From NCBI GenBank assembly GCA_016124755.1, contig WGNA01000009.1, positions 1-64,000 on the forward strand: a DNA stretch of 64,000 nt, given 5' to 3'. Below, piece after piece: positions 1 to 64,000 of this stretch (its first letter is position 1; each line of letters starts with the position of its first letter). The DNA comes from Bacteroidota bacterium. Lineage in GTDB: Bacteria; Bacteroidota; Bacteroidia; NS11-12g; UBA9320. The notes beneath the pieces were generated by a model, which saw nothing but the letters and a program-made list of their open reading frames with translations, did no database searches and was not told the DNA's origin. The position numbers were made by a program, and so were the translations under genes.

Positions 1-1521
1 GGCGACGGGTTTAACGGGAATTCGAACGTGAAAGGTGTCGTAATGAATTTCTTTATAGTTCGCTTTATCACTTACATAGGTAACCCGGTATAGATAATCT
101 CCGTCTTCGGTATAAACCAATGCGGGGTTTGCGCCTTTGTAAATGAGATTTCCGCTTCCGGCAGTATCTTCCACTTCGTAGGTAATACGCGCATCACCGG
201 GAGAGTGGTCACACAGATCGTTGAAGGTAACCGTTGCATCGCAGCGGTATGTGAATTTGGGTTTTACCCGGATGTAGTTGTATTTGGAATATCCGCCTTT
301 TCCCTCACAGCGAACATCACCGATTATGGGTGGGCCGTATTTTAGGGTTTGATTCAGATTTTGAAAATCGTTTCCATTTTGTATTTCAATTAATTTATAA
401 AGATAACTAGGTATGGTAACTGGAAAGAAAGCATAAAGTTTTTCACCATTAAACCAATGAAGTTCCGTTATTAACCCAACATTGTTGGAGTATAATTCTT
501 TGGTTTGTCCATTAGAAAAAATAAACTGTTTTATATAAAGTTTTGAAAGTTGATCATTTCGATTACTATAATAAAACAGACTATCATTTGTACTATAAGA
601 ACAAGATATTTCAGTAAATCCACTTTTTTTCCTCTCGTAACTTCCGGCACCTGTTGGGTCGTATTTAAATAATTGGTGAACAATGATGTGTTGTAGTGAA
701 ACCTCTCCGGTGGTTTTATCAAAATTCAAGTCCAGAATTCCAGCTCTGACGGAGTCGGTAACCAATGTGATTTTACTCGTTCCCACAGGTACTGGTGTAA
801 AATATTGAATTTCAGATACCGCACTGATTCGGTTACCTGTTGAGCTTCTTTTTAAGTAAGAATTATGCGAAAAATAATAGCCAACATTGAGGGGCCAATC
901 AATAGTGCTTGAATTGGGTTTACAACCAAAACATGTTTCACTAAAATAAAATGAATTAAAGGTATTGGAGGAGGTTTGGTAAATCAACCAGCTTCCCCCC
1001 AATGCATCTTCAATTACTGTTTGTCCCAAAATAGACCCCGGATAAAAAATGATATCTTCTTCACCGGGGTCGATAGTCGGAGCTCCGTTCTTTATGCGAA
1101 CAACAGAATAATACTGGGTTCGAAAATTTACGGCAACAGGCTTTTGAATGGTGCTGTCAATCTTTCCGTAAAACACATAAAACGTGGAATCATTTAATCG
1201 GATAACACTAAATCTATTTTGCTGATTCGAATTGTCATAACCTGTTATGTCGGCATTATGGCTGATTTTACCAGTATCGCTGAAAACTCCCCATCCGGAA
1301 ATATAAAATAATAGAGTCCCGTCATAGTTGCTAACCATATCCCCGATTCCGTTGGCCTTTATGTCAACGCTTGCTGTGAGTTGTTCACCTAATGCATAAA
1401 TTCGGGTATTGCATCCAATCGTGAAATTATTTCCGGTTTGGGCCCCCACGAATAAAAAGTTAAAAGATAAAATAAAGAGAATCGCAATTCTGAAAATAAG
1501 ATATGAATGCGAATCTTTCAA
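1..1521 (-). CDS. Secreted T9SS/gliding-type surface protein, 3' part outside window
   Basis: The reading frame stays open for 507 codons from a TTG at 1521 to base 1, so the C-terminus lies outside the window. An in-frame stop lies about 28 codons upstream of the TTG and no ATG falls between, so TTG is the only reasonable start. The N-terminus is a signal peptide with hydrophobic core LFILSFNFLFVG followed by AQ. The body is a WD40/beta-propeller-like stretch (NYDGTLLFY, FNGEKLYAFF), and a PKD-like segment begins near residue 430 with a Cys-rich start. The same layout is seen in the type B sorted protein at 41036-42889, so a C-terminal T9SS type B domain is expected beyond the edge; that is inference. 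Function unknown beyond export to the cell surface. Confidence 0.75.
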   Translation of the reverse strand, partial: MKDSHSYLIFRIAILFILSFNFLFVGAQTGNNFTIGCNTRIYALGEQLTASVDIKANGIGDMVSNYDGTLLFYISGWGVFSDTGKISHNADITGYDNSNQQNRFSVIRLNDSTFYVFYGKIDSTIQKPVAVNFRTQYYSVVRIKNGAPTIDPGEEDIIFYPGSILGQTVIEDALGGSWLIYQTSSNTFNSFYFSETCFGCKPNSSTIDWPLNVGYYFSHNSYLKRSSTGNRISAVSEIQYFTPVPVGTSKITLVTDSVRAGILDLNFDKTTGEVSLQHIIVHQLFKYDPTGAGSYERKKSGFTEISCSYSTNDSLFYYSNRNDQLSKLYIKQFIFSNGQTKELYSNNVGLITELHWFNGEKLYAFFPVTIPSYLYKLIEIQNGNDFQNLNQTLKYGPPIIGDVRCEGKGGYSKYNYIRVKPKFTYRCDATVTFNDLCDHSPGDARITYEVEDTAGSGNLIYKGANPALVYTEDGDYLYRVTYVSDKANYKEIHYDTFHVRIPVKPVA

Positions 1522-1749
1522 GGTCTTGATTTGCGGTTTGGTGTTTTGAAATGGGAAGATAAGATATTTTTTGATTGATGTAGAACATCTTTAGAAATTT
1601 AAAAGGATCAAAATTTTCGAATCAATGATTTACCGATTCAAAATCTCAGAGCCTTTATGTAATCCCAATGTCTGAATTCCCGTTCCTCTGCAACCTTTTT
1701 CGTTTGAGGTGTCTACCTTCCAAAGCTTTTAATTCCTTAATTTTAATCT

Positions 1750-2400
1750 ATGAAAATGAGATTTACACGAATTCAAAAGCTGTTGCTGCTTTCCTTGTCT
1801 TTTGGTCTTTTTTTATTTTCAAATCCTTTTTTCGCAAATTCCACGTCGTTGGTGGATGACAATCACGGTTGTTCCAACGGATCGTTGCGGATCGAATTAA
1901 ACACACCCGACACGGTTGTACACACAATTCGAACAGCTTACAACAGTGTAATGCCTGAAGCTTTTTCCGGTAAATGGAACAAGGCCGGCATTTCCTTAGT
2001 GCTCACTTCATCTAATGTAAACCCGAATGTTCCCGGCACGTACAAAGAGTGTTACACCGCAACCGACGGAGATGGTTTAAGCGTGAGTTGTTGCCGAACG
2101 GTAATCGTTAAAGAGGAACAGTCATCCTCCGTTTCTGAAATCAACAACAACGCGGTGAGTGTATTTCCAAATCCGGTTGACGATGGCAAATTCACTGTCC
2201 GGTTCACCGAAAGTTTTGCTTCTAATCATGTAACCATCCGCCTCACCGACGTCACCGGAAGAATTGTTTATGAAACAAATGCAAGTTCAACAGAGGATTT
2301 GGTGGTTGATGTTTCTGCGCTCAATTTATCGAAAGGAATTTACGCATTACAAATTCAATCTTCCGATCGAACGGCTGTTAAATCTTTAGTATTTAAGTAA
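1750..2400 (+). CDS. Small T9SS type A sorted protein with Ig/HYR-like domain
   Basis: 216 residues. A signal peptide occupies residues 1-30 (LLLLSLSFGLFLFSN, then FFANS). The middle (about 60-125) resembles the immunoglobulin-like DUF5011/HYR fold, recognisable from VPGTYKECYTATDGDG. Residues about 138-216 are a T9SS type A sorting domain: VSVFPNPVDDGKF, VTGRIVYE, LSKGIYALQI and a final SLVFK. It should be exported by Sec, cross the outer membrane by T9SS and be released or attached to the surface. Its last 46 bases overlap, tail to tail, the end of the exosortase N gene on the other strand. No enzyme domain is visible. Confidence 0.85.
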   Translation: MKMRFTRIQKLLLLSLSFGLFLFSNPFFANSTSLVDDNHGCSNGSLRIELNTPDTVVHTIRTAYNSVMPEAFSGKWNKAGISLVLTSSNVNPNVPGTYKECYTATDGDGLSVSCCRTVIVKEEQSSSVSEINNNAVSVFPNPVDDGKFTVRFTESFASNHVTIRLTDVTGRIVYETNASSTEDLVVDVSALNLSKGIYALQIQSSDRTAVKSLVFK

Positions 2401-3821
2401 TCGTTCGGTTGAATTTCCTGAATGGTTTGAATCAGCTTTTCGCGGTTCTCGCAGGTTACGTTTATGAGTTTGTATTTGGCCCGGTTTAAAAAAGCATCCC
2501 AGCGCCAGTCCCATTCGTGTTGCGTGGTTTTGTTGTTATCCTGATACCACCATGCCGTAAAAAGATTGGACGAATCTTTAACCAAACGGGCGGTAAAGAC
2601 GTGAATTCCGGAAAAGATTTCGGGTTTCATTTCCACAAATTCATAACCGCTTCCCTGCCAGCAATAACGGGGATCGTGACTACCCTGATAAAAATCGGCA
2701 GGTGGTTTAATGTAAATAAGCGTTTCGCGATTTTTAAGTTGAATAATGTCTTCTTTTAAAATCCGGAATTCAAAGCTCCTGTGATTATTAGTGGAATTGT
2801 TTTGGTTGTTTTTAATAGAATGAATACCGCTGACATCTGCATTTTTATAATGGATAAGTTCATAAATCTCATCGGTATTTACCCATGTGATTTTTCTTTT
2901 ATGAAGATCATTAGGGTTCGGGTCTAAAAAGGAAAATCCATTAATTATCATAAGGGCAAAACCAGCGATAACCAACGCCACGGCGGGATTGAAAGGAATC
3001 GAAGATCGTTGTAGGGATTCGGTTTCTTTCCTTCCCGCTTTTTTAATAACAAGAGCAGACAGAAAATATACGGGAAGTAAGACGTAAAGAATCAGAATTA
3101 AAATACCGGTAACATCGTGTAATGCCGTACCCTCTTCAATACGAAAAACAACTAATGTAAGAATGCGGATGAGGTTGGAAATAAAGGAAAGAAATATAGT
3201 AACCACCATTAGAATAAAAATCGAAAGCGCATTCAATTGTGCATTCCATTTTTTCTGGTGATGTTGAATTATGGCTAATAATAAAACCTGCGCGGTGATA
3301 ATGAGATGCAAACCCATACAAGCCGGATCAATACTAAACGTTTCGCCGTTGCGGGTAATCAGATTTCCACTGATGGAAGCCGGGAAATGAATTCCGTTCA
3401 GTATTAGTCCGGCCCAACGTCCCATCTCCATCCGAAGGGGAAAACTCCAGATATAAACAATGTTTGACAAAGCCGGTGACACCAGAAAAATCAGAATAAT
3501 GATTAAAGAATTCAATTTTCCCCAGCGCAATTCGGAATACGCCATCAACACAAAAACGGTAAGAAAATAATAAAGAGTAGCAGAATGAAACCGCAACAGC
3601 ATGAGTCCGGAAATTAGTGCTGCAATACCAAAACGAAGGGATTTTTGTTTGGGATTGGTTCGAACAATCAATGGAAAAATCATGATCGCCAGTAAAATGG
3701 AAAAAGACGATTGTTGTTTAATGAATTTAAATAATATAAAAACAACAACCGGAAGAGATAAAGCTATAACATCGTAAATCTTAAGATGCTTAAATACATC
3801 CTTAAACACGGCACTTTTCAT
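2355..3821 (-). CDS. xrtN: Exosortase N (XrtN), transmembrane transpeptidase-like sorting enzyme
   Basis: 488 residues from the ATG at 3821; this start overlaps the stop of the VIT gene as ATGA, so the longer frame beginning at 3875 is less likely. The N-terminal two thirds are about eight membrane helices carrying the exosortase triad: Cys168 in DPACMGLH, Arg219 in SNLIRILTL and His235 in ALHDVTG. The C-terminal ~190 residues are outside the membrane and contain SHDPRYCWQGSGYE, which resembles the EpsI (DUF3485) motif usual in proteins encoded beside exosortases. In this family the enzyme cleaves C-terminal PEP-type signals at the cytoplasmic membrane. The VIT protein just upstream carries such a signal and is the obvious substrate. 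The subtype call (N rather than another exosortase) rests on the VIT partner. Confidence 0.88.
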   Translation of the reverse strand: MKSAVFKDVFKHLKIYDVIALSLPVVVFILFKFIKQQSSFSILLAIMIFPLIVRTNPKQKSLRFGIAALISGLMLLRFHSATLYYFLTVFVLMAYSELRWGKLNSLIIILIFLVSPALSNIVYIWSFPLRMEMGRWAGLILNGIHFPASISGNLITRNGETFSIDPACMGLHLIITAQVLLLAIIQHHQKKWNAQLNALSIFILMVVTIFLSFISNLIRILTLVVFRIEEGTALHDVTGILILILYVLLPVYFLSALVIKKAGRKETESLQRSSIPFNPAVALVIAGFALMIINGFSFLDPNPNDLHKRKITWVNTDEIYELIHYKNADVSGIHSIKNNQNNSTNNHRSFEFRILKEDIIQLKNRETLIYIKPPADFYQGSHDPRYCWQGSGYEFVEMKPEIFSGIHVFTARLVKDSSNLFTAWWYQDNNKTTQHEWDWRWDAFLNRAKYKLINVTCENREKLIQTIQEIQPNDYLNTKDLTAVRSED

Positions 3822-6349
3822 TTTCTTCGAAACATCCAGATGGTGAGTAGTCCCACTAAAATAATGAGTACCCATTCGTGCGGTTCCGGAACAGAACCGG
3901 AATTGTGCAGAAAGGCATTTCCCAAAGAGTGTTGCGGTTTTTCAATTTCAAAACGCTGGTAATCCATCGCAGTTTCCAACACAACTAAGCTCGTAATGGG
4001 AGTAACTACATGTGCGGTTTGAGCCAGTTCCAACATTCGATCTTTTTCGCTTTTTAACGGATACTCTTTCGCCTGATTTCGCAGTACTGTATTGTATGCG
4101 TAAAACCGTAAAAGATGATCCGGAGCATTCGTGTAATTTGAAGAATCAACGGAGGAAACAAACCGGATGCCCGCGCTGCGACTCACAAGTGTTGAATCGT
4201 TTTCATGGTTGGTGAAGAAAATTTGCCTTTTAATAATTTCGGATAGTTCGTCGGGATGAATATGTTCTAATTGAATGTTGCGGAAATTTTGTAATCCGTT
4301 GAAATATAATCCGGCATCTTTTTGCAGAGAATATACTTTAACCGGCTTTTTTTGTTGGTAAAAGAATGCCCGGGTTTTTAGTGTAAAATTACATTGTCCA
4401 ATAGTGTTTATCAGCGGTGGAATGTATTTATGTTTGGTTAAAACAACGCTTTGTTGCGGATATTTAATCAAATAAAAAGGAAAAATACTCAAATGGTCGT
4501 TCCGGCTTTTTCTGTACAGTTCATCTGCATTATTGGCATTTATCGGAATTATTTGGTTGTGAAAAACAGCATATACATTTAATTGAGAAGCATGATTCAC
4601 AACATCGTACAATTCTTCTTTTGTCCAGGCAGAATTTAAATCGATATATACATTTTTAAATGCACGGGAATATTCGCGCAAACTGTCCTGTTCAATGTGA
4701 ACCGAAGTCCCGTTAAAACTAAATACTTTATTGGTCAGAGGAGGTGCCTCCAAACTAAACCTCCATTGTTCGCGGTACTTACCGGTTGAGGAAAAAATTC
4801 GCCCTTCCCGGGTTGTGGTTAAATCGGAATAAAAATGTTGCGGTTCTGATTCCGGAATTAAATGAACAGCCGACCGGCAACCTTTTAGCGAAGGGCCATT
4901 AACCCGTATATTTTCATAAATGAGTTTGCCTTTTTCAAATTTCAAGGCACTGGTTATTCCGATTTTAAACTGTCGTTTTTCATGTGGCGGGCAAGGAAAA
5001 ACGCGAACGGAAATACGGTTTCCTTCCGACCATTGAATGAGCATCGGGTCCCGGTGTTCCCGGCCAACAATGGTGTTGTACGCATTTTGGGCTTTCTCTT
5101 TAGTCGTAATAAATGCTCGTTGTTCAATTCCGTTGATCCAAAGAGAGGCGGAGGAAATACAGGCTCCTTCGGGCAGATAAAATGAATAAATAGCTTCTTC
5201 CTGATTTCGGTCGTCATTATTTAATACGGCAATATTGATTTCGGAATACGCCATCCTGAATTCCGGATAAAACTGAACGTTGGTGATAATGTCGGTGGTT
5301 TTAAGATGATTACCGCGCCAGAGTTGTACTTCTTTTTCGTGACGTTTGTCCCACAAAATATCTGCAATCTGACGGCGGTTTTCGGGGCTGCTTTCCCTAT
5401 TCATTCCGATGAAATAAGCCAATTGAAATAACGGATCGTGAACAGATGATTCACCGGTATTTCCCAACAAGCCCATAAAGCCACCGTATTCGAGATGTTG
5501 GTATTTGTCGGTTCCGGAGAGATAATATTCTGTGATGCGATCATTTTTCATCCGCGAAGCAGCGTGCACCCAATTGGGTAAATCATGACTAACAAACGGA
5601 TAATTCTGTTCGAGAAAACTTTCCGATATCAACGCATCCATTTCAGCGAACCGCCACGAAACATAACCGATAATCGAGCACACTACTATGGAGGAACTAA
5701 TGATGGTTGTTGAAATTGACCTGCTGATTTTGAAATTTTCGGACAGTAATTTCAGATAGGTGATTACATAAAATGCGGGAATGAAGATGTGCAATGGAAT
5801 AAGAAAGAACCAGATGACTACGAGGGCAAATGGATAAACTGGAAGTGTAAACAGTGCTTCGTACAGATTGAACATCAGGGCGACGGTGAAGATCACCATA
5901 AGGATATGCCTCACAAATGTTGGAAGTACTTCTTCCCAGAGAGCGTATATGAGCAATGAAATATTGGAAATGACGAGAAGCACCTGAAGCCAGACGGCAG
6001 AGCTACCCCAAATGGGGAGGAGGTGATTGAGGAAATAGGCGCTGATGTTAAAGATTTCGAGTAATAAAATGCGATGGAGTCTGCTTTTAATGCGAAATCT
6101 TTTGCGACTCATATTAAAGCTCTCGGACATCGCGGCTATGGCAAATATTATAGTGAACGAGAATGCCAGCAGAAAGTAGCCGAAGTCTTGAGACCGGTCG
6201 AAGTTGAACGGGTACTCTTCCGTTCCGAAGTACAAACCGATGGAAAAAATCAGGAGGAGTATTCCCAGAATAAAGGTGCTGCTGGTAATGCGCTGAAGCC
6301 AGAGCGGTCTGGTGTCTGTTTCGGGATCTTGGGTTGCAAATGAATTCAT
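3818..6349 (-). CDS. XrtN-system VIT domain protein with PEP-type C-terminal sorting signal
   Basis: 843 residues from the ATG at 6349 (MNSFATQDPE); a TTG eight codons upstream is less likely. The first ~230 residues hold about six membrane helices. A long extracytoplasmic region follows, with a VIT (vault/inter-alpha-trypsin) domain at about 350-480: SFYLPEGACISS, then KEKAQNAYNTIV and NRISVRVFPCPP. The extreme C-terminus is a textbook exosortase signal: SVPEPHEW, a hydrophobic helix (VLIILVGLLTIWMF) and RRK. It is translationally coupled to xrtN by a 4-bp overlap. Known: exosortase N loci of Bacteroidota carry one dedicated VIT-domain target. Inference: this protein is cut by XrtN at the VPEP motif. 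The role of the mature protein is unknown. Confidence 0.87.
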   Translation of the reverse strand: MNSFATQDPETDTRPLWLQRITSSTFILGILLLIFSIGLYFGTEEYPFNFDRSQDFGYFLLAFSFTIIFAIAAMSESFNMSRKRFRIKSRLHRILLLEIFNISAYFLNHLLPIWGSSAVWLQVLLVISNISLLIYALWEEVLPTFVRHILMVIFTVALMFNLYEALFTLPVYPFALVVIWFFLIPLHIFIPAFYVITYLKLLSENFKISRSISTTIISSSIVVCSIIGYVSWRFAEMDALISESFLEQNYPFVSHDLPNWVHAASRMKNDRITEYYLSGTDKYQHLEYGGFMGLLGNTGESSVHDPLFQLAYFIGMNRESSPENRRQIADILWDKRHEKEVQLWRGNHLKTTDIITNVQFYPEFRMAYSEINIAVLNNDDRNQEEAIYSFYLPEGACISSASLWINGIEQRAFITTKEKAQNAYNTIVGREHRDPMLIQWSEGNRISVRVFPCPPHEKRQFKIGITSALKFEKGKLIYENIRVNGPSLKGCRSAVHLIPESEPQHFYSDLTTTREGRIFSSTGKYREQWRFSLEAPPLTNKVFSFNGTSVHIEQDSLREYSRAFKNVYIDLNSAWTKEELYDVVNHASQLNVYAVFHNQIIPINANNADELYRKSRNDHLSIFPFYLIKYPQQSVVLTKHKYIPPLINTIGQCNFTLKTRAFFYQQKKPVKVYSLQKDAGLYFNGLQNFRNIQLEHIHPDELSEIIKRQIFFTNHENDSTLVSRSAGIRFVSSVDSSNYTNAPDHLLRFYAYNTVLRNQAKEYPLKSEKDRMLELAQTAHVVTPITSLVVLETAMDYQRFEIEKPQHSLGNAFLHNSGSVPEPHEWVLIILVGLLTIWMFRRK

Positions 6350-6416
6350 GTAGCAAATAACTTTGTAATGCAAAGTAAATAGAGCAAAAATGAAAAAAGC
6401 AAGAAAAATTTTGGTG

Positions 6417-6656
6417 TCAGGATTTTGCGGGGAACCGGATTTTGAGTTCCCGGATGATTTCTTCGAGTCCGTTTAAACGGATTTCATACACGGTTTCCAA
6501 TTGAATACCGAGTTTGCCTTTTGGGAAACCGCCTTTTCTGAGAAACCATTCGAGATAGGAGACGGGCAGGTCGCAGAGCAATCTTCCTTCGAATCGTCCG
6601 AACGGCATTTTGGTGGTCACAATTTCTTTGAGAATTTCCGGATTCGGCTCTTGCAT
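6417..6656 (-). CDS. DUF3820 family protein
   Basis: 79 residues, full length for this small family. The signature is TTKMPFGRFEGRLLCDLP, then YLEWFLRKGGFPKGKLG and a C-terminal helix YEIRLNGLEEIIREL. The family is common in Gammaproteobacteria and Bacteroidota; a link to quorum-sensing-regulated virulence has been suggested for one member, but no activity is established. It lies 67 bases upstream of the VIT gene on the same strand and could share its transcript. The repeat cluster 6748-7601 begins about 90 bases upstream of its start codon. Confidence 0.85.
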   Translation of the reverse strand: MQEPNPEILKEIVTTKMPFGRFEGRLLCDLPVSYLEWFLRKGGFPKGKLGIQLETVYEIRLNGLEEIIRELKIRFPAKS

Positions 6657-6747
6657 GAAACGAAGAAAGGTAATCAGAATGAAAAGAATTCAGAATTAAG
6701 AATTAAGAATTGGGGAATTGGGGAATTGGGGAATGATGAATTTCACT

Positions 6748-6985
6748 ACGGAGCGTCATCCCACTGACGAACACCGGAAAGATCTATGCTGATAATAAAA
6801 ATCGGTTGGAGTTGTCAGTGTGAACTTAATACGCCGTTCCGGGATCTCATATATTCTCCGATACAATCTTTAATTTATTCCGGATCTTATGCTAAGGAAA
6901 AAACAAAACATTTTGGTTGTTGGATTTTGGTAAAGCCCAATACGAGTTAACACATCATTCTTTTTAATAACCCTCAATCTCCACC
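6748..6985. repeat. Long repeat unit A with hairpin
   Basis: 238-base unit. Inverted arms CACTGACGAAC (6762-6772) and GTTGTCAGTG (6811-6820) pair except for one base. Units B and C match it closely over their shared length. Confidence 0.85.
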
Positions 6986-7000
6986 ACGGAGCGTCATCCT

Positions 7001-7059
7001 ACTGACGAAAGCCTATTTGCACTAAGGATAAGTAGAAATTTACTGGAGGCTTCGTCAGC
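7001..7059. repeat. Short palindromic repeat, diverged copy
   Basis: Arms CTGACGAAAGCCT (7002-7014) and AGGCTTCGTCAG (7047-7058) form an imperfect stem of about 12 bp. The interior differs from the two exact copies that follow. Confidence 0.8.
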
Positions 7060-7062
7060 ATA

Positions 7063-7142
7063 AATTGGAGAATTACTGACGAAAGCCTATTTGAACAACG
7101 GATAAGAAGAGATTAAAGGAAGGCTTTGTCAGCATAAATTGG
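7063..7142. repeat. Short palindromic repeat, exact copy 1
   Basis: 80 bases identical to 7153-7232. Arms CTGACGAAAGCCT (7076-7088) and AGGCTTTGTCAG (7121-7132). Confidence 0.88.
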
Positions 7143-7152
7143 AGAATCCGGG

Positions 7153-7232
7153 AATTGGAGAATTACTGACGAAAGCCTATTTGAACAACGGATAAGAAGA
7201 GATTAAAGGAAGGCTTTGTCAGCATAAATTGG
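7153..7232. repeat. Short palindromic repeat, exact copy 2
   Basis: Exact 80-base copy of 7063-7142 at a 90-base period. Arms are at 7166-7178 and 7211-7222. Confidence 0.88.
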
Positions 7233-7244
7233 GGAATGTTTACC

Positions 7245-7483
7245 ACGGAGCGTCATCCCACTGACGAACACCGGAAAGATCTATGCTGATAATAAAAATC
7301 GGTTGGAGTTGTCAGTGTGAACTTAATACGCCGTTCCGGGATCTTATATATTCTCCGAAACAATCTTTAATTTATTCCGGATCTTATGCTAAGGAAAAAA
7401 CAAAACATTTTGGTTGTTGGATTTTGGTAAAGCCCAATACGAGTTAAAACATCATTCCTTTTTCACAACCCTCAATCTCCGCC
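7245..7483. repeat. Long repeat unit B with hairpin
   Basis: 239-base near-identical copy of unit A, starting 497 bases after it. Arms are at 7259-7269 and 7308-7317. Confidence 0.85.
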
Positions 7484-7601
7484 ACGGAGCGTCATCTCAC
7501 TGACGAACTCTGGAAAGATCTATGCTGATAATAAAAATCGGTTGGAGTTGTCAGTGTGAACTTAATACGCCGTTCCGGGATCTCATGTATTCTCCGATAA
7601 C
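7484..7601. repeat. Long repeat unit C, truncated
   Basis: Directly abuts unit B. It matches the first ~117 bases of unit A, then diverges after TCTCCGATA near 7599. Arms are at 7498-7508 and 7547-7556. Confidence 0.8.
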
Positions 7602-7703
7602 ATCATAAAATGAGAGAAGAAAATGCTCTTTGCTTTTAAGGCAATTGACAGAGTACATTGGCCTTGGTTTTATAAGCCCTATCTGAAAATCAACCAAAAT
7701 AAA

Positions 7704-7735
7704 AAAACGGCAACCTTATTAAGATTGCCGTTTTT
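7704..7735 (-). terminator. Intrinsic terminator of the repeat-rich T9SS gene
   Basis: Stem CGGCAA/TTGCCG extended by A/T pairs on both sides (AAAAACGGCAA and TTGCCGTTTTT). Read on the reverse strand it ends in a run of seven T, 37 bases past the stop at 7772. The A/T flanks would let it work on the other strand too. Confidence 0.8.
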
Positions 7736-7771
7736 AGATATAAAAAATAACGTTTTTAAAAAATCAAATTC

Positions 7772-9790
7772 TCATCTTACTATCACCGAAGTATTGTATG
7801 AAAAATTATTACCGGTAATTCGTATAAAATAAATTCCGGAGGCTGAATTTTTCAATTCGTCGATGATGGTAATTTGAGAAGGATCGTTGATGGTTCGAAC
7901 CACCTGACCCTGTGCATTCAATACAACAATGTTGTTCACTTTTTCAGTAAAACCGATCAGATCAATAATAAACTGTCCGTCGTTCGGATTCGGATAAATA
8001 GAAATTCCCGAGTGTTCGAAATCCTCAATTCCCAGATTAACCGAAATACAATCTGTTGTGTCTTTATTCCATTTATTGCTCAATTCCACCGCGTACTTTC
8101 CGTTCTTGGCAACTGTATAGGTCTTATTAATAGCGCTGGTGATTTTTGCATATTCTTTATCGCAATCGAGCCATTGGTAATTTACGCCATCCGCTTCTGC
8201 TGTGAGTTTAGTTCCGTTTCTTGAAACATTTAAACTTATAGGTGCAACGGTTATGTTAAAGGTGATAATCGAGTCGCAACCGGCTTTGTTGGCAATGGTA
8301 TCCATATAGGTTCCGCTGGTGGCCCACATATATTTGCCACTGGGTGAGTAATACCGGTTGATGGCTGCCGTAACATCAACAGTGCTCGTTGTCGCAACCT
8401 TTTTAGTGAAATTAATGGTTAAAATAGAATCGCACGACTGAACGGTTTGTAGGGTGTCGAGGTATGTGCCGGTCGCGGTATAAACATATTTTCCGCTTGG
8501 TGATGTCCAGGGGCCGCAGGAAGCAGCACTAACTGTGTTTTTAAGAGGTTGAATTTTAACATTAATTTCCAACACCGAATCACAACCGTATTTCGTCATG
8601 AGCGTATCGTAATAAATTCCCGAGGTCGTCCAGACATATTTGCCGGATGGCGAAGTATATTTCAAAGAGCAGGAAACCGGAGAAATTTTATGGGTGACCG
8701 AATTGTGAATCGTGAGCATCATGTCCACAATCGAATCACACCCTTTTGTTGTCATCAACGTATCGTAATAACGCCCCGACGCGGTATACACTTTTTTGGT
8801 TGGCGAAACGAAACTGTTACAAGCCGATTCGGTTATCTGTGTTTTTTTGGAATTATTAATAGTAAGATTAATGGTCGCTGTCGTATCACAGGTTCCTGTG
8901 GCTTTAAGCACGTCCTGATATGTGCCGGATGTTTTCCAGACGTATTTTCCGCTCGGTGATTTAAAACTGTCACACGCCGAGATGTTCATTGTTTTGGTTG
9001 GAAGGGGATAAATAAATACGTTGGCAATTAAAATAGAATCGCGTCCGCAGATGGTTCCGTTTTTCAATGTGTCGACGTATGTTCCCGTGGCATAAACCTT
9101 TCGTTTACTCAACGGCATGGTGGCGAATCCACAACCCGACATAAAGATTTTTCCGGTGTCTTGTCCGTAAACCGTGAGTTTGATGGTGATGATGGAGTCG
9201 CAGGTATTATGATTCACCAGCGTGTCGTAATAAGTGCCGCTTTTTCTCCAGGTATATTTCCCACTTGGAGAGACAAAACTGTCGCATTGCGCACGGGAAA
9301 TGGTGTTGAAACTTCTGCAATCCGTAGTACGGATATAGGTAAATCCCCCCCCGGATCCACCGCTTGTCCATGAAGTAAATTTAACATCAATCATGATGCT
9401 GTCTTTGAGAATTAACATCACCATATCCTTGTTAACCATTCCCGGAGGATTGTTACCAACTGCGGTTTCCCAGTCCCGAAATACTAAAGTCTTGTAATTG
9501 GCAGTGGTTCCAAACGCCCACTTGGTACCTTTCGGGGAAACATTGTGGCTGTAACCACTTTCAGTTTTGATGTTAAATACACCCTGATCATTCTTCCGGG
9601 TAATCCAGACGCTGTCTGTGATTCTGTCCTGCGCGGATGAGTTGGTGTACGTGGCATAGTTGGATTTGGTGAAGGTTATTTTATCACCTTTCCAAACACC
9701 TCTTCCTTGTCCGAACCCCACGGGGATAAACGCAAGCGAAGCAAAAAAAACCAATAACCAACAGCGAATTTTAAAGTAGTTGTGACTCAT
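7772..9790 (-). CDS. T9SS type A sorted protein with seven Cys-rich beta repeats
   Basis: 672 residues. The signal peptide is at 1-27 (WLLVFFASLAFIPVGFG). An N-terminal ~150-residue domain (TSWTSGGSGGGFTYIRTT) precedes about seven repeats of ~50-60 residues (155-535). These are built on C-D-S-F-x-SPSGKYxW, SGTYxDTL and CDSIxTIxLTI, each with two cysteines that probably form one disulfide. Repeat 2 is the most diverged, with CGFATMPLSKRK in place of SPSGKY. A short Ig-like segment with WLDCDKEYA follows, then a T9SS type A tail (ISIYPNPNDGQF, ASGIYFIRITG). Such repeats are common in adhesin-like surface proteins of Bacteroidota; the ligand is unknown. A terminator lies just downstream. Confidence 0.88.
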   Translation of the reverse strand: MSHNYFKIRCWLLVFFASLAFIPVGFGQGRGVWKGDKITFTKSNYATYTNSSAQDRITDSVWITRKNDQGVFNIKTESGYSHNVSPKGTKWAFGTTANYKTLVFRDWETAVGNNPPGMVNKDMVMLILKDSIMIDVKFTSWTSGGSGGGFTYIRTTDCRSFNTISRAQCDSFVSPSGKYTWRKSGTYYDTLVNHNTCDSIITIKLTVYGQDTGKIFMSGCGFATMPLSKRKVYATGTYVDTLKNGTICGRDSILIANVFIYPLPTKTMNISACDSFKSPSGKYVWKTSGTYQDVLKATGTCDTTATINLTINNSKKTQITESACNSFVSPTKKVYTASGRYYDTLMTTKGCDSIVDMMLTIHNSVTHKISPVSCSLKYTSPSGKYVWTTSGIYYDTLMTKYGCDSVLEINVKIQPLKNTVSAASCGPWTSPSGKYVYTATGTYLDTLQTVQSCDSILTINFTKKVATTSTVDVTAAINRYYSPSGKYMWATSGTYMDTIANKAGCDSIITFNITVAPISLNVSRNGTKLTAEADGVNYQWLDCDKEYAKITSAINKTYTVAKNGKYAVELSNKWNKDTTDCISVNLGIEDFEHSGISIYPNPNDGQFIIDLIGFTEKVNNIVVLNAQGQVVRTINDPSQITIIDELKNSASGIYFIRITGNNFSYNTSVIVR

Positions 9791-10139
9791 TAATACATGT
9801 AATTAAGTTTGGCTTTAAGAGAGCATCTCCGAACCCTCTTCGCCTGAATGAAAACCGGAAACCGGCCGACTCAATAAAAAAAATCACATCGATCGATCAA
9901 TGGCAACGATTCGGATGTAAGGGCAGGCCGGCACAAACCCAGTAATAATCAGGCTTTGAAAATGTACCTTCACTCAGTGGCGATCACATCTTAAAGCGTT
10001 CCGAATATACAGGGAAAACCAATATCAAAAACCTACAGAGAATTGAAGTTGAGACTCCGACACCTGATTTTGTGTTGAAAGTTATCAGAAATATGACATG
10101 AGTCGCAGTTGTGTGATTAAGGATCGATTCTGAATCTTT
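9791..10139. other. Intergenic stretch without recognisable element
   Basis: 349 bases between the start of the repeat-rich T9SS gene and the end of the Fic gene. I see no open frame, hairpin, RNA gene or convincing promoter. It should carry the promoter of the T9SS gene. Confidence 0.6.
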
Positions 10140-10733
10140 TCAACTTCGGGCAAACTTCACCAAATCGGAAAAGTCATTTTTGTCGGCTTTACGAATTGCC
10201 ATTAAATATATTTTGGCAACATCCTTTTGTTCGGCTAAAGAATTTCCCCAGCGAAACTCCGGGAGGTTATAAATTTTATTGGCAATAATATCAGCCATTA
10301 ACCGGCTGTGTCTTCCATTACCATTAGAGAAACAATGAATACTCACGAGACGGTGTTTAAAGCGGATTGCAATTTCATCCGGCAGATATGTTTCGTGATT
10401 GACCCAAAATATGGCATCATCTGTTAATGCTTTCAATTCTGTTGGAATTTGCCATGCCCGAATACCAATATTTTTCTCTGTCTTTCTAAATTGACCTGCC
10501 CAGCTCCAAACGTTACCGAACATTCTTTTGTGCAATGATTTTATGAAGTTCTCCGATAAAACGGTTTGCGCATTTAATTTTCTGGGAGCCAGCCACAACA
10601 AAGCTTCTTCAATATTCTGTTGTTCTAGTTCATTCAATTCGGTTCTGTTGGTAACCGAGTGAATTTTCAGACCTTTTTTCTCTTCTTCTTCTAACGGAGT
10701 TTGCCCATCTAAATCGAAATCATCTAATCCCAT
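10140..10733 (-). CDS. Fic-domain protein, 'mobile mystery protein B' type
   Basis: 197 residues. The Fic core is HCFSNGNGRHSR at 133-144, fitting HxFx(D/E)GNGRxxR except that the acidic residue is Asn; Asn is, as I recall, usual in this subfamily. Fic proteins transfer AMP or another phosphate-linked group from a nucleotide to target proteins. The N-terminal DDFDLDGQTPLEEEEKKGL matches the conserved head of the family. It overlaps the upstream XRE gene by 10 bases, the fixed two-gene arrangement of the mobile mystery A/B pair found on mobile elements. A toxin-like role is inferred; what it modifies is unknown. Confidence 0.88.
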   Translation of the reverse strand: MGLDDFDLDGQTPLEEEEKKGLKIHSVTNRTELNELEQQNIEEALLWLAPRKLNAQTVLSENFIKSLHKRMFGNVWSWAGQFRKTEKNIGIRAWQIPTELKALTDDAIFWVNHETYLPDEIAIRFKHRLVSIHCFSNGNGRHSRLMADIIANKIYNLPEFRWGNSLAEQKDVAKIYLMAIRKADKNDFSDLVKFARS

Positions 10734-11182
10734 AGCACCTTAGGCATTTCTTTTTTCAACTCTTCGGTTCTCTCTTTAATGGATGCTTCAATTCTTTTTT
10801 TTGTGTTCTCCTGACTTTCGAGTTTCATAGACTGCGATGTTCGGCTTACAATTTTCTCCGCCATTTCTCTCGCCCTGCGTTCAATCAGTTTTTCGAGTGT
10901 TCCATCTTTTGGCACAAAACCGTACACTAATTTCATATCTAGTTTGTCTGCCGCGTCCCTTAGCACATTAAGTGATATCGTTCCGAGTTGTTCCCGATTT
11001 TCCAGATCCTGAATTCCTTGCCGAGTGACTTTAAGTTTATTGGCAAGTTGCTGAAGCGTCATTCCCAGAACTGTGCGGGTTGCTTTCACCCAACCACTGG
11101 ATGGTTCTGCATTTTTAGCAGCATCTTTGAACAAATCCATTCGTTTCTGAAGCTGTTCTACGGGAAGTTTTTTTGTTGCCAT
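10724..11182 (-). CDS. XRE-family regulator, 'mobile mystery protein A' type
   Basis: 152 residues. A helix-turn-helix lies at about 35-85 (LGMTLQQLANKLKVTRQGIQDLE), followed by the family motif MKLVYGFVPKDGTLE and a basic, probably coiled, C-terminal tail. It is the invariant partner of mobile mystery protein B and overlaps that gene by 10 bases, so the two are one operon. By analogy with other XRE/toxin pairs it probably represses its own promoter and may restrain the Fic protein. Four TGTAAA/TTTACA boxes at 11198-11268, directly before its start, are candidate binding sites. Confidence 0.87.
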   Translation of the reverse strand: MATKKLPVEQLQKRMDLFKDAAKNAEPSSGWVKATRTVLGMTLQQLANKLKVTRQGIQDLENREQLGTISLNVLRDAADKLDMKLVYGFVPKDGTLEKLIERRAREMAEKIVSRTSQSMKLESQENTKKRIEASIKERTEELKKEMPKVLWD

Positions 11183-11197
11183 TTGTACGTTTATAAC

Positions 11198-11268
11198 TTT
11201 ACATTATTGAGCGAATGTAAACCCAAAACTTTACAAAAACAATCATTTTGTCATTCTGTGGCTTTACA
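11198..11268 (-). promoter_or_regulatory. Candidate operator: repeated TGTAAA boxes
   Basis: TTTACA occurs at 11198-11203, 11230-11235 and 11263-11268, and its complement TGTAAA at 11216-11221. The second and third boxes form an inverted repeat with an 8-base spacer. All lie within 90 bases upstream of the XRE gene start, where an autoregulatory operator would sit. Inferred from position and symmetry only. Confidence 0.5.
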
Positions 11269-11305
11269 AAATCGGAGGACTACAGATCGGTTCCTAATTT
11301 TTAGC

Positions 11306-11329
11306 ACCGAACCCGGTACATCAGTTCCG
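11306..11329. repeat. Left direct repeat flanking the AbiE module
   Basis: 24 bases (ACCGAACC.GG.ACATCAGTTCCG) matching 13529-13552 with two mismatches. On the reverse strand it encodes ELMYRVRC and a stop, comparable with the porin end ELMCQVRF and stop at 13524. It therefore looks like a displaced or relic porin 3' end. Confidence 0.7.
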
Positions 11330-11439
11330 TTTGGCTAGATAGTTTTTCCGCCGAGATCGTTGGGCTAATTCCCTAAAATTTGAACGAGCAATACTATTTC
11401 TTGCCCAATCAATTATCTAATTATCGGCAGCAATTAAAC

Positions 11440-11470
11440 TTTGTTGCCGAAATATAGTTATCTATATTTG
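11440..11470 (+). promoter_or_regulatory. Bacteroidota-type promoter of the AbiE operon
   Basis: TTTG at 11440-11443, a 19-base spacer, then TATATTTG at 11463-11470, which fits TTTG-N19-TAnnTTTG exactly. The predicted transcript start is only about 5 bases before the TTG start codon at 11482, so the message would be nearly leaderless. Confidence 0.75.
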
Positions 11471-11481
11471 AACTAAAACTC

Positions 11482-12228
11482 TTGAAAACCGCACAGGATA
11501 AACTTCGTGTTGACGAATTAAGGATTCATTTTAATAATCAACCAGGATTAACTGTTAGTGATATAACAAAGTTCTATCGTTCAAAAGAACCAGCTGTAAA
11601 GAAGACCACTTTGAATTGGAGAATTTACAATCTTATTCAGAAGGGAGTTCTCACCAGAATAGGACGTGGAAAGTTTACTCTTGGCGAGGGAATTTCTTAC
11701 TGCCCGGAAGTAACCACAAATCAAATTTCACTATTCAAAGAACTCAAAACGGCGTTTCCATTCATTTCAATCTGCATCTGGAGTACTTCCGTAATAAACG
11801 AGTTTATGCTTCATCAACCTGGAAGACACTTTCACCTTATAGAGGTTGAAAAAGAAGGGATCGAAAGTTTATTCTATTTCCTGAAAGAAAAAAATATGCC
11901 TGTGTATATGAATCCTACTGCTGAGCTGATAAGAAGATACGTATTAAGTGAAAATGAACCCTGGATCATCAAGCCCCTCGTTTCGGAGTCACCAACCCAG
12001 GAAATAAGCGGAATCACAACGATAACAATTGAGAAAATGCTGGTTGACATCTTTTGTGATACGGTATTATTTAGCGCGCAGCAAGGATCAGAAATGGATC
12101 AAATTTTTAATGAAGCATTCGAGAAATTCGCAATCAATGAAAGTAAGATGTTGAGATATGCCAGTAGAAGAAGAAAGAAAATTGAACTTGACCGCTATTT
12201 AAATAAAATTTCAAAATACAGGCAGTAA
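11482..12228 (+). CDS. AbiEi-like antitoxin/regulator (DUF6577-type) of an AbiE system
   Basis: 248 residues, TTG start; no other start codon lies nearby in frame. The N-terminal ~75 residues form a winged helix (TLNWRIYNLIQKGVLTRIGR, then GKFTLG), as in AbiEi-type antitoxins that bind DNA upstream of the operon. The remainder resembles the DUF6577 antitoxin family (CIWSTSVINEFMLHQPG). The C-terminus is basic (RYASRRRKKIELDRYLNK). It lies 13 bases before the AbiEii toxin gene in the same orientation and behind a strong consensus promoter. Inference: it represses the operon and counters the toxin. The AT-rich composition contrasts with the catabolic operon to the right. Confidence 0.78.
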   Translation: MKTAQDKLRVDELRIHFNNQPGLTVSDITKFYRSKEPAVKKTTLNWRIYNLIQKGVLTRIGRGKFTLGEGISYCPEVTTNQISLFKELKTAFPFISICIWSTSVINEFMLHQPGRHFHLIEVEKEGIESLFYFLKEKNMPVYMNPTAELIRRYVLSENEPWIIKPLVSESPTQEISGITTITIEKMLVDIFCDTVLFSAQQGSEMDQIFNEAFEKFAINESKMLRYASRRRKKIELDRYLNKISKYRQ

Positions 12229-12241
12229 TGCACTTGCTAAA

Positions 12242-13312
12242 ATGATAAGTAAGGATTCTCTGCATATTGATTGGATTAATAAAGTATCATTAGCCAATAG
12301 AAAAGCAGACAAGATATTAGTTGAAAAGGTAATTCGGGCATTTCTTCTCCTTGAGGGATTAGCTAAGTGGAATTTGGATTTTGTATTTAAAGGCGGGACG
12401 GCTTTAATGCTGATACTGGATTCAACCAAAAGACTTTCTATTGACATTGATATAATCCTTGAAAAAGAACCGAAGGATTTGGAAAACATATTTAAGGACA
12501 TAACAGAATCCCAGGGGTTTACAAAATTTGAACTTCAGGAAAGAAAAGCTGAGACCAATATTCAAAAAGCTCATTATAAGTTTTTCTATAAACCTGTTCA
12601 TCAATCACAGTCCGAAGAAGAAAGTATACTATTGGATATTCTTTTTGAAAAAGTGGGGTATCAGCAAATCAATCGAATCCCGGTTGATTGCAAGTTCGTC
12701 CTCAATGAAGGTGATTCAATGTTGGTAATGGTGCCTTCCAAAGAAGATATTCTTGCAGATAAATTAACTGCATTCGCACCAAATACTACTGGTATTCCAT
12801 ACTTCAAAGGAAAAACAAGTATGAGTATGGAAATACTTAAACAGCTCTATGATGTCGGTAACCTGATGGAGATTTGTGAGAATGTCGAATTAATTAAAAA
12901 CACGTTTGAATCATTCGCATTAACCGAACTGAGATACAGGGATAATTCAGGGAAAACATCAGCAGATGTTCTTGAAGATATCTATCAGACATCGTTATGC
13001 ATTGTGAGCCGGGGTGCTGCCGGAATTGGTGACTTTGTGCAATTGCAAACCGGAATACAACGCGTTTCAAGGTTTATTTTCTCGGAAACTTTTCATATCG
13101 ACAAAGCGATCATTGCTGCATCTAAAGCAGCTTACTTGTCTACATTATTAAGAACCAAAGTAGGAGTCATCGAAAAATATGTTGATCCGAAAATCATGAA
13201 AGCCTGGGTAATTGGTGAACCTTTTTGGCCAAGATTAAACAGACTTAAAAAATCGAATCCGGAGGCATTTTTCTACTGGTATAAAATTTTTGAATTAAAT
13301 AGAGAAGAGTAG
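12242..13312 (+). CDS. Nucleotidyltransferase toxin of the AbiEii/AbiGii family
   Basis: 356 residues. The nucleotidyltransferase signature is FVFKGGTALM followed by LSIDIDI, i.e. GGT-x(n)-S-x-D-x-D. A later KEDILADKLTAFAP motif supplies the conserved Lys/Asp. Members of this family act as toxins of type IV-like abortive-infection systems; studied relatives (MenT) modify tRNA 3' ends. Paired with the winged-helix gene 13 bases upstream it forms a complete AbiE module for phage defence. The pair lies between direct repeats at 11306-11329 and 13529-13552. The family call is firm; the actual target is not known. Confidence 0.88.
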   Translation: MISKDSLHIDWINKVSLANRKADKILVEKVIRAFLLLEGLAKWNLDFVFKGGTALMLILDSTKRLSIDIDIILEKEPKDLENIFKDITESQGFTKFELQERKAETNIQKAHYKFFYKPVHQSQSEEESILLDILFEKVGYQQINRIPVDCKFVLNEGDSMLVMVPSKEDILADKLTAFAPNTTGIPYFKGKTSMSMEILKQLYDVGNLMEICENVELIKNTFESFALTELRYRDNSGKTSADVLEDIYQTSLCIVSRGAAGIGDFVQLQTGIQRVSRFIFSETFHIDKAIIAASKAAYLSTLLRTKVGVIEKYVDPKIMKAWVIGEPFWPRLNRLKKSNPEAFFYWYKIFELNREE

Positions 13313-13384
13313 AATTAATGAGTCAAATGTACATTTTGCACGTAACAAAACCCATAGCACTCTTATACGACGGAACACCCACGC

Positions 13385-13407
13385 AATCCTATTCATGTTA
13401 TAGGATT
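13385..13407 (+). terminator. Possible terminator hairpin after the AbiE operon
   Basis: Perfect 8-bp inverted repeat AATCCTAT/ATAGGATT with a 7-base loop, 73 bases after the AbiEii stop. A T9 tract begins about 15 bases further on, too far for a classical intrinsic terminator. It could instead be a relic of the insertion. Confidence 0.35.
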
Positions 13408-13523
13408 CGCTTCGCAAAATTCATTTTTTTTTAAATACTAAAATTGAAGTGATATACAACTTGGTCTAATGAAGCGGAGAATCATTTTGAATTTCGCACC
13501 TATAAATCAGTTATTCTTCATTT

Positions 13524-14738
13524 TCAGAACCGAACCTGGCACATCAGTTCCGCCAAACTGGTTTGCAGCATACCGTTGAAGGTAGTCTTTCCGTAAGCAA
13601 TGGTGATTTTGAGATTGTTCAGTTTAGCATATCTCGTTAATCCGATTTTCCAGGAGTTTAAATCCCGAACAATCGAATTGGTATTTTCTCCAAACTCTGC
13701 TTGTGTTGTACTGTAACGACCGTCGATTCCCCAACCGCTTTTCAGAAAATAACCCGCCTGAAAATTATAGGCTTTCCCCAACGACAGATATTCACTTATT
13801 TGCGTTGGCACTAATGGCATGGTAGCCAGATCGTTTACAAAAGCTCCGGAGAGACCGGTTGCCGTAGCAATGCAATATTCTCCCATCAATGAAAGTCCTT
13901 TGTATTTTGCCAGAATATCAAAATAAACCTGACGATAATCGGGGCGCTGAAACTGAGCTTTGGCATTGTATAATGTGAATTCTCCGTGACCTTCTCCGTT
14001 GCTGGCGCTGGCTCCGTCGTTGTATGAAGCAGCTCCGCCCAACACCAATTTCAAACGATCTTCCCGGTAAAGATCGGCGATACATTTATCGTTGCCTTCG
14101 GTGAAATTTCCGAACGGATATATATCGAGTCGTGTGCTGTATTTAAATCCGCCCAAATCAACATCCCGCGAATCGGCGCCAAACGAATTAATTCCGTCTC
14201 CGGAGGTAATGGCGAATTTGGGTTGAAAGAGAATCGGACCCACATTAAAAAAAGGTTCAATGAAAAGTCCGAGTTCACGGCCGGTTCTCGAAAAGGTTGT
14301 CGAAAGCAAACTTCTGTCACTGAACTGCAGCTGATCTTCCATCACGAGCATTTCCCGGTTGTTCGAAGTCGATTGCTTCTGACCAAAATACAGTTTCAGA
14401 TTTTTAGCCGGATAATAACCGATCCACACATCTAAAAGGGGAGTTCCGCTCGTGAAATCGGTTTGCAGAAAGAAACTGACTTTTTCGTCTAAAGCTTCTC
14501 CATACAAATTAAAATAAACCCGTTTCGCATTCAGGTAATGACTCGATTCTTCCGCGCTGTCGGTTTGCAATCCGGCATACGGCTGCATCATGCCACCGAC
14601 CCGGAAATTGTATTTGCCGTCGTCGAACGAAAAATTTAATCCGCTCCCCAATTCGAACGAGGAAGAATTATGCAGGTAATTCTGAGCCTTCATCGGCAAA
14701 GAATACAAAATGGCAAGTATGATCAGAATTCGTTTCAT
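13524..14738 (-). CDS. OprO/P-like outer-membrane porin (downstream copy)
   Basis: 404 residues. The signal peptide is at 1-18 (ILIILAILYSLPMKAQ). The rest is a beta-barrel of the phosphate-selective porin O/P family: YNFRVGGMMQPYAG, KLYFGQKQSTSNNRE, GEYCIATATG, and a C-terminal aromatic VRF. It should let small anionic solutes through the outer membrane. It is the last gene of the tight seven-gene operon, 3 bases after the M14 peptidase gene, and is paralogous to the porin at 16273-17580. Its last 24 coding bases reappear at 11306-11329 on the far side of the AbiE module. Substrate unknown; acidic peptides are suggested by the operon. Confidence 0.85.
   Translation of the reverse strand: MKRILIILAILYSLPMKAQNYLHNSSSFELGSGLNFSFDDGKYNFRVGGMMQPYAGLQTDSAEESSHYLNAKRVYFNLYGEALDEKVSFFLQTDFTSGTPLLDVWIGYYPAKNLKLYFGQKQSTSNNREMLVMEDQLQFSDRSLLSTTFSRTGRELGLFIEPFFNVGPILFQPKFAITSGDGINSFGADSRDVDLGGFKYSTRLDIYPFGNFTEGNDKCIADLYREDRLKLVLGGAASYNDGASASNGEGHGEFTLYNAKAQFQRPDYRQVYFDILAKYKGLSLMGEYCIATATGLSGAFVNDLATMPLVPTQISEYLSLGKAYNFQAGYFLKSGWGIDGRYSTTQAEFGENTNSIVRDLNSWKIGLTRYAKLNNLKITIAYGKTTFNGMLQTSLAELMCQVRF
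13529..13552. repeat. Right direct repeat flanking the AbiE module (porin 3' end)
   Basis: Partner of 11306-11329 (22 of 24 identical). It lies inside the last codons of the porin gene and leaves the porin intact, as an attachment or insertion site at a gene 3' end would. Confidence 0.7.
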
Positions 14739-14741
14739 ATT

Positions 14742-16271
14742 TTAAAATTCAATTATTCTGAACCACGAGAGTGGCTTGTTGATTTCGGCCTCTAAGAGAC
14801 TGTAAGAAATAAAACTGTTGGGTGCTTCGGGCTCTAAAACTTCGGCCACCAGATTCGATTTGGGTTGATCCATATATAAAATCATCGTCCCTTTCGGAAG
14901 GGTAATTTGTTTGGTTTCCGTTTTCGTTTCAATATCGGTGCGATGAATCTGTTCGAACAAGGCTCCGTGTTTAACTACCGACGTCGGAATAAAATACTCG
15001 GCGGTGCATTTCATTTCTTTATCGGTCGGGCCTAATGACGCTCCGAGTACCCGCAGTTTTTGAACTAAAATTTTATTCTGTTTAATGGTGGTATCAAAGG
15101 CATAAGCAACCGGCCTTCTTCTTTTTAATTGGGCTTTGGATTGAAATCCGTCCCGCAGCGTTACCGCGATTTCGGTTTCTTCATACGTGTCGAGATCAAT
15201 CACTTTGAGTTTTTCTTCCGAAACTTTTCGGGTGCTTTTCAAAACAATTTCGCTCTTGTCTTTTCGGGATAATAATAAAACGTCCCGAAGTTCATCAACC
15301 CGGTCGTACGCCGAGTTGAGGTACGACATCGCGACTTGAAACGTGCAGAAAACCCGTCGGGTAAAAGATGTTCTTCCCAAACCAACACCACGCACTTCAA
15401 TGAGTGAAGAAACACAATTCGTTAATGCGTAAGATGTGGCACTCGATCGCGACTGAACCGACCCCTGTGTGAAATGAATGTCGCCATAATAATCATCTGT
15501 GGTAACGTAGTCGTGATAATTTAATCCGTGGGTGTCTAAAGCCTTTCTCGCGTTTCCAACAAAGGTGTCGTTGGTGTAATAGCGGAGTTTTTCGGGGACA
15601 TTCAAATTGCCGGAGTATAAAAACATCACGTCGAAACGGGAAGTTATTCCGGCCCGGTTGTAATGAGCAAAGTCTCTACGGTACGGCCTGAATTCATGAA
15701 AATCGACCGCAACTTCCGCGTGATAATCACTAAAGACTTGTTTCAGATACACACTTTCCTGCGCCATGAGTTTGGTCTGATCGCGGTTGAGATCGAGTCC
15801 GTTTGCAGCGTACCGTATTTGCTTTTCGTATCCATCGATATTGGCCATCGGCACAAAGGCAATTTCTAATCGTTGCAACAAAACCGGATTTAAAACAATG
15901 CTTTCTAAAACATTCAGAAGCCCTTCTGTGCTCGCGGGTTCGTCTCCGTGCAACCCGCCCTGAAGCCAGACTTTCACTGGATGCGGAATTTTAGGGGTCT
16001 CCGATTTTAGTATTACCATCGGAATTAATTTTCCTTTCTGACTTTTTCCGATAAAGGTGATTTGCATGATATCGGAGTGCTCCGACTTCAATTTATTGAG
16101 GTATTCCATCATCTCATGGTATTTGGTAAAACCATGTTTTTTGTGGAATGCAGGTGATTTAAAATTTGCCTGAACATCCGGGAAAAATTTCTCCGTAACA
16201 ATTCTGGGTTGCGGATTTAGTACAAATCCAAAACTGAAAAGAATGCCAATCAGAACCACTTTGTTTTTCAT
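14742..16271 (-). CDS. M14 family zinc carboxypeptidase, exported
   Basis: 509 residues from the ATG at 16271, which sits one base after the porin stop (TGATATG); an in-frame start 84 bases earlier would run into the porin gene. An N-terminal signal segment (VVLIGILFSFGFVL) implies export. Metal ligands are visible: His and Glu in GGLHGDEPASTE, then DLNRDQTK, and the third ligand His in VDFHEFRPY. The catalytic Glu is probably in SLIEVRGVG. It should trim C-terminal residues from peptides in the periplasm. It lies between two porin genes and downstream of isoaspartyl dipeptidase, which suggests processing of imported peptides. Specificity cannot be read from the sequence. Confidence 0.86.
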   Translation of the reverse strand: MKNKVVLIGILFSFGFVLNPQPRIVTEKFFPDVQANFKSPAFHKKHGFTKYHEMMEYLNKLKSEHSDIMQITFIGKSQKGKLIPMVILKSETPKIPHPVKVWLQGGLHGDEPASTEGLLNVLESIVLNPVLLQRLEIAFVPMANIDGYEKQIRYAANGLDLNRDQTKLMAQESVYLKQVFSDYHAEVAVDFHEFRPYRRDFAHYNRAGITSRFDVMFLYSGNLNVPEKLRYYTNDTFVGNARKALDTHGLNYHDYVTTDDYYGDIHFTQGSVQSRSSATSYALTNCVSSLIEVRGVGLGRTSFTRRVFCTFQVAMSYLNSAYDRVDELRDVLLLSRKDKSEIVLKSTRKVSEEKLKVIDLDTYEETEIAVTLRDGFQSKAQLKRRRPVAYAFDTTIKQNKILVQKLRVLGASLGPTDKEMKCTAEYFIPTSVVKHGALFEQIHRTDIETKTETKQITLPKGTMILYMDQPKSNLVAEVLEPEAPNSFISYSLLEAEINKPLSWFRIIEF

Positions 16272-16272
16272 A

Positions 16273-17580
16273 TCAGAAGGCAAATGAGGTGATGAGTCGT
16301 CCGTAAATTTCATGTCCGTCGAGCGGGGTGAGTGTTGTATCATCGATGGCATCACCCAGCGTCATGTAACTCACGGATGTCTGAATTTTAAAGCTGTAAT
16401 TCCGACCGAAATATTTGGATAAGCCCAAAGTGTAATTCGCCGGCCGGTTGTAAAAAGTAATGTTGTTCAGGAAAGAATTTTTATCCGCTTTTAAATAGGT
16501 GTACCGCGCATCAACCGACCATCCGTTTTTGAAAATATAACCCGCCTGAAGGTTGTATCCTTTGCCGAGCATCATTCGGCTCTTTACGTAATTTTCAACA
16601 TCCTGCACACCGTTCACATCAAAGGTGTTGGCTAATGTTCCGTCGGTTCGAACCCGCCACGTGATGTCGTTCGGAACATACGCCGCCGTCGCCACATATT
16701 CACCCAACATCGAAAAGCCGCGGTATTTAAACAGGAAATCAATTCCGAATTTGGTGTAATCGGGAAGAGATTCGTGCAGCGAATCGTTCATATATAAAAT
16801 ATCGCCGCTTCCTCTTCCGCGCCGGCTGCTCATTCCGTAATTGCGGCTCCAAACAGCACCAATCACTAATTTTGGTGAGAGTTCCCGGATAATATCCACT
16901 TCGCGGTACTGCCCGTAATACGTGAACAAACCGAACGGCAGATAATCGATTCGCCCACCGAATTTTAATCCTCCGTGATCCGCTTTAAAGGTGTTGGGAC
17001 CATCGCCGTTATTAATGGTCAGATACGATTTAATATAGTTCCCGTTTCCGAGTCGCGCGGTATGATTGGCGAAAACGCCCACACAACGAATGGTGGCAAA
17101 CGCAGATGTGAGTCGCGATCTTTCTACTAATTGAAGGGTATGAGAACCAACCGTGAGTTCGCGGTTGTCGGTCGGATCGGTTGATTGCCCGAAACGAATG
17201 CTGAAATTGGAAGTCGGATTATAAGCAACCCATGCATCCATCAGCATACCGGAAGATGCATCGCCCGACTCGGCGGTTCCGCTCATATCCAACTGAAGCC
17301 GGTAATCAATTTTTTCATCGAAGGCATCACCGGAAATCCGGAGACGGATTCTGCGCATCCGAAAGCGATTTGCCAGTTCTCCGGTTGTGTCGATCGAAGC
17401 GGATTTCGTTTCAAAAAAAGGTTGTAGATAACCGTTGATCTTAAAGGAATATTCGCTGTTTTTATCTGTAAAAATCAGTCCTTCTCCCGGATGATATTTG
17501 TTGAGTATCGGGTTTTGGGCAAACGCGTTTACCACACCGGAGAACATCCAAAGGGAAATAATGAGAATCCGTTTTCTCAT
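16273..17580 (-). CDS. OprO/P-like outer-membrane porin (upstream copy)
   Basis: 435 residues from the ATG at 17580, one base after the iadA stop (again TGATATG). The signal peptide is MRKRILIISLWMFSGVVNAF. Barrel features match the porin O/P family: FKINGYLQPFFETKSAS, RIRLRISGDAFDEKIDY, SIRFGQSTDPTDNREL, GEYVATAAYVP, and a C-terminal SFAF. It is related to, but clearly diverged from, the porin at 13524-14738; both flank the M14 peptidase. The M14 gene starts one base past its stop, so the three genes are surely co-transcribed. Confidence 0.86.
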   Translation of the reverse strand: MRKRILIISLWMFSGVVNAFAQNPILNKYHPGEGLIFTDKNSEYSFKINGYLQPFFETKSASIDTTGELANRFRMRRIRLRISGDAFDEKIDYRLQLDMSGTAESGDASSGMLMDAWVAYNPTSNFSIRFGQSTDPTDNRELTVGSHTLQLVERSRLTSAFATIRCVGVFANHTARLGNGNYIKSYLTINNGDGPNTFKADHGGLKFGGRIDYLPFGLFTYYGQYREVDIIRELSPKLVIGAVWSRNYGMSSRRGRGSGDILYMNDSLHESLPDYTKFGIDFLFKYRGFSMLGEYVATAAYVPNDITWRVRTDGTLANTFDVNGVQDVENYVKSRMMLGKGYNLQAGYIFKNGWSVDARYTYLKADKNSFLNNITFYNRPANYTLGLSKYFGRNYSFKIQTSVSYMTLGDAIDDTTLTPLDGHEIYGRLITSFAF

Positions 17581-17581
17581 A

Positions 17582-18721
17582 TCAGTTGAAATAAGGTTCA
17601 AACAATAGTTGCCCGTCACCCACCATCTGCCGGCCTTTCGCGAACACATCTTTAAGTTCAAGATTTGAATCGAGAAAACACAGATCGGCATCCGCGTTTA
17701 CAGCGATTCTTCCCTTCTCTTTTAGCCCCAGATTAATGGCCGGATTTAAGGTGATAATTTTAAGTGCTTCTTCTATCGGCAAAATGTTGTTTCGCACTAA
17801 TTGCCGCATTTCCACCAGATTTTCACTCACGGGAGCGCGGTAAAATCCAATCGGTTTTCCGTCTTTATCTTTTCGCTCCAGACCGGCATTCCCGTCGCTG
17901 CTGAAGGTTATCTTATCGATGCTTACACCTTGTTCTAAAGCGTGTTTAACCGCCAGATGCGGATCGGTATATTTCGATGCGCCTGTAGTGATGTCGATTA
18001 TGCCGCCCAATTTCGCAAACCGGATTGCCGCTTCGAAAAGATCTTTCGTTCGCGCAACGTGAGTGGGAGAGATGTGTTCAATCGGGAACTGATAATCTTC
18101 CACCAATTCGAATAACACATCCATTTTAGATTTGAGATTCCCGAGGTGCAAATGCAGAATGCCTTTTTTGTTTCCGATCATTCCACCGACACGAACCTGT
18201 CTCAGCAAACGTGCTAATTCCAATGCCTGTGGATATGATGAACGGATGTCGGTGATCGCGATTTTGCAACCCAAAACCTTGTCGATAAAGATCATGTCTT
18301 CCTGCACATCCTTCATTAGGTGAACCGGATCGAGACCGTAATAACCGGTATGCATATATGCCGACATACCTTCCTGTTCAAAGGATTTCACTTTAGCGTA
18401 CAAAGACTTTATGCTTCGCGTTGAGCCGTCGGTTCCGAGTAATCCAACAACCGTTGTGGTTCCGTGAATGAGCAGTTCTTCGATCCGCATTTCGGGTGTC
18501 ATGGAAGCAAATCCACCTTTCCCGCCGGCACCTGTGATGTGCACGTGCTGGTCGATAAAACCCGGCGTTGCGATTTTTCCATTCGCATCAAATACCTGAG
18601 TATCCGGGATATTCGGATCAATCTGATCTTCAATTGCCAGTATTTTTCCGGCACCGATCAGGATGTCTTTTTTGCCTAAAGGAGCCGGACTGTATATATC
18701 AGCGTTTTTAATTATTACCAT
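17582..18721 (-). CDS. iadA: Isoaspartyl dipeptidase (beta-aspartyl peptidase)
   Basis: 379 residues, close to the E. coli enzyme in length and sequence. It hydrolyses beta-aspartyl dipeptides that arise from damaged proteins or from polymers such as cyanophycin. Amidohydrolase metal ligands are in place: H59 and H61 (DQHVHITG), bridging carbamylated Lys153 (LGCKIAITD), H192 (HLHLGN), H221 (SPTHVAR) and catalytic D276 (SSDGNAG). The protein has no signal peptide and is cytoplasmic. Its start overlaps the dcuC stop by 7 bases, so import and hydrolysis are translationally linked. This gene gives the best clue to the operon's substrate. Confidence 0.93.
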   Translation of the reverse strand: MVIIKNADIYSPAPLGKKDILIGAGKILAIEDQIDPNIPDTQVFDANGKIATPGFIDQHVHITGAGGKGGFASMTPEMRIEELLIHGTTTVVGLLGTDGSTRSIKSLYAKVKSFEQEGMSAYMHTGYYGLDPVHLMKDVQEDMIFIDKVLGCKIAITDIRSSYPQALELARLLRQVRVGGMIGNKKGILHLHLGNLKSKMDVLFELVEDYQFPIEHISPTHVARTKDLFEAAIRFAKLGGIIDITTGASKYTDPHLAVKHALEQGVSIDKITFSSDGNAGLERKDKDGKPIGFYRAPVSENLVEMRQLVRNNILPIEEALKIITLNPAINLGLKEKGRIAVNADADLCFLDSNLELKDVFAKGRQMVGDGQLLFEPYFN

Positions 18722-20598
18722 TGAATGAAATGAATAAGGAGCATGAAGATTAATGCAATTCCGAGCGGTATTACATTGCGTTTTACGATTTGAAGACTGG
18801 AAACTCCGGCGATTTCGGCTACGGAGATCAGCACACCGGCAACCGGACTAACGGTTCTTCCCATGGAAGCCGCCATGTTCATCGGGAGGATGAATTTTAC
18901 CGCATCAACACCAAAGGCTTTTGCGATTTTCGGGACTAATGGTCCGAAGGCGAAGAAGGCGGCATTCCCGCTTCCCATCAGCATGGATGCGAAGAAGATA
19001 ATGCACGTCATTACAATGGCAATTCCCATGGCACCGAGCCCGAGACTCTGCGACAAATTCACCAGACCGTCGATGAAACCCAGCGCAATTAAACCCTTGG
19101 CAAAAATGTCGGCGGCAATAATGAGTGTAACCACCGACTTAAAAATGTTGCCCATTCCATTCCAGAATGAAGTGAGCGTAGAAAGTACCTTTTTAACATT
19201 TCTCGTCCGGATCAATTCGAAACCAATTCCGAAGAACAGGCTGATGAACATTGCCGTTGTGGTATCGAGCTTAACCCGAAACGGCAAAAAATCGAAGATC
19301 TCGGAAAAAACAACCAGAAGAATTAAGGGCAATACCGGAATGATCGCATATAGTTTCGGAGGATTAATTCCATTTTGTTCATCCTCACCTGTTACTGTTT
19401 CTGTTACCGTTTCCGTTACCGTTACCGTTTCTGTTTCCAATTGCGTTGCTTCGCTACGCTCAGCATGACGGGTTTCCTTTTGGGGTGATAGGGGATTCTT
19501 CGTTTCACTCAGAATCGTATCCCCGCTCTTTCGCTCTTTTGCTCTTTCGTTCTTTGAACCTGTTACCGTCTCCGATTCTGTTCCCGTTACTGTTACTGTT
19601 TCCGTTCCCAATTCCGTTGCTTCGCTACGCTCAGCATGACGGGTTTCCTTTGTGGGTAATATGGGATTCTTCGTTTCACTCAGAATCGTATCCCCGCTCT
19701 TTCGCTCTTTTTCTCTTTCGCTCTTTGAACCTGTTCCCGTCTCCGACTCTGTTTCTGTTCCAGTTACTGTTACCGTTTCCGTTCCCGTTTCCAATTGGGT
19801 TGCTTCGCTACGCTCAGCATGACGGGTTTCCTTTTGGGGTGATAGGGGATTCTTCGTTTCACTCAGAATCGTATCCCCGCTCTCTCGCTCTTTTGCTCTC
19901 TCGCTCTTTAAAACTGTTCCCGTCTCCGTCCTCCGGTCAAAATACCGGTTCACGAAATAATAACTGACAATCAAAACAATGCTGAGCGGCCAGGCAATCG
20001 GAATCTGAAAATTCAGGAAATAAACCACGGCATCCAATCCGGCCAGATGAGTTGCCGCAGCGGTCATGGCAGATGCAGGTCCCAGGCCGAATGCGGTACA
20101 GGCTGTAATTACCGATACTGCTGTTATCCGGCTCACTCCGAGTCCGGTAAGAATCGGAAAAACAGAAGCCATGAGCAACAGTCCCATTCCTGCCGCAGAG
20201 GGTATACAGATGAACAAAACCTGCCCGATGGGAATCACCGCAACAGCAGCGATATGTGGATGTTTTTTTAAAACACTTAATGGTTTTAGCGCCAGATCCA
20301 CCAATGCTTTTGAAGCTCCGATTTTATCGATGTAGGAGACGAATCCTCCAATCACCATAATCATCAAACCCACATTGGCATTGGTTCCCGAGAAGGATTC
20401 ACGAATGAGAACGAAGAGATCAAATCCTTTTAAACCGGAGGGATCGAGAAGTTGCGGCATCGGCATCTTCATCAACATCGCAATGCCGAGCATGAGCAAT
20501 CCTGCAATGAGCAGCAATGCGTGCGGGTTGTAATCCTTCAGGAGTAAATACCCCAGAATGATCACGAAGATCAGTGCGATGACGGGACCGAATATCAT
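18715..20598 (-). CDS. dcuC: DcuC-family C4-dicarboxylate transporter with ~185-residue repeat insertion
   Basis: 627 residues against about 461 for E. coli DcuC. Both halves align well: GLMIMVIGGFVSYIDKIGAS, VSRITAVSVITACTAFGLGP, and in the second half GSGNAAFFAFGPLVPKIAK and MGRTVSPVAGVLISVAEIAG. Between them, residues ~224-408 are extra. They fall in the central loop, where E. coli has a short hydrophilic linker, and consist of three copies of SGDTILSETKNP followed by ETRHAERSEAT, joined by TETVTVTGTE-type repeats. The frame stays open, so the loop is probably translated. The natural substrate may be aspartate or beta-aspartyl compounds, since iadA overlaps it. The upstream lipoprotein gene ends 3 bases before the start. 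Confidence 0.88.
   Translation of the reverse strand: MIFGPVIALIFVIILGYLLLKDYNPHALLLIAGLLMLGIAMLMKMPMPQLLDPSGLKGFDLFVLIRESFSGTNANVGLMIMVIGGFVSYIDKIGASKALVDLALKPLSVLKKHPHIAAVAVIPIGQVLFICIPSAAGMGLLLMASVFPILTGLGVSRITAVSVITACTAFGLGPASAMTAAATHLAGLDAVVYFLNFQIPIAWPLSIVLIVSYYFVNRYFDRRTETGTVLKSERAKERESGDTILSETKNPLSPQKETRHAERSEATQLETGTETVTVTGTETESETGTGSKSEREKERKSGDTILSETKNPILPTKETRHAERSEATELGTETVTVTGTESETVTGSKNERAKERKSGDTILSETKNPLSPQKETRHAERSEATQLETETVTVTETVTETVTGEDEQNGINPPKLYAIIPVLPLILLVVFSEIFDFLPFRVKLDTTTAMFISLFFGIGFELIRTRNVKKVLSTLTSFWNGMGNIFKSVVTLIIAADIFAKGLIALGFIDGLVNLSQSLGLGAMGIAIVMTCIIFFASMLMGSGNAAFFAFGPLVPKIAKAFGVDAVKFILPMNMAASMGRTVSPVAGVLISVAEIAGVSSLQIVKRNVIPLGIALIFMLLIHFIQW
19375..19929 (-). 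repeat. In-frame array of palindromic repeats inside dcuC
   Basis: Three ~115-base copies (about 19444-19558, 19614-19728 and 19797-19912), spaced 170-185 bases. Each contains GATTCT...AGAATC arms and the segment TGCTTCGCTACGCTCAGCAT, which I recognise as a repeat usually found between genes in many Bacteroidota and other bacteria. The joining DNA is a degenerate hexamer series of GGAAAC and GGTAAC on the coding strand, encoding Glu-Thr-Val-Thr. All lengths preserve the frame. Confidence 0.9.
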
Positions 20599-20601
20599 GT
20601 A

Positions 20602-21540
20602 TTAAAATGCAGTTCCGTCGACCTTGGTTCCCGGAGAAAACAGTTTTGTTGAGTGAGCGCTGTGTTGTTCGAAATCACCGGTAATGTCGGGATAACGGGT
20701 GTACGATTCGTTCGGATTGTTCGAAAGCGGTTCGATGTTGAATCGCAAAAGTGTGTCACCCGCGGCACTTACAAAGAGCAATTCGTCCCCTGCGTTGTTG
20801 AGGTTCAGATCACCGGAAGTGCTGGTTTGAACAGTTGCTCCACCAAAGGTTCCGGTTGGGGTGCCGCCACCAAAAACCACGAATGCTTTTCCGGGTTGAA
20901 TGATGGTTCCGTTGGGAACGAGGTGGTTTGGCGTTCCGGTTAATGAATTCTCAGTGTCAAAGATTTTATAACCGCTGAGGTCGATTGCCTGTGAAGACAA
21001 ATTTACAAATTCCACAAATTCATCCTCGGCCTGAGAATAACTGCCGTCTCCGTTAGCGTCGCCGTCGAGTCCGTTATTCGAAGGATCGTATAAAACCTCA
21101 TTAATAACCATGTTAAACTGTGCGGGCACATCGTCGTCTTCAATCACAATTTCCACTTTCTGAACTCCGTCTTCCTCTGCTCCGGTAACCGATTGCATGT
21201 CGACCTGAATCGTTTCGTTTCCTTCTTTAATCGTATCCTGTACTGCAGTTAAAGTGATTTTAGAACTAATCTGCCCTTTGGGAATTGTGATTTGTGCATC
21301 GGCGTTAAAATCCTTTCCCGATTCCGCGTCACCGGAAAAGGCGAGCATCACTACCACATCTTCTTCCATCACAGAGCCGAGGGTTGCAGTGAGTACCGAG
21401 CTTCCTCCGTCTTCCGAAATGGTAACCGGATCGGCGCTAAGAGCAACCTTTCCGGCATTAATCGGTTCCACATCATCTGTTTTGCATCCGCTAAATGCCA
21501 GTGCCGCCAACGGAATCAGAGCAAATATTTTGTGATTCAT
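20602..21540 (-). CDS. Surface lipoprotein with Calx-beta and lamin-tail domains
   Basis: 312 residues. The lipobox is LAFSGC, followed by KTDD, which fits the acidic/lysine export signal reported for surface lipoproteins of Bacteroidota. Residues ~33-135 are a Calx-beta-like Ca-binding domain (ISEDGGSSVLTATL, IVIEDDD). Residues ~145-312 are a lamin-tail domain (INEVLYDPSNN, YKIFDTENS) containing a DGDANGDGSYSQAEDE loop that looks like a calcium site. Its lamin-tail domain is a close paralogue of the one in the gene just upstream, which ends 11 bases earlier. It is the second gene of the dcuC-iadA operon. No enzymatic motif is visible; a binding role at the surface is plausible. Confidence 0.85.
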   Translation of the reverse strand: MNHKIFALIPLAALAFSGCKTDDVEPINAGKVALSADPVTISEDGGSSVLTATLGSVMEEDVVVMLAFSGDAESGKDFNADAQITIPKGQISSKITLTAVQDTIKEGNETIQVDMQSVTGAEEDGVQKVEIVIEDDDVPAQFNMVINEVLYDPSNNGLDGDANGDGSYSQAEDEFVEFVNLSSQAIDLSGYKIFDTENSLTGTPNHLVPNGTIIQPGKAFVVFGGGTPTGTFGGATVQTSTSGDLNLNNAGDELLFVSAAGDTLLRFNIEPLSNNPNESYTRYPDITGDFEQHSAHSTKLFSPGTKVDGTAF

Positions 21541-21551
21541 CGATCGGAATT

Positions 21552-23138
21552 TTATTGTTTAACCAACCGAACGTGAGCGATATCACCACCGAGTACAACG
21601 TTGGCGTAATAAACTCCGGGCTTCAATGAACTGAGATCGATTTTTTCAAAATCAGAGGAAACATTCAATACTTCCTGACCTGAAATGTTCATAAAGACAA
21701 CACCGGATACAGGCGTTGTTGAATGAATGCGGATGAAATCATTCGCCGGGTTCGGATAGATTACCAGGTTGTGATCCACATCCACCACAGAACTTTCCTG
21801 ATTGGTGATCGTGACGTCTGCCGAACCGCTGGTGCCGCTTCCGTCTTTTGCCGTGGCGGTAACTTTTACGGTTCCGTTACCCGCCGCGGTGAGCATTCCG
21901 TTGTTGTCGATCGTGGCAATTTGTGTATCGTCAACAGACCAGGTGTACGTTGTGTCCACTGCATATTTCGGAGTCACAATGGCTTCCATCTGAAGTGTTC
22001 CGGCTTTAGTGCTGATTGAACTAACACCATCTTTTCCCTGAACCGTAATGGATGAAACATTTACATCCTTGCAAATCGGATATCGGCAGGAAGCATAATA
22101 CATGTTTTCAGAACTGTCGGTGCATTCGGGAGTGGCCGTGTACCAGCCGGTGTCGGTGAGGTAAGCCCACGAATCGGAATATTCCCAGGGCATTCCGGTT
22201 CCATCCACGTTTGCATCTCCGTAGGTGTCGATCACATTTAGTCCTAAAAACAGTTCAATTGCATCATCACCATTCTGACTAATTACTTCCGTAGTGTCGA
22301 CAATAATGTGTTCGAATTCTGCGAAACATTCCACCATATAAGCTGCCATTGCTGCGGAATCACGCACTACCAAAACATCTTCGCCGGCAGCAACCGAAAT
22401 GGCCGGAAGGTTAAATTCTCGTCCGTCGGTTCCGCCTCCATTGTTGGCAACGCCGATTCCGTAATTGCTGAGATCCGAAATGGCTGAGTCTGCGCGCAGG
22501 TGGATCGCTTTTCCAGTAGAGCCTGCCGCCGGAGTAGTGAAATCAATTACTCCCTGAAGATGAATTTCACGGGCGAATGGCATGCTGTCCACCGTAAGGC
22601 CGGGTGAAAACAATCGGGAAGTATTGGTTCCGTGTTGTTCGAATTCACCGGTGAAATCCGGATTACGGGTGTACGATTCATTCGGGTTATTGGAGAGCGC
22701 ATCGGAGTCGAAACTCAGAACGGGTTTTCCGGTAGCGTCTTTAATGATAATTACTTCGCCGGTGTTGTTCAGACTCATTCCGTCAACTGCAGTATCCACC
22801 AAAACCAAAGCGTTTCCGAAATAGCCGGTAGGAGTGCCACCACCAAAAACAACCACCACTCCTTTGGGAGCGATCACGGTTCCTGCCGGGAAAGTAAACC
22901 GCAGCGAACCTCCGGTTGTATCATCCCAGATTTCGTAGCCGCTCATGTCTACATACGTGGTTCCGGCATTTACAAATTCAATAAAGGCGTCGGCTTCCTG
23001 GTCGTAAACTCCGTCGCCGTTGGCATCTCCGTCGAGTGCGTTGTTAGACGGATCGTACAGTACTTCGTTAATAATAATTTGTCCGAAGGCGGTTGACCCC
23101 AGAACAAAAAGCATTGCTAATAAGTATATCTTTCTCAT
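21552..23138 (-). CDS. T9SS type A sorted protein with lamin-tail and Big2 domains
   Basis: 528 residues. The signal peptide is MRKIYLLAMLFVLGSTAFGQ. A lamin-tail domain (20-~195) contains LDGDANGDGVYDQEAD and YEIWDDTTGG. A second lamin-tail-like region follows (~195-340: ATPECTDSSE at its end). A Big2 Ig-like domain lies at ~365-440 (TIDNNGMLTAAGNGTVKVTA), and a T9SS type A tail at ~450-528 (LVIYPNPANDF, LKPGVYYANVV). First gene of the seven-gene reverse operon; its promoter must lie in the 81 bases shared with the divergent MocR-like gene. Secreted-nuclease or adhesin context is typical for lamin-tail domains, but no nuclease domain is present here. Confidence 0.86.
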   Translation of the reverse strand: MRKIYLLAMLFVLGSTAFGQIIINEVLYDPSNNALDGDANGDGVYDQEADAFIEFVNAGTTYVDMSGYEIWDDTTGGSLRFTFPAGTVIAPKGVVVVFGGGTPTGYFGNALVLVDTAVDGMSLNNTGEVIIIKDATGKPVLSFDSDALSNNPNESYTRNPDFTGEFEQHGTNTSRLFSPGLTVDSMPFAREIHLQGVIDFTTPAAGSTGKAIHLRADSAISDLSNYGIGVANNGGGTDGREFNLPAISVAAGEDVLVVRDSAAMAAYMVECFAEFEHIIVDTTEVISQNGDDAIELFLGLNVIDTYGDANVDGTGMPWEYSDSWAYLTDTGWYTATPECTDSSENMYYASCRYPICKDVNVSSITVQGKDGVSSISTKAGTLQMEAIVTPKYAVDTTYTWSVDDTQIATIDNNGMLTAAGNGTVKVTATAKDGSGTSGSADVTITNQESSVVDVDHNLVIYPNPANDFIRIHSTTPVSGVVFMNISGQEVLNVSSDFEKIDLSSLKPGVYYANVVLGGDIAHVRLVKQ

Positions 23139-23219
23139 TGCTGTATAAATTGATAATGTCGCGAATTCACGGGCATTTTTCCTGAATTCAAGTCAAAATA
23201 AGAGGATAAAAATCTACAT
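23139..23219. promoter_or_regulatory. Divergent control region between the operon and its putative regulator
   Basis: 81 bases between two divergent start codons, so both promoters and any regulator site should be here. A TACATTTG element (23215-23222) fits the -7 box for the rightward gene but covers its proposed TTG start. No -33 TTTG is correctly spaced. The palindrome GAATTC occurs twice (23163-23168 and 23184-23189). Confidence 0.45.
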
Positions 23220-24734
23220 TTGGCAGACCAATATCACACAAATAAAGATACCAATTTGAAAGCCGGATTGAGAAAAATTGAATTGAGTTTTCGGGCGGCC
23301 GGAAAGAAAGAAGGTGAAAAAAAGTACCACTTGCTGTTTCGGGTGATCAAGGAATTAATTCTCAACGGTGAGATGCCGGATCAGTTTACATTGCCTCCGA
23401 GCCGAATGCTGGCGACGTCACTGGGAATTTCCAGAAGTACGGTAATTCGCGCGTATGAGACTTTAAAATTCGAGACATTAATTACCGGCAAAGCGGGGTC
23501 GGGTTATAAAATAAAGGCACCGGAAATCCGCACGGTAAAACCGGTTCCACCGAGTACCGATAATTTTCCCAAACTATCGAAAGCGGGCAATGCCTTTTAC
23601 AGCAACATCAATCTGATCAATAGCACCGAAGACGAAAGCATCGCCTTTCGACCGGGGTTGCCGCCGCTCGATATTTTTCCGGTTACCCAATGGAAGCGGC
23701 TTTCCAACAATTACTGGCGACACATTAGTCTGAGCAGTTTGTCGTATTCGGCAACCGCAGGCATCCGGGCGTTAAAACAAAACATCGCCGATTATCTTTC
23801 CGTAAGCCGTGGAGTTCATTGCAGTGCCGAGCAGGTCTTTGTGGTTTCAGGATCACTTCAGTCATTATATATAATCGGAAAGGCATTTCTGGATCCGGGT
23901 GATGTGGCGGTTTTGGAAAATCCGACGTTCCCCAATGCACATTCTATTTTCAAAAGTATGTTGGCCGAACTCGCACCTGTTGATGTGGATTCAGAAGGAA
24001 TAATGATTAATTCAGTAGATCCGCAAAAAGCGCGGAAAGCCAAGATTCTTCACGTAACTCCGAGCTGCCATTATCCCACCGGAAGATTGATGAGCCGCAA
24101 CCGGAGACTGGAAGTTCTCAAGTGGGCGAGAGAAAACAAATGCCTCATTATTGAAAACGACTACGAACACGAAATTGCGAACCGCAGAAATAGCGAGCCG
24201 AGTTTATTTACGCTGGATGAAGATCAGCGCACCATCTTTCTCGGCACTTTCAATCGATTGCTGCATCCGTCGTTGCGCATCGGATATATGGTGGTGCCGC
24301 TTCATTTAAAAGATGTTTTGGATGCTTTGATGCGTCATTCGCACCGCTTTGTTTCTCCGTCGATTCAGGTGGTGTTGAATCACTTTATTGAAAAGCAATT
24401 GCTGTGGCAACACGTCAACAATCTGGTGGAGGAAGTAGATGCGCGCAGAGACGTTTTTAAAAAGGAATTTCACTCGGCTTTCGATGGCAAACTCACTTTG
24501 CTGGAACCCGATTCTCCGAGTATGCAGTTACTGGCTAAAATTGATGGCGATATCCGCGACCGGGATCTGGTTCAAACATTAAACAAACACCGGATTATCA
24601 CACATGCGTACAGCAAATGTTTTATTGGTGAAGCTAATGAGAACGGATTGATCTTCGGATTTTCACCGGCACGCATTCCCGTTATTAAAAACCGGATCGG
24701 ACAGATGAACCGGATTTTCACCAATCTGGACTGA
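23220..24734 (+). CDS. MocR-like GntR/aminotransferase-fold regulator, PLP lysine replaced by Arg
   Basis: 504 residues if it starts at the TTG at 23220; that codon lies within a promoter-like TACATTTG, so a TTG further in (23268 or 23283) may be the true start. A GntR winged helix is at ~35-100 (LPPSRMLATSLGISRSTVIR). An aminotransferase fold I domain follows: SYSATAGIRALKQNI, VTPSCHYPTG and IENDYEHEI. In MocR proteins the motif GTFSKxLxPxLRxGY carries the PLP-binding Lys; here it reads GTFNRLLHPSLRIGY, with Arg346 at the Lys position. It should thus not form the normal PLP aldimine. It is divergent from the iadA operon and upstream of a hydrolase and a dicarboxylate transporter, so it is the likely regulator of both. 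Confidence 0.85.
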   Translation: MADQYHTNKDTNLKAGLRKIELSFRAAGKKEGEKKYHLLFRVIKELILNGEMPDQFTLPPSRMLATSLGISRSTVIRAYETLKFETLITGKAGSGYKIKAPEIRTVKPVPPSTDNFPKLSKAGNAFYSNINLINSTEDESIAFRPGLPPLDIFPVTQWKRLSNNYWRHISLSSLSYSATAGIRALKQNIADYLSVSRGVHCSAEQVFVVSGSLQSLYIIGKAFLDPGDVAVLENPTFPNAHSIFKSMLAELAPVDVDSEGIMINSVDPQKARKAKILHVTPSCHYPTGRLMSRNRRLEVLKWARENKCLIIENDYEHEIANRRNSEPSLFTLDEDQRTIFLGTFNRLLHPSLRIGYMVVPLHLKDVLDALMRHSHRFVSPSIQVVLNHFIEKQLLWQHVNNLVEEVDARRDVFKKEFHSAFDGKLTLLEPDSPSMQLLAKIDGDIRDRDLVQTLNKHRIITHAYSKCFIGEANENGLIFGFSPARIPVIKNRIGQMNRIFTNLD

Positions 24735-24796
24735 TTTATTAGAAATAATTGGTATGCATTTCGGCAACTGATGCGGAATAATTTCGTGAACACAAC

Positions 24797-25714
24797 ATGA
24801 GAAAAATCTTCCCCTTCCTGTTGCTTTTCGCGTTGATGACATCGTCGTGCGACAATCACGTTCTGCCCACGCCGAAGAACACCGATCTCAATCTTGATGA
24901 GTTAAGCGGTACCGGTTCGTTTGTGTTTACCAACTACGCACCTTTGGCAGATAAACCGGTTAAAGTTTATTACCACATACCCGACGGAGCAGACAAGAAC
25001 ACGCCAATTCTGATCGGATTTCACGGTTCGGGAAGAGATGGAGAGAATGCCCGAAATATTTTGATATCGCACGCAAACCGAAAGGGTGTGATCGTAATTG
25101 TTCCGGATTTTTCTAATCAGTATTATCCGGGAGGCGACGAATACAATCTCGGAAATCTTTTTACAGATGGAGATTATCCAACCGATTCTTCGCTTAATCC
25201 CGAGGACGAATGGACATTTTCACTCATTCATCCGCTGTTTGAATATGTTGCCGACATACTCGAAAGCTCACAGTCTTCATACAGCATTCTCGGCTTTTCT
25301 GCCGGGGCACAGTTTGCTCACCGGCTTTTGATTTATAAAAACGATCTCGTTGATCGGGTTGCGATTTGTTCACCGGGTTGGTGGACGACGCTCGATGAAG
25401 ATCTCGACTTTCCGTATGGTTTAAAGATTAGTCCGTACGAAGCCAACAGACTTCCAGGCTTACTGAGTGCGAAATGGAATCTTTTGGTGGGAGCGCTCGA
25501 TAACGATCCGAACGCTTCGAGTCTGCGGCGAAATGATGTGGTGGATCTTCAGGGAACCAACCGTTACGACAGGACTTTGTATTTTTACCATCAATCGGAG
25601 GCGCTAGCCGGCAAACTGGGAGCCGACTTCAACTGGACACTTACCGTGGTTCCGGGTGTTGCTCATGACCTTTCGGGATTGGCCGGAAGTGCATTCGACA
25701 AGATGTTTCCCTGA
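24797..25714 (+). CDS. Lipoprotein alpha/beta hydrolase
   Basis: 305 residues. The lipobox LMTSSC is near residue 18. The alpha/beta-hydrolase fold shows an oxyanion-type GFHGSGRDGENAR, the nucleophile elbow GFSAGAQ, an acid in VGALDNDPN and a His in VPGVAHDLSG. It resembles the PHB-depolymerase/LpqC-like esterase group more than peptidases, but the substrate cannot be told. It follows the regulator gene by 62 bases and precedes the DASS transporter by 2, so it belongs to the rightward unit. Probably anchored in the outer membrane. Confidence 0.82.
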   Translation: MRKIFPFLLLFALMTSSCDNHVLPTPKNTDLNLDELSGTGSFVFTNYAPLADKPVKVYYHIPDGADKNTPILIGFHGSGRDGENARNILISHANRKGVIVIVPDFSNQYYPGGDEYNLGNLFTDGDYPTDSSLNPEDEWTFSLIHPLFEYVADILESSQSSYSILGFSAGAQFAHRLLIYKNDLVDRVAICSPGWWTTLDEDLDFPYGLKISPYEANRLPGLLSAKWNLLVGALDNDPNASSLRRNDVVDLQGTNRYDRTLYFYHQSEALAGKLGADFNWTLTVVPGVAHDLSGLAGSAFDKMFP

Positions 25715-25716
25715 GT

Positions 25717-27153
25717 ATGCGATTTATTTCCATCAACACGAAATCCGTGGGTTTTATCCTCGGGCCTTTGTTATTTCTGATTATTAAGTTCGGAATTCAT
25801 TTTCTCGATCTTGCTGCACCCGGTGTGGGAGTTCTGGCGACAACTGCGTGGGTGGCAACATGGTGGATTACCGAAGTGGTAGAAGTTGAAGTTACAGCGT
25901 TGTTGCCGATGATTTTATTCCCGTTAACCGGCGGATTAAATCTCTCCAAAACCTGCGCATCTTACGGACACAAATACATCTTTTTATTTCTGGGCGGATT
26001 TGTCCTGGCGATTGCAATTCAGAAATGGAATCTGCACAAACGGATTGCGTTGAACATCATAAACCGCATCGGCACGCGACCCGATCGTATTATTCTGGGA
26101 TTTATGGTGAGTACTGCATTTATGTCGATGTGGATTTCGAATACCGCAACAACCGTAATGATGCTGCCAATTGCGTTGGCGGTGAGCAGTCAGTTTGAAG
26201 GCGGCAAAGGTATGTCGGCATTCACATCCGCGTTGCTGTTATCGATCGCATATTCCGCTTCAATCGGAGGAATATCAACCTTAATCGGCACACCGCCGAA
26301 TCTCATTCTGGCCGGAGTAGTTCATGAGATTTATAATGTGGAAATCACCTTTACCATGTGGATGGTGGTTGGAGTTCCGGTTAGCATTCTTCTGTTAGTG
26401 GTTTGCTGGTTTTATCTGACACGTGTTCTGAGGAAATCGGAAGTGGAAATGAAAACCGGATTGTTGAGTATTCGCGAAGAGCTTACCAAACTGGGAACGA
26501 TTTCGTACGAAGAAAAACTCATTGCGGCGGTCTTTCTGTTAACGGCAGCGATGTGGGTAACACGGTCATTTTTTATAGAGAAGTTTATACCGGAAATCGA
26601 TGATACCATCATTGCAATTCTGGCTGCGGTTATTTTGTTTTTGATGCCATCGCGGAACGGAAATCAGAAACTGATTGAATGGAAGGATGCGGTAAAACTG
26701 CCATGGGGAATACTGATTTTGTTTGGCGGCGGTATTGCGATTGCGGAAGGTTTTCAGCAGAGCGGACTCGCCGATTGGATTGCCGATAACCTCACTGTTT
26801 TGCAGGGACTTTCCCTTTTTATTGTGTTGATTTCATTGGTGTTTATGGTGAATTTTCTCACCGAGATTACTTCCAATCTGGCGACGACTTCGGTTTTGCT
26901 TCCGGTTCTGGCTCCGCTGGCTGTGGCGCTGCATATCAATCCGTATTATCTGATGGTGGGTGCGACGATGGCGGCTTCGTGTGCGTTTATGCTTCCGGTT
27001 GCCACACCGCCGAATGCCATTGTTTTCGGATCAGAACATCTCACCTTAAAACAAATGATGCGCGCCGGTTTGTGGATGAATCTGATTTCGGTTGTGGTAA
27101 TTACACTGTTTGTGTATTTCGTTTTGCCGATGGTTTGGGGCGGGATGTTTTAA
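25717..27153 (+). CDS. DASS-family sodium/dicarboxylate (SLC13-like) symporter
   Basis: 478 residues and about 11-12 membrane helices. It has the two hallmark SNT motifs (WISNTATTVMMLP and TEITSNLATTSVLLP), each followed by its partner loop (TLIGTPPNLILAG and MLPVATPPNAIVFG). The family moves succinate, malate, fumarate or aspartate with sodium. Co-transcribed with the lipoprotein hydrolase 2 bases upstream. With DcuC in the divergent operon, the locus has two unrelated dicarboxylate carriers, which supports C4-acid or aspartate metabolism as the theme. Confidence 0.92.
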   Translation: MRFISINTKSVGFILGPLLFLIIKFGIHFLDLAAPGVGVLATTAWVATWWITEVVEVEVTALLPMILFPLTGGLNLSKTCASYGHKYIFLFLGGFVLAIAIQKWNLHKRIALNIINRIGTRPDRIILGFMVSTAFMSMWISNTATTVMMLPIALAVSSQFEGGKGMSAFTSALLLSIAYSASIGGISTLIGTPPNLILAGVVHEIYNVEITFTMWMVVGVPVSILLLVVCWFYLTRVLRKSEVEMKTGLLSIREELTKLGTISYEEKLIAAVFLLTAAMWVTRSFFIEKFIPEIDDTIIAILAAVILFLMPSRNGNQKLIEWKDAVKLPWGILILFGGGIAIAEGFQQSGLADWIADNLTVLQGLSLFIVLISLVFMVNFLTEITSNLATTSVLLPVLAPLAVALHINPYYLMVGATMAASCAFMLPVATPPNAIVFGSEHLTLKQMMRAGLWMNLISVVVITLFVYFVLPMVWGGMF

Positions 27154-27198
27154 ACGGAAGTAAATAATTCTTTTCAACTCAATTTTTAGATTTGAACC

Positions 27199-30100
27199 GT
27201 GCGCCGGCTCATTCTGATTTTAATCGTATCTCTCCAATTTCCGTTACTGTTGGTTCGGGCACAAACACCTGTTTTGCATCTTCCTACCGGTCACTCCGAA
27301 CGCATTACGGATTTGCTTCCCGGGAAAGACAACAAATACCTTGTGAGTTTTAGCCGGGAAGACGGGAAGATTTTTGTCACACACACTGCCTACCGGAAGA
27401 TGCTGTATGAAATCTCCGATGCGTCTGCGCTTTATTATAAAATTCATGTCGTAAAAGATTCGAATCAGGTGATTGCCGTTGGGGTAAACAAGGCAAACGC
27501 AGAAGGATTTGTTGAGTTTTTTGATATCCGAAACGGGAAATCTGTGAAGAAGATTACGGGATTAAGAATCGGGAAAAACCGACTTCCGCAATTCAGCCAG
27601 AATTACCGGTATTTTGTGTCGGCAGATTTTAAAAGTTCTAAGGTTGGTTTATACGATATCCACAATTGGAAGGTCAATTGGCTTGAAGGTTTCGATATTA
27701 AAAAAACATCGTGGGAGGTTTTTGATAAAGTTAAATTTCATTTAGTTGAGAATTCGGTCGACGGCAAACCCGAATATATTATCACCGCAATTCCGGAAAA
27801 AGGAATTTATATTTCAAATACCCGGGATCATTCCCTTCAAACATTTCTCGATAGTCTTGTATTTGATGATGTTTTTGAATGTAACGGTAATCACTTTTTA
27901 ATTACAAAGAAGCTTGTCGGCGGCCATTATTTCGGAGATAACCATAAACAAATCTGGCATCTTGAAAAACAGAAAAAAGTGTACGATGTAGTTGGCGGAA
28001 GGATTTTAGCCCATAAAGAAAAAGGATATATTTGTTTGTACGATTCAAATTCCAATATCCGGTTTTATCATTTAATCGAATCTGCTTCCGGTTGGAATCT
28101 GCAGCGTGACACACTTTTAGAACAACATTTTAAAAATCGTTTTACCAAAAGACTGAGCTTTAAATTGATTGGCTATTTAAAAGAAGGAAGCCGGTTGCTG
28201 TTTCAGGATAATGATTCATTATTTATACTGGATTTAGTAAATGGGAATCTAAAAAGCATTTTGAGTTGCGAGTATATTGAGGATGCTGATATCATATATT
28301 CTTCAGACGGAGACGAATGCATTACCGCAAGATGTAACATTAATTTTAAAACCGAAAACTGGTGTATTATTCACGAACTTGCGGATGGAAATTTTGTTTC
28401 AAAATCATCTCCGAATCGGCTTACAAACGGGGTTTATGTTAAAACTCTGGATCAGTGGATTTCGGCGAATTCGAATGTAATTCAGTACCGGCAAATGGAG
28501 GGGGAGGAGAACATTTACCGGGTGGAAGGGAAGATAGTTGCGGCGTCGGAATCCAATTTTATTGCTCGTGACACAACCGGAAATCAGGAACTCTTTTCCA
28601 TTATCTGCGACGACGGAAAGGTGCGTTTGTACAATTGCAACAACGGAACTCTGGCGGGAACGTTCGAATCGGAAAAAGGAGAAATACACTACGCTCAAAC
28701 CATTAATTCCGGAAAAATGCTTTTAACGATTTCGAATTATACTCAGGGAGAATATCACCAAAGGCGTTCGTTGTTGGAATTGTGGAACATAAAAACCGGA
28801 GACAGAATAAAGCAAATAATCAGTGAACGAGATTATATAGATGCAGCAGCTACGAGTGCAGACGGTACTATTTTGTTTTATGAAGAAGAAGATTATTTTA
28901 AAAAATGGGATTTGCAAAAAGATGTTCTTTTAGATAAAAAATATGTCGGGGAAGTAAAAAAGATAAACGTAAATAAAACCGGCGATTTCATGATTCTTCA
29001 GGATAATGATGGTGTGGATTTATGGTCGGTTGATAGTTTTTCGAAGGTATTATATATTCCGTCTTTCGGCATAAGCAATGCGGTATTTAGTGCAAGTGGG
29101 GAAGAAATTCTCGTGAATGATTTCAGAGGCTTGGAAGAATACAGAATAGAAGATACACTGATTAAAATTCATCATTACGATTATTACACCGACACGTTAC
29201 CAAACGGCAGAACCCACTTCGTAAAAGGACATGAGCAGAATGTACTTGAAGCAGCCTACAGCAAAAACGGGAAATGGATTGTTTCGGTGGGATTAGACGG
29301 ACAGCTGATCATCTGGGATCGGAAAACCGGGAAAATTGTAAATAAACGGCAGTCGAATCTGGGGAGAGTTACCGGTATTTCTTTCTCCTCCGACAACAAT
29401 CGTTTTGTGACATCTTCGGTGGATCAGCGCATTAAAATATGGGATCTTCAATCGTCGGAAGAACTGGCCACGATCGTTTTATTAAAAGGCGATGCAAGTA
29501 TTACCATGACACCGGAAAGTTATTATTATGCCACCGGTGAAGTGAGTCAGTTTGTGAGTTGGCAAGTAGGAGATATGTTTCTCAGTTTTGAGCAATTGGA
29601 TATTAAATACAATCGTCCGGATTTGGTTTTACGATCGCTGCATTCGCCGGATTCCAATCTTGTTGAAGCGTATAAATTAGCCTATTTAAAAAGGTTAGAA
29701 CGATTAAATTATACAATAACAGATTTCAATAATTCTAATAGTCCGCCGGAAGTTTCGGTTATGAGTCCGGCATTTTCCAATTATCTTACCGACTCTTGTT
29801 TTGTGAAAATTACGATACACGCGGAAGAGGCAAATTCAGCACTTACTGCTCTACACATAAGGATGAACGGCGTTCCGGTGTATGGAGCGAAAGGACTCGA
29901 ATTGTCTGAACGAAACATACGTACGTTTGACACAATTGTGCGGGTTGATTTAATCGAAGGTGTAAATAAAATTGAAGTTTCAGCCATTAATAAATCCGGG
30001 TTGGAAAGTCTTCGGGAACCCAATTTTGTGAAACGAAATATGCCGGTCGGGAATTCCCCGAAAGTTTATTTTGTTGGAATAGCGATGAATTCATATCAGC

Positions 30101-30846
30101 AGAATTCACACAATCTCAAATACAGCGTAAAGGATATCCGGGATTTGGTAAAGGCGTTGAAAAAGCGATATCCAACCTCGTTAATAGTCGATACGCTGTT
30201 GGATAACCGGGTTACGGTTGCTTCAATCGACTCGTTGTTTGAACGGCTGAAAAGTGGGGCAGTTAACGACAAACTGATTTTTTCGTTTTCCGGACACGGC
30301 TTGCTGAGCGATCAGTTTGATTATTTCCTGAGCACGTATGATGTGGATTTTACTCATCCTGAGCTCAAAGGATATTCGTATGAAAAGCTCGAAGCCCGTT
30401 TGGGAGAACTTCCGATGCGCCGGAAACTTTTTATGATCGATGCGTGTCACAGCGGTGAGGTGGATAAGGCTTCAATGCTGGCGTTGAACGAACGCATGGA
30501 TGCAACCGGTTTAAAAGGAGCGAAGTCTGTGGTGACCCGAAATGATTTGTCGCACCTCGGACTTCAGAACAGTTTTGATATTATGAACGAACTCTTTTTA
30601 AAGGTCGGCAATGAAACCGGAACGACGGTGATTTCGGCAGCGGCAGGGACACAATTCGCGATGGAAAATTCGAAATATTCAAACGGCGTTTTTACGTATG
30701 CTGTTTTAGAATTGCTTTCAAAAGAAAAGGAGATTTCTGTTTCGGAACTTCAGAAATGGGTAATTACGCGGGTGCCGGAACTCACAAAAGGCTTGCAACA
30801 ACCCACGACAAGAAGTGTTAATTTTAGTTTGGATTGGAGTTTTTGA
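27199..30846 (+). CDS. WD40-propeller caspase-family protease, exported
   Basis: 1215 residues from a GTG start. The signal peptide is LILILIVSLQFPLLLVRAQ. Most of the protein is beta-propeller; clear WD40 repeats occur at ~675-760 (KGHEQNVLEAAYS, DGQLIIWDRKTGK, QRIKIWDLQSSEE). A linker at ~845-950 has an Ig-like look (INKSGLESLREP). A caspase-like C14 domain occupies ~955-1200, with the His1033-Cys1083 dyad in FSFSGHGLL and FMIDACHSGE. Family knowledge: bacterial caspase-WD40 proteins act as protease effectors, often in stress or phage responses; here export suggests periplasmic or surface action. The promoter-like TAGATTTG at 27187-27194 is 4 bases from the start. It is 45 bases after the DASS gene and may be independent. 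Confidence 0.88.
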   Translation: MRRLILILIVSLQFPLLLVRAQTPVLHLPTGHSERITDLLPGKDNKYLVSFSREDGKIFVTHTAYRKMLYEISDASALYYKIHVVKDSNQVIAVGVNKANAEGFVEFFDIRNGKSVKKITGLRIGKNRLPQFSQNYRYFVSADFKSSKVGLYDIHNWKVNWLEGFDIKKTSWEVFDKVKFHLVENSVDGKPEYIITAIPEKGIYISNTRDHSLQTFLDSLVFDDVFECNGNHFLITKKLVGGHYFGDNHKQIWHLEKQKKVYDVVGGRILAHKEKGYICLYDSNSNIRFYHLIESASGWNLQRDTLLEQHFKNRFTKRLSFKLIGYLKEGSRLLFQDNDSLFILDLVNGNLKSILSCEYIEDADIIYSSDGDECITARCNINFKTENWCIIHELADGNFVSKSSPNRLTNGVYVKTLDQWISANSNVIQYRQMEGEENIYRVEGKIVAASESNFIARDTTGNQELFSIICDDGKVRLYNCNNGTLAGTFESEKGEIHYAQTINSGKMLLTISNYTQGEYHQRRSLLELWNIKTGDRIKQIISERDYIDAAATSADGTILFYEEEDYFKKWDLQKDVLLDKKYVGEVKKINVNKTGDFMILQDNDGVDLWSVDSFSKVLYIPSFGISNAVFSASGEEILVNDFRGLEEYRIEDTLIKIHHYDYYTDTLPNGRTHFVKGHEQNVLEAAYSKNGKWIVSVGLDGQLIIWDRKTGKIVNKRQSNLGRVTGISFSSDNNRFVTSSVDQRIKIWDLQSSEELATIVLLKGDASITMTPESYYYATGEVSQFVSWQVGDMFLSFEQLDIKYNRPDLVLRSLHSPDSNLVEAYKLAYLKRLERLNYTITDFNNSNSPPEVSVMSPAFSNYLTDSCFVKITIHAEEANSALTALHIRMNGVPVYGAKGLELSERNIRTFDTIVRVDLIEGVNKIEVSAINKSGLESLREPNFVKRNMPVGNSPKVYFVGIAMNSYQQNSHNLKYSVKDIRDLVKALKKRYPTSLIVDTLLDNRVTVASIDSLFERLKSGAVNDKLIFSFSGHGLLSDQFDYFLSTYDVDFTHPELKGYSYEKLEARLGELPMRRKLFMIDACHSGEVDKASMLALNERMDATGLKGAKSVVTRNDLSHLGLQNSFDIMNELFLKVGNETGTTVISAAAGTQFAMENSKYSNGVFTYAVLELLSKEKEISVSELQKWVITRVPELTKGLQQPTTRSVNFSLDWSF

Positions 30847-31217
30847 ATTTTAACTTCCTTTTCAATAATGCTGGCAGTTGGTCCGGATTCATCTTTTGAA
30901 AATAACTCAATGTGTGGTAAGATTTCATTTATCAGGTTAAAGTTGAAAGACGGAATAATTGCTCTTTCATCAATCTCCTTTTGAAAATAAACATTGAGCT
31001 CAACTGTTCTGGTGATTGAATAAGCCTGACTAATCCTATATCTGGTTCCTCTGCCCTGACCTTCAATCAGTATATAATTTTGCTCTTTCAGCTTTTGAAG
31101 GATTCGTTAAATAGTGGCATAACCAACATTCAGAGAAACTCCATCGTGAATTTCTTTGGACGAACTCAAAGAGTTTTTAGCCAGATATTCTATTATAATT
31201 TTGTCTGTAATTTTTAT
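30847..31217 (-). pseudogene. Remnant of a winged-helix (Fic-type N-terminal) gene
   Basis: Read on the reverse strand, a coherent protein appears: DKIIIEYLAKNSLSSSKEI, GVSLNVGYATI, stop (TAA at 31109-31107), RILQKLKEQNYILIEG, GRGTRYRISQAYS, VYFQKEIDERAIIPSFNFNL. This is a winged helix followed by the linker typical, in my recollection, of long Fic-family proteins. There is no start codon (a TAA lies at 31220), one internal stop, and it runs into the end of the caspase gene without a Fic domain. It is a decayed and truncated gene. The 140 bases to its right hold only A/T-rich sequence and a G7 tract near 31310. Confidence 0.7.
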
Positions 31218-31360
31218 TTAAAGCTCAAGATGCTTAATGACGCGGCTCAAATTTTACAAAGGATGAGCTAAAATATAAGCTGTTTTGAGCTCTATTTTGC
31301 GTGAGATCGGGGGGGATTGGGTGAACGCGAAGTTAGCTAATCAATTAGCTGTTCATTTGA

Positions 31361-31897
31361 CTACGGTATATTTACATCGGGTTTAGGGTAAATTCTAATC
31401 ATTTCCACCAATTCATCAAAATTACATTTTAATGCGGTGGATGAAATACTCAAAGGTGTTCCAAACATTTTTTGTGAGGCGTTCATCCATTTCTGTTTAT
31501 AACGGGATGCCTGATTTACATAATAGTCAGGATTCGAAACATAAATTAACAGAAACCGGGTTTTCTGAACATTACCAATTTCAAATCCTGTAATGTCTAT
31601 CCATTTAATTAATTGTCCGCTCAACGCACTTGAATTATCAAGTAAACCGTCTTTATTGATAACAAGTCCGGGTTTGAAGTCGAACAGTTTAAGCAGTCCG
31701 TAAATCCCGGTTGAACCAAAAAACAAAACCGAGACAACACCAACGATTTTATAAAAAATACTTCCCGGGTCCTGAGCACCACTCGTTAAATTCCACATCC
31801 AGATCCCTCCGCAAACAAAGGCGATGGAACCAATAATCGTTAACAAAATCTTGCCTTTACTGAGTTGGATTTCGATTGTGATTTGATCGGGATTCAT
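31361..31897 (-). CDS. STM3941-like membrane protein
   Basis: 178 residues with two membrane helices (LLTIIGSIAFVCGGIWMW and IVGVVSVLFFGSTGIYGLL). A soluble C-terminal part contains VINKDGLLDNSSALSGQ and IKWIDITGFEIGN, the pattern of the STM3941 family, a PH-like membrane-associated domain of unknown role. It stands alone, divergent from the cyclase gene 94 bases away. Nothing nearby suggests a function. Confidence 0.75.
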   Translation of the reverse strand: MNPDQITIEIQLSKGKILLTIIGSIAFVCGGIWMWNLTSGAQDPGSIFYKIVGVVSVLFFGSTGIYGLLKLFDFKPGLVINKDGLLDNSSALSGQLIKWIDITGFEIGNVQKTRFLLIYVSNPDYYVNQASRYKQKWMNASQKMFGTPLSISSTALKCNFDELVEMIRIYPKPDVNIP

Positions 31898-31991
31898 TTA
31901 ACAATTATTCGAACAAAACTAACTTAAACTATATTGGATAGGATTGCAAAGATGTTGATCAGATGTATAAAGATGTCTGAAATTAACAGAA

Positions 31992-33935
31992 TTGAATATC
32001 TTTACCCTCGTGTTTCAGTTTTTACGTGCTTTGGTCATCTTTCTCGCGACATATTTAGTTGCGTTTCAAAGCTATTCCGCCGATTCAGATTCTACACATA
32101 TTGTCGCAGGTTTTCAAAAGGGATTAAAGACAAGGAATTTTGATACGGCATACACGTATATCCAAGGACAACTTTATTCCAATCAGAAAAACATACTTAG
32201 TTCTTATATCGATAAAAATTCATTCGGGAAAGACGTTCATTTTAAATGGCAATGCTATCTGCTTTTGGGTGAGATTCTTTGGGGCCAAGACGAATTGCAG
32301 TCTGCCGATTCTGTTCTTACTATCGCAGAAACGAAATTGACTTCCCTTGGCGATCGCGACGGAGCATTTCTTTGTACGTTTAAAAGAGCCCTAATTAAAA
32401 CGCGACAGGGAGTTGCCGATGAAAATGTTTTGGTTCTTGAAAAGGGAATCAAATTTTTTCAGCAGAAGAAAGATACAAGTGATTTATTTAAAGCATTAGT
32501 GTCATTGGCGTATGTCTATTCCCTTTTAGACGAGTGGAATAAATGTATAACACTTCGGTTAATGGCGGCCAGACTTGCCCATAAGTCGGGAAACTGTGGT
32601 CAGGAAGTACATGCATATCGCGCATTGGCCGATATTTATATGGAGCAGAAGAAATATGATTCCTCCCGATATTATTTCAACATGATTGATGAAATGGATG
32701 AATCGTGTACGAATAAAATTGGAGAAAATGTGAAGGCCACCATTCTGGTTTCAAAGGTTCAACTTGAAATTCTTCTCGATAGCATGTATGATTCAGATTC
32801 GCTCCTGAGTATTGCTCAGGAAATGTTTTATCGGGCGCAGAATAAGTATTGGTACGCATTTATGTTCGCGATGCGATCGTACAATTATTATCGACATGGG
32901 GCGTATCAAAAAGCACGTGAGGTTGCAGAACAAGGTCTCGAGTATTCAATTAATCACAATTTACTAAAAGAAAAAAAGGATAATTACCAAGCACTGTATC
33001 GGGCCTGTGCAAAACTGAACGATTATAAAAGTGCTTATTTAAACTTTCAGAAATTTATTGAACTTGAGGAGGAAATGAATACTGAGTCGGCAGCCCGTGG
33101 CAGTGAAAAGATCGATATGGAAGTGCAGGCGGAAAGAGACCGACTAAAAACCGAATTAGAGCATCAGGCTTTGATGTCGAAAGAAAGGAATAGGAAAAAC
33201 TTTTTAATTTTTGGATTGATACTCGTATTTCTGTTTTCTGTTGGCTTGTTCAGTCGATTGAGTTTTGTACGAAGGGCCAATAAGGTAATTAAAAAGGAAA
33301 AAGACAGATCCGAAGAATTATTATTAAACATATTACCGGCTGAGGTAGCCCAGGAACTTAAGGATGTAGGACATTCCCACGCCCGCAATTACGATGTTGC
33401 CACTATTTTATTTACCGATTTTAAAGAGTTCACACAGATTTCTTCCCGAATGAGTGCGGGAGATCTGGTTCAGGAAATTGATACTTGTTTTAAGGCATTT
33501 GATTCGATTTGTGAGAAATATCAAATTGAAAAAATTAAAACTATTGGTGATTCTTATATGGCCGCTGGAGGGTTGCCGGTACCCAAAGACCGCACCGCCC
33601 GGGATACGGTTTTGGCCGGCTTAGAGATGATGGATTTTATTTTAAAACGGAAAGAGAGTCAACCTCAAATGACGTTTGAAATGCGGGTTGGTATTCATAC
33701 AGGCCCCGTGGTCGCCGGGATTGTGGGTGTGAAAAAGTTTCAATACGATATTTGGGGAGACACCGTAAATACCGCCAGTAGAATGGAAAGTGCCTGCGAC
33801 GTGGGCCGGGTAAATATTTCGAATACCACCCACAATTACATTAAAGATGATCCGGCTTTCAGATTTGAAAACAGAGGTAAAATAGAGGTGAAAGGCAAAG
33901 GCCAGATTGATATGTGGTTTGTCGATTTGGCGTAA
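31992..33935 (+). CDS. Membrane adenylate cyclase (class III) with TPR sensor domain
   Basis: 647 residues from the TTG at 31992; a GTG at 32010 is an equal alternative and still keeps the signal segment (LRALVIFLATYLVAF). Residues ~40-370 are TPR-like helices facing the periplasm. A coiled segment comes next, then a membrane helix (FLIFGLILVFLFSVGLF), and the cyclase domain is at ~455-647. Metal ligands are D476 (LFTDFKEFT) and D520 (IGDSYMAAGG). Lys in EKIKTIGD and Asp in YDIWGDTVN are the residues that favour ATP over GTP. The transition-state Asn/Arg are in NTASRME. It likely converts an envelope signal into cAMP; many Bacteroidota have several such proteins. Confidence 0.9.
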   Translation: MNIFTLVFQFLRALVIFLATYLVAFQSYSADSDSTHIVAGFQKGLKTRNFDTAYTYIQGQLYSNQKNILSSYIDKNSFGKDVHFKWQCYLLLGEILWGQDELQSADSVLTIAETKLTSLGDRDGAFLCTFKRALIKTRQGVADENVLVLEKGIKFFQQKKDTSDLFKALVSLAYVYSLLDEWNKCITLRLMAARLAHKSGNCGQEVHAYRALADIYMEQKKYDSSRYYFNMIDEMDESCTNKIGENVKATILVSKVQLEILLDSMYDSDSLLSIAQEMFYRAQNKYWYAFMFAMRSYNYYRHGAYQKAREVAEQGLEYSINHNLLKEKKDNYQALYRACAKLNDYKSAYLNFQKFIELEEEMNTESAARGSEKIDMEVQAERDRLKTELEHQALMSKERNRKNFLIFGLILVFLFSVGLFSRLSFVRRANKVIKKEKDRSEELLLNILPAEVAQELKDVGHSHARNYDVATILFTDFKEFTQISSRMSAGDLVQEIDTCFKAFDSICEKYQIEKIKTIGDSYMAAGGLPVPKDRTARDTVLAGLEMMDFILKRKESQPQMTFEMRVGIHTGPVVAGIVGVKKFQYDIWGDTVNTASRMESACDVGRVNISNTTHNYIKDDPAFRFENRGKIEVKGKGQIDMWFVDLA

Positions 33936-34086
33936 GACAACAGTATCAGTTAGTAAGCAAATCTTGCAATGATAAAATTACAATTTCAACTAAGTCCGTT
34001 ATTAGATCAAATTCAATTATAACAATGAGATGTAACGAAAATAATAAAAATAATATGGCACAGTCAGTTTTAAAAACGTGAAATAA

Positions 34087-34109
34087 AATAGGTTCATCAA
34101 AAACCTATT
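34087..34109 (-). terminator. Terminator of the LamG T9SS gene
   Basis: Perfect 8-bp stem AATAGGTT/AACCTATT with a 7-base loop, 25 bases beyond the stop at 34134. On the reverse strand it runs into TTTTATTT. Low GC content makes it a weak terminator. Confidence 0.5.
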
Positions 34110-34133
34110 CGGCTGAAGTGCATCTTGTTGTAG

Positions 34134-35129
34134 TTAATCTTCAATGAACATAAATCTTTGTTTGTATACCTCTAGGGAATTTTCATTTTGTATAATAGCA
34201 TAATAAAGACCAGTTGATAGTTGGTCGCTAAGCGATAATTCAATGTTTGATTGTGTCGACTCCAATTCAATTAATACTTTTCCGGTAAGAGATACAATTT
34301 TTACGGAATAGTGGTTATCACCAGAAGTGCGGAAGTCAGATATATACAATGAATTTCGCGAAGGGTTTGGATAAATCTTGAATGAATGGTTGTGCAATAA
34401 TGGTTCAGAACTAACTGAAGTAGGACTGTAAATACTTTGTACCTCTGATGCAGTTAAAGCTCGATTGTAAATTCTGACCTCATCTAGTTTGCCCTTAAAA
34501 AACCTTGGATTGGATGCTAGGAAAAGTCTGCCTAAGTGCAAAGGGTAGTCATTTTGAGTATTAATGCTTATTGACCCTGGAGTCATACAAAAAGAAGAAA
34601 TAATTGAGGTGTCTTGATAATAAGTAATATTGGTCAAGTTATTCGAACTTGAGGCATCAAATATTACGGTATAAAGATGCCACGACCCATTATGGTAGTT
34701 AATGGGTTTTGCTCCAAATTCGTTGATAACATCCGTGTATAATGACTTACATGACTTGTTGAAACCTATTTCAAATCTATATCCAGAAGTATTTTCGCCT
34801 CCATAACTAATAACTGCAAATCCATCATTGTTAAATTCTAAATCAATGGAAGCCCAAAAGCTTATTGTTCTACTTGTTCCGCCTAACGGACCAACAGAAT
34901 TTGCGACAAAGTAATCATCATTCCCATCGAAATAACATGCTGAATTTTTATTTCCAAATCGATCTTCGGTGTAGGTCGGACTTCCGAAAGGCGTCATATC
35001 GTTTGCGGAATTACTTTGGTCAAGGCCATCTCCATCAAGTTGATAAAATGCCACAAGTCCACTTGAAGGGGGTTGTGCATTGCATATCAAACAAAGAAAA
35101 CAACAAATGGCAAATATTAATTTTTTCAT
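34134..35129 (-). CDS. LamG-domain T9SS type A sorted protein
   Basis: 331 residues from the ATG at 35129 (MKKLIFAICC); a start seven codons upstream is possible. The signal peptide ends at CNAQ. A LamG/concanavalin A-like domain occupies ~25-235 (LVAFYQLDGDGLDQSNSAND, ACYFDGNDDYF, KLDEVRIYNRALTASEVQ). A T9SS type A tail occupies ~255-331 (FKIYPNPSRNSLY, STGLYYAIIQNE). A surface carbohydrate- or protein-binding role is usual for this architecture. A hairpin terminator lies just downstream. Confidence 0.87.
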   Translation of the reverse strand: MKKLIFAICCFLCLICNAQPPSSGLVAFYQLDGDGLDQSNSANDMTPFGSPTYTEDRFGNKNSACYFDGNDDYFVANSVGPLGGTSRTISFWASIDLEFNNDGFAVISYGGENTSGYRFEIGFNKSCKSLYTDVINEFGAKPINYHNGSWHLYTVIFDASSSNNLTNITYYQDTSIISSFCMTPGSISINTQNDYPLHLGRLFLASNPRFFKGKLDEVRIYNRALTASEVQSIYSPTSVSSEPLLHNHSFKIYPNPSRNSLYISDFRTSGDNHYSVKIVSLTGKVLIELESTQSNIELSLSDQLSTGLYYAIIQNENSLEVYKQRFMFIED

Positions 35130-35327
35130 GTTTTTGAATTTTAGTTGCAAATTATAATAAAATAATTTTAACCTTCTAGTTGAGGGAGGGAGAAATTATC
35201 AACTCATTGGTTGTGTGGAATTTAAATATTTGGTTCAATTGAAATAAACTTCAACTGTATAATAAATGTTTGCTTTCAATACTCAAGATTTGCTAACATG
35301 ACTCGACTTTGTTTTATGCTATTTAAA

Positions 35328-35566
35328 TTACCGCTCAATCATCAACTCAAACGTCTGCTGAACTTGCCCCACTGCATTCACCTGAACTATATACAACCCA
35401 ACGGATACACCCGAAAAATTAACATTTATTTCCTGATTTAACAGGAGGTTAATGTCTTTCCGTCAACTGTTAAAATTACGATATTAAAAGGTGAATTAAA
35501 TTCCGATTTTAAAGTTAAAGGATCACTTACCGGATTCGGATAAATGGTCAAATGCAATTTCTGCAT
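35328..35566 (-). pseudogene. Relic of a T9SS type A sorting domain, frameshifted
   Basis: The reverse strand reads MQKLHLTIYPNPVSDPLTLK...VILTVDGKTLTS and meets a stop. It then resumes in another frame as LLNQEINVNFSGVSVGLYIV...FELMIER and a stop at 35328. Joined, these are one complete type A tail with YPNPV and GLYIVQV motifs. No cargo domain precedes it; a palindromic repeat (35578-35670) sits where the body should be. The rest of 35151-35811 shows no gene. Confidence 0.8.
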
Positions 35567-35577
35567 TATGTCTTTAA

Positions 35578-35670
35578 TTTCAACAAATGATAAAGGGCGC
35601 TTGCCAGCATTCTTTCCGACTTGATTTTTTGCTTACTTTTTTATCAAGAAAAAAGTAAGAAGATAAAAGA
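35578..35670. repeat. Dispersed palindromic repeat, copy 1
   Basis: About 90 bases, close to the copy at 40727-40822. It contains a perfect inverted repeat: CTTACTTTTTT (35632-35642) and AAAAAAGTAAG (35649-35659) around a 6-base loop. A repeat of this form is widespread in Bacteroidota genomes and is often mistaken for short genes. Confidence 0.85.
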
Positions 35671-35811
35671 TTGAATCTCGCTCCCCAAACGATTTACAAT
35701 CTTGGTGTATCCGTACGGAGAAGAATTTAATTTTATATAAATAGGAACCTCATTTCAGAGGATGAATTTTCTATAGATTCGGTAAAGACCAACCGTCAAG
35801 CAAGAAGGAAA

Positions 35812-37143
35812 TTATTTACCGATACAAAAGCGGGTAAAGATCGAATCCAGCAAGTCTTCATTCGTGACTTCTCCGGAAATCAATCCGAGATAATAAAGGG
35901 CCTGACGAATGTCGAGAGCAACCAGATCTGAGGTGATTCCGGAGTCAAGTCCGTTGAGAACATCATTTAATGCATTGGCACTTTTTTCTAATGCTTCAGC
36001 ATGACGAACATTGTTAACGATGGTTTGGTCACCGAATTCAAATTGAGCGGCAATGCGTTCCAGTTCCGAAATAAGCGAATCAATATTGCCGGATTTTGCC
36101 GAAATGGAAATGTGTTCAATTGATCCAGAAGTAAGATCTGCTTTGTTTGCAACAACTAACCGGTAACGGGTTTGGGGTAATTCGGAAATTGCCTGTTGCA
36201 AATCATCCGGAGTCATGAGGGCGGCGTCGTACAAATAAATCAGCAGATCGGCTTTTGCCATGGAAGCCTTTGTGCGATCCACGCCAATCTGTTCAATGGT
36301 ATCGGCGCTGTGACGCAGGCCGGCGGTATCGATTAGCCGAAACTGAATTCCATTAATAATAAGAACTTCTTCAATGGTATCCCGAGTAGTGCCTTCGATA
36401 TCGGAAACGATGGCCCGCTCTTCTTTAATTAGTGCATTTAATAAAGTGGATTTGCCCGCGTTCGGTTTCCCGGCGATAACCGTATTAATGCCATTTTTAA
36501 AAACATTTCCGGCAACGAATGAAGACCGGAGTTGTTCGATTCGGGATAATAATTCATTCACCAACTTGCGCAAACCCGACCGGTCGGCAAATTCAACGTC
36601 TTCTTCACCAAAGTCGTTTTCGAGTTCAATGAGCGCAGCAAAGTCAATGAGTTCTTGCCGAAGCTGCGATATATCCTGACTAAAACCGCCGCGCATTTGT
36701 CGGATGGCCATTTGCAAACCGGCTTCACTTTGTGAGTGAATCATATCTGCCACCGCTTCGGCTTGAGCGAGATCTAATTTTTTATTGAGAAAAGCCCGGA
36801 GTGTAAATTCACCCGGCTCTGCTATTCGGGCTCCGTATTTAATTAATGTCTGAAGAATTCGGGAAACGATATAAGGCGAACCATGCGAAGAAATCTCAAT
36901 GGAATTTTCTCCGGTGTACGAATGTGGAGCTCTGAAAACAGAAAGCATAACATCGTCGATAATGGTTTCGCCGTCTTTTACCTGACCATAATGCAAAGTG
37001 TATCCATCTGCCTTTGTCAATGATTTTGAGAAACAGGCATTCGCGATTTCAATGGCATTTTGTCCGGACATACGCACAATGGCAATGGCAGAAATTCCGG
37101 TGGGGGTAGCCGGGGCAACAATAGTTTCAGTAAGTGAACGCAT
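35812..37143 (-). CDS. mnmE: tRNA uridine-5-carboxymethylaminomethyl modification GTPase MnmE
   Basis: 443 residues, the normal length. With MnmG it installs the cmnm5 group on U34 of tRNAs reading two-codon boxes. The N-terminal tetrahydrofolate-binding domain starts ETIVAPATPTGISAIAIVR. The helical domain is interrupted by the G domain, which carries GKPNAGKST (P-loop), DIEGTTRD (G2), DTAGLR (G3) and NKAD (G4). The C-terminus is the invariant FCIGK containing the catalytic Cys. It stands alone, divergent from the M48-like gene. Confidence 0.96.
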   Translation of the reverse strand: MRSLTETIVAPATPTGISAIAIVRMSGQNAIEIANACFSKSLTKADGYTLHYGQVKDGETIIDDVMLSVFRAPHSYTGENSIEISSHGSPYIVSRILQTLIKYGARIAEPGEFTLRAFLNKKLDLAQAEAVADMIHSQSEAGLQMAIRQMRGGFSQDISQLRQELIDFAALIELENDFGEEDVEFADRSGLRKLVNELLSRIEQLRSSFVAGNVFKNGINTVIAGKPNAGKSTLLNALIKEERAIVSDIEGTTRDTIEEVLIINGIQFRLIDTAGLRHSADTIEQIGVDRTKASMAKADLLIYLYDAALMTPDDLQQAISELPQTRYRLVVANKADLTSGSIEHISISAKSGNIDSLISELERIAAQFEFGDQTIVNNVRHAEALEKSANALNDVLNGLDSGITSDLVALDIRQALYYLGLISGEVTNEDLLDSIFTRFCIGK

Positions 37144-37285
37144 CCGATTTGTGGTGCGAAGGTAGGGGGAAATGGTCTTGAATAATTAATGGAATAAGGA
37201 GGAATTTTTTTCCGTTAAAATTTGATCGGATTTTGTTTACATCGAAACATTCCTATAAATTACCGGCCGAACCATTTAATAAATA

Positions 37286-38788
37286 ATGAAAAAATTATTA
37301 TTAATATTTTTTGGGTTAATTCCCATTGCCCTTTTTTCTCAGGTTGATTTGAATCTGAAGGGTGTAGTTAACAAAAAAATTAACGGCGCGATCAGGGAAG
37401 GAGATAGCGTAGAACTCAGATCCTTGATAACAGATGAATATTTTAATATATCAGCCATATTAATTCACCAGGAGAAAACGGTTATGGTTGATTACAAACA
37501 GCTTGATCGTGTTGATTTTAGGACGGAGAACATTGATGAATTCTGGAAAGTTGAATGTTTGCATAAGTCGATTTACGAATATGCCTTAAAGAAAGGAATG
37601 CAATACGAACTCCGGAAGGAATTGATTGAGGAGTCACTTCAATATTTGTCATATGCAGAAAATAACGATTTGTTTTATCACGACAGTTATTTGGAAACAT
37701 ATCTGTTTTCACTTGCATATAAAATTTGCCCGGATCGACTTTTGGATGGCAGATCCGGAGTTTTGGGAGTTCGAATTTTAAAAGATTTAAATCCTGATTT
37801 ATTTATTCTTCCGAATGGAACCATGTGTATCGGCACCGGTTTGCTGGCTACCTTGCAATCGGAGGAAGAATTGATGGCGATTATGGCCAGTGAAATTTCC
37901 CATTATCTTTTTGACCATTATTTAGTAAATATAAATAAGGCCGCAACCAGACAGAAGAGAGCTGAATTCTGGGCTGCTTTTGCCACCGGTGTGGCGGCGG
38001 CCACGGATATATATCTTGCTTCAGAAAATCGGTATTACACACCAGGAGGCTTAACAATGGGGATAGGGATTCTGGCATTTTCGCTTGCAGAATCAGTGAA
38101 TGACAGATTTGGCGGGCCTTATACCTACGAGCAGATTTTTGAAGCTGATCGAAGTGCTGTTACATTGATGGATTTTATTAAATCCGATTCTAAAGCTCTA
38201 TCTTCGGCTCTAAAGCGTATCCGGAATTACCACAGTTTAAACGGCAATTATTATCAACTAATGTCCAATATAAATCGGCCGGGATTTGATGAGAGAATTT
38301 CTGCGCTTTTGGGTGGAGCGGAATTTAATAATTCCCATTATGATGTTAAGTTTTCGTCTGTTATTTCCTTTAATGCAATTCTTGAATTTAATAACAATCA
38401 TTATTTAAGCTGTCAGAATTTGTTGGATAGAAATATGGCCGTCGGAGTGGCAACGGAAGAGGATTATATATTAAATGCTATGCTTTTAATGAGAAAAACA
38501 AACACGGAAGCAACCAATACCCGGGCACTGCAATACATCGAAACTGCTGAGAAGTTGAATATCACTCCAAACATAAATCTCCAAAAGCAAAAGGCATTGG
38601 TATTAATTCGTTTGAATAAAAAGGAGGAAGCCCGGAAGTCGCTGGAGGAATATAAGAAATTGCTTTTACAGGAAAATTCTAAAATAACCGGGATTGATAA
38701 TCCGGGTCCACTATCTTTTGGTAGTTCTTATATTCGGCAGGAGTTTGAATGGACGCAAAAGATGCTGTTGAAGATTGATAAGTTGTAA
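37286..38788 (+). CDS. M48-like protein with broken zinc-binding motif
   Basis: 500 residues. The signal peptide is LLLIFFGLIPIALFS. The middle has the M48 peptidase layout: GTGLLATLQSEEELMAIMA followed by SEISHYLFDH, a long hydrophobic helical insert (FATGVAAATDIYLA), then YEQIFEADRSAVTLM. M48 enzymes need HExxH plus a downstream Glu; here the first His is Ser202 (S-E-I-S-H206) while E286 and D288 of ExDxxA are intact. A C-terminal TPR-like stretch (TRALQYIETAEKL, KKEEARKSLEEYKK) follows, as in BepA/LoiP-type proteins. It is probably an inactive periplasmic chaperone-like pseudoenzyme; that is inference. Confidence 0.82.
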   Translation: MKKLLLIFFGLIPIALFSQVDLNLKGVVNKKINGAIREGDSVELRSLITDEYFNISAILIHQEKTVMVDYKQLDRVDFRTENIDEFWKVECLHKSIYEYALKKGMQYELRKELIEESLQYLSYAENNDLFYHDSYLETYLFSLAYKICPDRLLDGRSGVLGVRILKDLNPDLFILPNGTMCIGTGLLATLQSEEELMAIMASEISHYLFDHYLVNINKAATRQKRAEFWAAFATGVAAATDIYLASENRYYTPGGLTMGIGILAFSLAESVNDRFGGPYTYEQIFEADRSAVTLMDFIKSDSKALSSALKRIRNYHSLNGNYYQLMSNINRPGFDERISALLGGAEFNNSHYDVKFSSVISFNAILEFNNNHYLSCQNLLDRNMAVGVATEEDYILNAMLLMRKTNTEATNTRALQYIETAEKLNITPNINLQKQKALVLIRLNKKEEARKSLEEYKKLLLQENSKITGIDNPGPLSFGSSYIRQEFEWTQKMLLKIDKL

Positions 38789-38905
38789 GGAAAATCCTGA
38801 TTAGCAACTGTATTCGTTTTTTTCTGATCGTTCTTCACAATGAATAGTTCAAAACAAAGTTGAATGGGGTATATGTAAAAAGGTAAATAATTATTATCAT
38901 TTCTC

Positions 38906-40353
38906 ATGAGATATTATGTACTTCTGAGTTTGCTGCTTTCGGCTGTTCAATCCCATTCCACCACTTCTGTTATTTATGGGACTGTGAATATTCCGGGTGT
39001 AAAAACGGTAACCATCCGGTCGAATACAACTCTTTATGGTGAAATGCATAACCTTCCGAACGATCTACAAATTCAGTTATCAGATGAGGGAACTTATTCA
39101 TTTGAAGTAGAAACCACAGAACCTTTTATTTTTAGCATGAAGGCCGATGACCAGTGGCAGTTTGTGAATAAATACGTTGGTCCGGGAGATTCACTTAGAA
39201 TTGATATAGCTGAAAATCGGCTCAATTTTGATGGAGGTGACAGTCGGCATAATGTATTTCTGTTTGCATGGGAAAACCGTTTCTTTCTGGATCAACCGAT
39301 GCGGAATGAATATAATTCGAGTTGGTCGCTGATGGAACCTTCACAATTCCTTACTTTTTGGAGTGAAAGACGGCATTTGCAAAAATCATTTATGGATTCA
39401 TTTTTTAATGATACTCCCGCCACACAAAAGTTTAAGGAATATTTTCAATTCGAAGTTGATTATGATTATGGGGTGTCTTTATTGTTTTACTTCTGGAAAG
39501 GAAAATCGTCGAAGAAAGCTATTGACATGCCCGAATTTATGAAAGCCATCGATGAAATAGAGTTTAATAATTCAAAAGCTGTATATCATGGTCGTTACCA
39601 ACAATTCCTGAGTGAACTGCCCAATATGTTGCATTTGGTTGCACGTGAAAAGATGGATTCCTCATTGCCTCGTGAAGAAGACTTACCCTTGTATAAGTTT
39701 TCATTTGCGTGTTACGTAATTGATAAAAATTTAACGGGGCTTCCTGCTCAATTAGCCACTGCCCTTGCTTTAAAAAGCAATTACGTTTATTAGATATGGC
39801 TAAAGGCAGAGGAAATTATGATTCCGTTCTAAACAGTCGGTATCCGGTTTTGTTTGATAGTCTTTCTCGTCGGATAACAGATCCGGATTTACACAGAATG
39901 ATGCTTTCCTTGTTGGTAAAATTGAAATCTGAACCACTCGCTGCACCGGACTTTTCCCTTATGTCAATTACCGGAGAAGAAGTGAGTTTACACGATTTCC
40001 TTGGCAAAATTGTGTATCTGTATTTCTGGTCAACTACTTGCGCTCCCTGTGTTAAGGAGTTCCCGTTTGCGGCAGAACTTCAAAGCAAATTTGCAAAAGA
40101 AGACGTGATATTTCTTTATGTGGCGCTTGAGTCTGACCGCGAAAAGGTTAAAAAATTCGTGGAGTACATCGGAGGACATGGAATTTATTTAATAGCACCT
40201 AAAGGTTTTGTATCTGACGTAGCCAAAGATTATGGAGTGAATTCAATACCCAGATATTATGTAATTGATCGTGACGGTAAAATTATTTCTTCTGATGCAC
40301 CGAGACCCAGTTTGCATCCAGAGGAAATTATTGAAAATGCACTACGGAATTGA
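38906..40353 (+). pseudogene. TlpA-like thiol oxidoreductase split by a frameshift
   Basis: Two adjacent frames make one recognisable protein. The first (38906-39793, 295 residues) has a signal peptide and a beta-rich N-terminal domain of the kind that precedes TlpA in Bacteroidota. It stops at LALKSNYVY. The second (39796-40353, 185 residues) begins MAKGRGNYDSV and contains the thioredoxin fold with active site CAPC (WSTTCAPCVKEFP) and cis-Pro in VNSIPRYYVIDRDG. They differ in frame. Adding one base in GTTTATTAG near 39790 would read Y-L-D-M-A-K-G-R-G straight through. It is either a recent inactivation or a sequencing error; two separate proteins are less likely because the thioredoxin half would lack a signal peptide. 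Confidence 0.72.
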
Positions 40354-41035
40354 ATTGGGAAATAAAGCAAGCCTGCAAAACATCGCAAAAAAGGTCGTCG
40401 GGTTGTACCCCACGTCAGGCGCGGAGGGGGACAAGGCATATTCGTAATGAGAATGATTGCCAGCTAACCGCGGATGACTTCAAAGCGAATATGCTAGCGC
40501 CAATACTGTACTCCTCTGCTAAAGCTATGTTTGAAGGGTAGTAACGAATTTAACCAAAAATGATTCTCCGTTTGGATACACCAACTTTTGCTCAGAGCAT
40601 GATCAAGTTAAATCAGGCGAAGCGGAGAATGATGTTTGAGTAGGAACGCGTGGGTGGGCCGTCGGAGAGGCGGGATAGTGTCATTTGGTAGAAAATCGGG
40701 AAAGTGCCTGACACTTCTTTCCCAGATTTTCAACAAATGAGAAAGGGCGCTTGGGTAGCTTTCTTTCCGACTTGATTTTTTGCTTACTTTTTTATCAAGA
40801 AAAAAATAAGAAGAAAAGAATTTATGTATCACACTTCTGCAACTAAACCAATTATTAATCTTAATGTATGAATACGGTGAACCATTTAACCAAATGTATA
40901 ACACAACAATTGTTCAATGGCATTTATGTGAGGCCTTCTACATTTTCGGAGGGATTAATCTTTGAGTCAGAATATGTAGCTTATTATTACCGCCGGATTG
41001 TACTTGTCTAAAGCATAGTAATTACCGCCGTACTA
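40354..41035. other. Intergenic stretch with a dispersed repeat
   Basis: 682 bases without a supported gene. Besides the repeat at 40727-40822 it holds an inverted pair ATTCTCCG (near 40563) and CGGAGAAT (near 40625), whose right arm also resembles 13469-13482. Short open frames here read through the repeat and have no family support. Confidence 0.65.
40727..40822. repeat. Dispersed palindromic repeat, copy 2
   Basis: Matches 35578-35670 over about 90 bases, including CAACAAATGA, AAAGGGCGCTTG and TTCTTTCCGACTTGATTTTT. Stem CTTACTTTTTT (40783-40793) pairs with 40800-40810 with one mismatch. Confidence 0.85.
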
Positions 41036-42889
41036 TTAATGCAGAATATAAATAATGCCGGATTTTTGGTTTTGCTCACCCTGAATAACCCATTCCATAT
41101 TATACATTAAATAATCTCCGAATACCGGAATTAGATTGTCCGGAACCTCAAAATGAACATCATCCGATTCGAAAATTATATTTCCAAGTCTGTTATACAA
41201 TCTGAAACTGAATTTGTCGAATTCACAATATTGTGTGGTCAATCTGATTAAATCATTTCGACCATCGTAATTATTGGAAACAGCATTCATTATATACAAC
41301 TTGCAATCACAGTTCTTACAACCGATAAATTGTGTTGAATGTGTTTCGCCACATGTGTTCTTGTGAATTATTTCAACCGCTGTATCGGAACATTGAACAG
41401 GGAAATTAATCAGCTCCGAATTTCGGGTAATGAATACTTCAGCGTTTTCTTCAGGTATCAGATACAATTCCGTTTCCGGACAAACAATGGTGTCGTCAAA
41501 CCGCAAAGGACGGGGAGGTGCCGTAATTTTAATATTTTTTGAAAATGTTTGTCCTGCTGTTTTCGGATAAGTTAGAGTGATGGTATAATCACCGGCCGAA
41601 CTATATTTATGATAAACAAGATTTCCGGAATTTGCACTTAAAGTATCGGTATTTCCATCACCGTAATTAATCATAAAATCATAATCCGGACCTTGAACCA
41701 CAATTCTTGCGGTGTCTTTTAAACACGTTGAATTTACTTCCAGATCAAGGGGATAAGGTAATAGTTGATTTGGTAAGCCGAGTTTTAATCCGGACCAGTT
41801 GTTAACTCCCATAAAAATTGCCGTATCGTTATATCCACACTCCGTTCCGGGTTGGTTTGGGTGTTCTATGGATGCTAAATACCTGTGTCTGTATCGAGAG
41901 AAATAGATCTTTCCGTTTGGAGCCAGACGTAAATCTCCACCACTAATTCCCCCGTATCCTCTGCCAACTTCAACTCTGGATGATTGAATTTCTTTTTCTG
42001 GCCAACGGCTTACATCAAATTGGTATACCGTCCCCGGATGTGGCTCTTCAGCTACGTACACAAATTTTCCATTTGGCGAAAATTCAAGACCGTGTAATCC
42101 ATTATTCGAGAAAGTCTGATTATCCATTCTGATGATCTGAAGTCCGCTTATTACACCGGTTGAGTTGTTAAAATTCATTAGCATAAATGCCAACGGCAAT
42201 CGGTTGGTAGAAAGAATATGTGCTGCCAGTTTTCCGGTTACGGGGTTATATGCAATGCTACCTTCAGCACCTCTGAGAGAATTGAATATTGAGTCGCCAA
42301 TCTTGCTAATAACGGGTTGTTCACTCAAGCCATTTTCGGTTAACAAATACGATAAAAATGTGTCTTTCCCGGTGTGGGTTACAATCCAGATATCTCTGCC
42401 GTTTGAGTGTTGTATTGGTTCGAGCATTTCGCAACAAAAGCTCAATAATTTTTTTTTTGATTCTTTAATTACGTCTCCTCTTCCGTAATCCAGAGACATA
42501 TCAATTTCGTATGCAGTAAGTCCGTTTTTACCGCCGTCATTATCAGTTGTCAGGAGCATGTATTTTCCGGTAGACCCCGGCTTTTTTACCGCGAGAACAC
42601 CAAAACTTTCTGAACTTCCCGCGAGCGTTACACCATTCGGCATCAGTTTATGATTCTTATTGTAAACCAGTACACCATTGCTGTAAAACAATAGTTTACC
42701 GGAAGAATCACACATACTCGTACATCCGCTTTGTGCAATCATGTTATCGTCGTGCAATACAATCACAGAATCCGGATTGTTGAAATCCAATCCGCTCTTT
42801 TCTCCCATATACCAAATATTAGAAGTCTTTTGAGCCAATACAGCGCAACACGTTGCATACATCAATAAGCTAAGAATACAGAGTTTCAT
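41036..42889 (-). CDS. T9SS type B sorted protein with propeller and PKD domain
   Basis: 617 residues from the ATG at 42889 (MKLCILSLLMYATCCAVLA). It opens with NIWYMGEKSGLDFNNPDS, the start common to many large gliding-type proteins. A six- or seven-bladed propeller follows (LLFYSNGVLVYNKNH, GLEFSPNGKFVYVAEEP, RLAPNGKIYFSRY). A PKD domain lies at ~395-455 (MINYGDGNTDTLSA, SSAGDYTITLTYP). A Cys-rich link (GCKNCDCKLYI) leads to a C-terminal gliding-motility-type domain (NNYDGRNDLIRL, RLYNRLGNIIFES). It should be sorted by T9SS through the type B route. Ligand unknown. Confidence 0.85.
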   Translation of the reverse strand: MKLCILSLLMYATCCAVLAQKTSNIWYMGEKSGLDFNNPDSVIVLHDDNMIAQSGCTSMCDSSGKLLFYSNGVLVYNKNHKLMPNGVTLAGSSESFGVLAVKKPGSTGKYMLLTTDNDGGKNGLTAYEIDMSLDYGRGDVIKESKKKLLSFCCEMLEPIQHSNGRDIWIVTHTGKDTFLSYLLTENGLSEQPVISKIGDSIFNSLRGAEGSIAYNPVTGKLAAHILSTNRLPLAFMLMNFNNSTGVISGLQIIRMDNQTFSNNGLHGLEFSPNGKFVYVAEEPHPGTVYQFDVSRWPEKEIQSSRVEVGRGYGGISGGDLRLAPNGKIYFSRYRHRYLASIEHPNQPGTECGYNDTAIFMGVNNWSGLKLGLPNQLLPYPLDLEVNSTCLKDTARIVVQGPDYDFMINYGDGNTDTLSANSGNLVYHKYSSAGDYTITLTYPKTAGQTFSKNIKITAPPRPLRFDDTIVCPETELYLIPEENAEVFITRNSELINFPVQCSDTAVEIIHKNTCGETHSTQFIGCKNCDCKLYIMNAVSNNYDGRNDLIRLTTQYCEFDKFSFRLYNRLGNIIFESDDVHFEVPDNLIPVFGDYLMYNMEWVIQGEQNQKSGIIYILH

Positions 42890-43022
42890 ATTTAATTGAT
42901 TCAATCAAACAGGTAAAGGCTGCATGCTTTTTTTGAAGGTTGAATAATCTTCGAATCGGATTTACTTCAAGGTAAAAACATCACTAGCAATATCGATGAA
43001 AAAAGAAGGTTTTGAATGAGAA

Positions 43023-43664
43023 TTATTTAATACTAAAAGATTCCAAGTCCCAAACATTTCCATCCCAATCGGTATACTTCACCATACCAACACCTTTAAC
43101 AAAATATGCAGTCCTTAAATACTCATTCCGATTAATTTGGGCGGGGTAAACTAACCTCAAAACATTTTTAAATGTGTCAGAATTAACTATAAAAGAATCT
43201 AAAATAGAAATTTGACCGTTCTCTCCATTAAATGCATCACATATACTATCTGTATATGAAAATCTATATACACTACTTCCATTGTCATTTGAATATATCA
43301 CATCAGCAAACCCAGATAAACTCGTTTCCGAATTTACGCTCCAATTACCACGAGTGCTGGTCTTTATGATGTTGTTTGCCGCTTGCAGACAAATTTCCTT
43401 GCTTACATCAGGATTTTTCCCTACTTGCCTAATAGATGAAATTACCTTAAATGTGTCAAGTACACCAGTATGTGACTTATAAATCCAAAAAGAACCGGAT
43501 TCGAAAAAAAATCTTTCAAGCAAATCACTTTGCAGAAATCTTGTTGTAGATTCTGAGCAACTAGGATCAATTTTCTTCGAAGTACAGTCATCACAATCCT
43601 GGCATGAACTGAAGCTTAAACAAACTAAAGTTCCAATTGCAACAAAAAGATTTTTGTTAATCAT
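43023..43664 (-). CDS. Hypothetical Cys-rich lipoprotein
   Basis: 213 residues. The lipobox is LSFSSC, and the mature start is C-Q-D-C-D-D-C, acidic like surface-lipoprotein signals. The rest is a beta-rich domain with RFFFESGSFWIYKSHTGVLD near the start and AYFVKGVGMVKYTDWDGNVW near the end. That pattern recurs in Bacteroidota lipoproteins of unknown function. No catalytic motif. It stands alone, AT-rich, between two T9SS type B genes. Confidence 0.75.
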   Translation of the reverse strand: MINKNLFVAIGTLVCLSFSSCQDCDDCTSKKIDPSCSESTTRFLQSDLLERFFFESGSFWIYKSHTGVLDTFKVISSIRQVGKNPDVSKEICLQAANNIIKTSTRGNWSVNSETSLSGFADVIYSNDNGSSVYRFSYTDSICDAFNGENGQISILDSFIVNSDTFKNVLRLVYPAQINRNEYLRTAYFVKGVGMVKYTDWDGNVWDLESFSIK

Positions 43665-43788
43665 TAACCTAGCACCAATTTAAACCGAAAATGATATGAA
43701 ACAATTAATTCTCAATAGAAGCTGTACTGAGCATTACTACAGACTTTTTTGTAAGGCATAGGATTCCAACACTTATGTAATTCTTCTT

Positions 43789-44274
43789 CTAATTATTATT
43801 TCGAAAAACATTTACCACACCTTTTTCATTCATGTAAATTCCTCGTTTGTCCCTGCAAGATACCTCATAATAATATGGACCTTCTGGTGCTGGCTTGCCA
43901 TTACTAGTTCCATCCCAAACAAATTTTAATTGTTCTTTTCGGGTGCTGGTAATTCCTTCGGTTTTATGAATTAATGTGCCTGATTTATCGTAAATAAATA
44001 CGGAAAGTAAAGAGGAATCCGGTGAAGAAAAGCAGAGAAATAATGAATCATTTTTACCATCACCATTGGGTGTAATAACATTATAAAAATTATTATTACA
44101 TATTAAAAAAGTATCATCTGAGATCGAATTGGTGTCTGGATGAAGAAGATAATCTTCAAGACTAACCAAAGCTGGACTCATATTGATGCACTTTTTGGTT
44201 TTTGTATAACTAAAACCATGACAATGAGTCGCAATTGTAAGCAATACGAAAATGGAGATTCTATGATTTTTCAT
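43789..44274 (-). CDS. Small protein made mainly of a T9SS type B sorting domain
   Basis: 161 residues from the ATG at 44274 (MKNHRISIFVLLTIATHC); an earlier start would overlap the LOG-family gene. The signal peptide is followed by only ~40 residues before the type B domain, which begins NVITPNGDGKNDSLFL and continues IYDKSGTLIHKTEGI, VWDGTSNGKPAPEGPYYYEV. A cargo this short is unusual: the protein is almost nothing but signal peptide and sorting domain. It may be a minimal surface protein or the surviving end of a larger one. Confidence 0.8.
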   Translation of the reverse strand: MKNHRISIFVLLTIATHCHGFSYTKTKKCINMSPALVSLEDYLLHPDTNSISDDTFLICNNNFYNVITPNGDGKNDSLFLCFSSPDSSLLSVFIYDKSGTLIHKTEGITSTRKEQLKFVWDGTSNGKPAPEGPYYYEVSCRDKRGIYMNEKGVVNVFRNNN

Positions 44275-44291
44275 AGAAGAACAAAATAAAA

Positions 44292-44996
44292 TCAAAAGTT
44301 CAAACTCATGCTGTACTTGCTGTAGAAATCAAATATTTCTTCCACCGCTTCGTCTGCGGTATCAACGAGTTTGAACAGGAACATATCTTCGGGACTAATA
44401 TTACTTTCTTTATCCAGCATAGTTTGCTGAATCCAGTCGATGAGTCCCGACCAAAAAGTTTTTCCTACCAAAACAACCGGAAAGTTTGCTGTCTTTTTAG
44501 TTTGTACTAATGTTAAAGCTTCGAATAATTCATCGAGCGTTCCGAAACCACCGGGAAGTACAATAAATCCCTGTGCATATTTCATAAACATCACTTTGCG
44601 TACAAAGAAGAAATTAAAATTGATGAGTTTGTCTTTGTCGATAAACGGATTGGCTTCCTGTTCAAAAGGCAGATTAATATTTAATCCAACGGAACTTCCT
44701 TTCCCTTCCGATGCACCGAGGTTTGCCGCTTCCATAATTCCGGGGCCGCCTCCAGTAATTACTCCCAATCCGCGTTCGCTGAGTTTGCGGGCGATATCTT
44801 CCGCCATTTTATAATACGGATGTTCGGGCTTGGTTCTCGCGGATCCGAAAATGGAAACACACGGACCAATTCTCGCGAGATTATCGTAACCATCTACGAA
44901 CTCTGCCATTACTTTGAAAATGTTCCACGAATCGGAACTCTTTATCTCAGGCCATTGCTTGATTTCGAAGGCCTTCTTGATTCTTTCGTCGTTCAT
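44292..44996 (-). CDS. LOG-family (TIGR00730) Rossmann-fold nucleotide hydrolase
   Basis: 234 residues. The family removes the base from nucleoside 5'-monophosphates (cytokinin riboside phosphate in plants and some bacteria; other purine nucleotides in many bacteria). The two signatures are GGGPGIMEAANLGA and PGGFGTLDE, with the family's SIFGSARTKPEHP near residue 50. Cytoplasmic. It lies 25 bases after the symporter gene on the same strand and may be co-transcribed. The in vivo substrate is uncertain. Confidence 0.9.
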   Translation of the reverse strand: MNDERIKKAFEIKQWPEIKSSDSWNIFKVMAEFVDGYDNLARIGPCVSIFGSARTKPEHPYYKMAEDIARKLSERGLGVITGGGPGIMEAANLGASEGKGSSVGLNINLPFEQEANPFIDKDKLINFNFFFVRKVMFMKYAQGFIVLPGGFGTLDELFEALTLVQTKKTANFPVVLVGKTFWSGLIDWIQQTMLDKESNISPEDMFLFKLVDTADEAVEEIFDFYSKYSMSLNF

Positions 44997-45021
44997 TAAA
45001 ATTTATATCGTTAAAGTTGAT

Positions 45022-46491
45022 CTACCTTTTTATTGCCGGATTGCGCCCTTTTAAAACCGAAGCCAGATAAAGGCCTGCAAACGTAATCATCGCATTGTAA
45101 ACGAGGATTTCGAATCCGATTTTATTGCCAAAAAGGTATTCATCATTGAACATGAGAATCCCGGAAATAATTGCGGAGCCCACACAAATCCACGGGATTA
45201 TTTTGTCTTCTGGTTTGTGTTTGAAAACAATTCCAAAAAGAAAAAGTCCGAGTAAAGGGCCATAGGTTAATCCGGAAATTTTAAAGAGTTGGGTGATCAC
45301 ACTGTCGTTGTGCCAATAACCAAAAATCACAATTACCGTAAATAACAGCAGACTAAAACCGATGTGCACCTTGCGTCTCAATCCCGGTTTTTCGCCTTTC
45401 GATTCGAAGTCCAGAATATCAATTACGAATGATGTGGTTAAAGCAGTAAGAGCAGAATCAGCGCTGGAATACGCTGCGGCAATTAATCCGAGAATGAACA
45501 TTATCCCGATTGAAACGCTGAAATGGTTTAGTGCTAAAGTTGGGAAAAGCAAATCCCTGTTTTCGGGAATGGCGATCTGAAACTTATTAGCATACACGTA
45601 AAGCAGGGCCCCGAAAATCACGAAAAAGGTATTCACTACCGTCATCGTTCCGCTGAGCGTAAGCATGTTGGTTTTCGCTTCTTTCACATTGCGGCAACTC
45701 AGATTTTTTTGCATCATATCCTGATCGAGCCCGGTCATTACAATGGCTAAAAAGAAACCCGAGAAAAACTGTTTGTAGAAATTACGACCGCTGTTGTCCC
45801 AGAAGAATGTTTGTTTAATTCCGATCGAATCAAACGACTCACGTATCTGAGAAACGGAATGCAAATCGAGCGATCTAAGAATATAAATTACAGTTAATAC
45901 AACCGAAGTAAGCATGAACAGGGTTTGAAATGTATCGGTCCAGATGATGGTTTTTATTCCGCTTTTAAAAGTGTAAACCCAGATGAGCAGTATCGTAATC
46001 GCAACGGTAAACCAGAAAGGAATTCCCCAGGTTTTAAAAATGAACTGATCCATTACAATGGCCACTACATACAACCGGAAAGAAGCTCCGATTACCCGGC
46101 TGGTGAGAAAAAACGATGCTCCTGTTTTGCGGGCAAAATAACCGAAGCGCTGTTCGAGATATCCGTAAATGCTTGTGAGATTGAGTCGGTAATACAATGG
46201 GAGAAGCACAAAGGCAATAACCCAATAGCCCAGAACATAGCCAATAATAACCTGAAGATAACTGAACTGCCCGTTGATGTGTTCGAGATTGCCGACAGTA
46301 CCCGGGACCGAAATAAAAGTGATTCCACTAAGCGTTGCGCCAATCATTCCGAACGACACAATGTACCACGGAGCCTGCCGGTTTCCGAGATAAAACGCAT
46401 CGTCCGCAGCATTGCGGGAGGTGAGCCAGGAGATCAGTATCAGAATGCCGAAGTATCCCGCGATCAGTGAGACGATTAATTCTGGCCTCAC
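45022..46491 (-). CDS. Sodium/solute symporter (SSS family)
   Basis: 489 residues with about 13 membrane helices. SSS features: GNRQAPWYIVSFGMIGATLSG near the start, the Na-site helix region GLIAAAYSSADSALTALTTSF, and TGLDQDMMQKNLSC in the middle. It resembles the putative sodium/proline- or sialate-type transporters of Bacteroidota, but the solute cannot be assigned. Its ATG overlaps the stop of the glucosaminidase gene (ATGA), so the two are translationally coupled. One possibility is uptake of a cell-wall recycling product. Confidence 0.9.
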   Translation of the reverse strand: MRPELIVSLIAGYFGILILISWLTSRNAADDAFYLGNRQAPWYIVSFGMIGATLSGITFISVPGTVGNLEHINGQFSYLQVIIGYVLGYWVIAFVLLPLYYRLNLTSIYGYLEQRFGYFARKTGASFFLTSRVIGASFRLYVVAIVMDQFIFKTWGIPFWFTVAITILLIWVYTFKSGIKTIIWTDTFQTLFMLTSVVLTVIYILRSLDLHSVSQIRESFDSIGIKQTFFWDNSGRNFYKQFFSGFFLAIVMTGLDQDMMQKNLSCRNVKEAKTNMLTLSGTMTVVNTFFVIFGALLYVYANKFQIAIPENRDLLFPTLALNHFSVSIGIMFILGLIAAAYSSADSALTALTTSFVIDILDFESKGEKPGLRRKVHIGFSLLLFTVIVIFGYWHNDSVITQLFKISGLTYGPLLGLFLFGIVFKHKPEDKIIPWICVGSAIISGILMFNDEYLFGNKIGFEILVYNAMITFAGLYLASVLKGRNPAIKR

Positions 46492-47921
46492 TCCGAAACT
46501 CTCAGTTTTTGTCCGGTGTAAATGGTGTTTCCGGAAAGGTTATTCCACTTCTGAAGTTGCTCGGCCGTAATTTTATAGGTTGTGCAAATCCGGTAAACCG
46601 TTTCGCCGGCCTGTACTACGTGGTATTTGGTGGGAGCATCGGAAACAACCGGCTGATTTATTTCTGCTTTTTGAACCGTAGGCTGATTGCTTATAACTGC
46701 TTCCGTTTTAATTTCGTTCGGCTGAATTCCTTTTTTGATAGTTTCGGATGAATTGGTCTTGGCTTTTTGAGCAGCTTCGGGAGACAAATAAATTTTTTGT
46801 CCCACCGAAAGTTGCAGTATGTTGAGGTTGTCGTTCCACTTTACGAGATCTTCCTCAAATACATGATATTTTTCGGCAATTCGATAAATATTATCACCAG
46901 ACTGCACGATGTAAAAATCAGGTCGTGAGATTGTGTCGTCTGCTAAAGGCGGGGCTTTTTCGATGTTTTCGAGTGAATGAGGATTTACAAACGGATTGGT
47001 GTTGAGTTCGGATTTTTTCTCTTTTTCGGTTACAACTTCCACACTGTCGCTTTTATCAATTTTTCCGCGCATCACGATTTTTTGACCGGCGGCAACTTCG
47101 GTTCCTTCTTCAAGGCGATTGCGTTTATAAAGTTGTTTTAATTTAATTCCGTATGCCTGAGATATCTGATACATCGTTTCGCCATCTTCCACCACATGTT
47201 CTTTTTCGGTGCCCCGTCTGCGTTTGGGTTTCAGATAAACCACATCGCCTTCATTAATTCCGGTGCCTTTAGACAAGTCGTTGTATTTGTAAATCTGTTT
47301 AACAGTAAGATCGTTTCTGCGCGCGATCATTTCCATCGTTTCATCCTTCTGTGCCCGAACCATTGGTACATTGTTGTCTGTGTATTCAATCTGTTGTTTT
47401 CCGGGCATCGGAGCCGAGTCGTATTTGCCGAGATCGTATTTTTCGATCAGGTTTACGATGATGGTGTGATAGGAGGTGTTGGTTGCGTATCCGGCTTTGC
47501 GCAGGCCTTCAGCCCAACCTTTGTAATCGGTTATTTGCAGGTCGAAGAGATCGTGGTACCGCCAGTTTCCCCGTAAAAAATCGGAGTGATCGCGATACGA
47601 TTCTAAAGCTGAATTATAGGCTCTGAAACATTCATTCGGTGCGTCATCATCTGCCCGGATTGTTTTACCGTTCCAGTCGCCTTTGCATTTTATTCCAAAA
47701 TGATTATTGCCTTCACGCGCGAGCCGGCTGTTGCCATAACTGCTTTCGAGCATTCCCTGAGCAAGAGTAATACTCGCCGGAACTCCACTGCGATACATTT
47801 CCACGATCGCAAATTCGCGGTACGTTTCGATGTACTGCGATGGAGTCATCTTTTCCTGAGCCGACAAAGTAAGAGCTGATGTACATATCCACACAGCCCA
47901 CAATACGCGCAATTTAGTCAT
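46488..47921 (-). CDS. Exported glucosaminidase (GH73) with four LysM domains
   Basis: 477 residues. The signal peptide is VLWAVWICTSALTLSA. A GH73 domain occupies ~25-170, with catalytic Glu in QGMLESSYGNSRLA and the family motif NHFGIKC. Four LysM peptidoglycan-binding modules follow: RAQKDETMEMIARR, VEDGETMYQISQAY, VQSGDNIYRIAEKY and VQAGETVYRICTTY. It would cut glycan strands of peptidoglycan during growth or division. The stop overlaps the symporter start by 4 bases. Confidence 0.92.
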   Translation of the reverse strand: MTKLRVLWAVWICTSALTLSAQEKMTPSQYIETYREFAIVEMYRSGVPASITLAQGMLESSYGNSRLAREGNNHFGIKCKGDWNGKTIRADDDAPNECFRAYNSALESYRDHSDFLRGNWRYHDLFDLQITDYKGWAEGLRKAGYATNTSYHTIIVNLIEKYDLGKYDSAPMPGKQQIEYTDNNVPMVRAQKDETMEMIARRNDLTVKQIYKYNDLSKGTGINEGDVVYLKPKRRRGTEKEHVVEDGETMYQISQAYGIKLKQLYKRNRLEEGTEVAAGQKIVMRGKIDKSDSVEVVTEKEKKSELNTNPFVNPHSLENIEKAPPLADDTISRPDFYIVQSGDNIYRIAEKYHVFEEDLVKWNDNLNILQLSVGQKIYLSPEAAQKAKTNSSETIKKGIQPNEIKTEAVISNQPTVQKAEINQPVVSDAPTKYHVVQAGETVYRICTTYKITAEQLQKWNNLSGNTIYTGQKLRVSE

Positions 47922-48025
47922 ACCTGCAAAATTAGATGGATGAGCACGGAGGCTTCGCGATAGATATTCACTTGTAAACAGTGCGGTAAACGGACGTTCA
48001 GGAAATTGGATTTTGATTTTCCGCT

Positions 48026-48054
48026 TTTGACTTTAACCAACAACTGTATTTTTG
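48026..48054 (+). promoter_or_regulatory. Promoter of the DsbD-alpha-like gene
   Basis: TTTG at 48026-48029, a 17-base spacer and TATTTTTG at 48047-48054, matching the Bacteroidota consensus. The expected leader is about 25 bases to the ATG at 48087. Confidence 0.6.
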
Positions 48055-48086
48055 AACGGAACATAATCAACTTAAACCTCTTCTAC

Positions 48087-48575
48087 ATGCAACGCACAGC
48101 CACCATTCGATTCGTATTTTTTCTGATAATATTCGTCTCGGCTTCCATAATTTCATTAGCCCAAAACAACGGGGCGAAATGGACAGCGAAACTGGAACAG
48201 ACCGGTAAATGCGATTCATCGGGTTGCGAGGTAAAGATTATTCTAAGTGGTGAAATTCCGGCAGAACATCATGTGTACGCAACGGGATATGTCTGTGAAA
48301 ACGGCGGCCCCTTGCCTGCACAGATTTCAATGAAGGCTGATAGTACCGTGCAGGTTTCAGGAGATTTAATTTCGGAGAATTATACAGAAGCCTATGATGA
48401 CATTTTTGAATGTACCATCCGTGAATTTCACGAAAAAGGAACATTTGTTCAGAAGCTTCACACAACTGGAAACCACATTAAATGTAAAGGAAAACTCAGT
48501 TATCAGATGTGCTTTCCGGATGGGAGATGTGTTTTGTATGAATACGAATTCGCCTTTGATCAAAAACTCCAGTAG
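48087..48575 (+). CDS. Stand-alone DsbD N-terminal-like (alpha) domain protein
   Basis: 162 residues from the ATG at 48087; the frame extends 27 codons upstream but without a signal peptide at its start. The signal peptide is FVFFLIIFVSASIISLAQ. The mature part is a paralogue of the DsbD alpha domain encoded just downstream: shared motifs are CENGGPLPAQ, AYDDIFECTIREFHEKG and GKLSYQMCFPDGRC. In DsbD this domain passes electrons from the membrane part to periplasmic partners through two Cys. A free copy could be a substrate-specific electron carrier. An upstream consensus promoter suggests separate expression. Confidence 0.8.
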   Translation: MQRTATIRFVFFLIIFVSASIISLAQNNGAKWTAKLEQTGKCDSSGCEVKIILSGEIPAEHHVYATGYVCENGGPLPAQISMKADSTVQVSGDLISENYTEAYDDIFECTIREFHEKGTFVQKLHTTGNHIKCKGKLSYQMCFPDGRCVLYEYEFAFDQKLQ

Positions 48576-48768
48576 ACTAATTTTTTCACACTAAAATTTA
48601 GACCAAAGCCGCATCACAAAACCATTTGCAGAATCTGAGTGTTCGGTGTGGACATAAGTTTAAGATTTTATTACCCATCTTTGGCAACCGTTTTAATTCT
48701 CTGAGTGTCTAATAGCTCACGACTTCAGATAAGAAGGCGGTTTTCGGGAATCTTACTGCACGAATTAT

Positions 48769-51039
48769 ATGAACAGATCAACGCACATTATCAGACCCTT
48801 ATTGATATTGATTGCACTGTTAACCGGAATGGCTTCCGGCTCTTCTCAAACTATCCCACCGGCAAACTGGACTTACACCTTGTCGAAATCCAAGGTGAAG
48901 GCGGGTGAGACGATTGAAGTAATTTTTAAAGCTTCAATTCCTCACGGTTTGCACATGTATTCGCTGGGTTACGATTGTCCGGGTGGAGGCCCTTTGCCCG
49001 CAGAATTCGAGTACACGAAAAACAAATCCTTCACATGGAATGGTGCAACAAAAGCGGTTGGGGATGCAAAATCGTACGACGATGTTTTTGAATGCGACAT
49101 CCGCGATTTTCACGACAAAGCTGAATTCCGGCAAAAGATAAAAATCAATTCAGCTAATCCGGTTATTAAAGGAGTGCTGTCGTATCAGATGTGTTCGGAA
49201 GAAACTGGCATGTGTGTTTTCCATGAATTCGACATCGAAATCAAAGGAATTGAGGTAACCGGGGGGGGAACGGGGACGGTAACGGAAACTGTAACTGAAA
49301 CTGTAACGGGAACAGGTAGTGGGAATGATAAAGCTAGTGATGATAAGCACATAAACGAATCTCAGACATCCGATACCGGAAAAACTACCGTAGTTGACAA
49401 GGAACTTTTGCAGAAACTAATCGATTGTTCGTGTGGTGATGAAGGCGTGGAAGGCGGCCAGCCCTATATTGAAAAAGGCGCTATTAATTATGCTACATAT
49501 AAACGAAATGGCGATCTCGACACAATGTCGTGCGAACTAAAAACCTTTGACGGGAAGCAGGAAGAAGAAAAATTCTCGTACTGGTGGTTTTTTATTCTCG
49601 CTTTCATTTCCGGTCTTACAGCGCTGGTAACGCCCTGCGTATTCCCGATGATTCCTATGACGGTTTCCTTTTTTATGAAGGAAGAAGACCGGGCCAAATC
49701 CATTCGATCCGGTTTATTTTACTCAATCAGCATTATTCTGATATATGTGGTAATCGGAACGTTGGTGGCATTATTGGCGGGAGCCGCAGCCGCCAACTGG
49801 CTGAGCACTCACTGGATCCCGAATGTCTTCTTCTTTTTAATCTTCGTGATTTTTGCTGCTTCCTTCTTTGGAGCTTTTGAACTAACTCTTCCGAGTTGGT
49901 TGGTGAATAAAGTCGATAAACAAGCCGACAAAGGCGGAATGTTCGGTGTGTTCTTCATGGCCTTTACGATAGTATTGGTTTCTTTCTCCTGTACCGGCCC
50001 GATCGTGGGTGGAATTTTGGTGGAAGCATCGCGCGGGGCATTTCTGAAACCCATTATCGGCATGTTCGGTTTTTCACTGGCATTCGCAATTCCATTCGGA
50101 TTGTTCGCGATTTTCCCAAGCTGGTTGAACAATCTTCCTCACAGCGGCGGCTGGCTCAATACAGTTAAGGTTGTTTTAGGATTTATCGAACTGGCACTCG
50201 GACTCAAGTTTTTAAGTGTTGCAGACCAAACCTACCATTGGGGCATTTTAGATCGGGAAGTGTACATCGCTTTGTGGATTGTGATTTTCGGGCTGATGGG
50301 TTTATATCTTTTAGGCAAACTAAAATTTTCGCACGACAGCGATATGATGTATTTGCCGGTTCCCAGATTAATTATGGCAATTCTCGTATTCTCATTTGTG
50401 GTGTATCTGATTCCCGGAATGTGGGGAGCACCTTTAAAGCAATTGGCTGGATATCTTCCTCCAACCTATACGCACGATTTTAATGTGAAGTCTGAAAACT
50501 CGGAAAACAATGGGCATGGAGGCCTAATTCCGAAGTACCGCGATGTTTTGCACTTACCAGATGGTTTGCAGGGATATTTTGATTTCGAACAGGGAATGGA
50601 GGTCGCCAGGGAACTGGGAATGCCGGTTTTAATCGACTTCACCGGTCATGGTTGTGTGAACTGCCGTGAAATGGAACAAAAGGTCTGGACCGAAAACCGC
50701 ATACACAATTTGATCAATGAAGACTATGTTCTGATCTCTCTTTATGCTGATGAGAAACATATAGATCTTCCGGAAGAAGAGTGGTACATATCGAGGTCCA
50801 GCGGAAGAAAAATAAGCAGCTTCGACAAACGCAATCTGGATATTCAGCAATGTTTCTTCAACAGCAACACACAGCCTCAATATGCGCTTTTAGATAATGA
50901 AGGTAATCTTCTTCAGCCAACCCGATCATACGATTTAAACCGGGAAGCATATTATACTTTTCTGAAAAACGGATTAACCGAATTCAACAAAAGAAAGCAG
51001 GCTAAATTGGGAGAAACGAAAAAAGCTGTTGAAGAATAA
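48769..51039 (+). CDS. dsbD: Thiol:disulfide interchange protein DsbD
   Basis: 756 residues. A signal peptide is followed by the alpha domain (~25-165; YDDVFECDIRDFHDK, SYQMCSEETGMC). A linker at ~165-270 carries TGGGTGTVTETVTETVTGT. The membrane domain (~275-560) has eight helices with redox Cys290 (LVTPCVFPMIP) and Cys408 (SFSCTGPIVGG). The C-terminal thioredoxin domain has the pair C629-x-x-C632 (GHGCVNCREME). It moves electrons from cytoplasmic thioredoxin to the periplasm. The linker also has a CSCGD segment and is longer than usual; its DNA includes a G8 run and a hexamer repeat like that in dcuC. Confidence 0.92.
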   Translation: MNRSTHIIRPLLILIALLTGMASGSSQTIPPANWTYTLSKSKVKAGETIEVIFKASIPHGLHMYSLGYDCPGGGPLPAEFEYTKNKSFTWNGATKAVGDAKSYDDVFECDIRDFHDKAEFRQKIKINSANPVIKGVLSYQMCSEETGMCVFHEFDIEIKGIEVTGGGTGTVTETVTETVTGTGSGNDKASDDKHINESQTSDTGKTTVVDKELLQKLIDCSCGDEGVEGGQPYIEKGAINYATYKRNGDLDTMSCELKTFDGKQEEEKFSYWWFFILAFISGLTALVTPCVFPMIPMTVSFFMKEEDRAKSIRSGLFYSISIILIYVVIGTLVALLAGAAAANWLSTHWIPNVFFFLIFVIFAASFFGAFELTLPSWLVNKVDKQADKGGMFGVFFMAFTIVLVSFSCTGPIVGGILVEASRGAFLKPIIGMFGFSLAFAIPFGLFAIFPSWLNNLPHSGGWLNTVKVVLGFIELALGLKFLSVADQTYHWGILDREVYIALWIVIFGLMGLYLLGKLKFSHDSDMMYLPVPRLIMAILVFSFVVYLIPGMWGAPLKQLAGYLPPTYTHDFNVKSENSENNGHGGLIPKYRDVLHLPDGLQGYFDFEQGMEVARELGMPVLIDFTGHGCVNCREMEQKVWTENRIHNLINEDYVLISLYADEKHIDLPEEEWYISRSSGRKISSFDKRNLDIQQCFFNSNTQPQYALLDNEGNLLQPTRSYDLNREAYYTFLKNGLTEFNKRKQAKLGETKKAVEE
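49261..49320 (+). repeat. G8 tract and TETV-coding hexamer repeat in dsbD
   Basis: Eight G at 49261-49268, then GTAAC and GAAAC hexamers to about 49310, in frame, encoding Thr-Val-Thr-Glu repeats. It is the same repeat type as the joining DNA inside dcuC. A change of one G in the tract would end DsbD before its membrane domain. Confidence 0.8.
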
Positions 51040-51040
51040 A

Positions 51041-51673
51041 TCAGCTCGCTATCCACACAATGAGGTGGTTCCCGATTTTGATTTGATGGGCTAAAAAACT
51101 CACCGGCTCGTATTTCAGGAACTGAACTTCAAACGATTGAGATGTTGCTTCCGGAATCGAGGTAACTTTTATGTGGTTCTTGAAATCCACAGATTTTCGT
51201 CCGTACAATTTGAAAATCGCTTCTTTAGCACACCAAATCTGAAAGAGATCTTCATTCCGGTTTTCGGGTCTGATCCACGATTCTTCAATATCGCTTACAA
51301 ATCGTTTTGCTATGCGTTCCACCCGATTCGAAATTTCCTCCACATCGATTCCGACGGGATTCGGTCCGTGGATAGCAACTGCATATCCGGCAGTATGGCT
51401 AAGTGAAATGTATCCGTTCGATTCGAGATGAGGTTTGCCGGCTTCATCTTTAAATAAAGTAAGAATTGAATCCCCTACCAGTGACTCCAGAGCTTTTCTG
51501 CATGCAAGCCATTGCCGGTTTCTTTCGGGATGTGTAATGTCTGAAATCTGTGCGCTCCGGTTTCCGGAGTTCTGTAATTCCTCAAAACTCTCTTCGATTT
51601 TCCAAATGGCGATTGAGCTGTTGCCCGATTTTATAGTTTGAACTAATGGCATATTTCCATTTGAGACGGGCAA
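51041..51673 (-). CDS. 4'-phosphopantetheinyl transferase (Sfp-type superfamily)
   Basis: 210 residues. It transfers the phosphopantetheine arm from CoA to a carrier-protein serine. Visible motifs: SLSHTAGYAVAI, the Mg-binding GIDVEEIS and WCAKEAIFKLYG. Likely clients include the AcpP encoded at 55737-55973. It ends 1 base from the dsbD stop, convergent, and is divergent from dcd. No secondary-metabolite genes are nearby, so a general ACP-activating role is the simplest reading. Confidence 0.88.
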   Translation of the reverse strand: MPVSNGNMPLVQTIKSGNSSIAIWKIEESFEELQNSGNRSAQISDITHPERNRQWLACRKALESLVGDSILTLFKDEAGKPHLESNGYISLSHTAGYAVAIHGPNPVGIDVEEISNRVERIAKRFVSDIEESWIRPENRNEDLFQIWCAKEAIFKLYGRKSVDFKNHIKVTSIPEATSQSFEVQFLKYEPVSFLAHQIKIGNHLIVWIAS

Positions 51674-51833
51674 AAGTAAATCACCGGATTTTATTGTTCA
51701 GGACGAAGCTCACCTTCGCAAGCTTCGGAAGAGTTCAGATGATTTATCCCCAAAATATTCCAGAAGGCCCGATGCGCTTTGCTGATTAAGGGGTTTAACT
51801 TTATTTCGTACGCTTACCTCAAAATAAAAACAG

Positions 51834-52370
51834 ATGATTCTGAGCGATAAGCGCATATTGGAAGAAATTGAAAAAGGCACCATTTTAATCGAGCCTTTCA
51901 GACGAGATTGTTTGGGAACTAATTCGTATGACGTGCATTTGGGCAAATGGCTGGCAACCTACACCGATCGGGTGCTCGATGCGAAGAAGCACAACAAGAT
52001 TGAATATTTTGAAATCCCTTTGGGAGGATTTGTTCTTCAGCCCAACACGTTATATCTCGGTGTTACCGAAGAATATACAGAAACACATGGTCATGTTCCG
52101 TTTCTGGAAGGAAAAAGCAGTACCGGCCGTTTGGGAATTGATATTCACGCAACGGCAGGAAAAGGAGACGTTGGATTTTGCAATACCTGGACATTGGAAA
52201 TTTCCTGTGCCCAGCCGGTTCGCATCTATCGGGGAATGCCGATCGGCCAACTGATTTATTTTGCCGTGGAAGGTGAAATTGAACTGCTTTATAACAAGAA
52301 AGAAAACGCGAAGTACAACGCGCGAACGATAAAACCAGTAGAAAGCATGATGTTTAAAAACAAATTCTGA
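51834..52370 (+). CDS. dcd: dCTP deaminase
   Basis: 178 residues, normal length. It converts dCTP to dUTP for thymidylate synthesis. The N-terminus MILSDKRILEEIEKG is typical. The active-site block is PFLEGKSSTGRLGIDIHAT with catalytic Glu, then GFCNTWTLEIS and RIYRGMPIGQLIYF. Homotrimeric dUTPase-fold enzyme, cytoplasmic. A strong terminator follows at 52537-52563. Confidence 0.93.
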   Translation: MILSDKRILEEIEKGTILIEPFRRDCLGTNSYDVHLGKWLATYTDRVLDAKKHNKIEYFEIPLGGFVLQPNTLYLGVTEEYTETHGHVPFLEGKSSTGRLGIDIHATAGKGDVGFCNTWTLEISCAQPVRIYRGMPIGQLIYFAVEGEIELLYNKKENAKYNARTIKPVESMMFKNKF

Positions 52371-52536
52371 TTTGCTTTTCTCTCATTTTCAAATCCTAAC
52401 AAGTTCTGCGAGAGTTTCACAGTTACGTGATGTTGTATTAATGAAAATTTGAATTACATTCGAGGTACTTTCAATTATCATTTATAATTAATACTCGTTA
52501 ATTAGGATTTATGGTTTAACTTTACTCTTAGGAAGG

Positions 52537-52563
52537 ACCCCGGCAGTGATGTCGGGGTTTTTT
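52537..52563 (+). terminator. Intrinsic terminator after dcd
   Basis: Stem ACCCCGGCA/TGTCGGGGT with a GTGA loop and a T6 tail, 166 bases after the dcd stop. The 250 bases between dcd and the barrel gene at 52623 hold nothing else that I can recognise. Confidence 0.85.
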
Positions 52564-52622
52564 ATTTAGCAATTTTTTGCGGGCTAAAAATGCTCACAGA
52601 TGCAAAAGGTGTGTTGCTGATC

Positions 52623-53249
52623 TCACAGATGATAAACCAGCGAAAGCATGTATATCCGGTTGTATAATCCGACGCGATTAACCCAGTTACGGGCATTTGG
52701 ATATTGATCCCCGATTCGGAAAAGTGAATTGCTGTGGCGTAACATTATGCTCAGGTGATCTCCCAATTTGTAATCACCACCAATAAAAAAGGCCGTTTCG
52801 GTTCTGGCAAAATTGGCGTCATAAGTCTGAATACCGTCGTCAACCGTGCCACCGATATTAGCACCAATGGAAAAACCACCGTGGGCACTCAGGTTTTTTA
52901 CAGCAGCAATGTTATAGCGCACAAAAAGCGGCAGTTCGATGTATTGAGATTTAATCACGAAGATTTGCCGGATCGGGTCATTGGGATCGAGAACTCTTTT
53001 GCTCCCCTTTGTAGAGAGCAGCAATTCAAACCCACCGGACCAGGTTTCGTCAACCTTATGATCGATCCGGATTCCGAGATTTACGCCGAGTTTGTTGTAA
53101 CCGGCAAACCGATCGCCATCGACCTGACAAAAGTTGAGTCCGCCCAATACTGATGCCCGGAAATAACCACTTTGAGCAGTAGATTTTGTTGCTGTTCCTA
53201 AAAGCAAAGGCAAAAGAAAAATGGCTGATAATGATCTCTTAATCTGCAT
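52623..53249 (-). CDS. PorT-like outer-membrane beta-barrel protein
   Basis: 208 residues. The signal peptide is SLSAIFLLPLLLGTATKSTA. The rest is an eight-stranded barrel type (GYFRASVLGGLNFCQVDGD, KLGVNLGIRIDHKVDETWSGG, and so on), with the usual 'outer membrane protein beta-barrel' layout of Bacteroidota. A C-terminal LVYHL ends in alternating hydrophobics. PorT itself is part of T9SS, but short barrels of this family are numerous and this one need not be PorT. It lies alone, divergent from the TerB-like gene. Confidence 0.8.
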   Translation of the reverse strand: MQIKRSLSAIFLLPLLLGTATKSTAQSGYFRASVLGGLNFCQVDGDRFAGYNKLGVNLGIRIDHKVDETWSGGFELLLSTKGSKRVLDPNDPIRQIFVIKSQYIELPLFVRYNIAAVKNLSAHGGFSIGANIGGTVDDGIQTYDANFARTETAFFIGGDYKLGDHLSIMLRHSNSLFRIGDQYPNARNWVNRVGLYNRIYMLSLVYHL

Positions 53250-53318
53250 CCACCAAAATTAGGTTGTGCCATGTCAAAATCCTCATAATTGAATGACACA
53301 ATACATTGTTTTGAACTT

Positions 53319-53347
53319 TTTGCAATAAGAAAAAACCGGTAATCTTG
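53319..53347 (+). promoter_or_regulatory. Likely promoter of the TerB-like gene
   Basis: TTTG at 53319-53322, a 17-base spacer and TAATCTTG at 53340-53347, one base off the TAnnTTTG consensus. The leader to the ATG at 53373 would be about 20 bases. Confidence 0.5.
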
Positions 53348-53372
53348 TGACACATCAACAAACAATCGAAGA

Positions 53373-53726
53373 ATGCACAAGGCAAACTTTAATAAAGATA
53401 TTACTGGTTACGAACTACTGCTGATTTTCGCAGAATCTGATGGAGACTTTGATCCGAGAGAAGGAAATGTAATTGTTGATTTCATTCAAAAGAAATTTCC
53501 TCTTGGTGGAAATCTGGACGCTGTTGTGGAACACGTGAGCCGGATTCCGAAAGAAGACTATCTCAACCGTGTTGAAGAATTAGCTGCTGATTTTTATGCA
53601 GAAAGTACTGAAGAGGAGCGTAAGGAATTTTTACACTTTGCACTTGATCTGGTAAAAGCGGATGAACATTTAGCGAAAGAAGAAAATCTGTTGATTTCGA
53701 AATTGTTTGTTGCCTGGGATATTTGA
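53373..53726 (+). CDS. TerB-like helical protein
   Basis: 117 residues, all-helical. The TerB fold shows in LLLIFAESDGDFDPREGNVI near the start and LVKADEHLAKEENLLISKLF near the end, each with the acidic cluster that binds divalent metal in TerB of tellurite resistance. No other ter genes are present, so tellurite resistance should not be inferred; stand-alone TerB proteins are common in Bacteroidota. It ends 8 bases from the rnc stop, convergent. Confidence 0.75.
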   Translation: MHKANFNKDITGYELLLIFAESDGDFDPREGNVIVDFIQKKFPLGGNLDAVVEHVSRIPKEDYLNRVEELAADFYAESTEEERKEFLHFALDLVKADEHLAKEENLLISKLFVAWDI

Positions 53727-53734
53727 TCCGGTAG

Positions 53735-54466
53735 TTAATTTACCTCGATTCCCAGCATCTCACAAGCGCGTTCTGCCGCTTCTTTTTCTGCATTTTTCTT
53801 GGAGAAATCCGAGGTCTGACAAATCTCTTCTCCGTCTACGAATAAGCCGATTGTGAACTTTCCTGATTTGGTTTGCTTGCGTTCCATTACGATTCGGAAC
53901 TCAATGTTCTTGCGGTGTTTTTGCGCCCATTGATTCAGCAGGCTCTTGTAATTGATGTGCTGATTCTCAATTTCGTCGAGATCGATATAGGGTTTAATAA
54001 TTTTATTGTAGACAAAGCGCTTGGTTGCCGCATATCCTTTATCGAGATATACTGCTCCAACAAGAGCTTCAAGTGCATTACCACTTAGTGAAGTAAGAAT
54101 ATGCCGGCTTTGTTGAAGTACCTGATCACTTTCCAGAAAGGTCGGAATTCCCAGATTTACTGCAATATCACCCAGCTGTTTTCGACTTACTATTTTAGAC
54201 CTTACTTCTGTGAGAAACCCTTCTCCGCGAATGGGGAATTTTTTAAATACGATTTCAGCAACAATGGTGTCGAGCACGGCGTCTCCGAGAAATTCAAGTC
54301 GTTCGTTACTGTCTTTTACGTTGGTGAATTTAATTCGTTCTGCGGCTGACAAATGACGAAATGCAGTTTTATACAAGTGCATTTTGCCGGGCCTGAAACC
54401 CAAAAGGTGTTTCAAACGATTTCGATAGTTTTTATCGTCGCCGGAAGAAAAACTGAAAATTGGCAT
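53735..54466 (-). CDS. rnc: Ribonuclease III
   Basis: 243 residues. The nuclease domain has the signature NERLEFLGDAVLD and the second acidic patch GNALEALVGAVYLDKG. The C-terminal ~70 residues are a dsRNA-binding domain (INYKSLLNQWAQKHRK, KKNAEKEAAERACEML). It processes rRNA precursors and structured mRNAs. Third gene of the acpP-fabF-rnc operon, 7 bases after fabF. Confidence 0.95.
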   Translation of the reverse strand: MPIFSFSSGDDKNYRNRLKHLLGFRPGKMHLYKTAFRHLSAAERIKFTNVKDSNERLEFLGDAVLDTIVAEIVFKKFPIRGEGFLTEVRSKIVSRKQLGDIAVNLGIPTFLESDQVLQQSRHILTSLSGNALEALVGAVYLDKGYAATKRFVYNKIIKPYIDLDEIENQHINYKSLLNQWAQKHRKNIEFRIVMERKQTKSGKFTIGLFVDGEEICQTSDFSKKNAEKEAAERACEMLGIEVN

Positions 54467-54473
54467 TCGCCGT

Positions 54474-55724
54474 TTATCGGTACTTTTTCAGAATCAGCGA
54501 AACATTGTGTCCGCCGAAACCGAATGTATTGCTAAGGGCAGCACTCACCGTACGATTCTGAGCCTTGTTGAATGTGAAATTCAACTTTGGATCAAACGCT
54601 TCATCATCGGTAAAATGATTGATGGTTGGTGGAATGATGTCTTTGGTTATTGCCATTATACAAGCCAAAGCCTCAATTGCACCGGCGGCTCCGAGGAGGT
54701 GACCGGTCATAGACTTTGTAGAACTGATGTTCAGGTTATAAGCGTGTTCGCCAAAAACAGATTGAATAGCTTTGGTCTCGCTCACATCACCGAGCGGAGT
54801 GGAAGTTCCGTGAACATTGATGTAGTCGATATCAGAAGGATTGAGTTCTGCATCGGCCAAAGCAGTCTTCATTACGTTACTTGCACCAAGTCCTTCCGGA
54901 TGCGGAGCCGTAATGTGATGTGCATCTGCAGACAAACCACCACCGGCAATTTCGCAATAAATTTTAGCGCCGCGAGCCAGAGCGTGATCGAGTGTTTCGA
55001 GCACCAAAGCCGCTGCGCCTTCTCCGAGTACAAAACCATCCCGGTCCTTATCAAAAGGACGACTGGCAGTTTTGTAGTCGTCGTTTCTTTCGCTGAGTGC
55101 CTTCATCGAATTAAAACCACCCATGGCGAGTTCATTCACACAAGCTTCGGAACCTCCGGTGATCATAAGATCGGCCTTGCCGGTTCTCAAATAGGTGAAA
55201 GCGTCCATGATCGCATTGTTCGACGATGCACAGGCAGAAACGGTTGTGAAATTAGGTCCGCGTAAATTGTATTTCATCGAGATGTATCCTCCTGCGATGT
55301 CGGATATCATCATCGGGATGAAGAACGGACTGATACGCGGAGTTCCGTCTCCCTGAATATAAGCTCTTGTTTCGGTGAGAAGTGTGTGGAGTCCACCGAT
55401 TCCTGATCCCCAGATTACCCCGCTTCGGTCACTGTCGTATTGGTCTTCCGATAACCCGGCATCCTTAAATGCCTCGTCTGCCACAACCATGGCATAGTGG
55501 GTATACGGATCCATTCGACGAGCTTCACGTCTGTCGATAAAGTCTTCAACGTTGAAGTTCTTTACCTCACACGCAAATTTCGTTTTGAACTTTTCGGAAT
55601 CAAAACGGGTAATAGGAGCGGCACCACTGACACCTTTTTCCAGATTAGCCCAGTATTCTTCCCGGCTGTTTCCGATCGGTGTCAGTGCTCCGATTCCGGT
55701 TACTACAACTCTTTTGAATTGCAT
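54474..55724 (-). CDS. fabF: Beta-ketoacyl-ACP synthase II
   Basis: 416 residues. It elongates acyl-ACP with malonyl-ACP. The catalytic triad is Cys in SACASSNNAI, His in VHGTSTPLGD and His in GHLLGAAGAIE. The C-terminal NTFGFGGHN gate motif is intact. The start is 12 bases after the acpP stop, the standard gene order for this pathway. Cytoplasmic dimer. Confidence 0.96.
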   Translation of the reverse strand: MQFKRVVVTGIGALTPIGNSREEYWANLEKGVSGAAPITRFDSEKFKTKFACEVKNFNVEDFIDRREARRMDPYTHYAMVVADEAFKDAGLSEDQYDSDRSGVIWGSGIGGLHTLLTETRAYIQGDGTPRISPFFIPMMISDIAGGYISMKYNLRGPNFTTVSACASSNNAIMDAFTYLRTGKADLMITGGSEACVNELAMGGFNSMKALSERNDDYKTASRPFDKDRDGFVLGEGAAALVLETLDHALARGAKIYCEIAGGGLSADAHHITAPHPEGLGASNVMKTALADAELNPSDIDYINVHGTSTPLGDVSETKAIQSVFGEHAYNLNISSTKSMTGHLLGAAGAIEALACIMAITKDIIPPTINHFTDDEAFDPKLNFTFNKAQNRTVSAALSNTFGFGGHNVSLILKKYR

Positions 55725-55736
55725 GTAACGCGGTTA

Positions 55737-55973
55737 TTATTTTGTGTTGGCCTCGATGTAAGAAATAGCGTCTCCTACAGTGACGATTTTCTCAGCTTGC
55801 TCATCTGGTATTGCAATGTTGAACTCTTTTTCGAATTCCATAATAAGTTCAACAGTATCCAAAGAATCGGCACCTAGATCATTAGCAAAACTGGCCTCAT
55901 TTGTAACTTCACCTGCGTCTACTCCAAGTTTGTCAACGATGATGCTTGTTACTTTTCCTGCGATTTCTGACAT
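55737..55973 (-). CDS. acpP: Acyl carrier protein
   Basis: 78 residues from the ATG at 55973 ([10 protein letters not shown]); a longer frame from 56012 adds 13 residues not found in the family. The phosphopantetheine site is the Ser in [13 protein letters not shown]. The protein is acidic, as expected. First gene of acpP-fabF-rnc. Its promoter lies in the ~100 bases shared with the divergent IPExxxVDY-like gene. Confidence 0.95.
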
Positions 55974-56077
55974 TGTTTTTACCTTTAAATTTAGTGAGGG
56001 TGCAAAGAACATTTTTTCGACCTAAATAAAAAAGAAAAAAGTTTGACGGTTTAATTTTGACGGGTACGGGACACAGA

Positions 56078-56494
56078 TTGACAAAGCATATACTCACCGA
56101 AGAATCAGAACTGAACAGCCGCGTTTACTGTCTGATTTCCAACGTGCCTTTCATGGAGCTCGCCTACCATTTAAAACATCATGTTCAATTAATGTTGAAA
56201 CGTGATAAAGACTTAAAGTGGGAGAAGAATAGAATTACTTATTTCGCTGCGATTTACAGGTTCTACGACGAAGACAGGGAAACGAATTATGCTCTGGTGA
56301 AGAACAAAGCGACCGAAGGCGTTGTTTCCAATGAGTACATAATGTTTGATGCATTTCTCATTGAGACAAACTACGAAGGTTCGTTTACTCTTTCCAAAGA
56401 TATCATCAGCCGGTCGGATGTTGTGCGGTACTGTATAGAAATAGATCCCAATACACTGAAGAAACAAACTCAGGGAATATTGGAAATCAGTTGA
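56078..56494 (+). CDS. IPExxxVDY family protein (motif diverged)
   Basis: 138 residues from the TTG at 56078 (MTKHILTEESE). A TTG at 56057 is also in frame but overlaps a TAATTTTG promoter box (56052-56059), so the later start is preferred. Assignment rests on place and pattern: in Bacteroidota a small gene of this family commonly sits between acpP and pyk. The sequence LAYHLKHHVQLMLKRDKDL and SRSDVVRYCIEID aligns with the family, though the naming I-P-E-x-x-x-V-D-Y motif appears only as D-I-I-S-R-S-D-V-V-R-Y. Function unknown. It ends 11 bases before pyk. Confidence 0.65.
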   Translation: MTKHILTEESELNSRVYCLISNVPFMELAYHLKHHVQLMLKRDKDLKWEKNRITYFAAIYRFYDEDRETNYALVKNKATEGVVSNEYIMFDAFLIETNYEGSFTLSKDIISRSDVVRYCIEIDPNTLKKQTQGILEIS

Positions 56495-56505
56495 AGAAGA
56501 AGGAT

Positions 56506-57939
56506 ATGTCACAGCAGGTTTTATACAACAAGACAAAAATTATTGCCACCATTGGTCCGGCTACTGAAAGTCTGACCATGCTCCGTAAAATCATTAAAGC
56601 CGGAGTAGATGTTTGCCGGATTAATTTTTCACACGGAACCCACGATCAGCACAGAAGAGTTATTCAGAACATCCGACTGATAAATGATGAACTGGGGCTC
56701 AGCGTTGCAATTCTCGGTGATTTACAAGGCCCGAAACTGAGAGTGGGAGAAATGAAACCCGGGACCATTCTGAAAGATGGCCAATCGTTGTTAGTTACAA
56801 CGCATGAGGAAATCGGTAACCACGAAAAGGTTTATGTGAATTACCATGATTTGCCGAAGGAGATTCAGAAAGGTGAACACATCCTTATCGACGACGGGAA
56901 CATTGAATTAAAGGTAACCGACATCGTTGACGATCATACCATTAAAACCAAAGTGATCGACGGCGGAGTGCTCAAATCGAATAAAGGATTTAATCTGCCG
57001 CATACACAAGTTGCCCTTCCCTGTCTCACTCCAAAGGATCTTGAAGATTTGCGCTTTGCATTAGAGATGGATATCGACTGGATTGGCTTATCGTTCGTTC
57101 GTCAGCCTTCCGATATCCGGGAGTTACGTCAACATATTCAGGAAGCGGGAAGCGATGCGCACATTGTTGCCAAGATTGAAAAACCTCAGGCCGTAAAACA
57201 CATCGACGCTATTATTAAAGAGACGGATGCCGTAATGGTTGCCCGTGGAGATCTCGGGGTTGAAATTCCTCTGGAACGCGTACCGATCATTCAGAAATCC
57301 ATTGTCGATAAATGTATTGATGCCAAGAAGCCGGTAATTATTGCAACGCAGATGATGGAAAGTATGATTTCTCATCCGCGACCTACCCGCGCCGAAACCA
57401 ACGACGTGGCCAATGCTGTAATGGACGGAGCGGATGCCGTGATGCTGAGCGCTGAAACATCGGTTGGAGAATATCCGCTTGAAGTGGTTCAGACCATGGA
57501 GAAAATTGTGAGTAACACGGAGCTCAACTGGAATATTTATTATAAAGGAAAGAAGCCCGCGAAAACTTCACCTACCTTTTTGTCGGATGAGATTTGTTTT
57601 ACTGCTGTGCGTATGAGCGACCACATTAAAGCAAAAGCAATTATTTCACTTACATATTCCGGTTATACTGCTTTTCAGATCGCCGGTTATCGCCCGAATT
57701 GCGACATCTTTATCTTTACTTCGAACAAGACCATTTTCAGAATGCTGAGTCTGGTTTGGAACGTACGGGTTTTCTATTACGATAAAGAGGTGAGTACAGA
57801 TGACACGATTACCGATGTGGTGGAAATTCTAAAAGACAAAAAACTTTTAAAGACCGGTGATGTTGTTGTTCACACGGCGAGTATGCCAATCAATGCGAAG
57901 TCGAGAACGAACGCACTCAAGATTGGAATCGTTGATTAA
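56506..57939 (+). CDS. pyk: Pyruvate kinase
   Basis: 477 residues from the ATG at 56506, preceded by GAAGAAGAAGG as a good ribosome site; a TTG five codons earlier is less likely. It makes pyruvate and ATP from phosphoenolpyruvate and ADP. Motifs: TKIIATIGPATES, RINFSHGTHDQH, the active-site IVAKIEKPQAV and ARGDLGVEIPLE, and then ATQMMESMI. The C-terminal regulatory domain is complete (GDVVVHTASMPIN). Last step of glycolysis, cytoplasmic tetramer. The DUF2480 gene follows by 6 bases. Confidence 0.96.
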   Translation: MSQQVLYNKTKIIATIGPATESLTMLRKIIKAGVDVCRINFSHGTHDQHRRVIQNIRLINDELGLSVAILGDLQGPKLRVGEMKPGTILKDGQSLLVTTHEEIGNHEKVYVNYHDLPKEIQKGEHILIDDGNIELKVTDIVDDHTIKTKVIDGGVLKSNKGFNLPHTQVALPCLTPKDLEDLRFALEMDIDWIGLSFVRQPSDIRELRQHIQEAGSDAHIVAKIEKPQAVKHIDAIIKETDAVMVARGDLGVEIPLERVPIIQKSIVDKCIDAKKPVIIATQMMESMISHPRPTRAETNDVANAVMDGADAVMLSAETSVGEYPLEVVQTMEKIVSNTELNWNIYYKGKKPAKTSPTFLSDEICFTAVRMSDHIKAKAIISLTYSGYTAFQIAGYRPNCDIFIFTSNKTIFRMLSLVWNVRVFYYDKEVSTDDTITDVVEILKDKKLLKTGDVVVHTASMPINAKSRTNALKIGIVD

Positions 57940-57945
57940 AAGCCA

Positions 57946-58449
57946 ATGGAAGAAATCGTAAATAAAGTTGCTCAGAGCGGGCTCGTAACCTTCGATCCGG
58001 AGTCGTTTTATGATACGACCGAGATTCTTTCCATAGATCTTAAAGACAATTTATTTCAGGGATTAATTCTGCGGGAAAAAGACTTCCGGGAATTTATCAA
58101 AGAGCACAATTGGGAATCATTCTCTGGTAAAAACGTCGCTGTGTTTTGTAGTGCAGATGCCATTGTTCCTACTTGGGCATATATGCTTGTGGCAAATAAA
58201 CTGGAGCCGTTTGCTAACGAAGTTTATTTTGGAACACCAGATCAATTGCAGCAACACCTTATGCTGAGAAAAGTAGAATCGCTGAATATTGAGGAGTTTC
58301 GCGACAAACGCATTGTAATAAAAGGTTGTTCAAAATTTCCGGTTCCCGCCGGAGTGTATGTCGCTCTCACTAATTTATTTTCTTCCGTTGCCAAAAGCAT
58401 CATGTACGGAGAACCTTGCAGCACAGTTCCGATCTTTAAGAGAAAGTAG
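57946..58449 (+). CDS. DUF2480 family protein
   Basis: 167 residues covering the whole family: SIDLKDNLFQGLILREKDFR near the start, AVFCSADAIVPTWAYML in the middle and KGCSKFPVPAGVYVALT near the end. The family is nearly confined to Bacteroidota and has no known activity. The conserved Cys/Asp/Pro blocks suggest an enzyme or metal site. Co-transcribed with pyk. Confidence 0.88.
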   Translation: MEEIVNKVAQSGLVTFDPESFYDTTEILSIDLKDNLFQGLILREKDFREFIKEHNWESFSGKNVAVFCSADAIVPTWAYMLVANKLEPFANEVYFGTPDQLQQHLMLRKVESLNIEEFRDKRIVIKGCSKFPVPAGVYVALTNLFSSVAKSIMYGEPCSTVPIFKRK

Positions 58450-58553
58450 TTCCGTTACTTCTCTCGCAGCCTGATTCAATTCGCCGTTCGCCAATCCGAT
58501 TTGGCCGGTACCTCTAATTCTTTTAATTTGTCCGCAAAACTGTGAGACAAATC

Positions 58554-60455
58554 ATGATCAGATTCCTATTAAACAGCCGGGCCAACCGTGGATTAGCATT
58601 ATCCATTTTAGCTTTTCTTTTAATCATTAGCAATTCGATTGAAGGGATTGCCCAAAACATGCAGTTCGCGGGTTTGTATTCTCCGGGACTTACGTATTAC
58701 TCGAACCCGCATCATCCCGATTTCAATTATGTGATGGCCACCGGGGCCAAAAATTCTGTTTTTAAACCCAACCCCGGAAATCCGTTGTTACAAATTCAAC
58801 AAGACCAAGATGCGTTTTTAATGTGCATGAACAAATCGGGCAAATATCAATGGCATATCTGGTTCGAAGGTTCCGGCTACCGGTATTTCCGTCAGTCGGT
58901 TGTGAACTCCAACGGATATCTGTACACGGTTCTTCTCACGTATTCCGACTCGGTTATTTTTCACGGAAGAAATAAAGATACCACGTATGTAATGGATTTT
59001 AAACCGGGAGATAAATACGGATATGCTTTGCTAAAAATCGCTTCCAACGGTGCAATCGCCGGCTTTCGAAATCTTGGTACCGGTTCTTCCGGAGATCTGG
59101 TGGTGGACATGATTAACACCCCCATGCAGAGTGAGCTGACTTTGTTGTATTCGACTAATTCGAGCCATGCGATTCCCGGAACTTCCGATACGATTTATTC
59201 TAAAAACGGATCCTGGACCGGGAGTCTTTTAAAGATTTCAACTTCCGATTTGCATACTACTGGTCATTCCGCGATTCCTGTACAGGCGAGCACGTCTGCA
59301 CAAACACAAAACAATGTGTATTGGGTAACGAATATTAACAAGAGCAACGGAAGTATAGATCCTGATACCACCACCAGGATATTTTACGGAGCCGATTTCA
59401 AACAGGTTCGATATTTCCCAAAAGATATTCAGGTTCAATCGGTAATGTACGATGCGGATGAGGGGATTCTTTATACGATTCTTGTCGCAGCTTTGGGAGC
59501 ATCCGGAAATGTAAATGTTGACGGAAACAACATCTTTCTCGGCAATGGAAAATACTTTTTAGCCACCTGGAACATGAATCAGTTGAGCGATACGGCCACC
59601 CTTTTTAATGAAGTTGCCGGAATTGCAAATCCCAGAATGGCTCAGACTCAAACCGGAAAACCGTATTTCTGGAGTGAAGTGAGTTTGCTCCAAAGTAGCA
59701 GTGTTAATGTTCAATTTCTAAAAGGGAAAGCGCAATCGGTTGCAGCAGACAACTTCATGTGCTGGGGGCCGGTGAGCACTTCCGGATTCGACTGGATTCG
59801 TGTGATATCCGGAGATAACGGAATTTCGGAAGGAACATCCTCCTTTGCTGTCGATGATCGGAATCAATTTATTCTGAGAAAAGTAACGTATGATCTGGAT
59901 ATGGATCCCGGAGATTACGATTGGACATACAAGACCAAAGACTTTCCGGAACATTGGGTGGTTGCAGGTTACAGTTGTAAACCAACTGCGATTTTTACGT
60001 ACGACCAGAATGGCCAGAAGATTATTCTGCATAACAAGAGCGCAGGTGCCGATTCGTATGATTGGGATTTTGGTAACGGCGATGCAGTATCTTCCGAAAA
60101 AGACCCGGTCGTCTATTATAAATCCACGGGAGATTATACCATTACACTCATCGCAAATAATACCTGTGGATCCGACACTTTTCAGTTTCCCATTAATGTG
60201 AACGAGATCTTATCATCGAATCATCCGGAGCAATTGCGAATTGCGATGTACCCAAATCCGGTGAAGGATTTGCTCACCATACAATCGGACGTGAAATATT
60301 CGAAAATTCAGGTTTTCGGTTTCGACGGAAAGTTGCTTCGTGAAATGAATTTTAATCCGGAAGGGACGTATGATGTTTCGGATTTGTCTCCGGGTTTCTT
60401 CGTTGTTAAAGTGTGTGGCGAAGCAGATTTCTCACACATTATTCTAAAGCAATAA
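58554..60455 (+). CDS. T9SS type A sorted protein with PKD domain
   Basis: 633 residues from the ATG at 58554; a GTG four codons earlier is possible. The signal peptide is LALSILAFLLIISNSIEGIAQ. A long beta-propeller-like body (LMCMNKSGKYQWHIWFEGSG, GDKYGYALLKIASNGA) occupies ~45-450. A PKD domain follows at ~475-555 (SYDWDFGNGDAVSSEKDP, STGDYTITLIANNTCG). A type A tail ends the protein (IAMYPNPVKDL, LSPGFFVVKV, ILKQ). Surface or secreted, function unknown. Convergent with tamB, with 1 base between stops. Confidence 0.87.
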   Translation: MIRFLLNSRANRGLALSILAFLLIISNSIEGIAQNMQFAGLYSPGLTYYSNPHHPDFNYVMATGAKNSVFKPNPGNPLLQIQQDQDAFLMCMNKSGKYQWHIWFEGSGYRYFRQSVVNSNGYLYTVLLTYSDSVIFHGRNKDTTYVMDFKPGDKYGYALLKIASNGAIAGFRNLGTGSSGDLVVDMINTPMQSELTLLYSTNSSHAIPGTSDTIYSKNGSWTGSLLKISTSDLHTTGHSAIPVQASTSAQTQNNVYWVTNINKSNGSIDPDTTTRIFYGADFKQVRYFPKDIQVQSVMYDADEGILYTILVAALGASGNVNVDGNNIFLGNGKYFLATWNMNQLSDTATLFNEVAGIANPRMAQTQTGKPYFWSEVSLLQSSSVNVQFLKGKAQSVAADNFMCWGPVSTSGFDWIRVISGDNGISEGTSSFAVDDRNQFILRKVTYDLDMDPGDYDWTYKTKDFPEHWVVAGYSCKPTAIFTYDQNGQKIILHNKSAGADSYDWDFGNGDAVSSEKDPVVYYKSTGDYTITLIANNTCGSDTFQFPINVNEILSSNHPEQLRIAMYPNPVKDLLTIQSDVKYSKIQVFGFDGKLLREMNFNPEGTYDVSDLSPGFFVVKVCGEADFSHIILKQ

Positions 60456-60456
60456 C

Positions 60457-63400
60457 TCAACTCCCGCTTTTCTTTTCGTCGGTTTCTTCATCGTCTTTTT
60501 TACCCCAGAGTCGAATGTGATTGAATTGTTTTTTAAAATAAAATCCGACTCCGGAAGTGGAGACGTTCGAGATCTGGCTAAGCGTCGGGTCGTTCGCAAC
60601 TTTGTGATACGCTTTCAGTCTTAAACTACCGTCTTTCTTCACATTATAAATAAGATCGACGTTGTACGGATTGGTTGCGCCGGTTGTGGAAGAATTTACG
60701 GAACCCGCTATTCCGAATTCCAGTCTGTCCTGAAACATTTTTCTACGAACCGAAACGATTAGTGCGGCTTTATCCTGATCGGTATATCCGGAACGCGTCT
60801 GATAATCGATGCCCACATCCAGCTTGCCCGAATATTCCGAAATCCAGTTGTTCACCTGATTTGATAAAAATGAACCGATACTGGAGCTCACTACATCGCG
60901 GTAATCGTTTCCGGAGGCGACAGGATCGAGACTATACGTAGCGGTTGGGGTAAAAGAGCCGAATGTAAGCAGGGAGAAAATTTGCCGGTTTAGCTCATCC
61001 GGATCGTTTTCAATTCGCTTAATCATACTGTTGAACTGAGACATGTTGCTCATGGCAATGTTGTCGGGGAACTCCATCCCGAAAGTGATCTCCGGTGAAA
61101 ACAATTCACCCTGCAAATAGAGAATCACATTCATTTTAATGTTGGTGTTGTAATTGGCTTTGTCTGATTCTGAAACATAACCGACCATGAGATCCCATGG
61201 GTTTGCACGGTTTCTGGCTACAGCAGCCTGAAGGTCGATGTAAGCATTATACGGATCGCCGTTCCAGACAATTTTTCCGCCTTCCTTCAAATCAAATTTT
61301 TCGCTCACCATCATCGGCGAGGAGAATGGGTAAATTCCCTTGCTAATCGTGAAGTCTCCGTACATATAAAAGTCTTCATACGAAGTGTATTCCATCGAAA
61401 TTTTTCCTTTTCCGGAACCGGTAATTTTATCGTCGAGTACTTCATCAAACAATAAAACAAACTCAGCATCTTCAGTGACATTGAAATTCATATTCACGGT
61501 GAGTCCGTCAACTTCTTCACGTTTTTTCTTCACTTCTTTTTTAGATGTGTCGACCGGCTGTTTAAAACTGATGTATTCAACCAATTGATTATTGCCCTCC
61601 TCATAAAGGGGAAGCACGATGCGGGTTCCTTTTTCTGACGTGGCGTTAATGTCGATTTTTAAGTTGTCTAATGGCCCGACAAAACTCGCACTACCACTGG
61701 CGATTCCGGTTCCGTAATACGGATTGTTGTCTTTAGCTGTAGTGTTGAGACACATGAAATTTTTAACCTGATCAAAATGCAGATCGAGATAAAAATCCGA
61801 CAGCAGTTTGTGTTTGATCATCCCGTTGAGATAGGCCGAGTTTCCATTTATATCTTTTATCCGGGTTGATTTAAAACTAATGACCGCGTCGTTCAGATAA
61901 ATTTTGTCGTCGATGAAATACCGGGTATTGAGGTAGTCAACGGTTACACCCACATTTTTGGCGGTAATAGTTCCTTTTAGTGTGTGATATTTCGGAGTTC
62001 CTTTAAAGCGCGCATCTGCGTTAATAGTTCCGGTGAAATCGGAAGCAATTCCTGTAAATATATTTTCCAGCGGTTTGATGTCGGCATCTTTAGCCAGAAT
62101 CGAAATATCTAAATTGGGAGTTTCTTTAGTTAAGTCGATATCGCCGATGAAACTCACGTTTTTCAAAAGTCCTTCTTCCACCCGTGCATTGATCTTCATG
62201 TCCATCGGGTTTTTATCTGATCGAGAACTCACCGTAAAATTCCCGAGTGTGTCACCATCGTAAGCGAGGTTTCGTATTTTAAATTCTTCTGTTTTAAAAG
62301 CCGGGCTAACGGCAATGTTGAATAACTCAACGGAACCATTTGCAACACCGCCTATTGTTGTTTTGTAGGAGGCGAGAGCTTTATTAAAATTAGCCAGATC
62401 GAAGTTGCGAAAATCCAGAAAAAGCCTGTCGTTTTTGTGTCCCGAGTGAATTCCGGAAACCCGGATAGATTGCCCGTTGCGTACTGCTGAAAAACTGTCG
62501 ATCGTGGTTTTACCGTCGGAATACCAGAGCTGATTGTTGTCGTCGATGTTCCAGGGAATTCCATCAACATAGAAATGCGAAGACATCATGCGCAAACCAA
62601 TCGTGTCATGACTAAAATGCATGGCTCCGTATGAACGCAACGCGACATCATCGGTTGTGTCGGCGAAGTTTAAAAGGAAGTCGACATCATTGGGCATTAT
62701 GCTCGCGTTCAGCAAAATGTTGTGTGTTAATAGGGTGTCGCGCCGAAAAAGTTCTTTTACATCCGTACTCATGTTGAGCAATTGAAATGGCTTTTTTCGA
62801 ACGTTGAGATAATACTGCGACAACCGGTAATCTTCCCAGACAACTTCATCTAAAACACCGTCGATTTCTAAAGATTTCTGATTCGAATTGTATGTTCCGC
62901 TGAATTCTCCGTTTCCGAGAATCAGATTCTGTTGCATCAGTCTGCCGAAATCTTCATTACGACGAACCGTGAATTTGGTACTCACGGCAACATCTTTTGG
63001 AAGCTTCCTGGGCGCTTCGTAGTATTCTGGAAATAAAGTATGCAGAATGTCGAAGTAGACTTTATCGAGATAACTGAAATTGAAATTTCCGTGAACCGAA
63101 GCATCAACAATGTCGGATCTCAGTTCCACATGCCGCCCCAATGAGTCGAAACCCGACCAGAGTTCCATCCGATTAAGATTCACATCGTAATCACCCCGTT
63201 TAACTTTCAAATCTGATATAAGTGCGAGTCCATCGAGGTTGTCGAGATTGGTACCTTTCAGATTAATGGTCATTAGTGCCGATATATCCGATGCGATGGA
63301 ATCAAATCCGATTTTTTTCAGATTGATGTGCTGGATGTCGGAGGTAAACTGATATGTATTAATTGCCGGATGAAAATTCATCTTACCGGAAAAACTGAGT

Positions 63401-64000
63401 TTGGCTTCCGCATCGTCAATGTCAATATCTCCTTCAAAACTTTCCTTGCGGTATGTGCCGCTTGCCAGAATATTCTGAACCGGATAACCATTGTATTCAA
63501 TGTATTCAATGCGACTGTCGAAACTGCTGCTGAGATCCTCGAAGTTTAGTCCGGAACCTTCTTTTAATTCGAAATAAAAGCTGGTGTTTCCGAGTGAAGA
63601 CTGATCGAGAAATGCACCCAGAGCAAAATCAGTTGCCTGTAAGGTTCCGGTATATCGCGGAACTTCATTGTCTAGTTTAAAATTGATTCGGGAATTGAGC
63701 AGGCCGAGCGATGAACTTAAAACGCCGTCTGCCGCAAAATCCTGAAAGAAACCGGTGAGATGGCCGCTGAAAACCGCATCTTCAAATTTGTCGAGTTTGG
63801 GAGGCAGTTCATTCATATTCAGAATAAACTGAACATCTTCGGGGGTTGTGCGCAATTCACTCAGCGCAATATTGCTAAAACACGATTCCCAGTTGGGCAA
63901 TCCGGTAAAATCAAAATTACCTGTAAGACTTGTGTTATTGCCAAGACTTGCCGAGAGATCACGAACTTTAAAACGCTTAACCGTGCCTTTGGCTGAACCC
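60457..64000 (-). CDS. tamB: TamB-like translocation/assembly module protein, 5' end outside window
   Basis: The frame is open from the right edge for at least 1181 codons, so the N-terminus lies beyond the window; the TTG at 63900 is only an internal Leu. The long repetitive beta-helical body is typical of AsmA/TamB proteins (TLKGTITAKNVGVTVDYL, GSGKGKISMEYTSYEDFYMY). The C-terminal ~350 residues are the DUF490 domain: GELFSPEITFGMEFPDN, RQIFSLLTFGSF and LDVGIDYQTRSGYTDQD. TamB bridges the inner membrane and a BamA-like barrel and aids lipid transport or outer-membrane assembly. The last residues are strongly charged. Confidence 0.9.
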   Translation of the reverse strand, partial: GSAKGTVKRFKVRDLSASLGNNTSLTGNFDFTGLPNWESCFSNIALSELRTTPEDVQFILNMNELPPKLDKFEDAVFSGHLTGFFQDFAADGVLSSSLGLLNSRINFKLDNEVPRYTGTLQATDFALGAFLDQSSLGNTSFYFELKEGSGLNFEDLSSSFDSRIEYIEYNGYPVQNILASGTYRKESFEGDIDIDDAEAKLSFSGKMNFHPAINTYQFTSDIQHINLKKIGFDSIASDISALMTINLKGTNLDNLDGLALISDLKVKRGDYDVNLNRMELWSGFDSLGRHVELRSDIVDASVHGNFNFSYLDKVYFDILHTLFPEYYEAPRKLPKDVAVSTKFTVRRNEDFGRLMQQNLILGNGEFSGTYNSNQKSLEIDGVLDEVVWEDYRLSQYYLNVRKKPFQLLNMSTDVKELFRRDTLLTHNILLNASIMPNDVDFLLNFADTTDDVALRSYGAMHFSHDTIGLRMMSSHFYVDGIPWNIDDNNQLWYSDGKTTIDSFSAVRNGQSIRVSGIHSGHKNDRLFLDFRNFDLANFNKALASYKTTIGGVANGSVELFNIAVSPAFKTEEFKIRNLAYDGDTLGNFTVSSRSDKNPMDMKINARVEEGLLKNVSFIGDIDLTKETPNLDISILAKDADIKPLENIFTGIASDFTGTINADARFKGTPKYHTLKGTITAKNVGVTVDYLNTRYFIDDKIYLNDAVISFKSTRIKDINGNSAYLNGMIKHKLLSDFYLDLHFDQVKNFMCLNTTAKDNNPYYGTGIASGSASFVGPLDNLKIDINATSEKGTRIVLPLYEEGNNQLVEYISFKQPVDTSKKEVKKKREEVDGLTVNMNFNVTEDAEFVLLFDEVLDDKITGSGKGKISMEYTSYEDFYMYGDFTISKGIYPFSSPMMVSEKFDLKEGGKIVWNGDPYNAYIDLQAAVARNRANPWDLMVGYVSESDKANYNTNIKMNVILYLQGELFSPEITFGMEFPDNIAMSNMSQFNSMIKRIENDPDELNRQIFSLLTFGSFTPTATYSLDPVASGNDYRDVVSSSIGSFLSNQVNNWISEYSGKLDVGIDYQTRSGYTDQDKAALIVSVRRKMFQDRLEFGIAGSVNSSTTGATNPYNVDLIYNVKKDGSLRLKAYHKVANDPTLSQISNVSTSGVGFYFKKQFNHIRLWGKKDDEETDEKKSGS

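Follow-up and report, generated by a model that had tools for sequence, protein, structure and literature searches.

The window, that is, the whole stretch of 64,000 nucleotides that was analysed, carries on its minus strand a dcuC-family transporter gene (18715..20598) whose 627-aa product shares 54-68% identity with 20 aligned relatives and contains a long insert. The Pfam family DcuC (PF03606) covers both halves of the protein in two stretches (E 7.5e-76), AlphaFold2 returned pLDDT values of mostly 75-96 for these halves, and the invariant columns of a 21-sequence alignment are retained. The insert, which has no counterpart in the 20 aligned homologues, is derived from repeats (19391..19935, minus strand; residues about 223-408) and consists of three head-to-tail composite units. 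These ~180-nt copies (19395-19574, 19566-19745 and 19749-19928) are 89-92% similar to one another and are spaced by 171 and 183 nt, each a multiple of 3, with one frame common to all of them (SETKNP, RHAERSEAT) and no stops. The original prediction of three palindromic copies in one frame, lying between two intact transporter halves, is thereby confirmed. Two sequences from the array, GCTTCGCTACGCTCAGCATGAC and GATTCTTCGTTTCACTCAGAATC, have three exact occurrences each in the window, all within dcuC, and none in shuffled sequences.

Read on the coding strand, each unit is composed of AGAGCG-type octamers, the hairpin ATTCT-GAGTGAAACGA-AGAAT, a spacer, the CGTC-tagged hairpin CGTC-ATGCT-GAGCGTAGCGA-AGCA, and GGNAAC hexamers; all of these features lie on the minus strand of the window. 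The tagged hairpin (hairpin 1), with arms TGCT/AGCA and a GNA triloop core, is found at 19448..19470 (copy 1, where it reads RHAERSEA), 19619..19641 (copy 2) and 19802..19824 (copy 3). The untagged hairpin 2 occupies 19494..19516, reading ILSETKN, and recurs at 19665..19687 and 19848..19870. Hexamer tracts are located at 19391..19438 (TETVTVTETV in the protein), 19580..19609 and 19751..19792, and octamer tracts at 19524..19555 (AAAGAGCG, read as ERAKERKS), 19695..19726 and 19879..19909. The repeat had initially been described as linked by TETV-coding hexamers; such tracts are present, but the octamer tract and the second hairpin had been overlooked. Elsewhere in the window, a tandem repeat with a period of 74-90 (TACTGACGAAAGCC...) at 7000-7237 is seemingly unrelated to the dcuC array.

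Representative bacterial and archaeal genomes were scanned and yielded 55 DcuC relatives, all without the insert (55/55), as judged for most of them from their covering query residues 4-625 within about 1350 nt. In the same-family genome G009, the protein has 466 aa and is insert-free. Compared with the aligned homologues spanning the same residues, the window DcuC is longer by 164-173 residues, which is less than the repeat-derived stretch because the homologues have a short, variable loop at the insert position. The expected figure of ~185 extra residues thus holds for the repeat-derived portion and not for the net gain. By sequence comparison the insert is lineage-specific, in a searched genome set that included same-family genomes and no genus-mates of the source. 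Judged by the relatives found, the source belongs to Bacteroidota, close to Flavobacteriales.

AlphaFold2 assigned pLDDT values below 50 and no secondary structure to residues 243-409. The basic stretch NRYFDRR immediately precedes the insert and, by the positive-inside rule, suggests that the loop lies on the cytoplasmic side. The insert is probably a disordered, charged segment in the cytoplasm, in agreement with the original prediction, and the models are consistent with a retained fold of the two halves.

Genome-wide, the arms of the hairpins vary yet remain complementary (TTCT/AGAA, TCGT/ACGA, TGGT/ACCA, TGTT/AACA, TGCT/AGCA and TACT/AGTA). For 23 distinct tagged sequences, arm covariation was 0.538 as compared to 0.129 after shuffling, and sliding the partners against each other abolished the signal. 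The stem is built of 4 bp, a G-A/A-G mismatch pair and 2 bp, closed by a GNA triloop, and the inner pair of the tagged hairpin is C-G, T-A or T-G. The CGTC tag is present in 58 of 95 elements and NGTC in 8 more, the remainder being mostly the untagged sister hairpin. AT stands on the tag side of the element; the second stem position pairs, and the first is A-A in 55/58 tagged elements, 43 of which (43/58) end in the tail ACC. The core of the element, GCGNAGC, matches a GNA-loop DNA mini-hairpin known for its exceptional stability (PMC4686876), and we infer that it would behave in the same way here. A DNA folding model, which may leave GNA triloops and sheared G-A pairs out of its scoring, returned the expected structure, with hairpin 1 not more stable than its shuffles; covariation is the stronger evidence for the hairpin than folding energy. 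Literature searches using the hairpin sequence returned no description of the exact repeat.

A 23-base hairpin pattern, allowing up to 3 mismatches, gave 47 matches in the 4.05-Mb genome (reversed control, 0), and the whole dcuC array used as a query gave 95 local matches. The 40 stretches around these matches contained roughly 35 clusters, mainly head-to-tail arrays, nearly all of them intergenic and some overlapping predicted gene ends. The repeat is thus normally intergenic, as originally predicted. Within the stretches around repeat matches, to which the survey of in-gene repeats was confined, dcuC alone among the genes contains a complete array with hairpins. Two apparent in-gene matches to the hairpin core were set aside, one (L140, 2171-2340) lacking hexamers and the other (L152, 4856-5009) lacking both hexamers and any repeat. 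Composite arrays lie at or near the ends of contigs C2, C4, C8, C11, C12, C15, C17, C18, C19, C21, C26, C31, C32 and C38 of genome G000; as they probably break the assembly, the true number of arrays is likely to be higher.

The occurrence of stops was assessed in 15 further arrays of sufficient length: of their 4727 windows of 534 nt, not one was stop-free in either sense, and only 15/62 unit spacings were divisible by three. The open frame in dcuC therefore does not come with the repeat itself, and the array has been filtered; its openness is neither chance nor merely the result of a permissive composition.

Beyond linking the copies, as described in the original prediction, the hexamer is an independent and massively expanded component of the genome, which also lies in frame within about eleven further genes. 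A pattern of four GTTNCN hexamers had 676 matches in the source genome (control, 1), as against no more than 10 in any one of 57 relatives, so that among the 58 genomes searched the huge expansion is confined to the source genome. Tracts of at least five hexamers have their starts marked by 70 pattern matches. When about 20 places with isolated tracts were examined, 11 lay within genes, in frame; about half of the isolated tracts are thus found in genes and without hairpins. One such tract (TGTVTETVTETVTG; 49279..49314, plus strand) is located in the window itself, within a DsbD-like gene (48769-51039) devoid of hairpins, where it fills a hypervariable linker; in the orthologues, the linkers at this place are unrelated and vary in length. 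In-frame hexamers were also detected in the C-terminal tail of LspA (L257:2845-3735), in a TPR protein with repeated hexamer-octamer units (L253:2680-4158), inside a DUF5682 protein (L260:1140-3407), inside an AHSA1 domain (L256:2738-3178) and in Rho (L248:2510-4267). Further cases are an HU-CCDC81 protein, a Na/H exchanger tail, an M15 peptidase lipoprotein (directly past the lipobox), a helix-hairpin-helix protein and a small lipoprotein. Octamer-like sequence is shared by LspA and the TPR protein. In all hexamer-bearing genes, dcuC included (12/12), GGNAAC is on the sense strand, and the reading is T-(E/V/G) in every gene but Rho, where it is (G/S)-N. A protein query made of the low-complexity TETV sequence had no match in the source genome, such a query being uninformative.

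Based on these observations, we consider it probable, at roughly two chances in three, that a hexamer tract came first, that a composite unit was then copied in and expanded, and that selection acted only as a filter on frame and stops, with no protein function needed. The hexamer tract would first have replaced the short variable DcuC loop, in the same way as such tracts appear to have occupied linkers in about eleven other proteins. This tract could then have provided the homology by which a composite unit of another array was copied into dcuC, through recombination or replication template switching, with the hairpins aiding the process by stalling or misaligning single strands; unequal exchange would have raised the number of units to three. 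Products out of frame or bearing stops would have been lost, leaving units with a length divisible by three, no stops and a hydrophilic frame in a tolerant loop. The mRNA would be translated straight through, giving about 180 disordered residues with transport retained. The succession of hexamers first and hairpins later is our reading of how the sequences are distributed today. The roughly 35 tandem head-to-tail arrays indicate that local expansion, and not only insertion of an element, made the dcuC array; the original proposal of in-frame insertion into a loop is accordingly right about the frame and the site and incomplete about the process.

A considerably less likely explanation is that a mobile palindromic element of the Rickettsia (RPE) kind transposed in frame into dcuC and that the hexamers are merely its flanks. 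Rickettsia palindromic elements (Ogata et al.) are the classical in-frame palindromes (reviewed in PMC10969869), and both REPs and RPEs are known in frame within genes. Di Nocera et al. (2013) grouped RPE-4, RPE-6, dRS3 and others as CGTC-tagged REPs, which also occur in Bacteroidetes, have no dedicated transposase and are sometimes found within genes, where larger clusters encode 43-82 residues (PMC3733652). The present element shares with Neisseria dRS3 and Rickettsia RPE-4/RPE-6 a 5' CGTC tag and a palindromic stem-loop, a mainly intergenic and occasionally in-frame intragenic location, and the absence of an association with a transposase. AT follows the tag in both, but in CGTC-tagged REPs the AT fills the first two stem positions with complementary partners, of which only the second pairs here. 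The comparison with Rickettsia is therefore apt, and the common tag makes it better than the resemblance first suggested. The stems of CGTC-tagged REPs are 8-9 bp long with loops of 4-5 nt, in contrast to the shorter, interrupted stem and triloop found here; their tail is CCA instead of ACC; they are predominantly head-to-head dimers that rarely form clusters, whereas the dcuC units are head-to-tail tandem composites with hexamers and octamers, and the intragenic stretch of about 185 residues exceeds their range. Since stem, tail and head-to-tail order set it apart from the four CGTC families that have been described, we refer to a CGTC-REP-like element and not to a family member. With Rickettsia RPEs it shares a palindromic repeat that is both intergenic and, by prediction, read through into protein. 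RPEs, however, are about 150 bp long and inhabit many genes, whereas a single gene is found here with the full composite array, and other genes have no more than the hexamer and octamer components. Short, covarying and clustered hairpins are also typical of REP/BIME-RAYT systems, from which the element differs by the absence of the GTAG tag. The three Y1_Tnp loci of the genome have no repeat within 1.5 kb, as reported for CGTC-REPs generally, and mobilisation by a RAYT was rejected. The composite organisation of the units, the unflanked transposase genes and the isolated hexamer tracts in genes without hairpins all argue against a direct insertion.

It is rather improbable that the insert was selected for a role in the protein, such as that of a charged tether or regulatory loop of variable length in the cytoplasm. 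Almost all genic tracts preserve the frame, the sense strand and a hydrophilic reading as T-(E/V/G), and the insert is predicted to be disordered, all of which would suit such a role. Among the dcuC units, 8/36 codons vary; with three units and few changes, six of these are nonsynonymous and two synonymous, and they affect all codon positions with no third-position excess. Both hairpins are identical in all three units, the variable codons falling outside them. Together these two patterns point to constraint on the DNA hairpin and not on the peptide, and no peptide-level constraint is visible across the three units. The same tracts in unrelated proteins, and the DcuC relatives without the insert, speak against a function as well. 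In-frame coding microsatellites, i.e., hexamer tandem repeats, likewise have lengths divisible by three that are tolerated in disordered linkers, but the present hexamer differs from them in belonging to intergenic palindrome arrays throughout the genome.

We regard an assembly artefact or a decaying gene as improbable to a still greater degree. Many contigs of the draft assembly terminate in these repeats, which makes repeat copy number doubtful, but the dcuC copies differ from one another, arguing against a simple duplication by the assembler; in addition, the array is internal to its contig, the frame is kept and the flanking halves of the gene keep their conserved residues. Removal of the insert from the mRNA or its bypass by the ribosome, suggested by the loop location and the hairpins only, is very improbable, since the insert has an open frame and a length that is a multiple of three, which makes removal unnecessary, and had no Rfam match on either strand up to E = 1, so that a known RNA or intron was rejected.

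The dcuC array is of a known kind, with an unusual size and combination. In-frame palindromic repeats, for which Rickettsia is the best-known case, are hereby recorded in a Bacteroidota genome as well and over a longer coding stretch, and the hexamer tracts already present in protein linkers offer a visible possible entry route. More tentatively, a single composite repeat system may have spread through the intergenic space as well as the proteome of this lineage, with hexamer linkers, also in essential proteins, serving as homology landing sites for hairpin units. If this is true, genes and intergenic arrays exchange repeat units, and protein linkers change length fast between strains. As coding and noncoding copies coexist in one genome, the noncoding arrays can serve as a reference against which the filtering effect of translation is judged, something that is seldom easy to examine.

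Related hairpins occur beyond the source genome. The same-family genome G017 has tandem GATTCTTCGCTGCGCTCTGAATGACGCG arrays with a period of 108 (L264, 1501-1740), the stretch examined being free of hexamers. The generic hairpin GTCATNNTGAGCGNAGCGAANNA was found in 76/395 Bacteroidota genomes, with up to 113 matches in one of them, visibly complementary arms and 0 control matches. Given how widespread this DNA hairpin is, HAERSEA or ILSETKN peptides in predicted proteins may derive from the hairpin and not from protein homology, which should be kept in mind by annotators.
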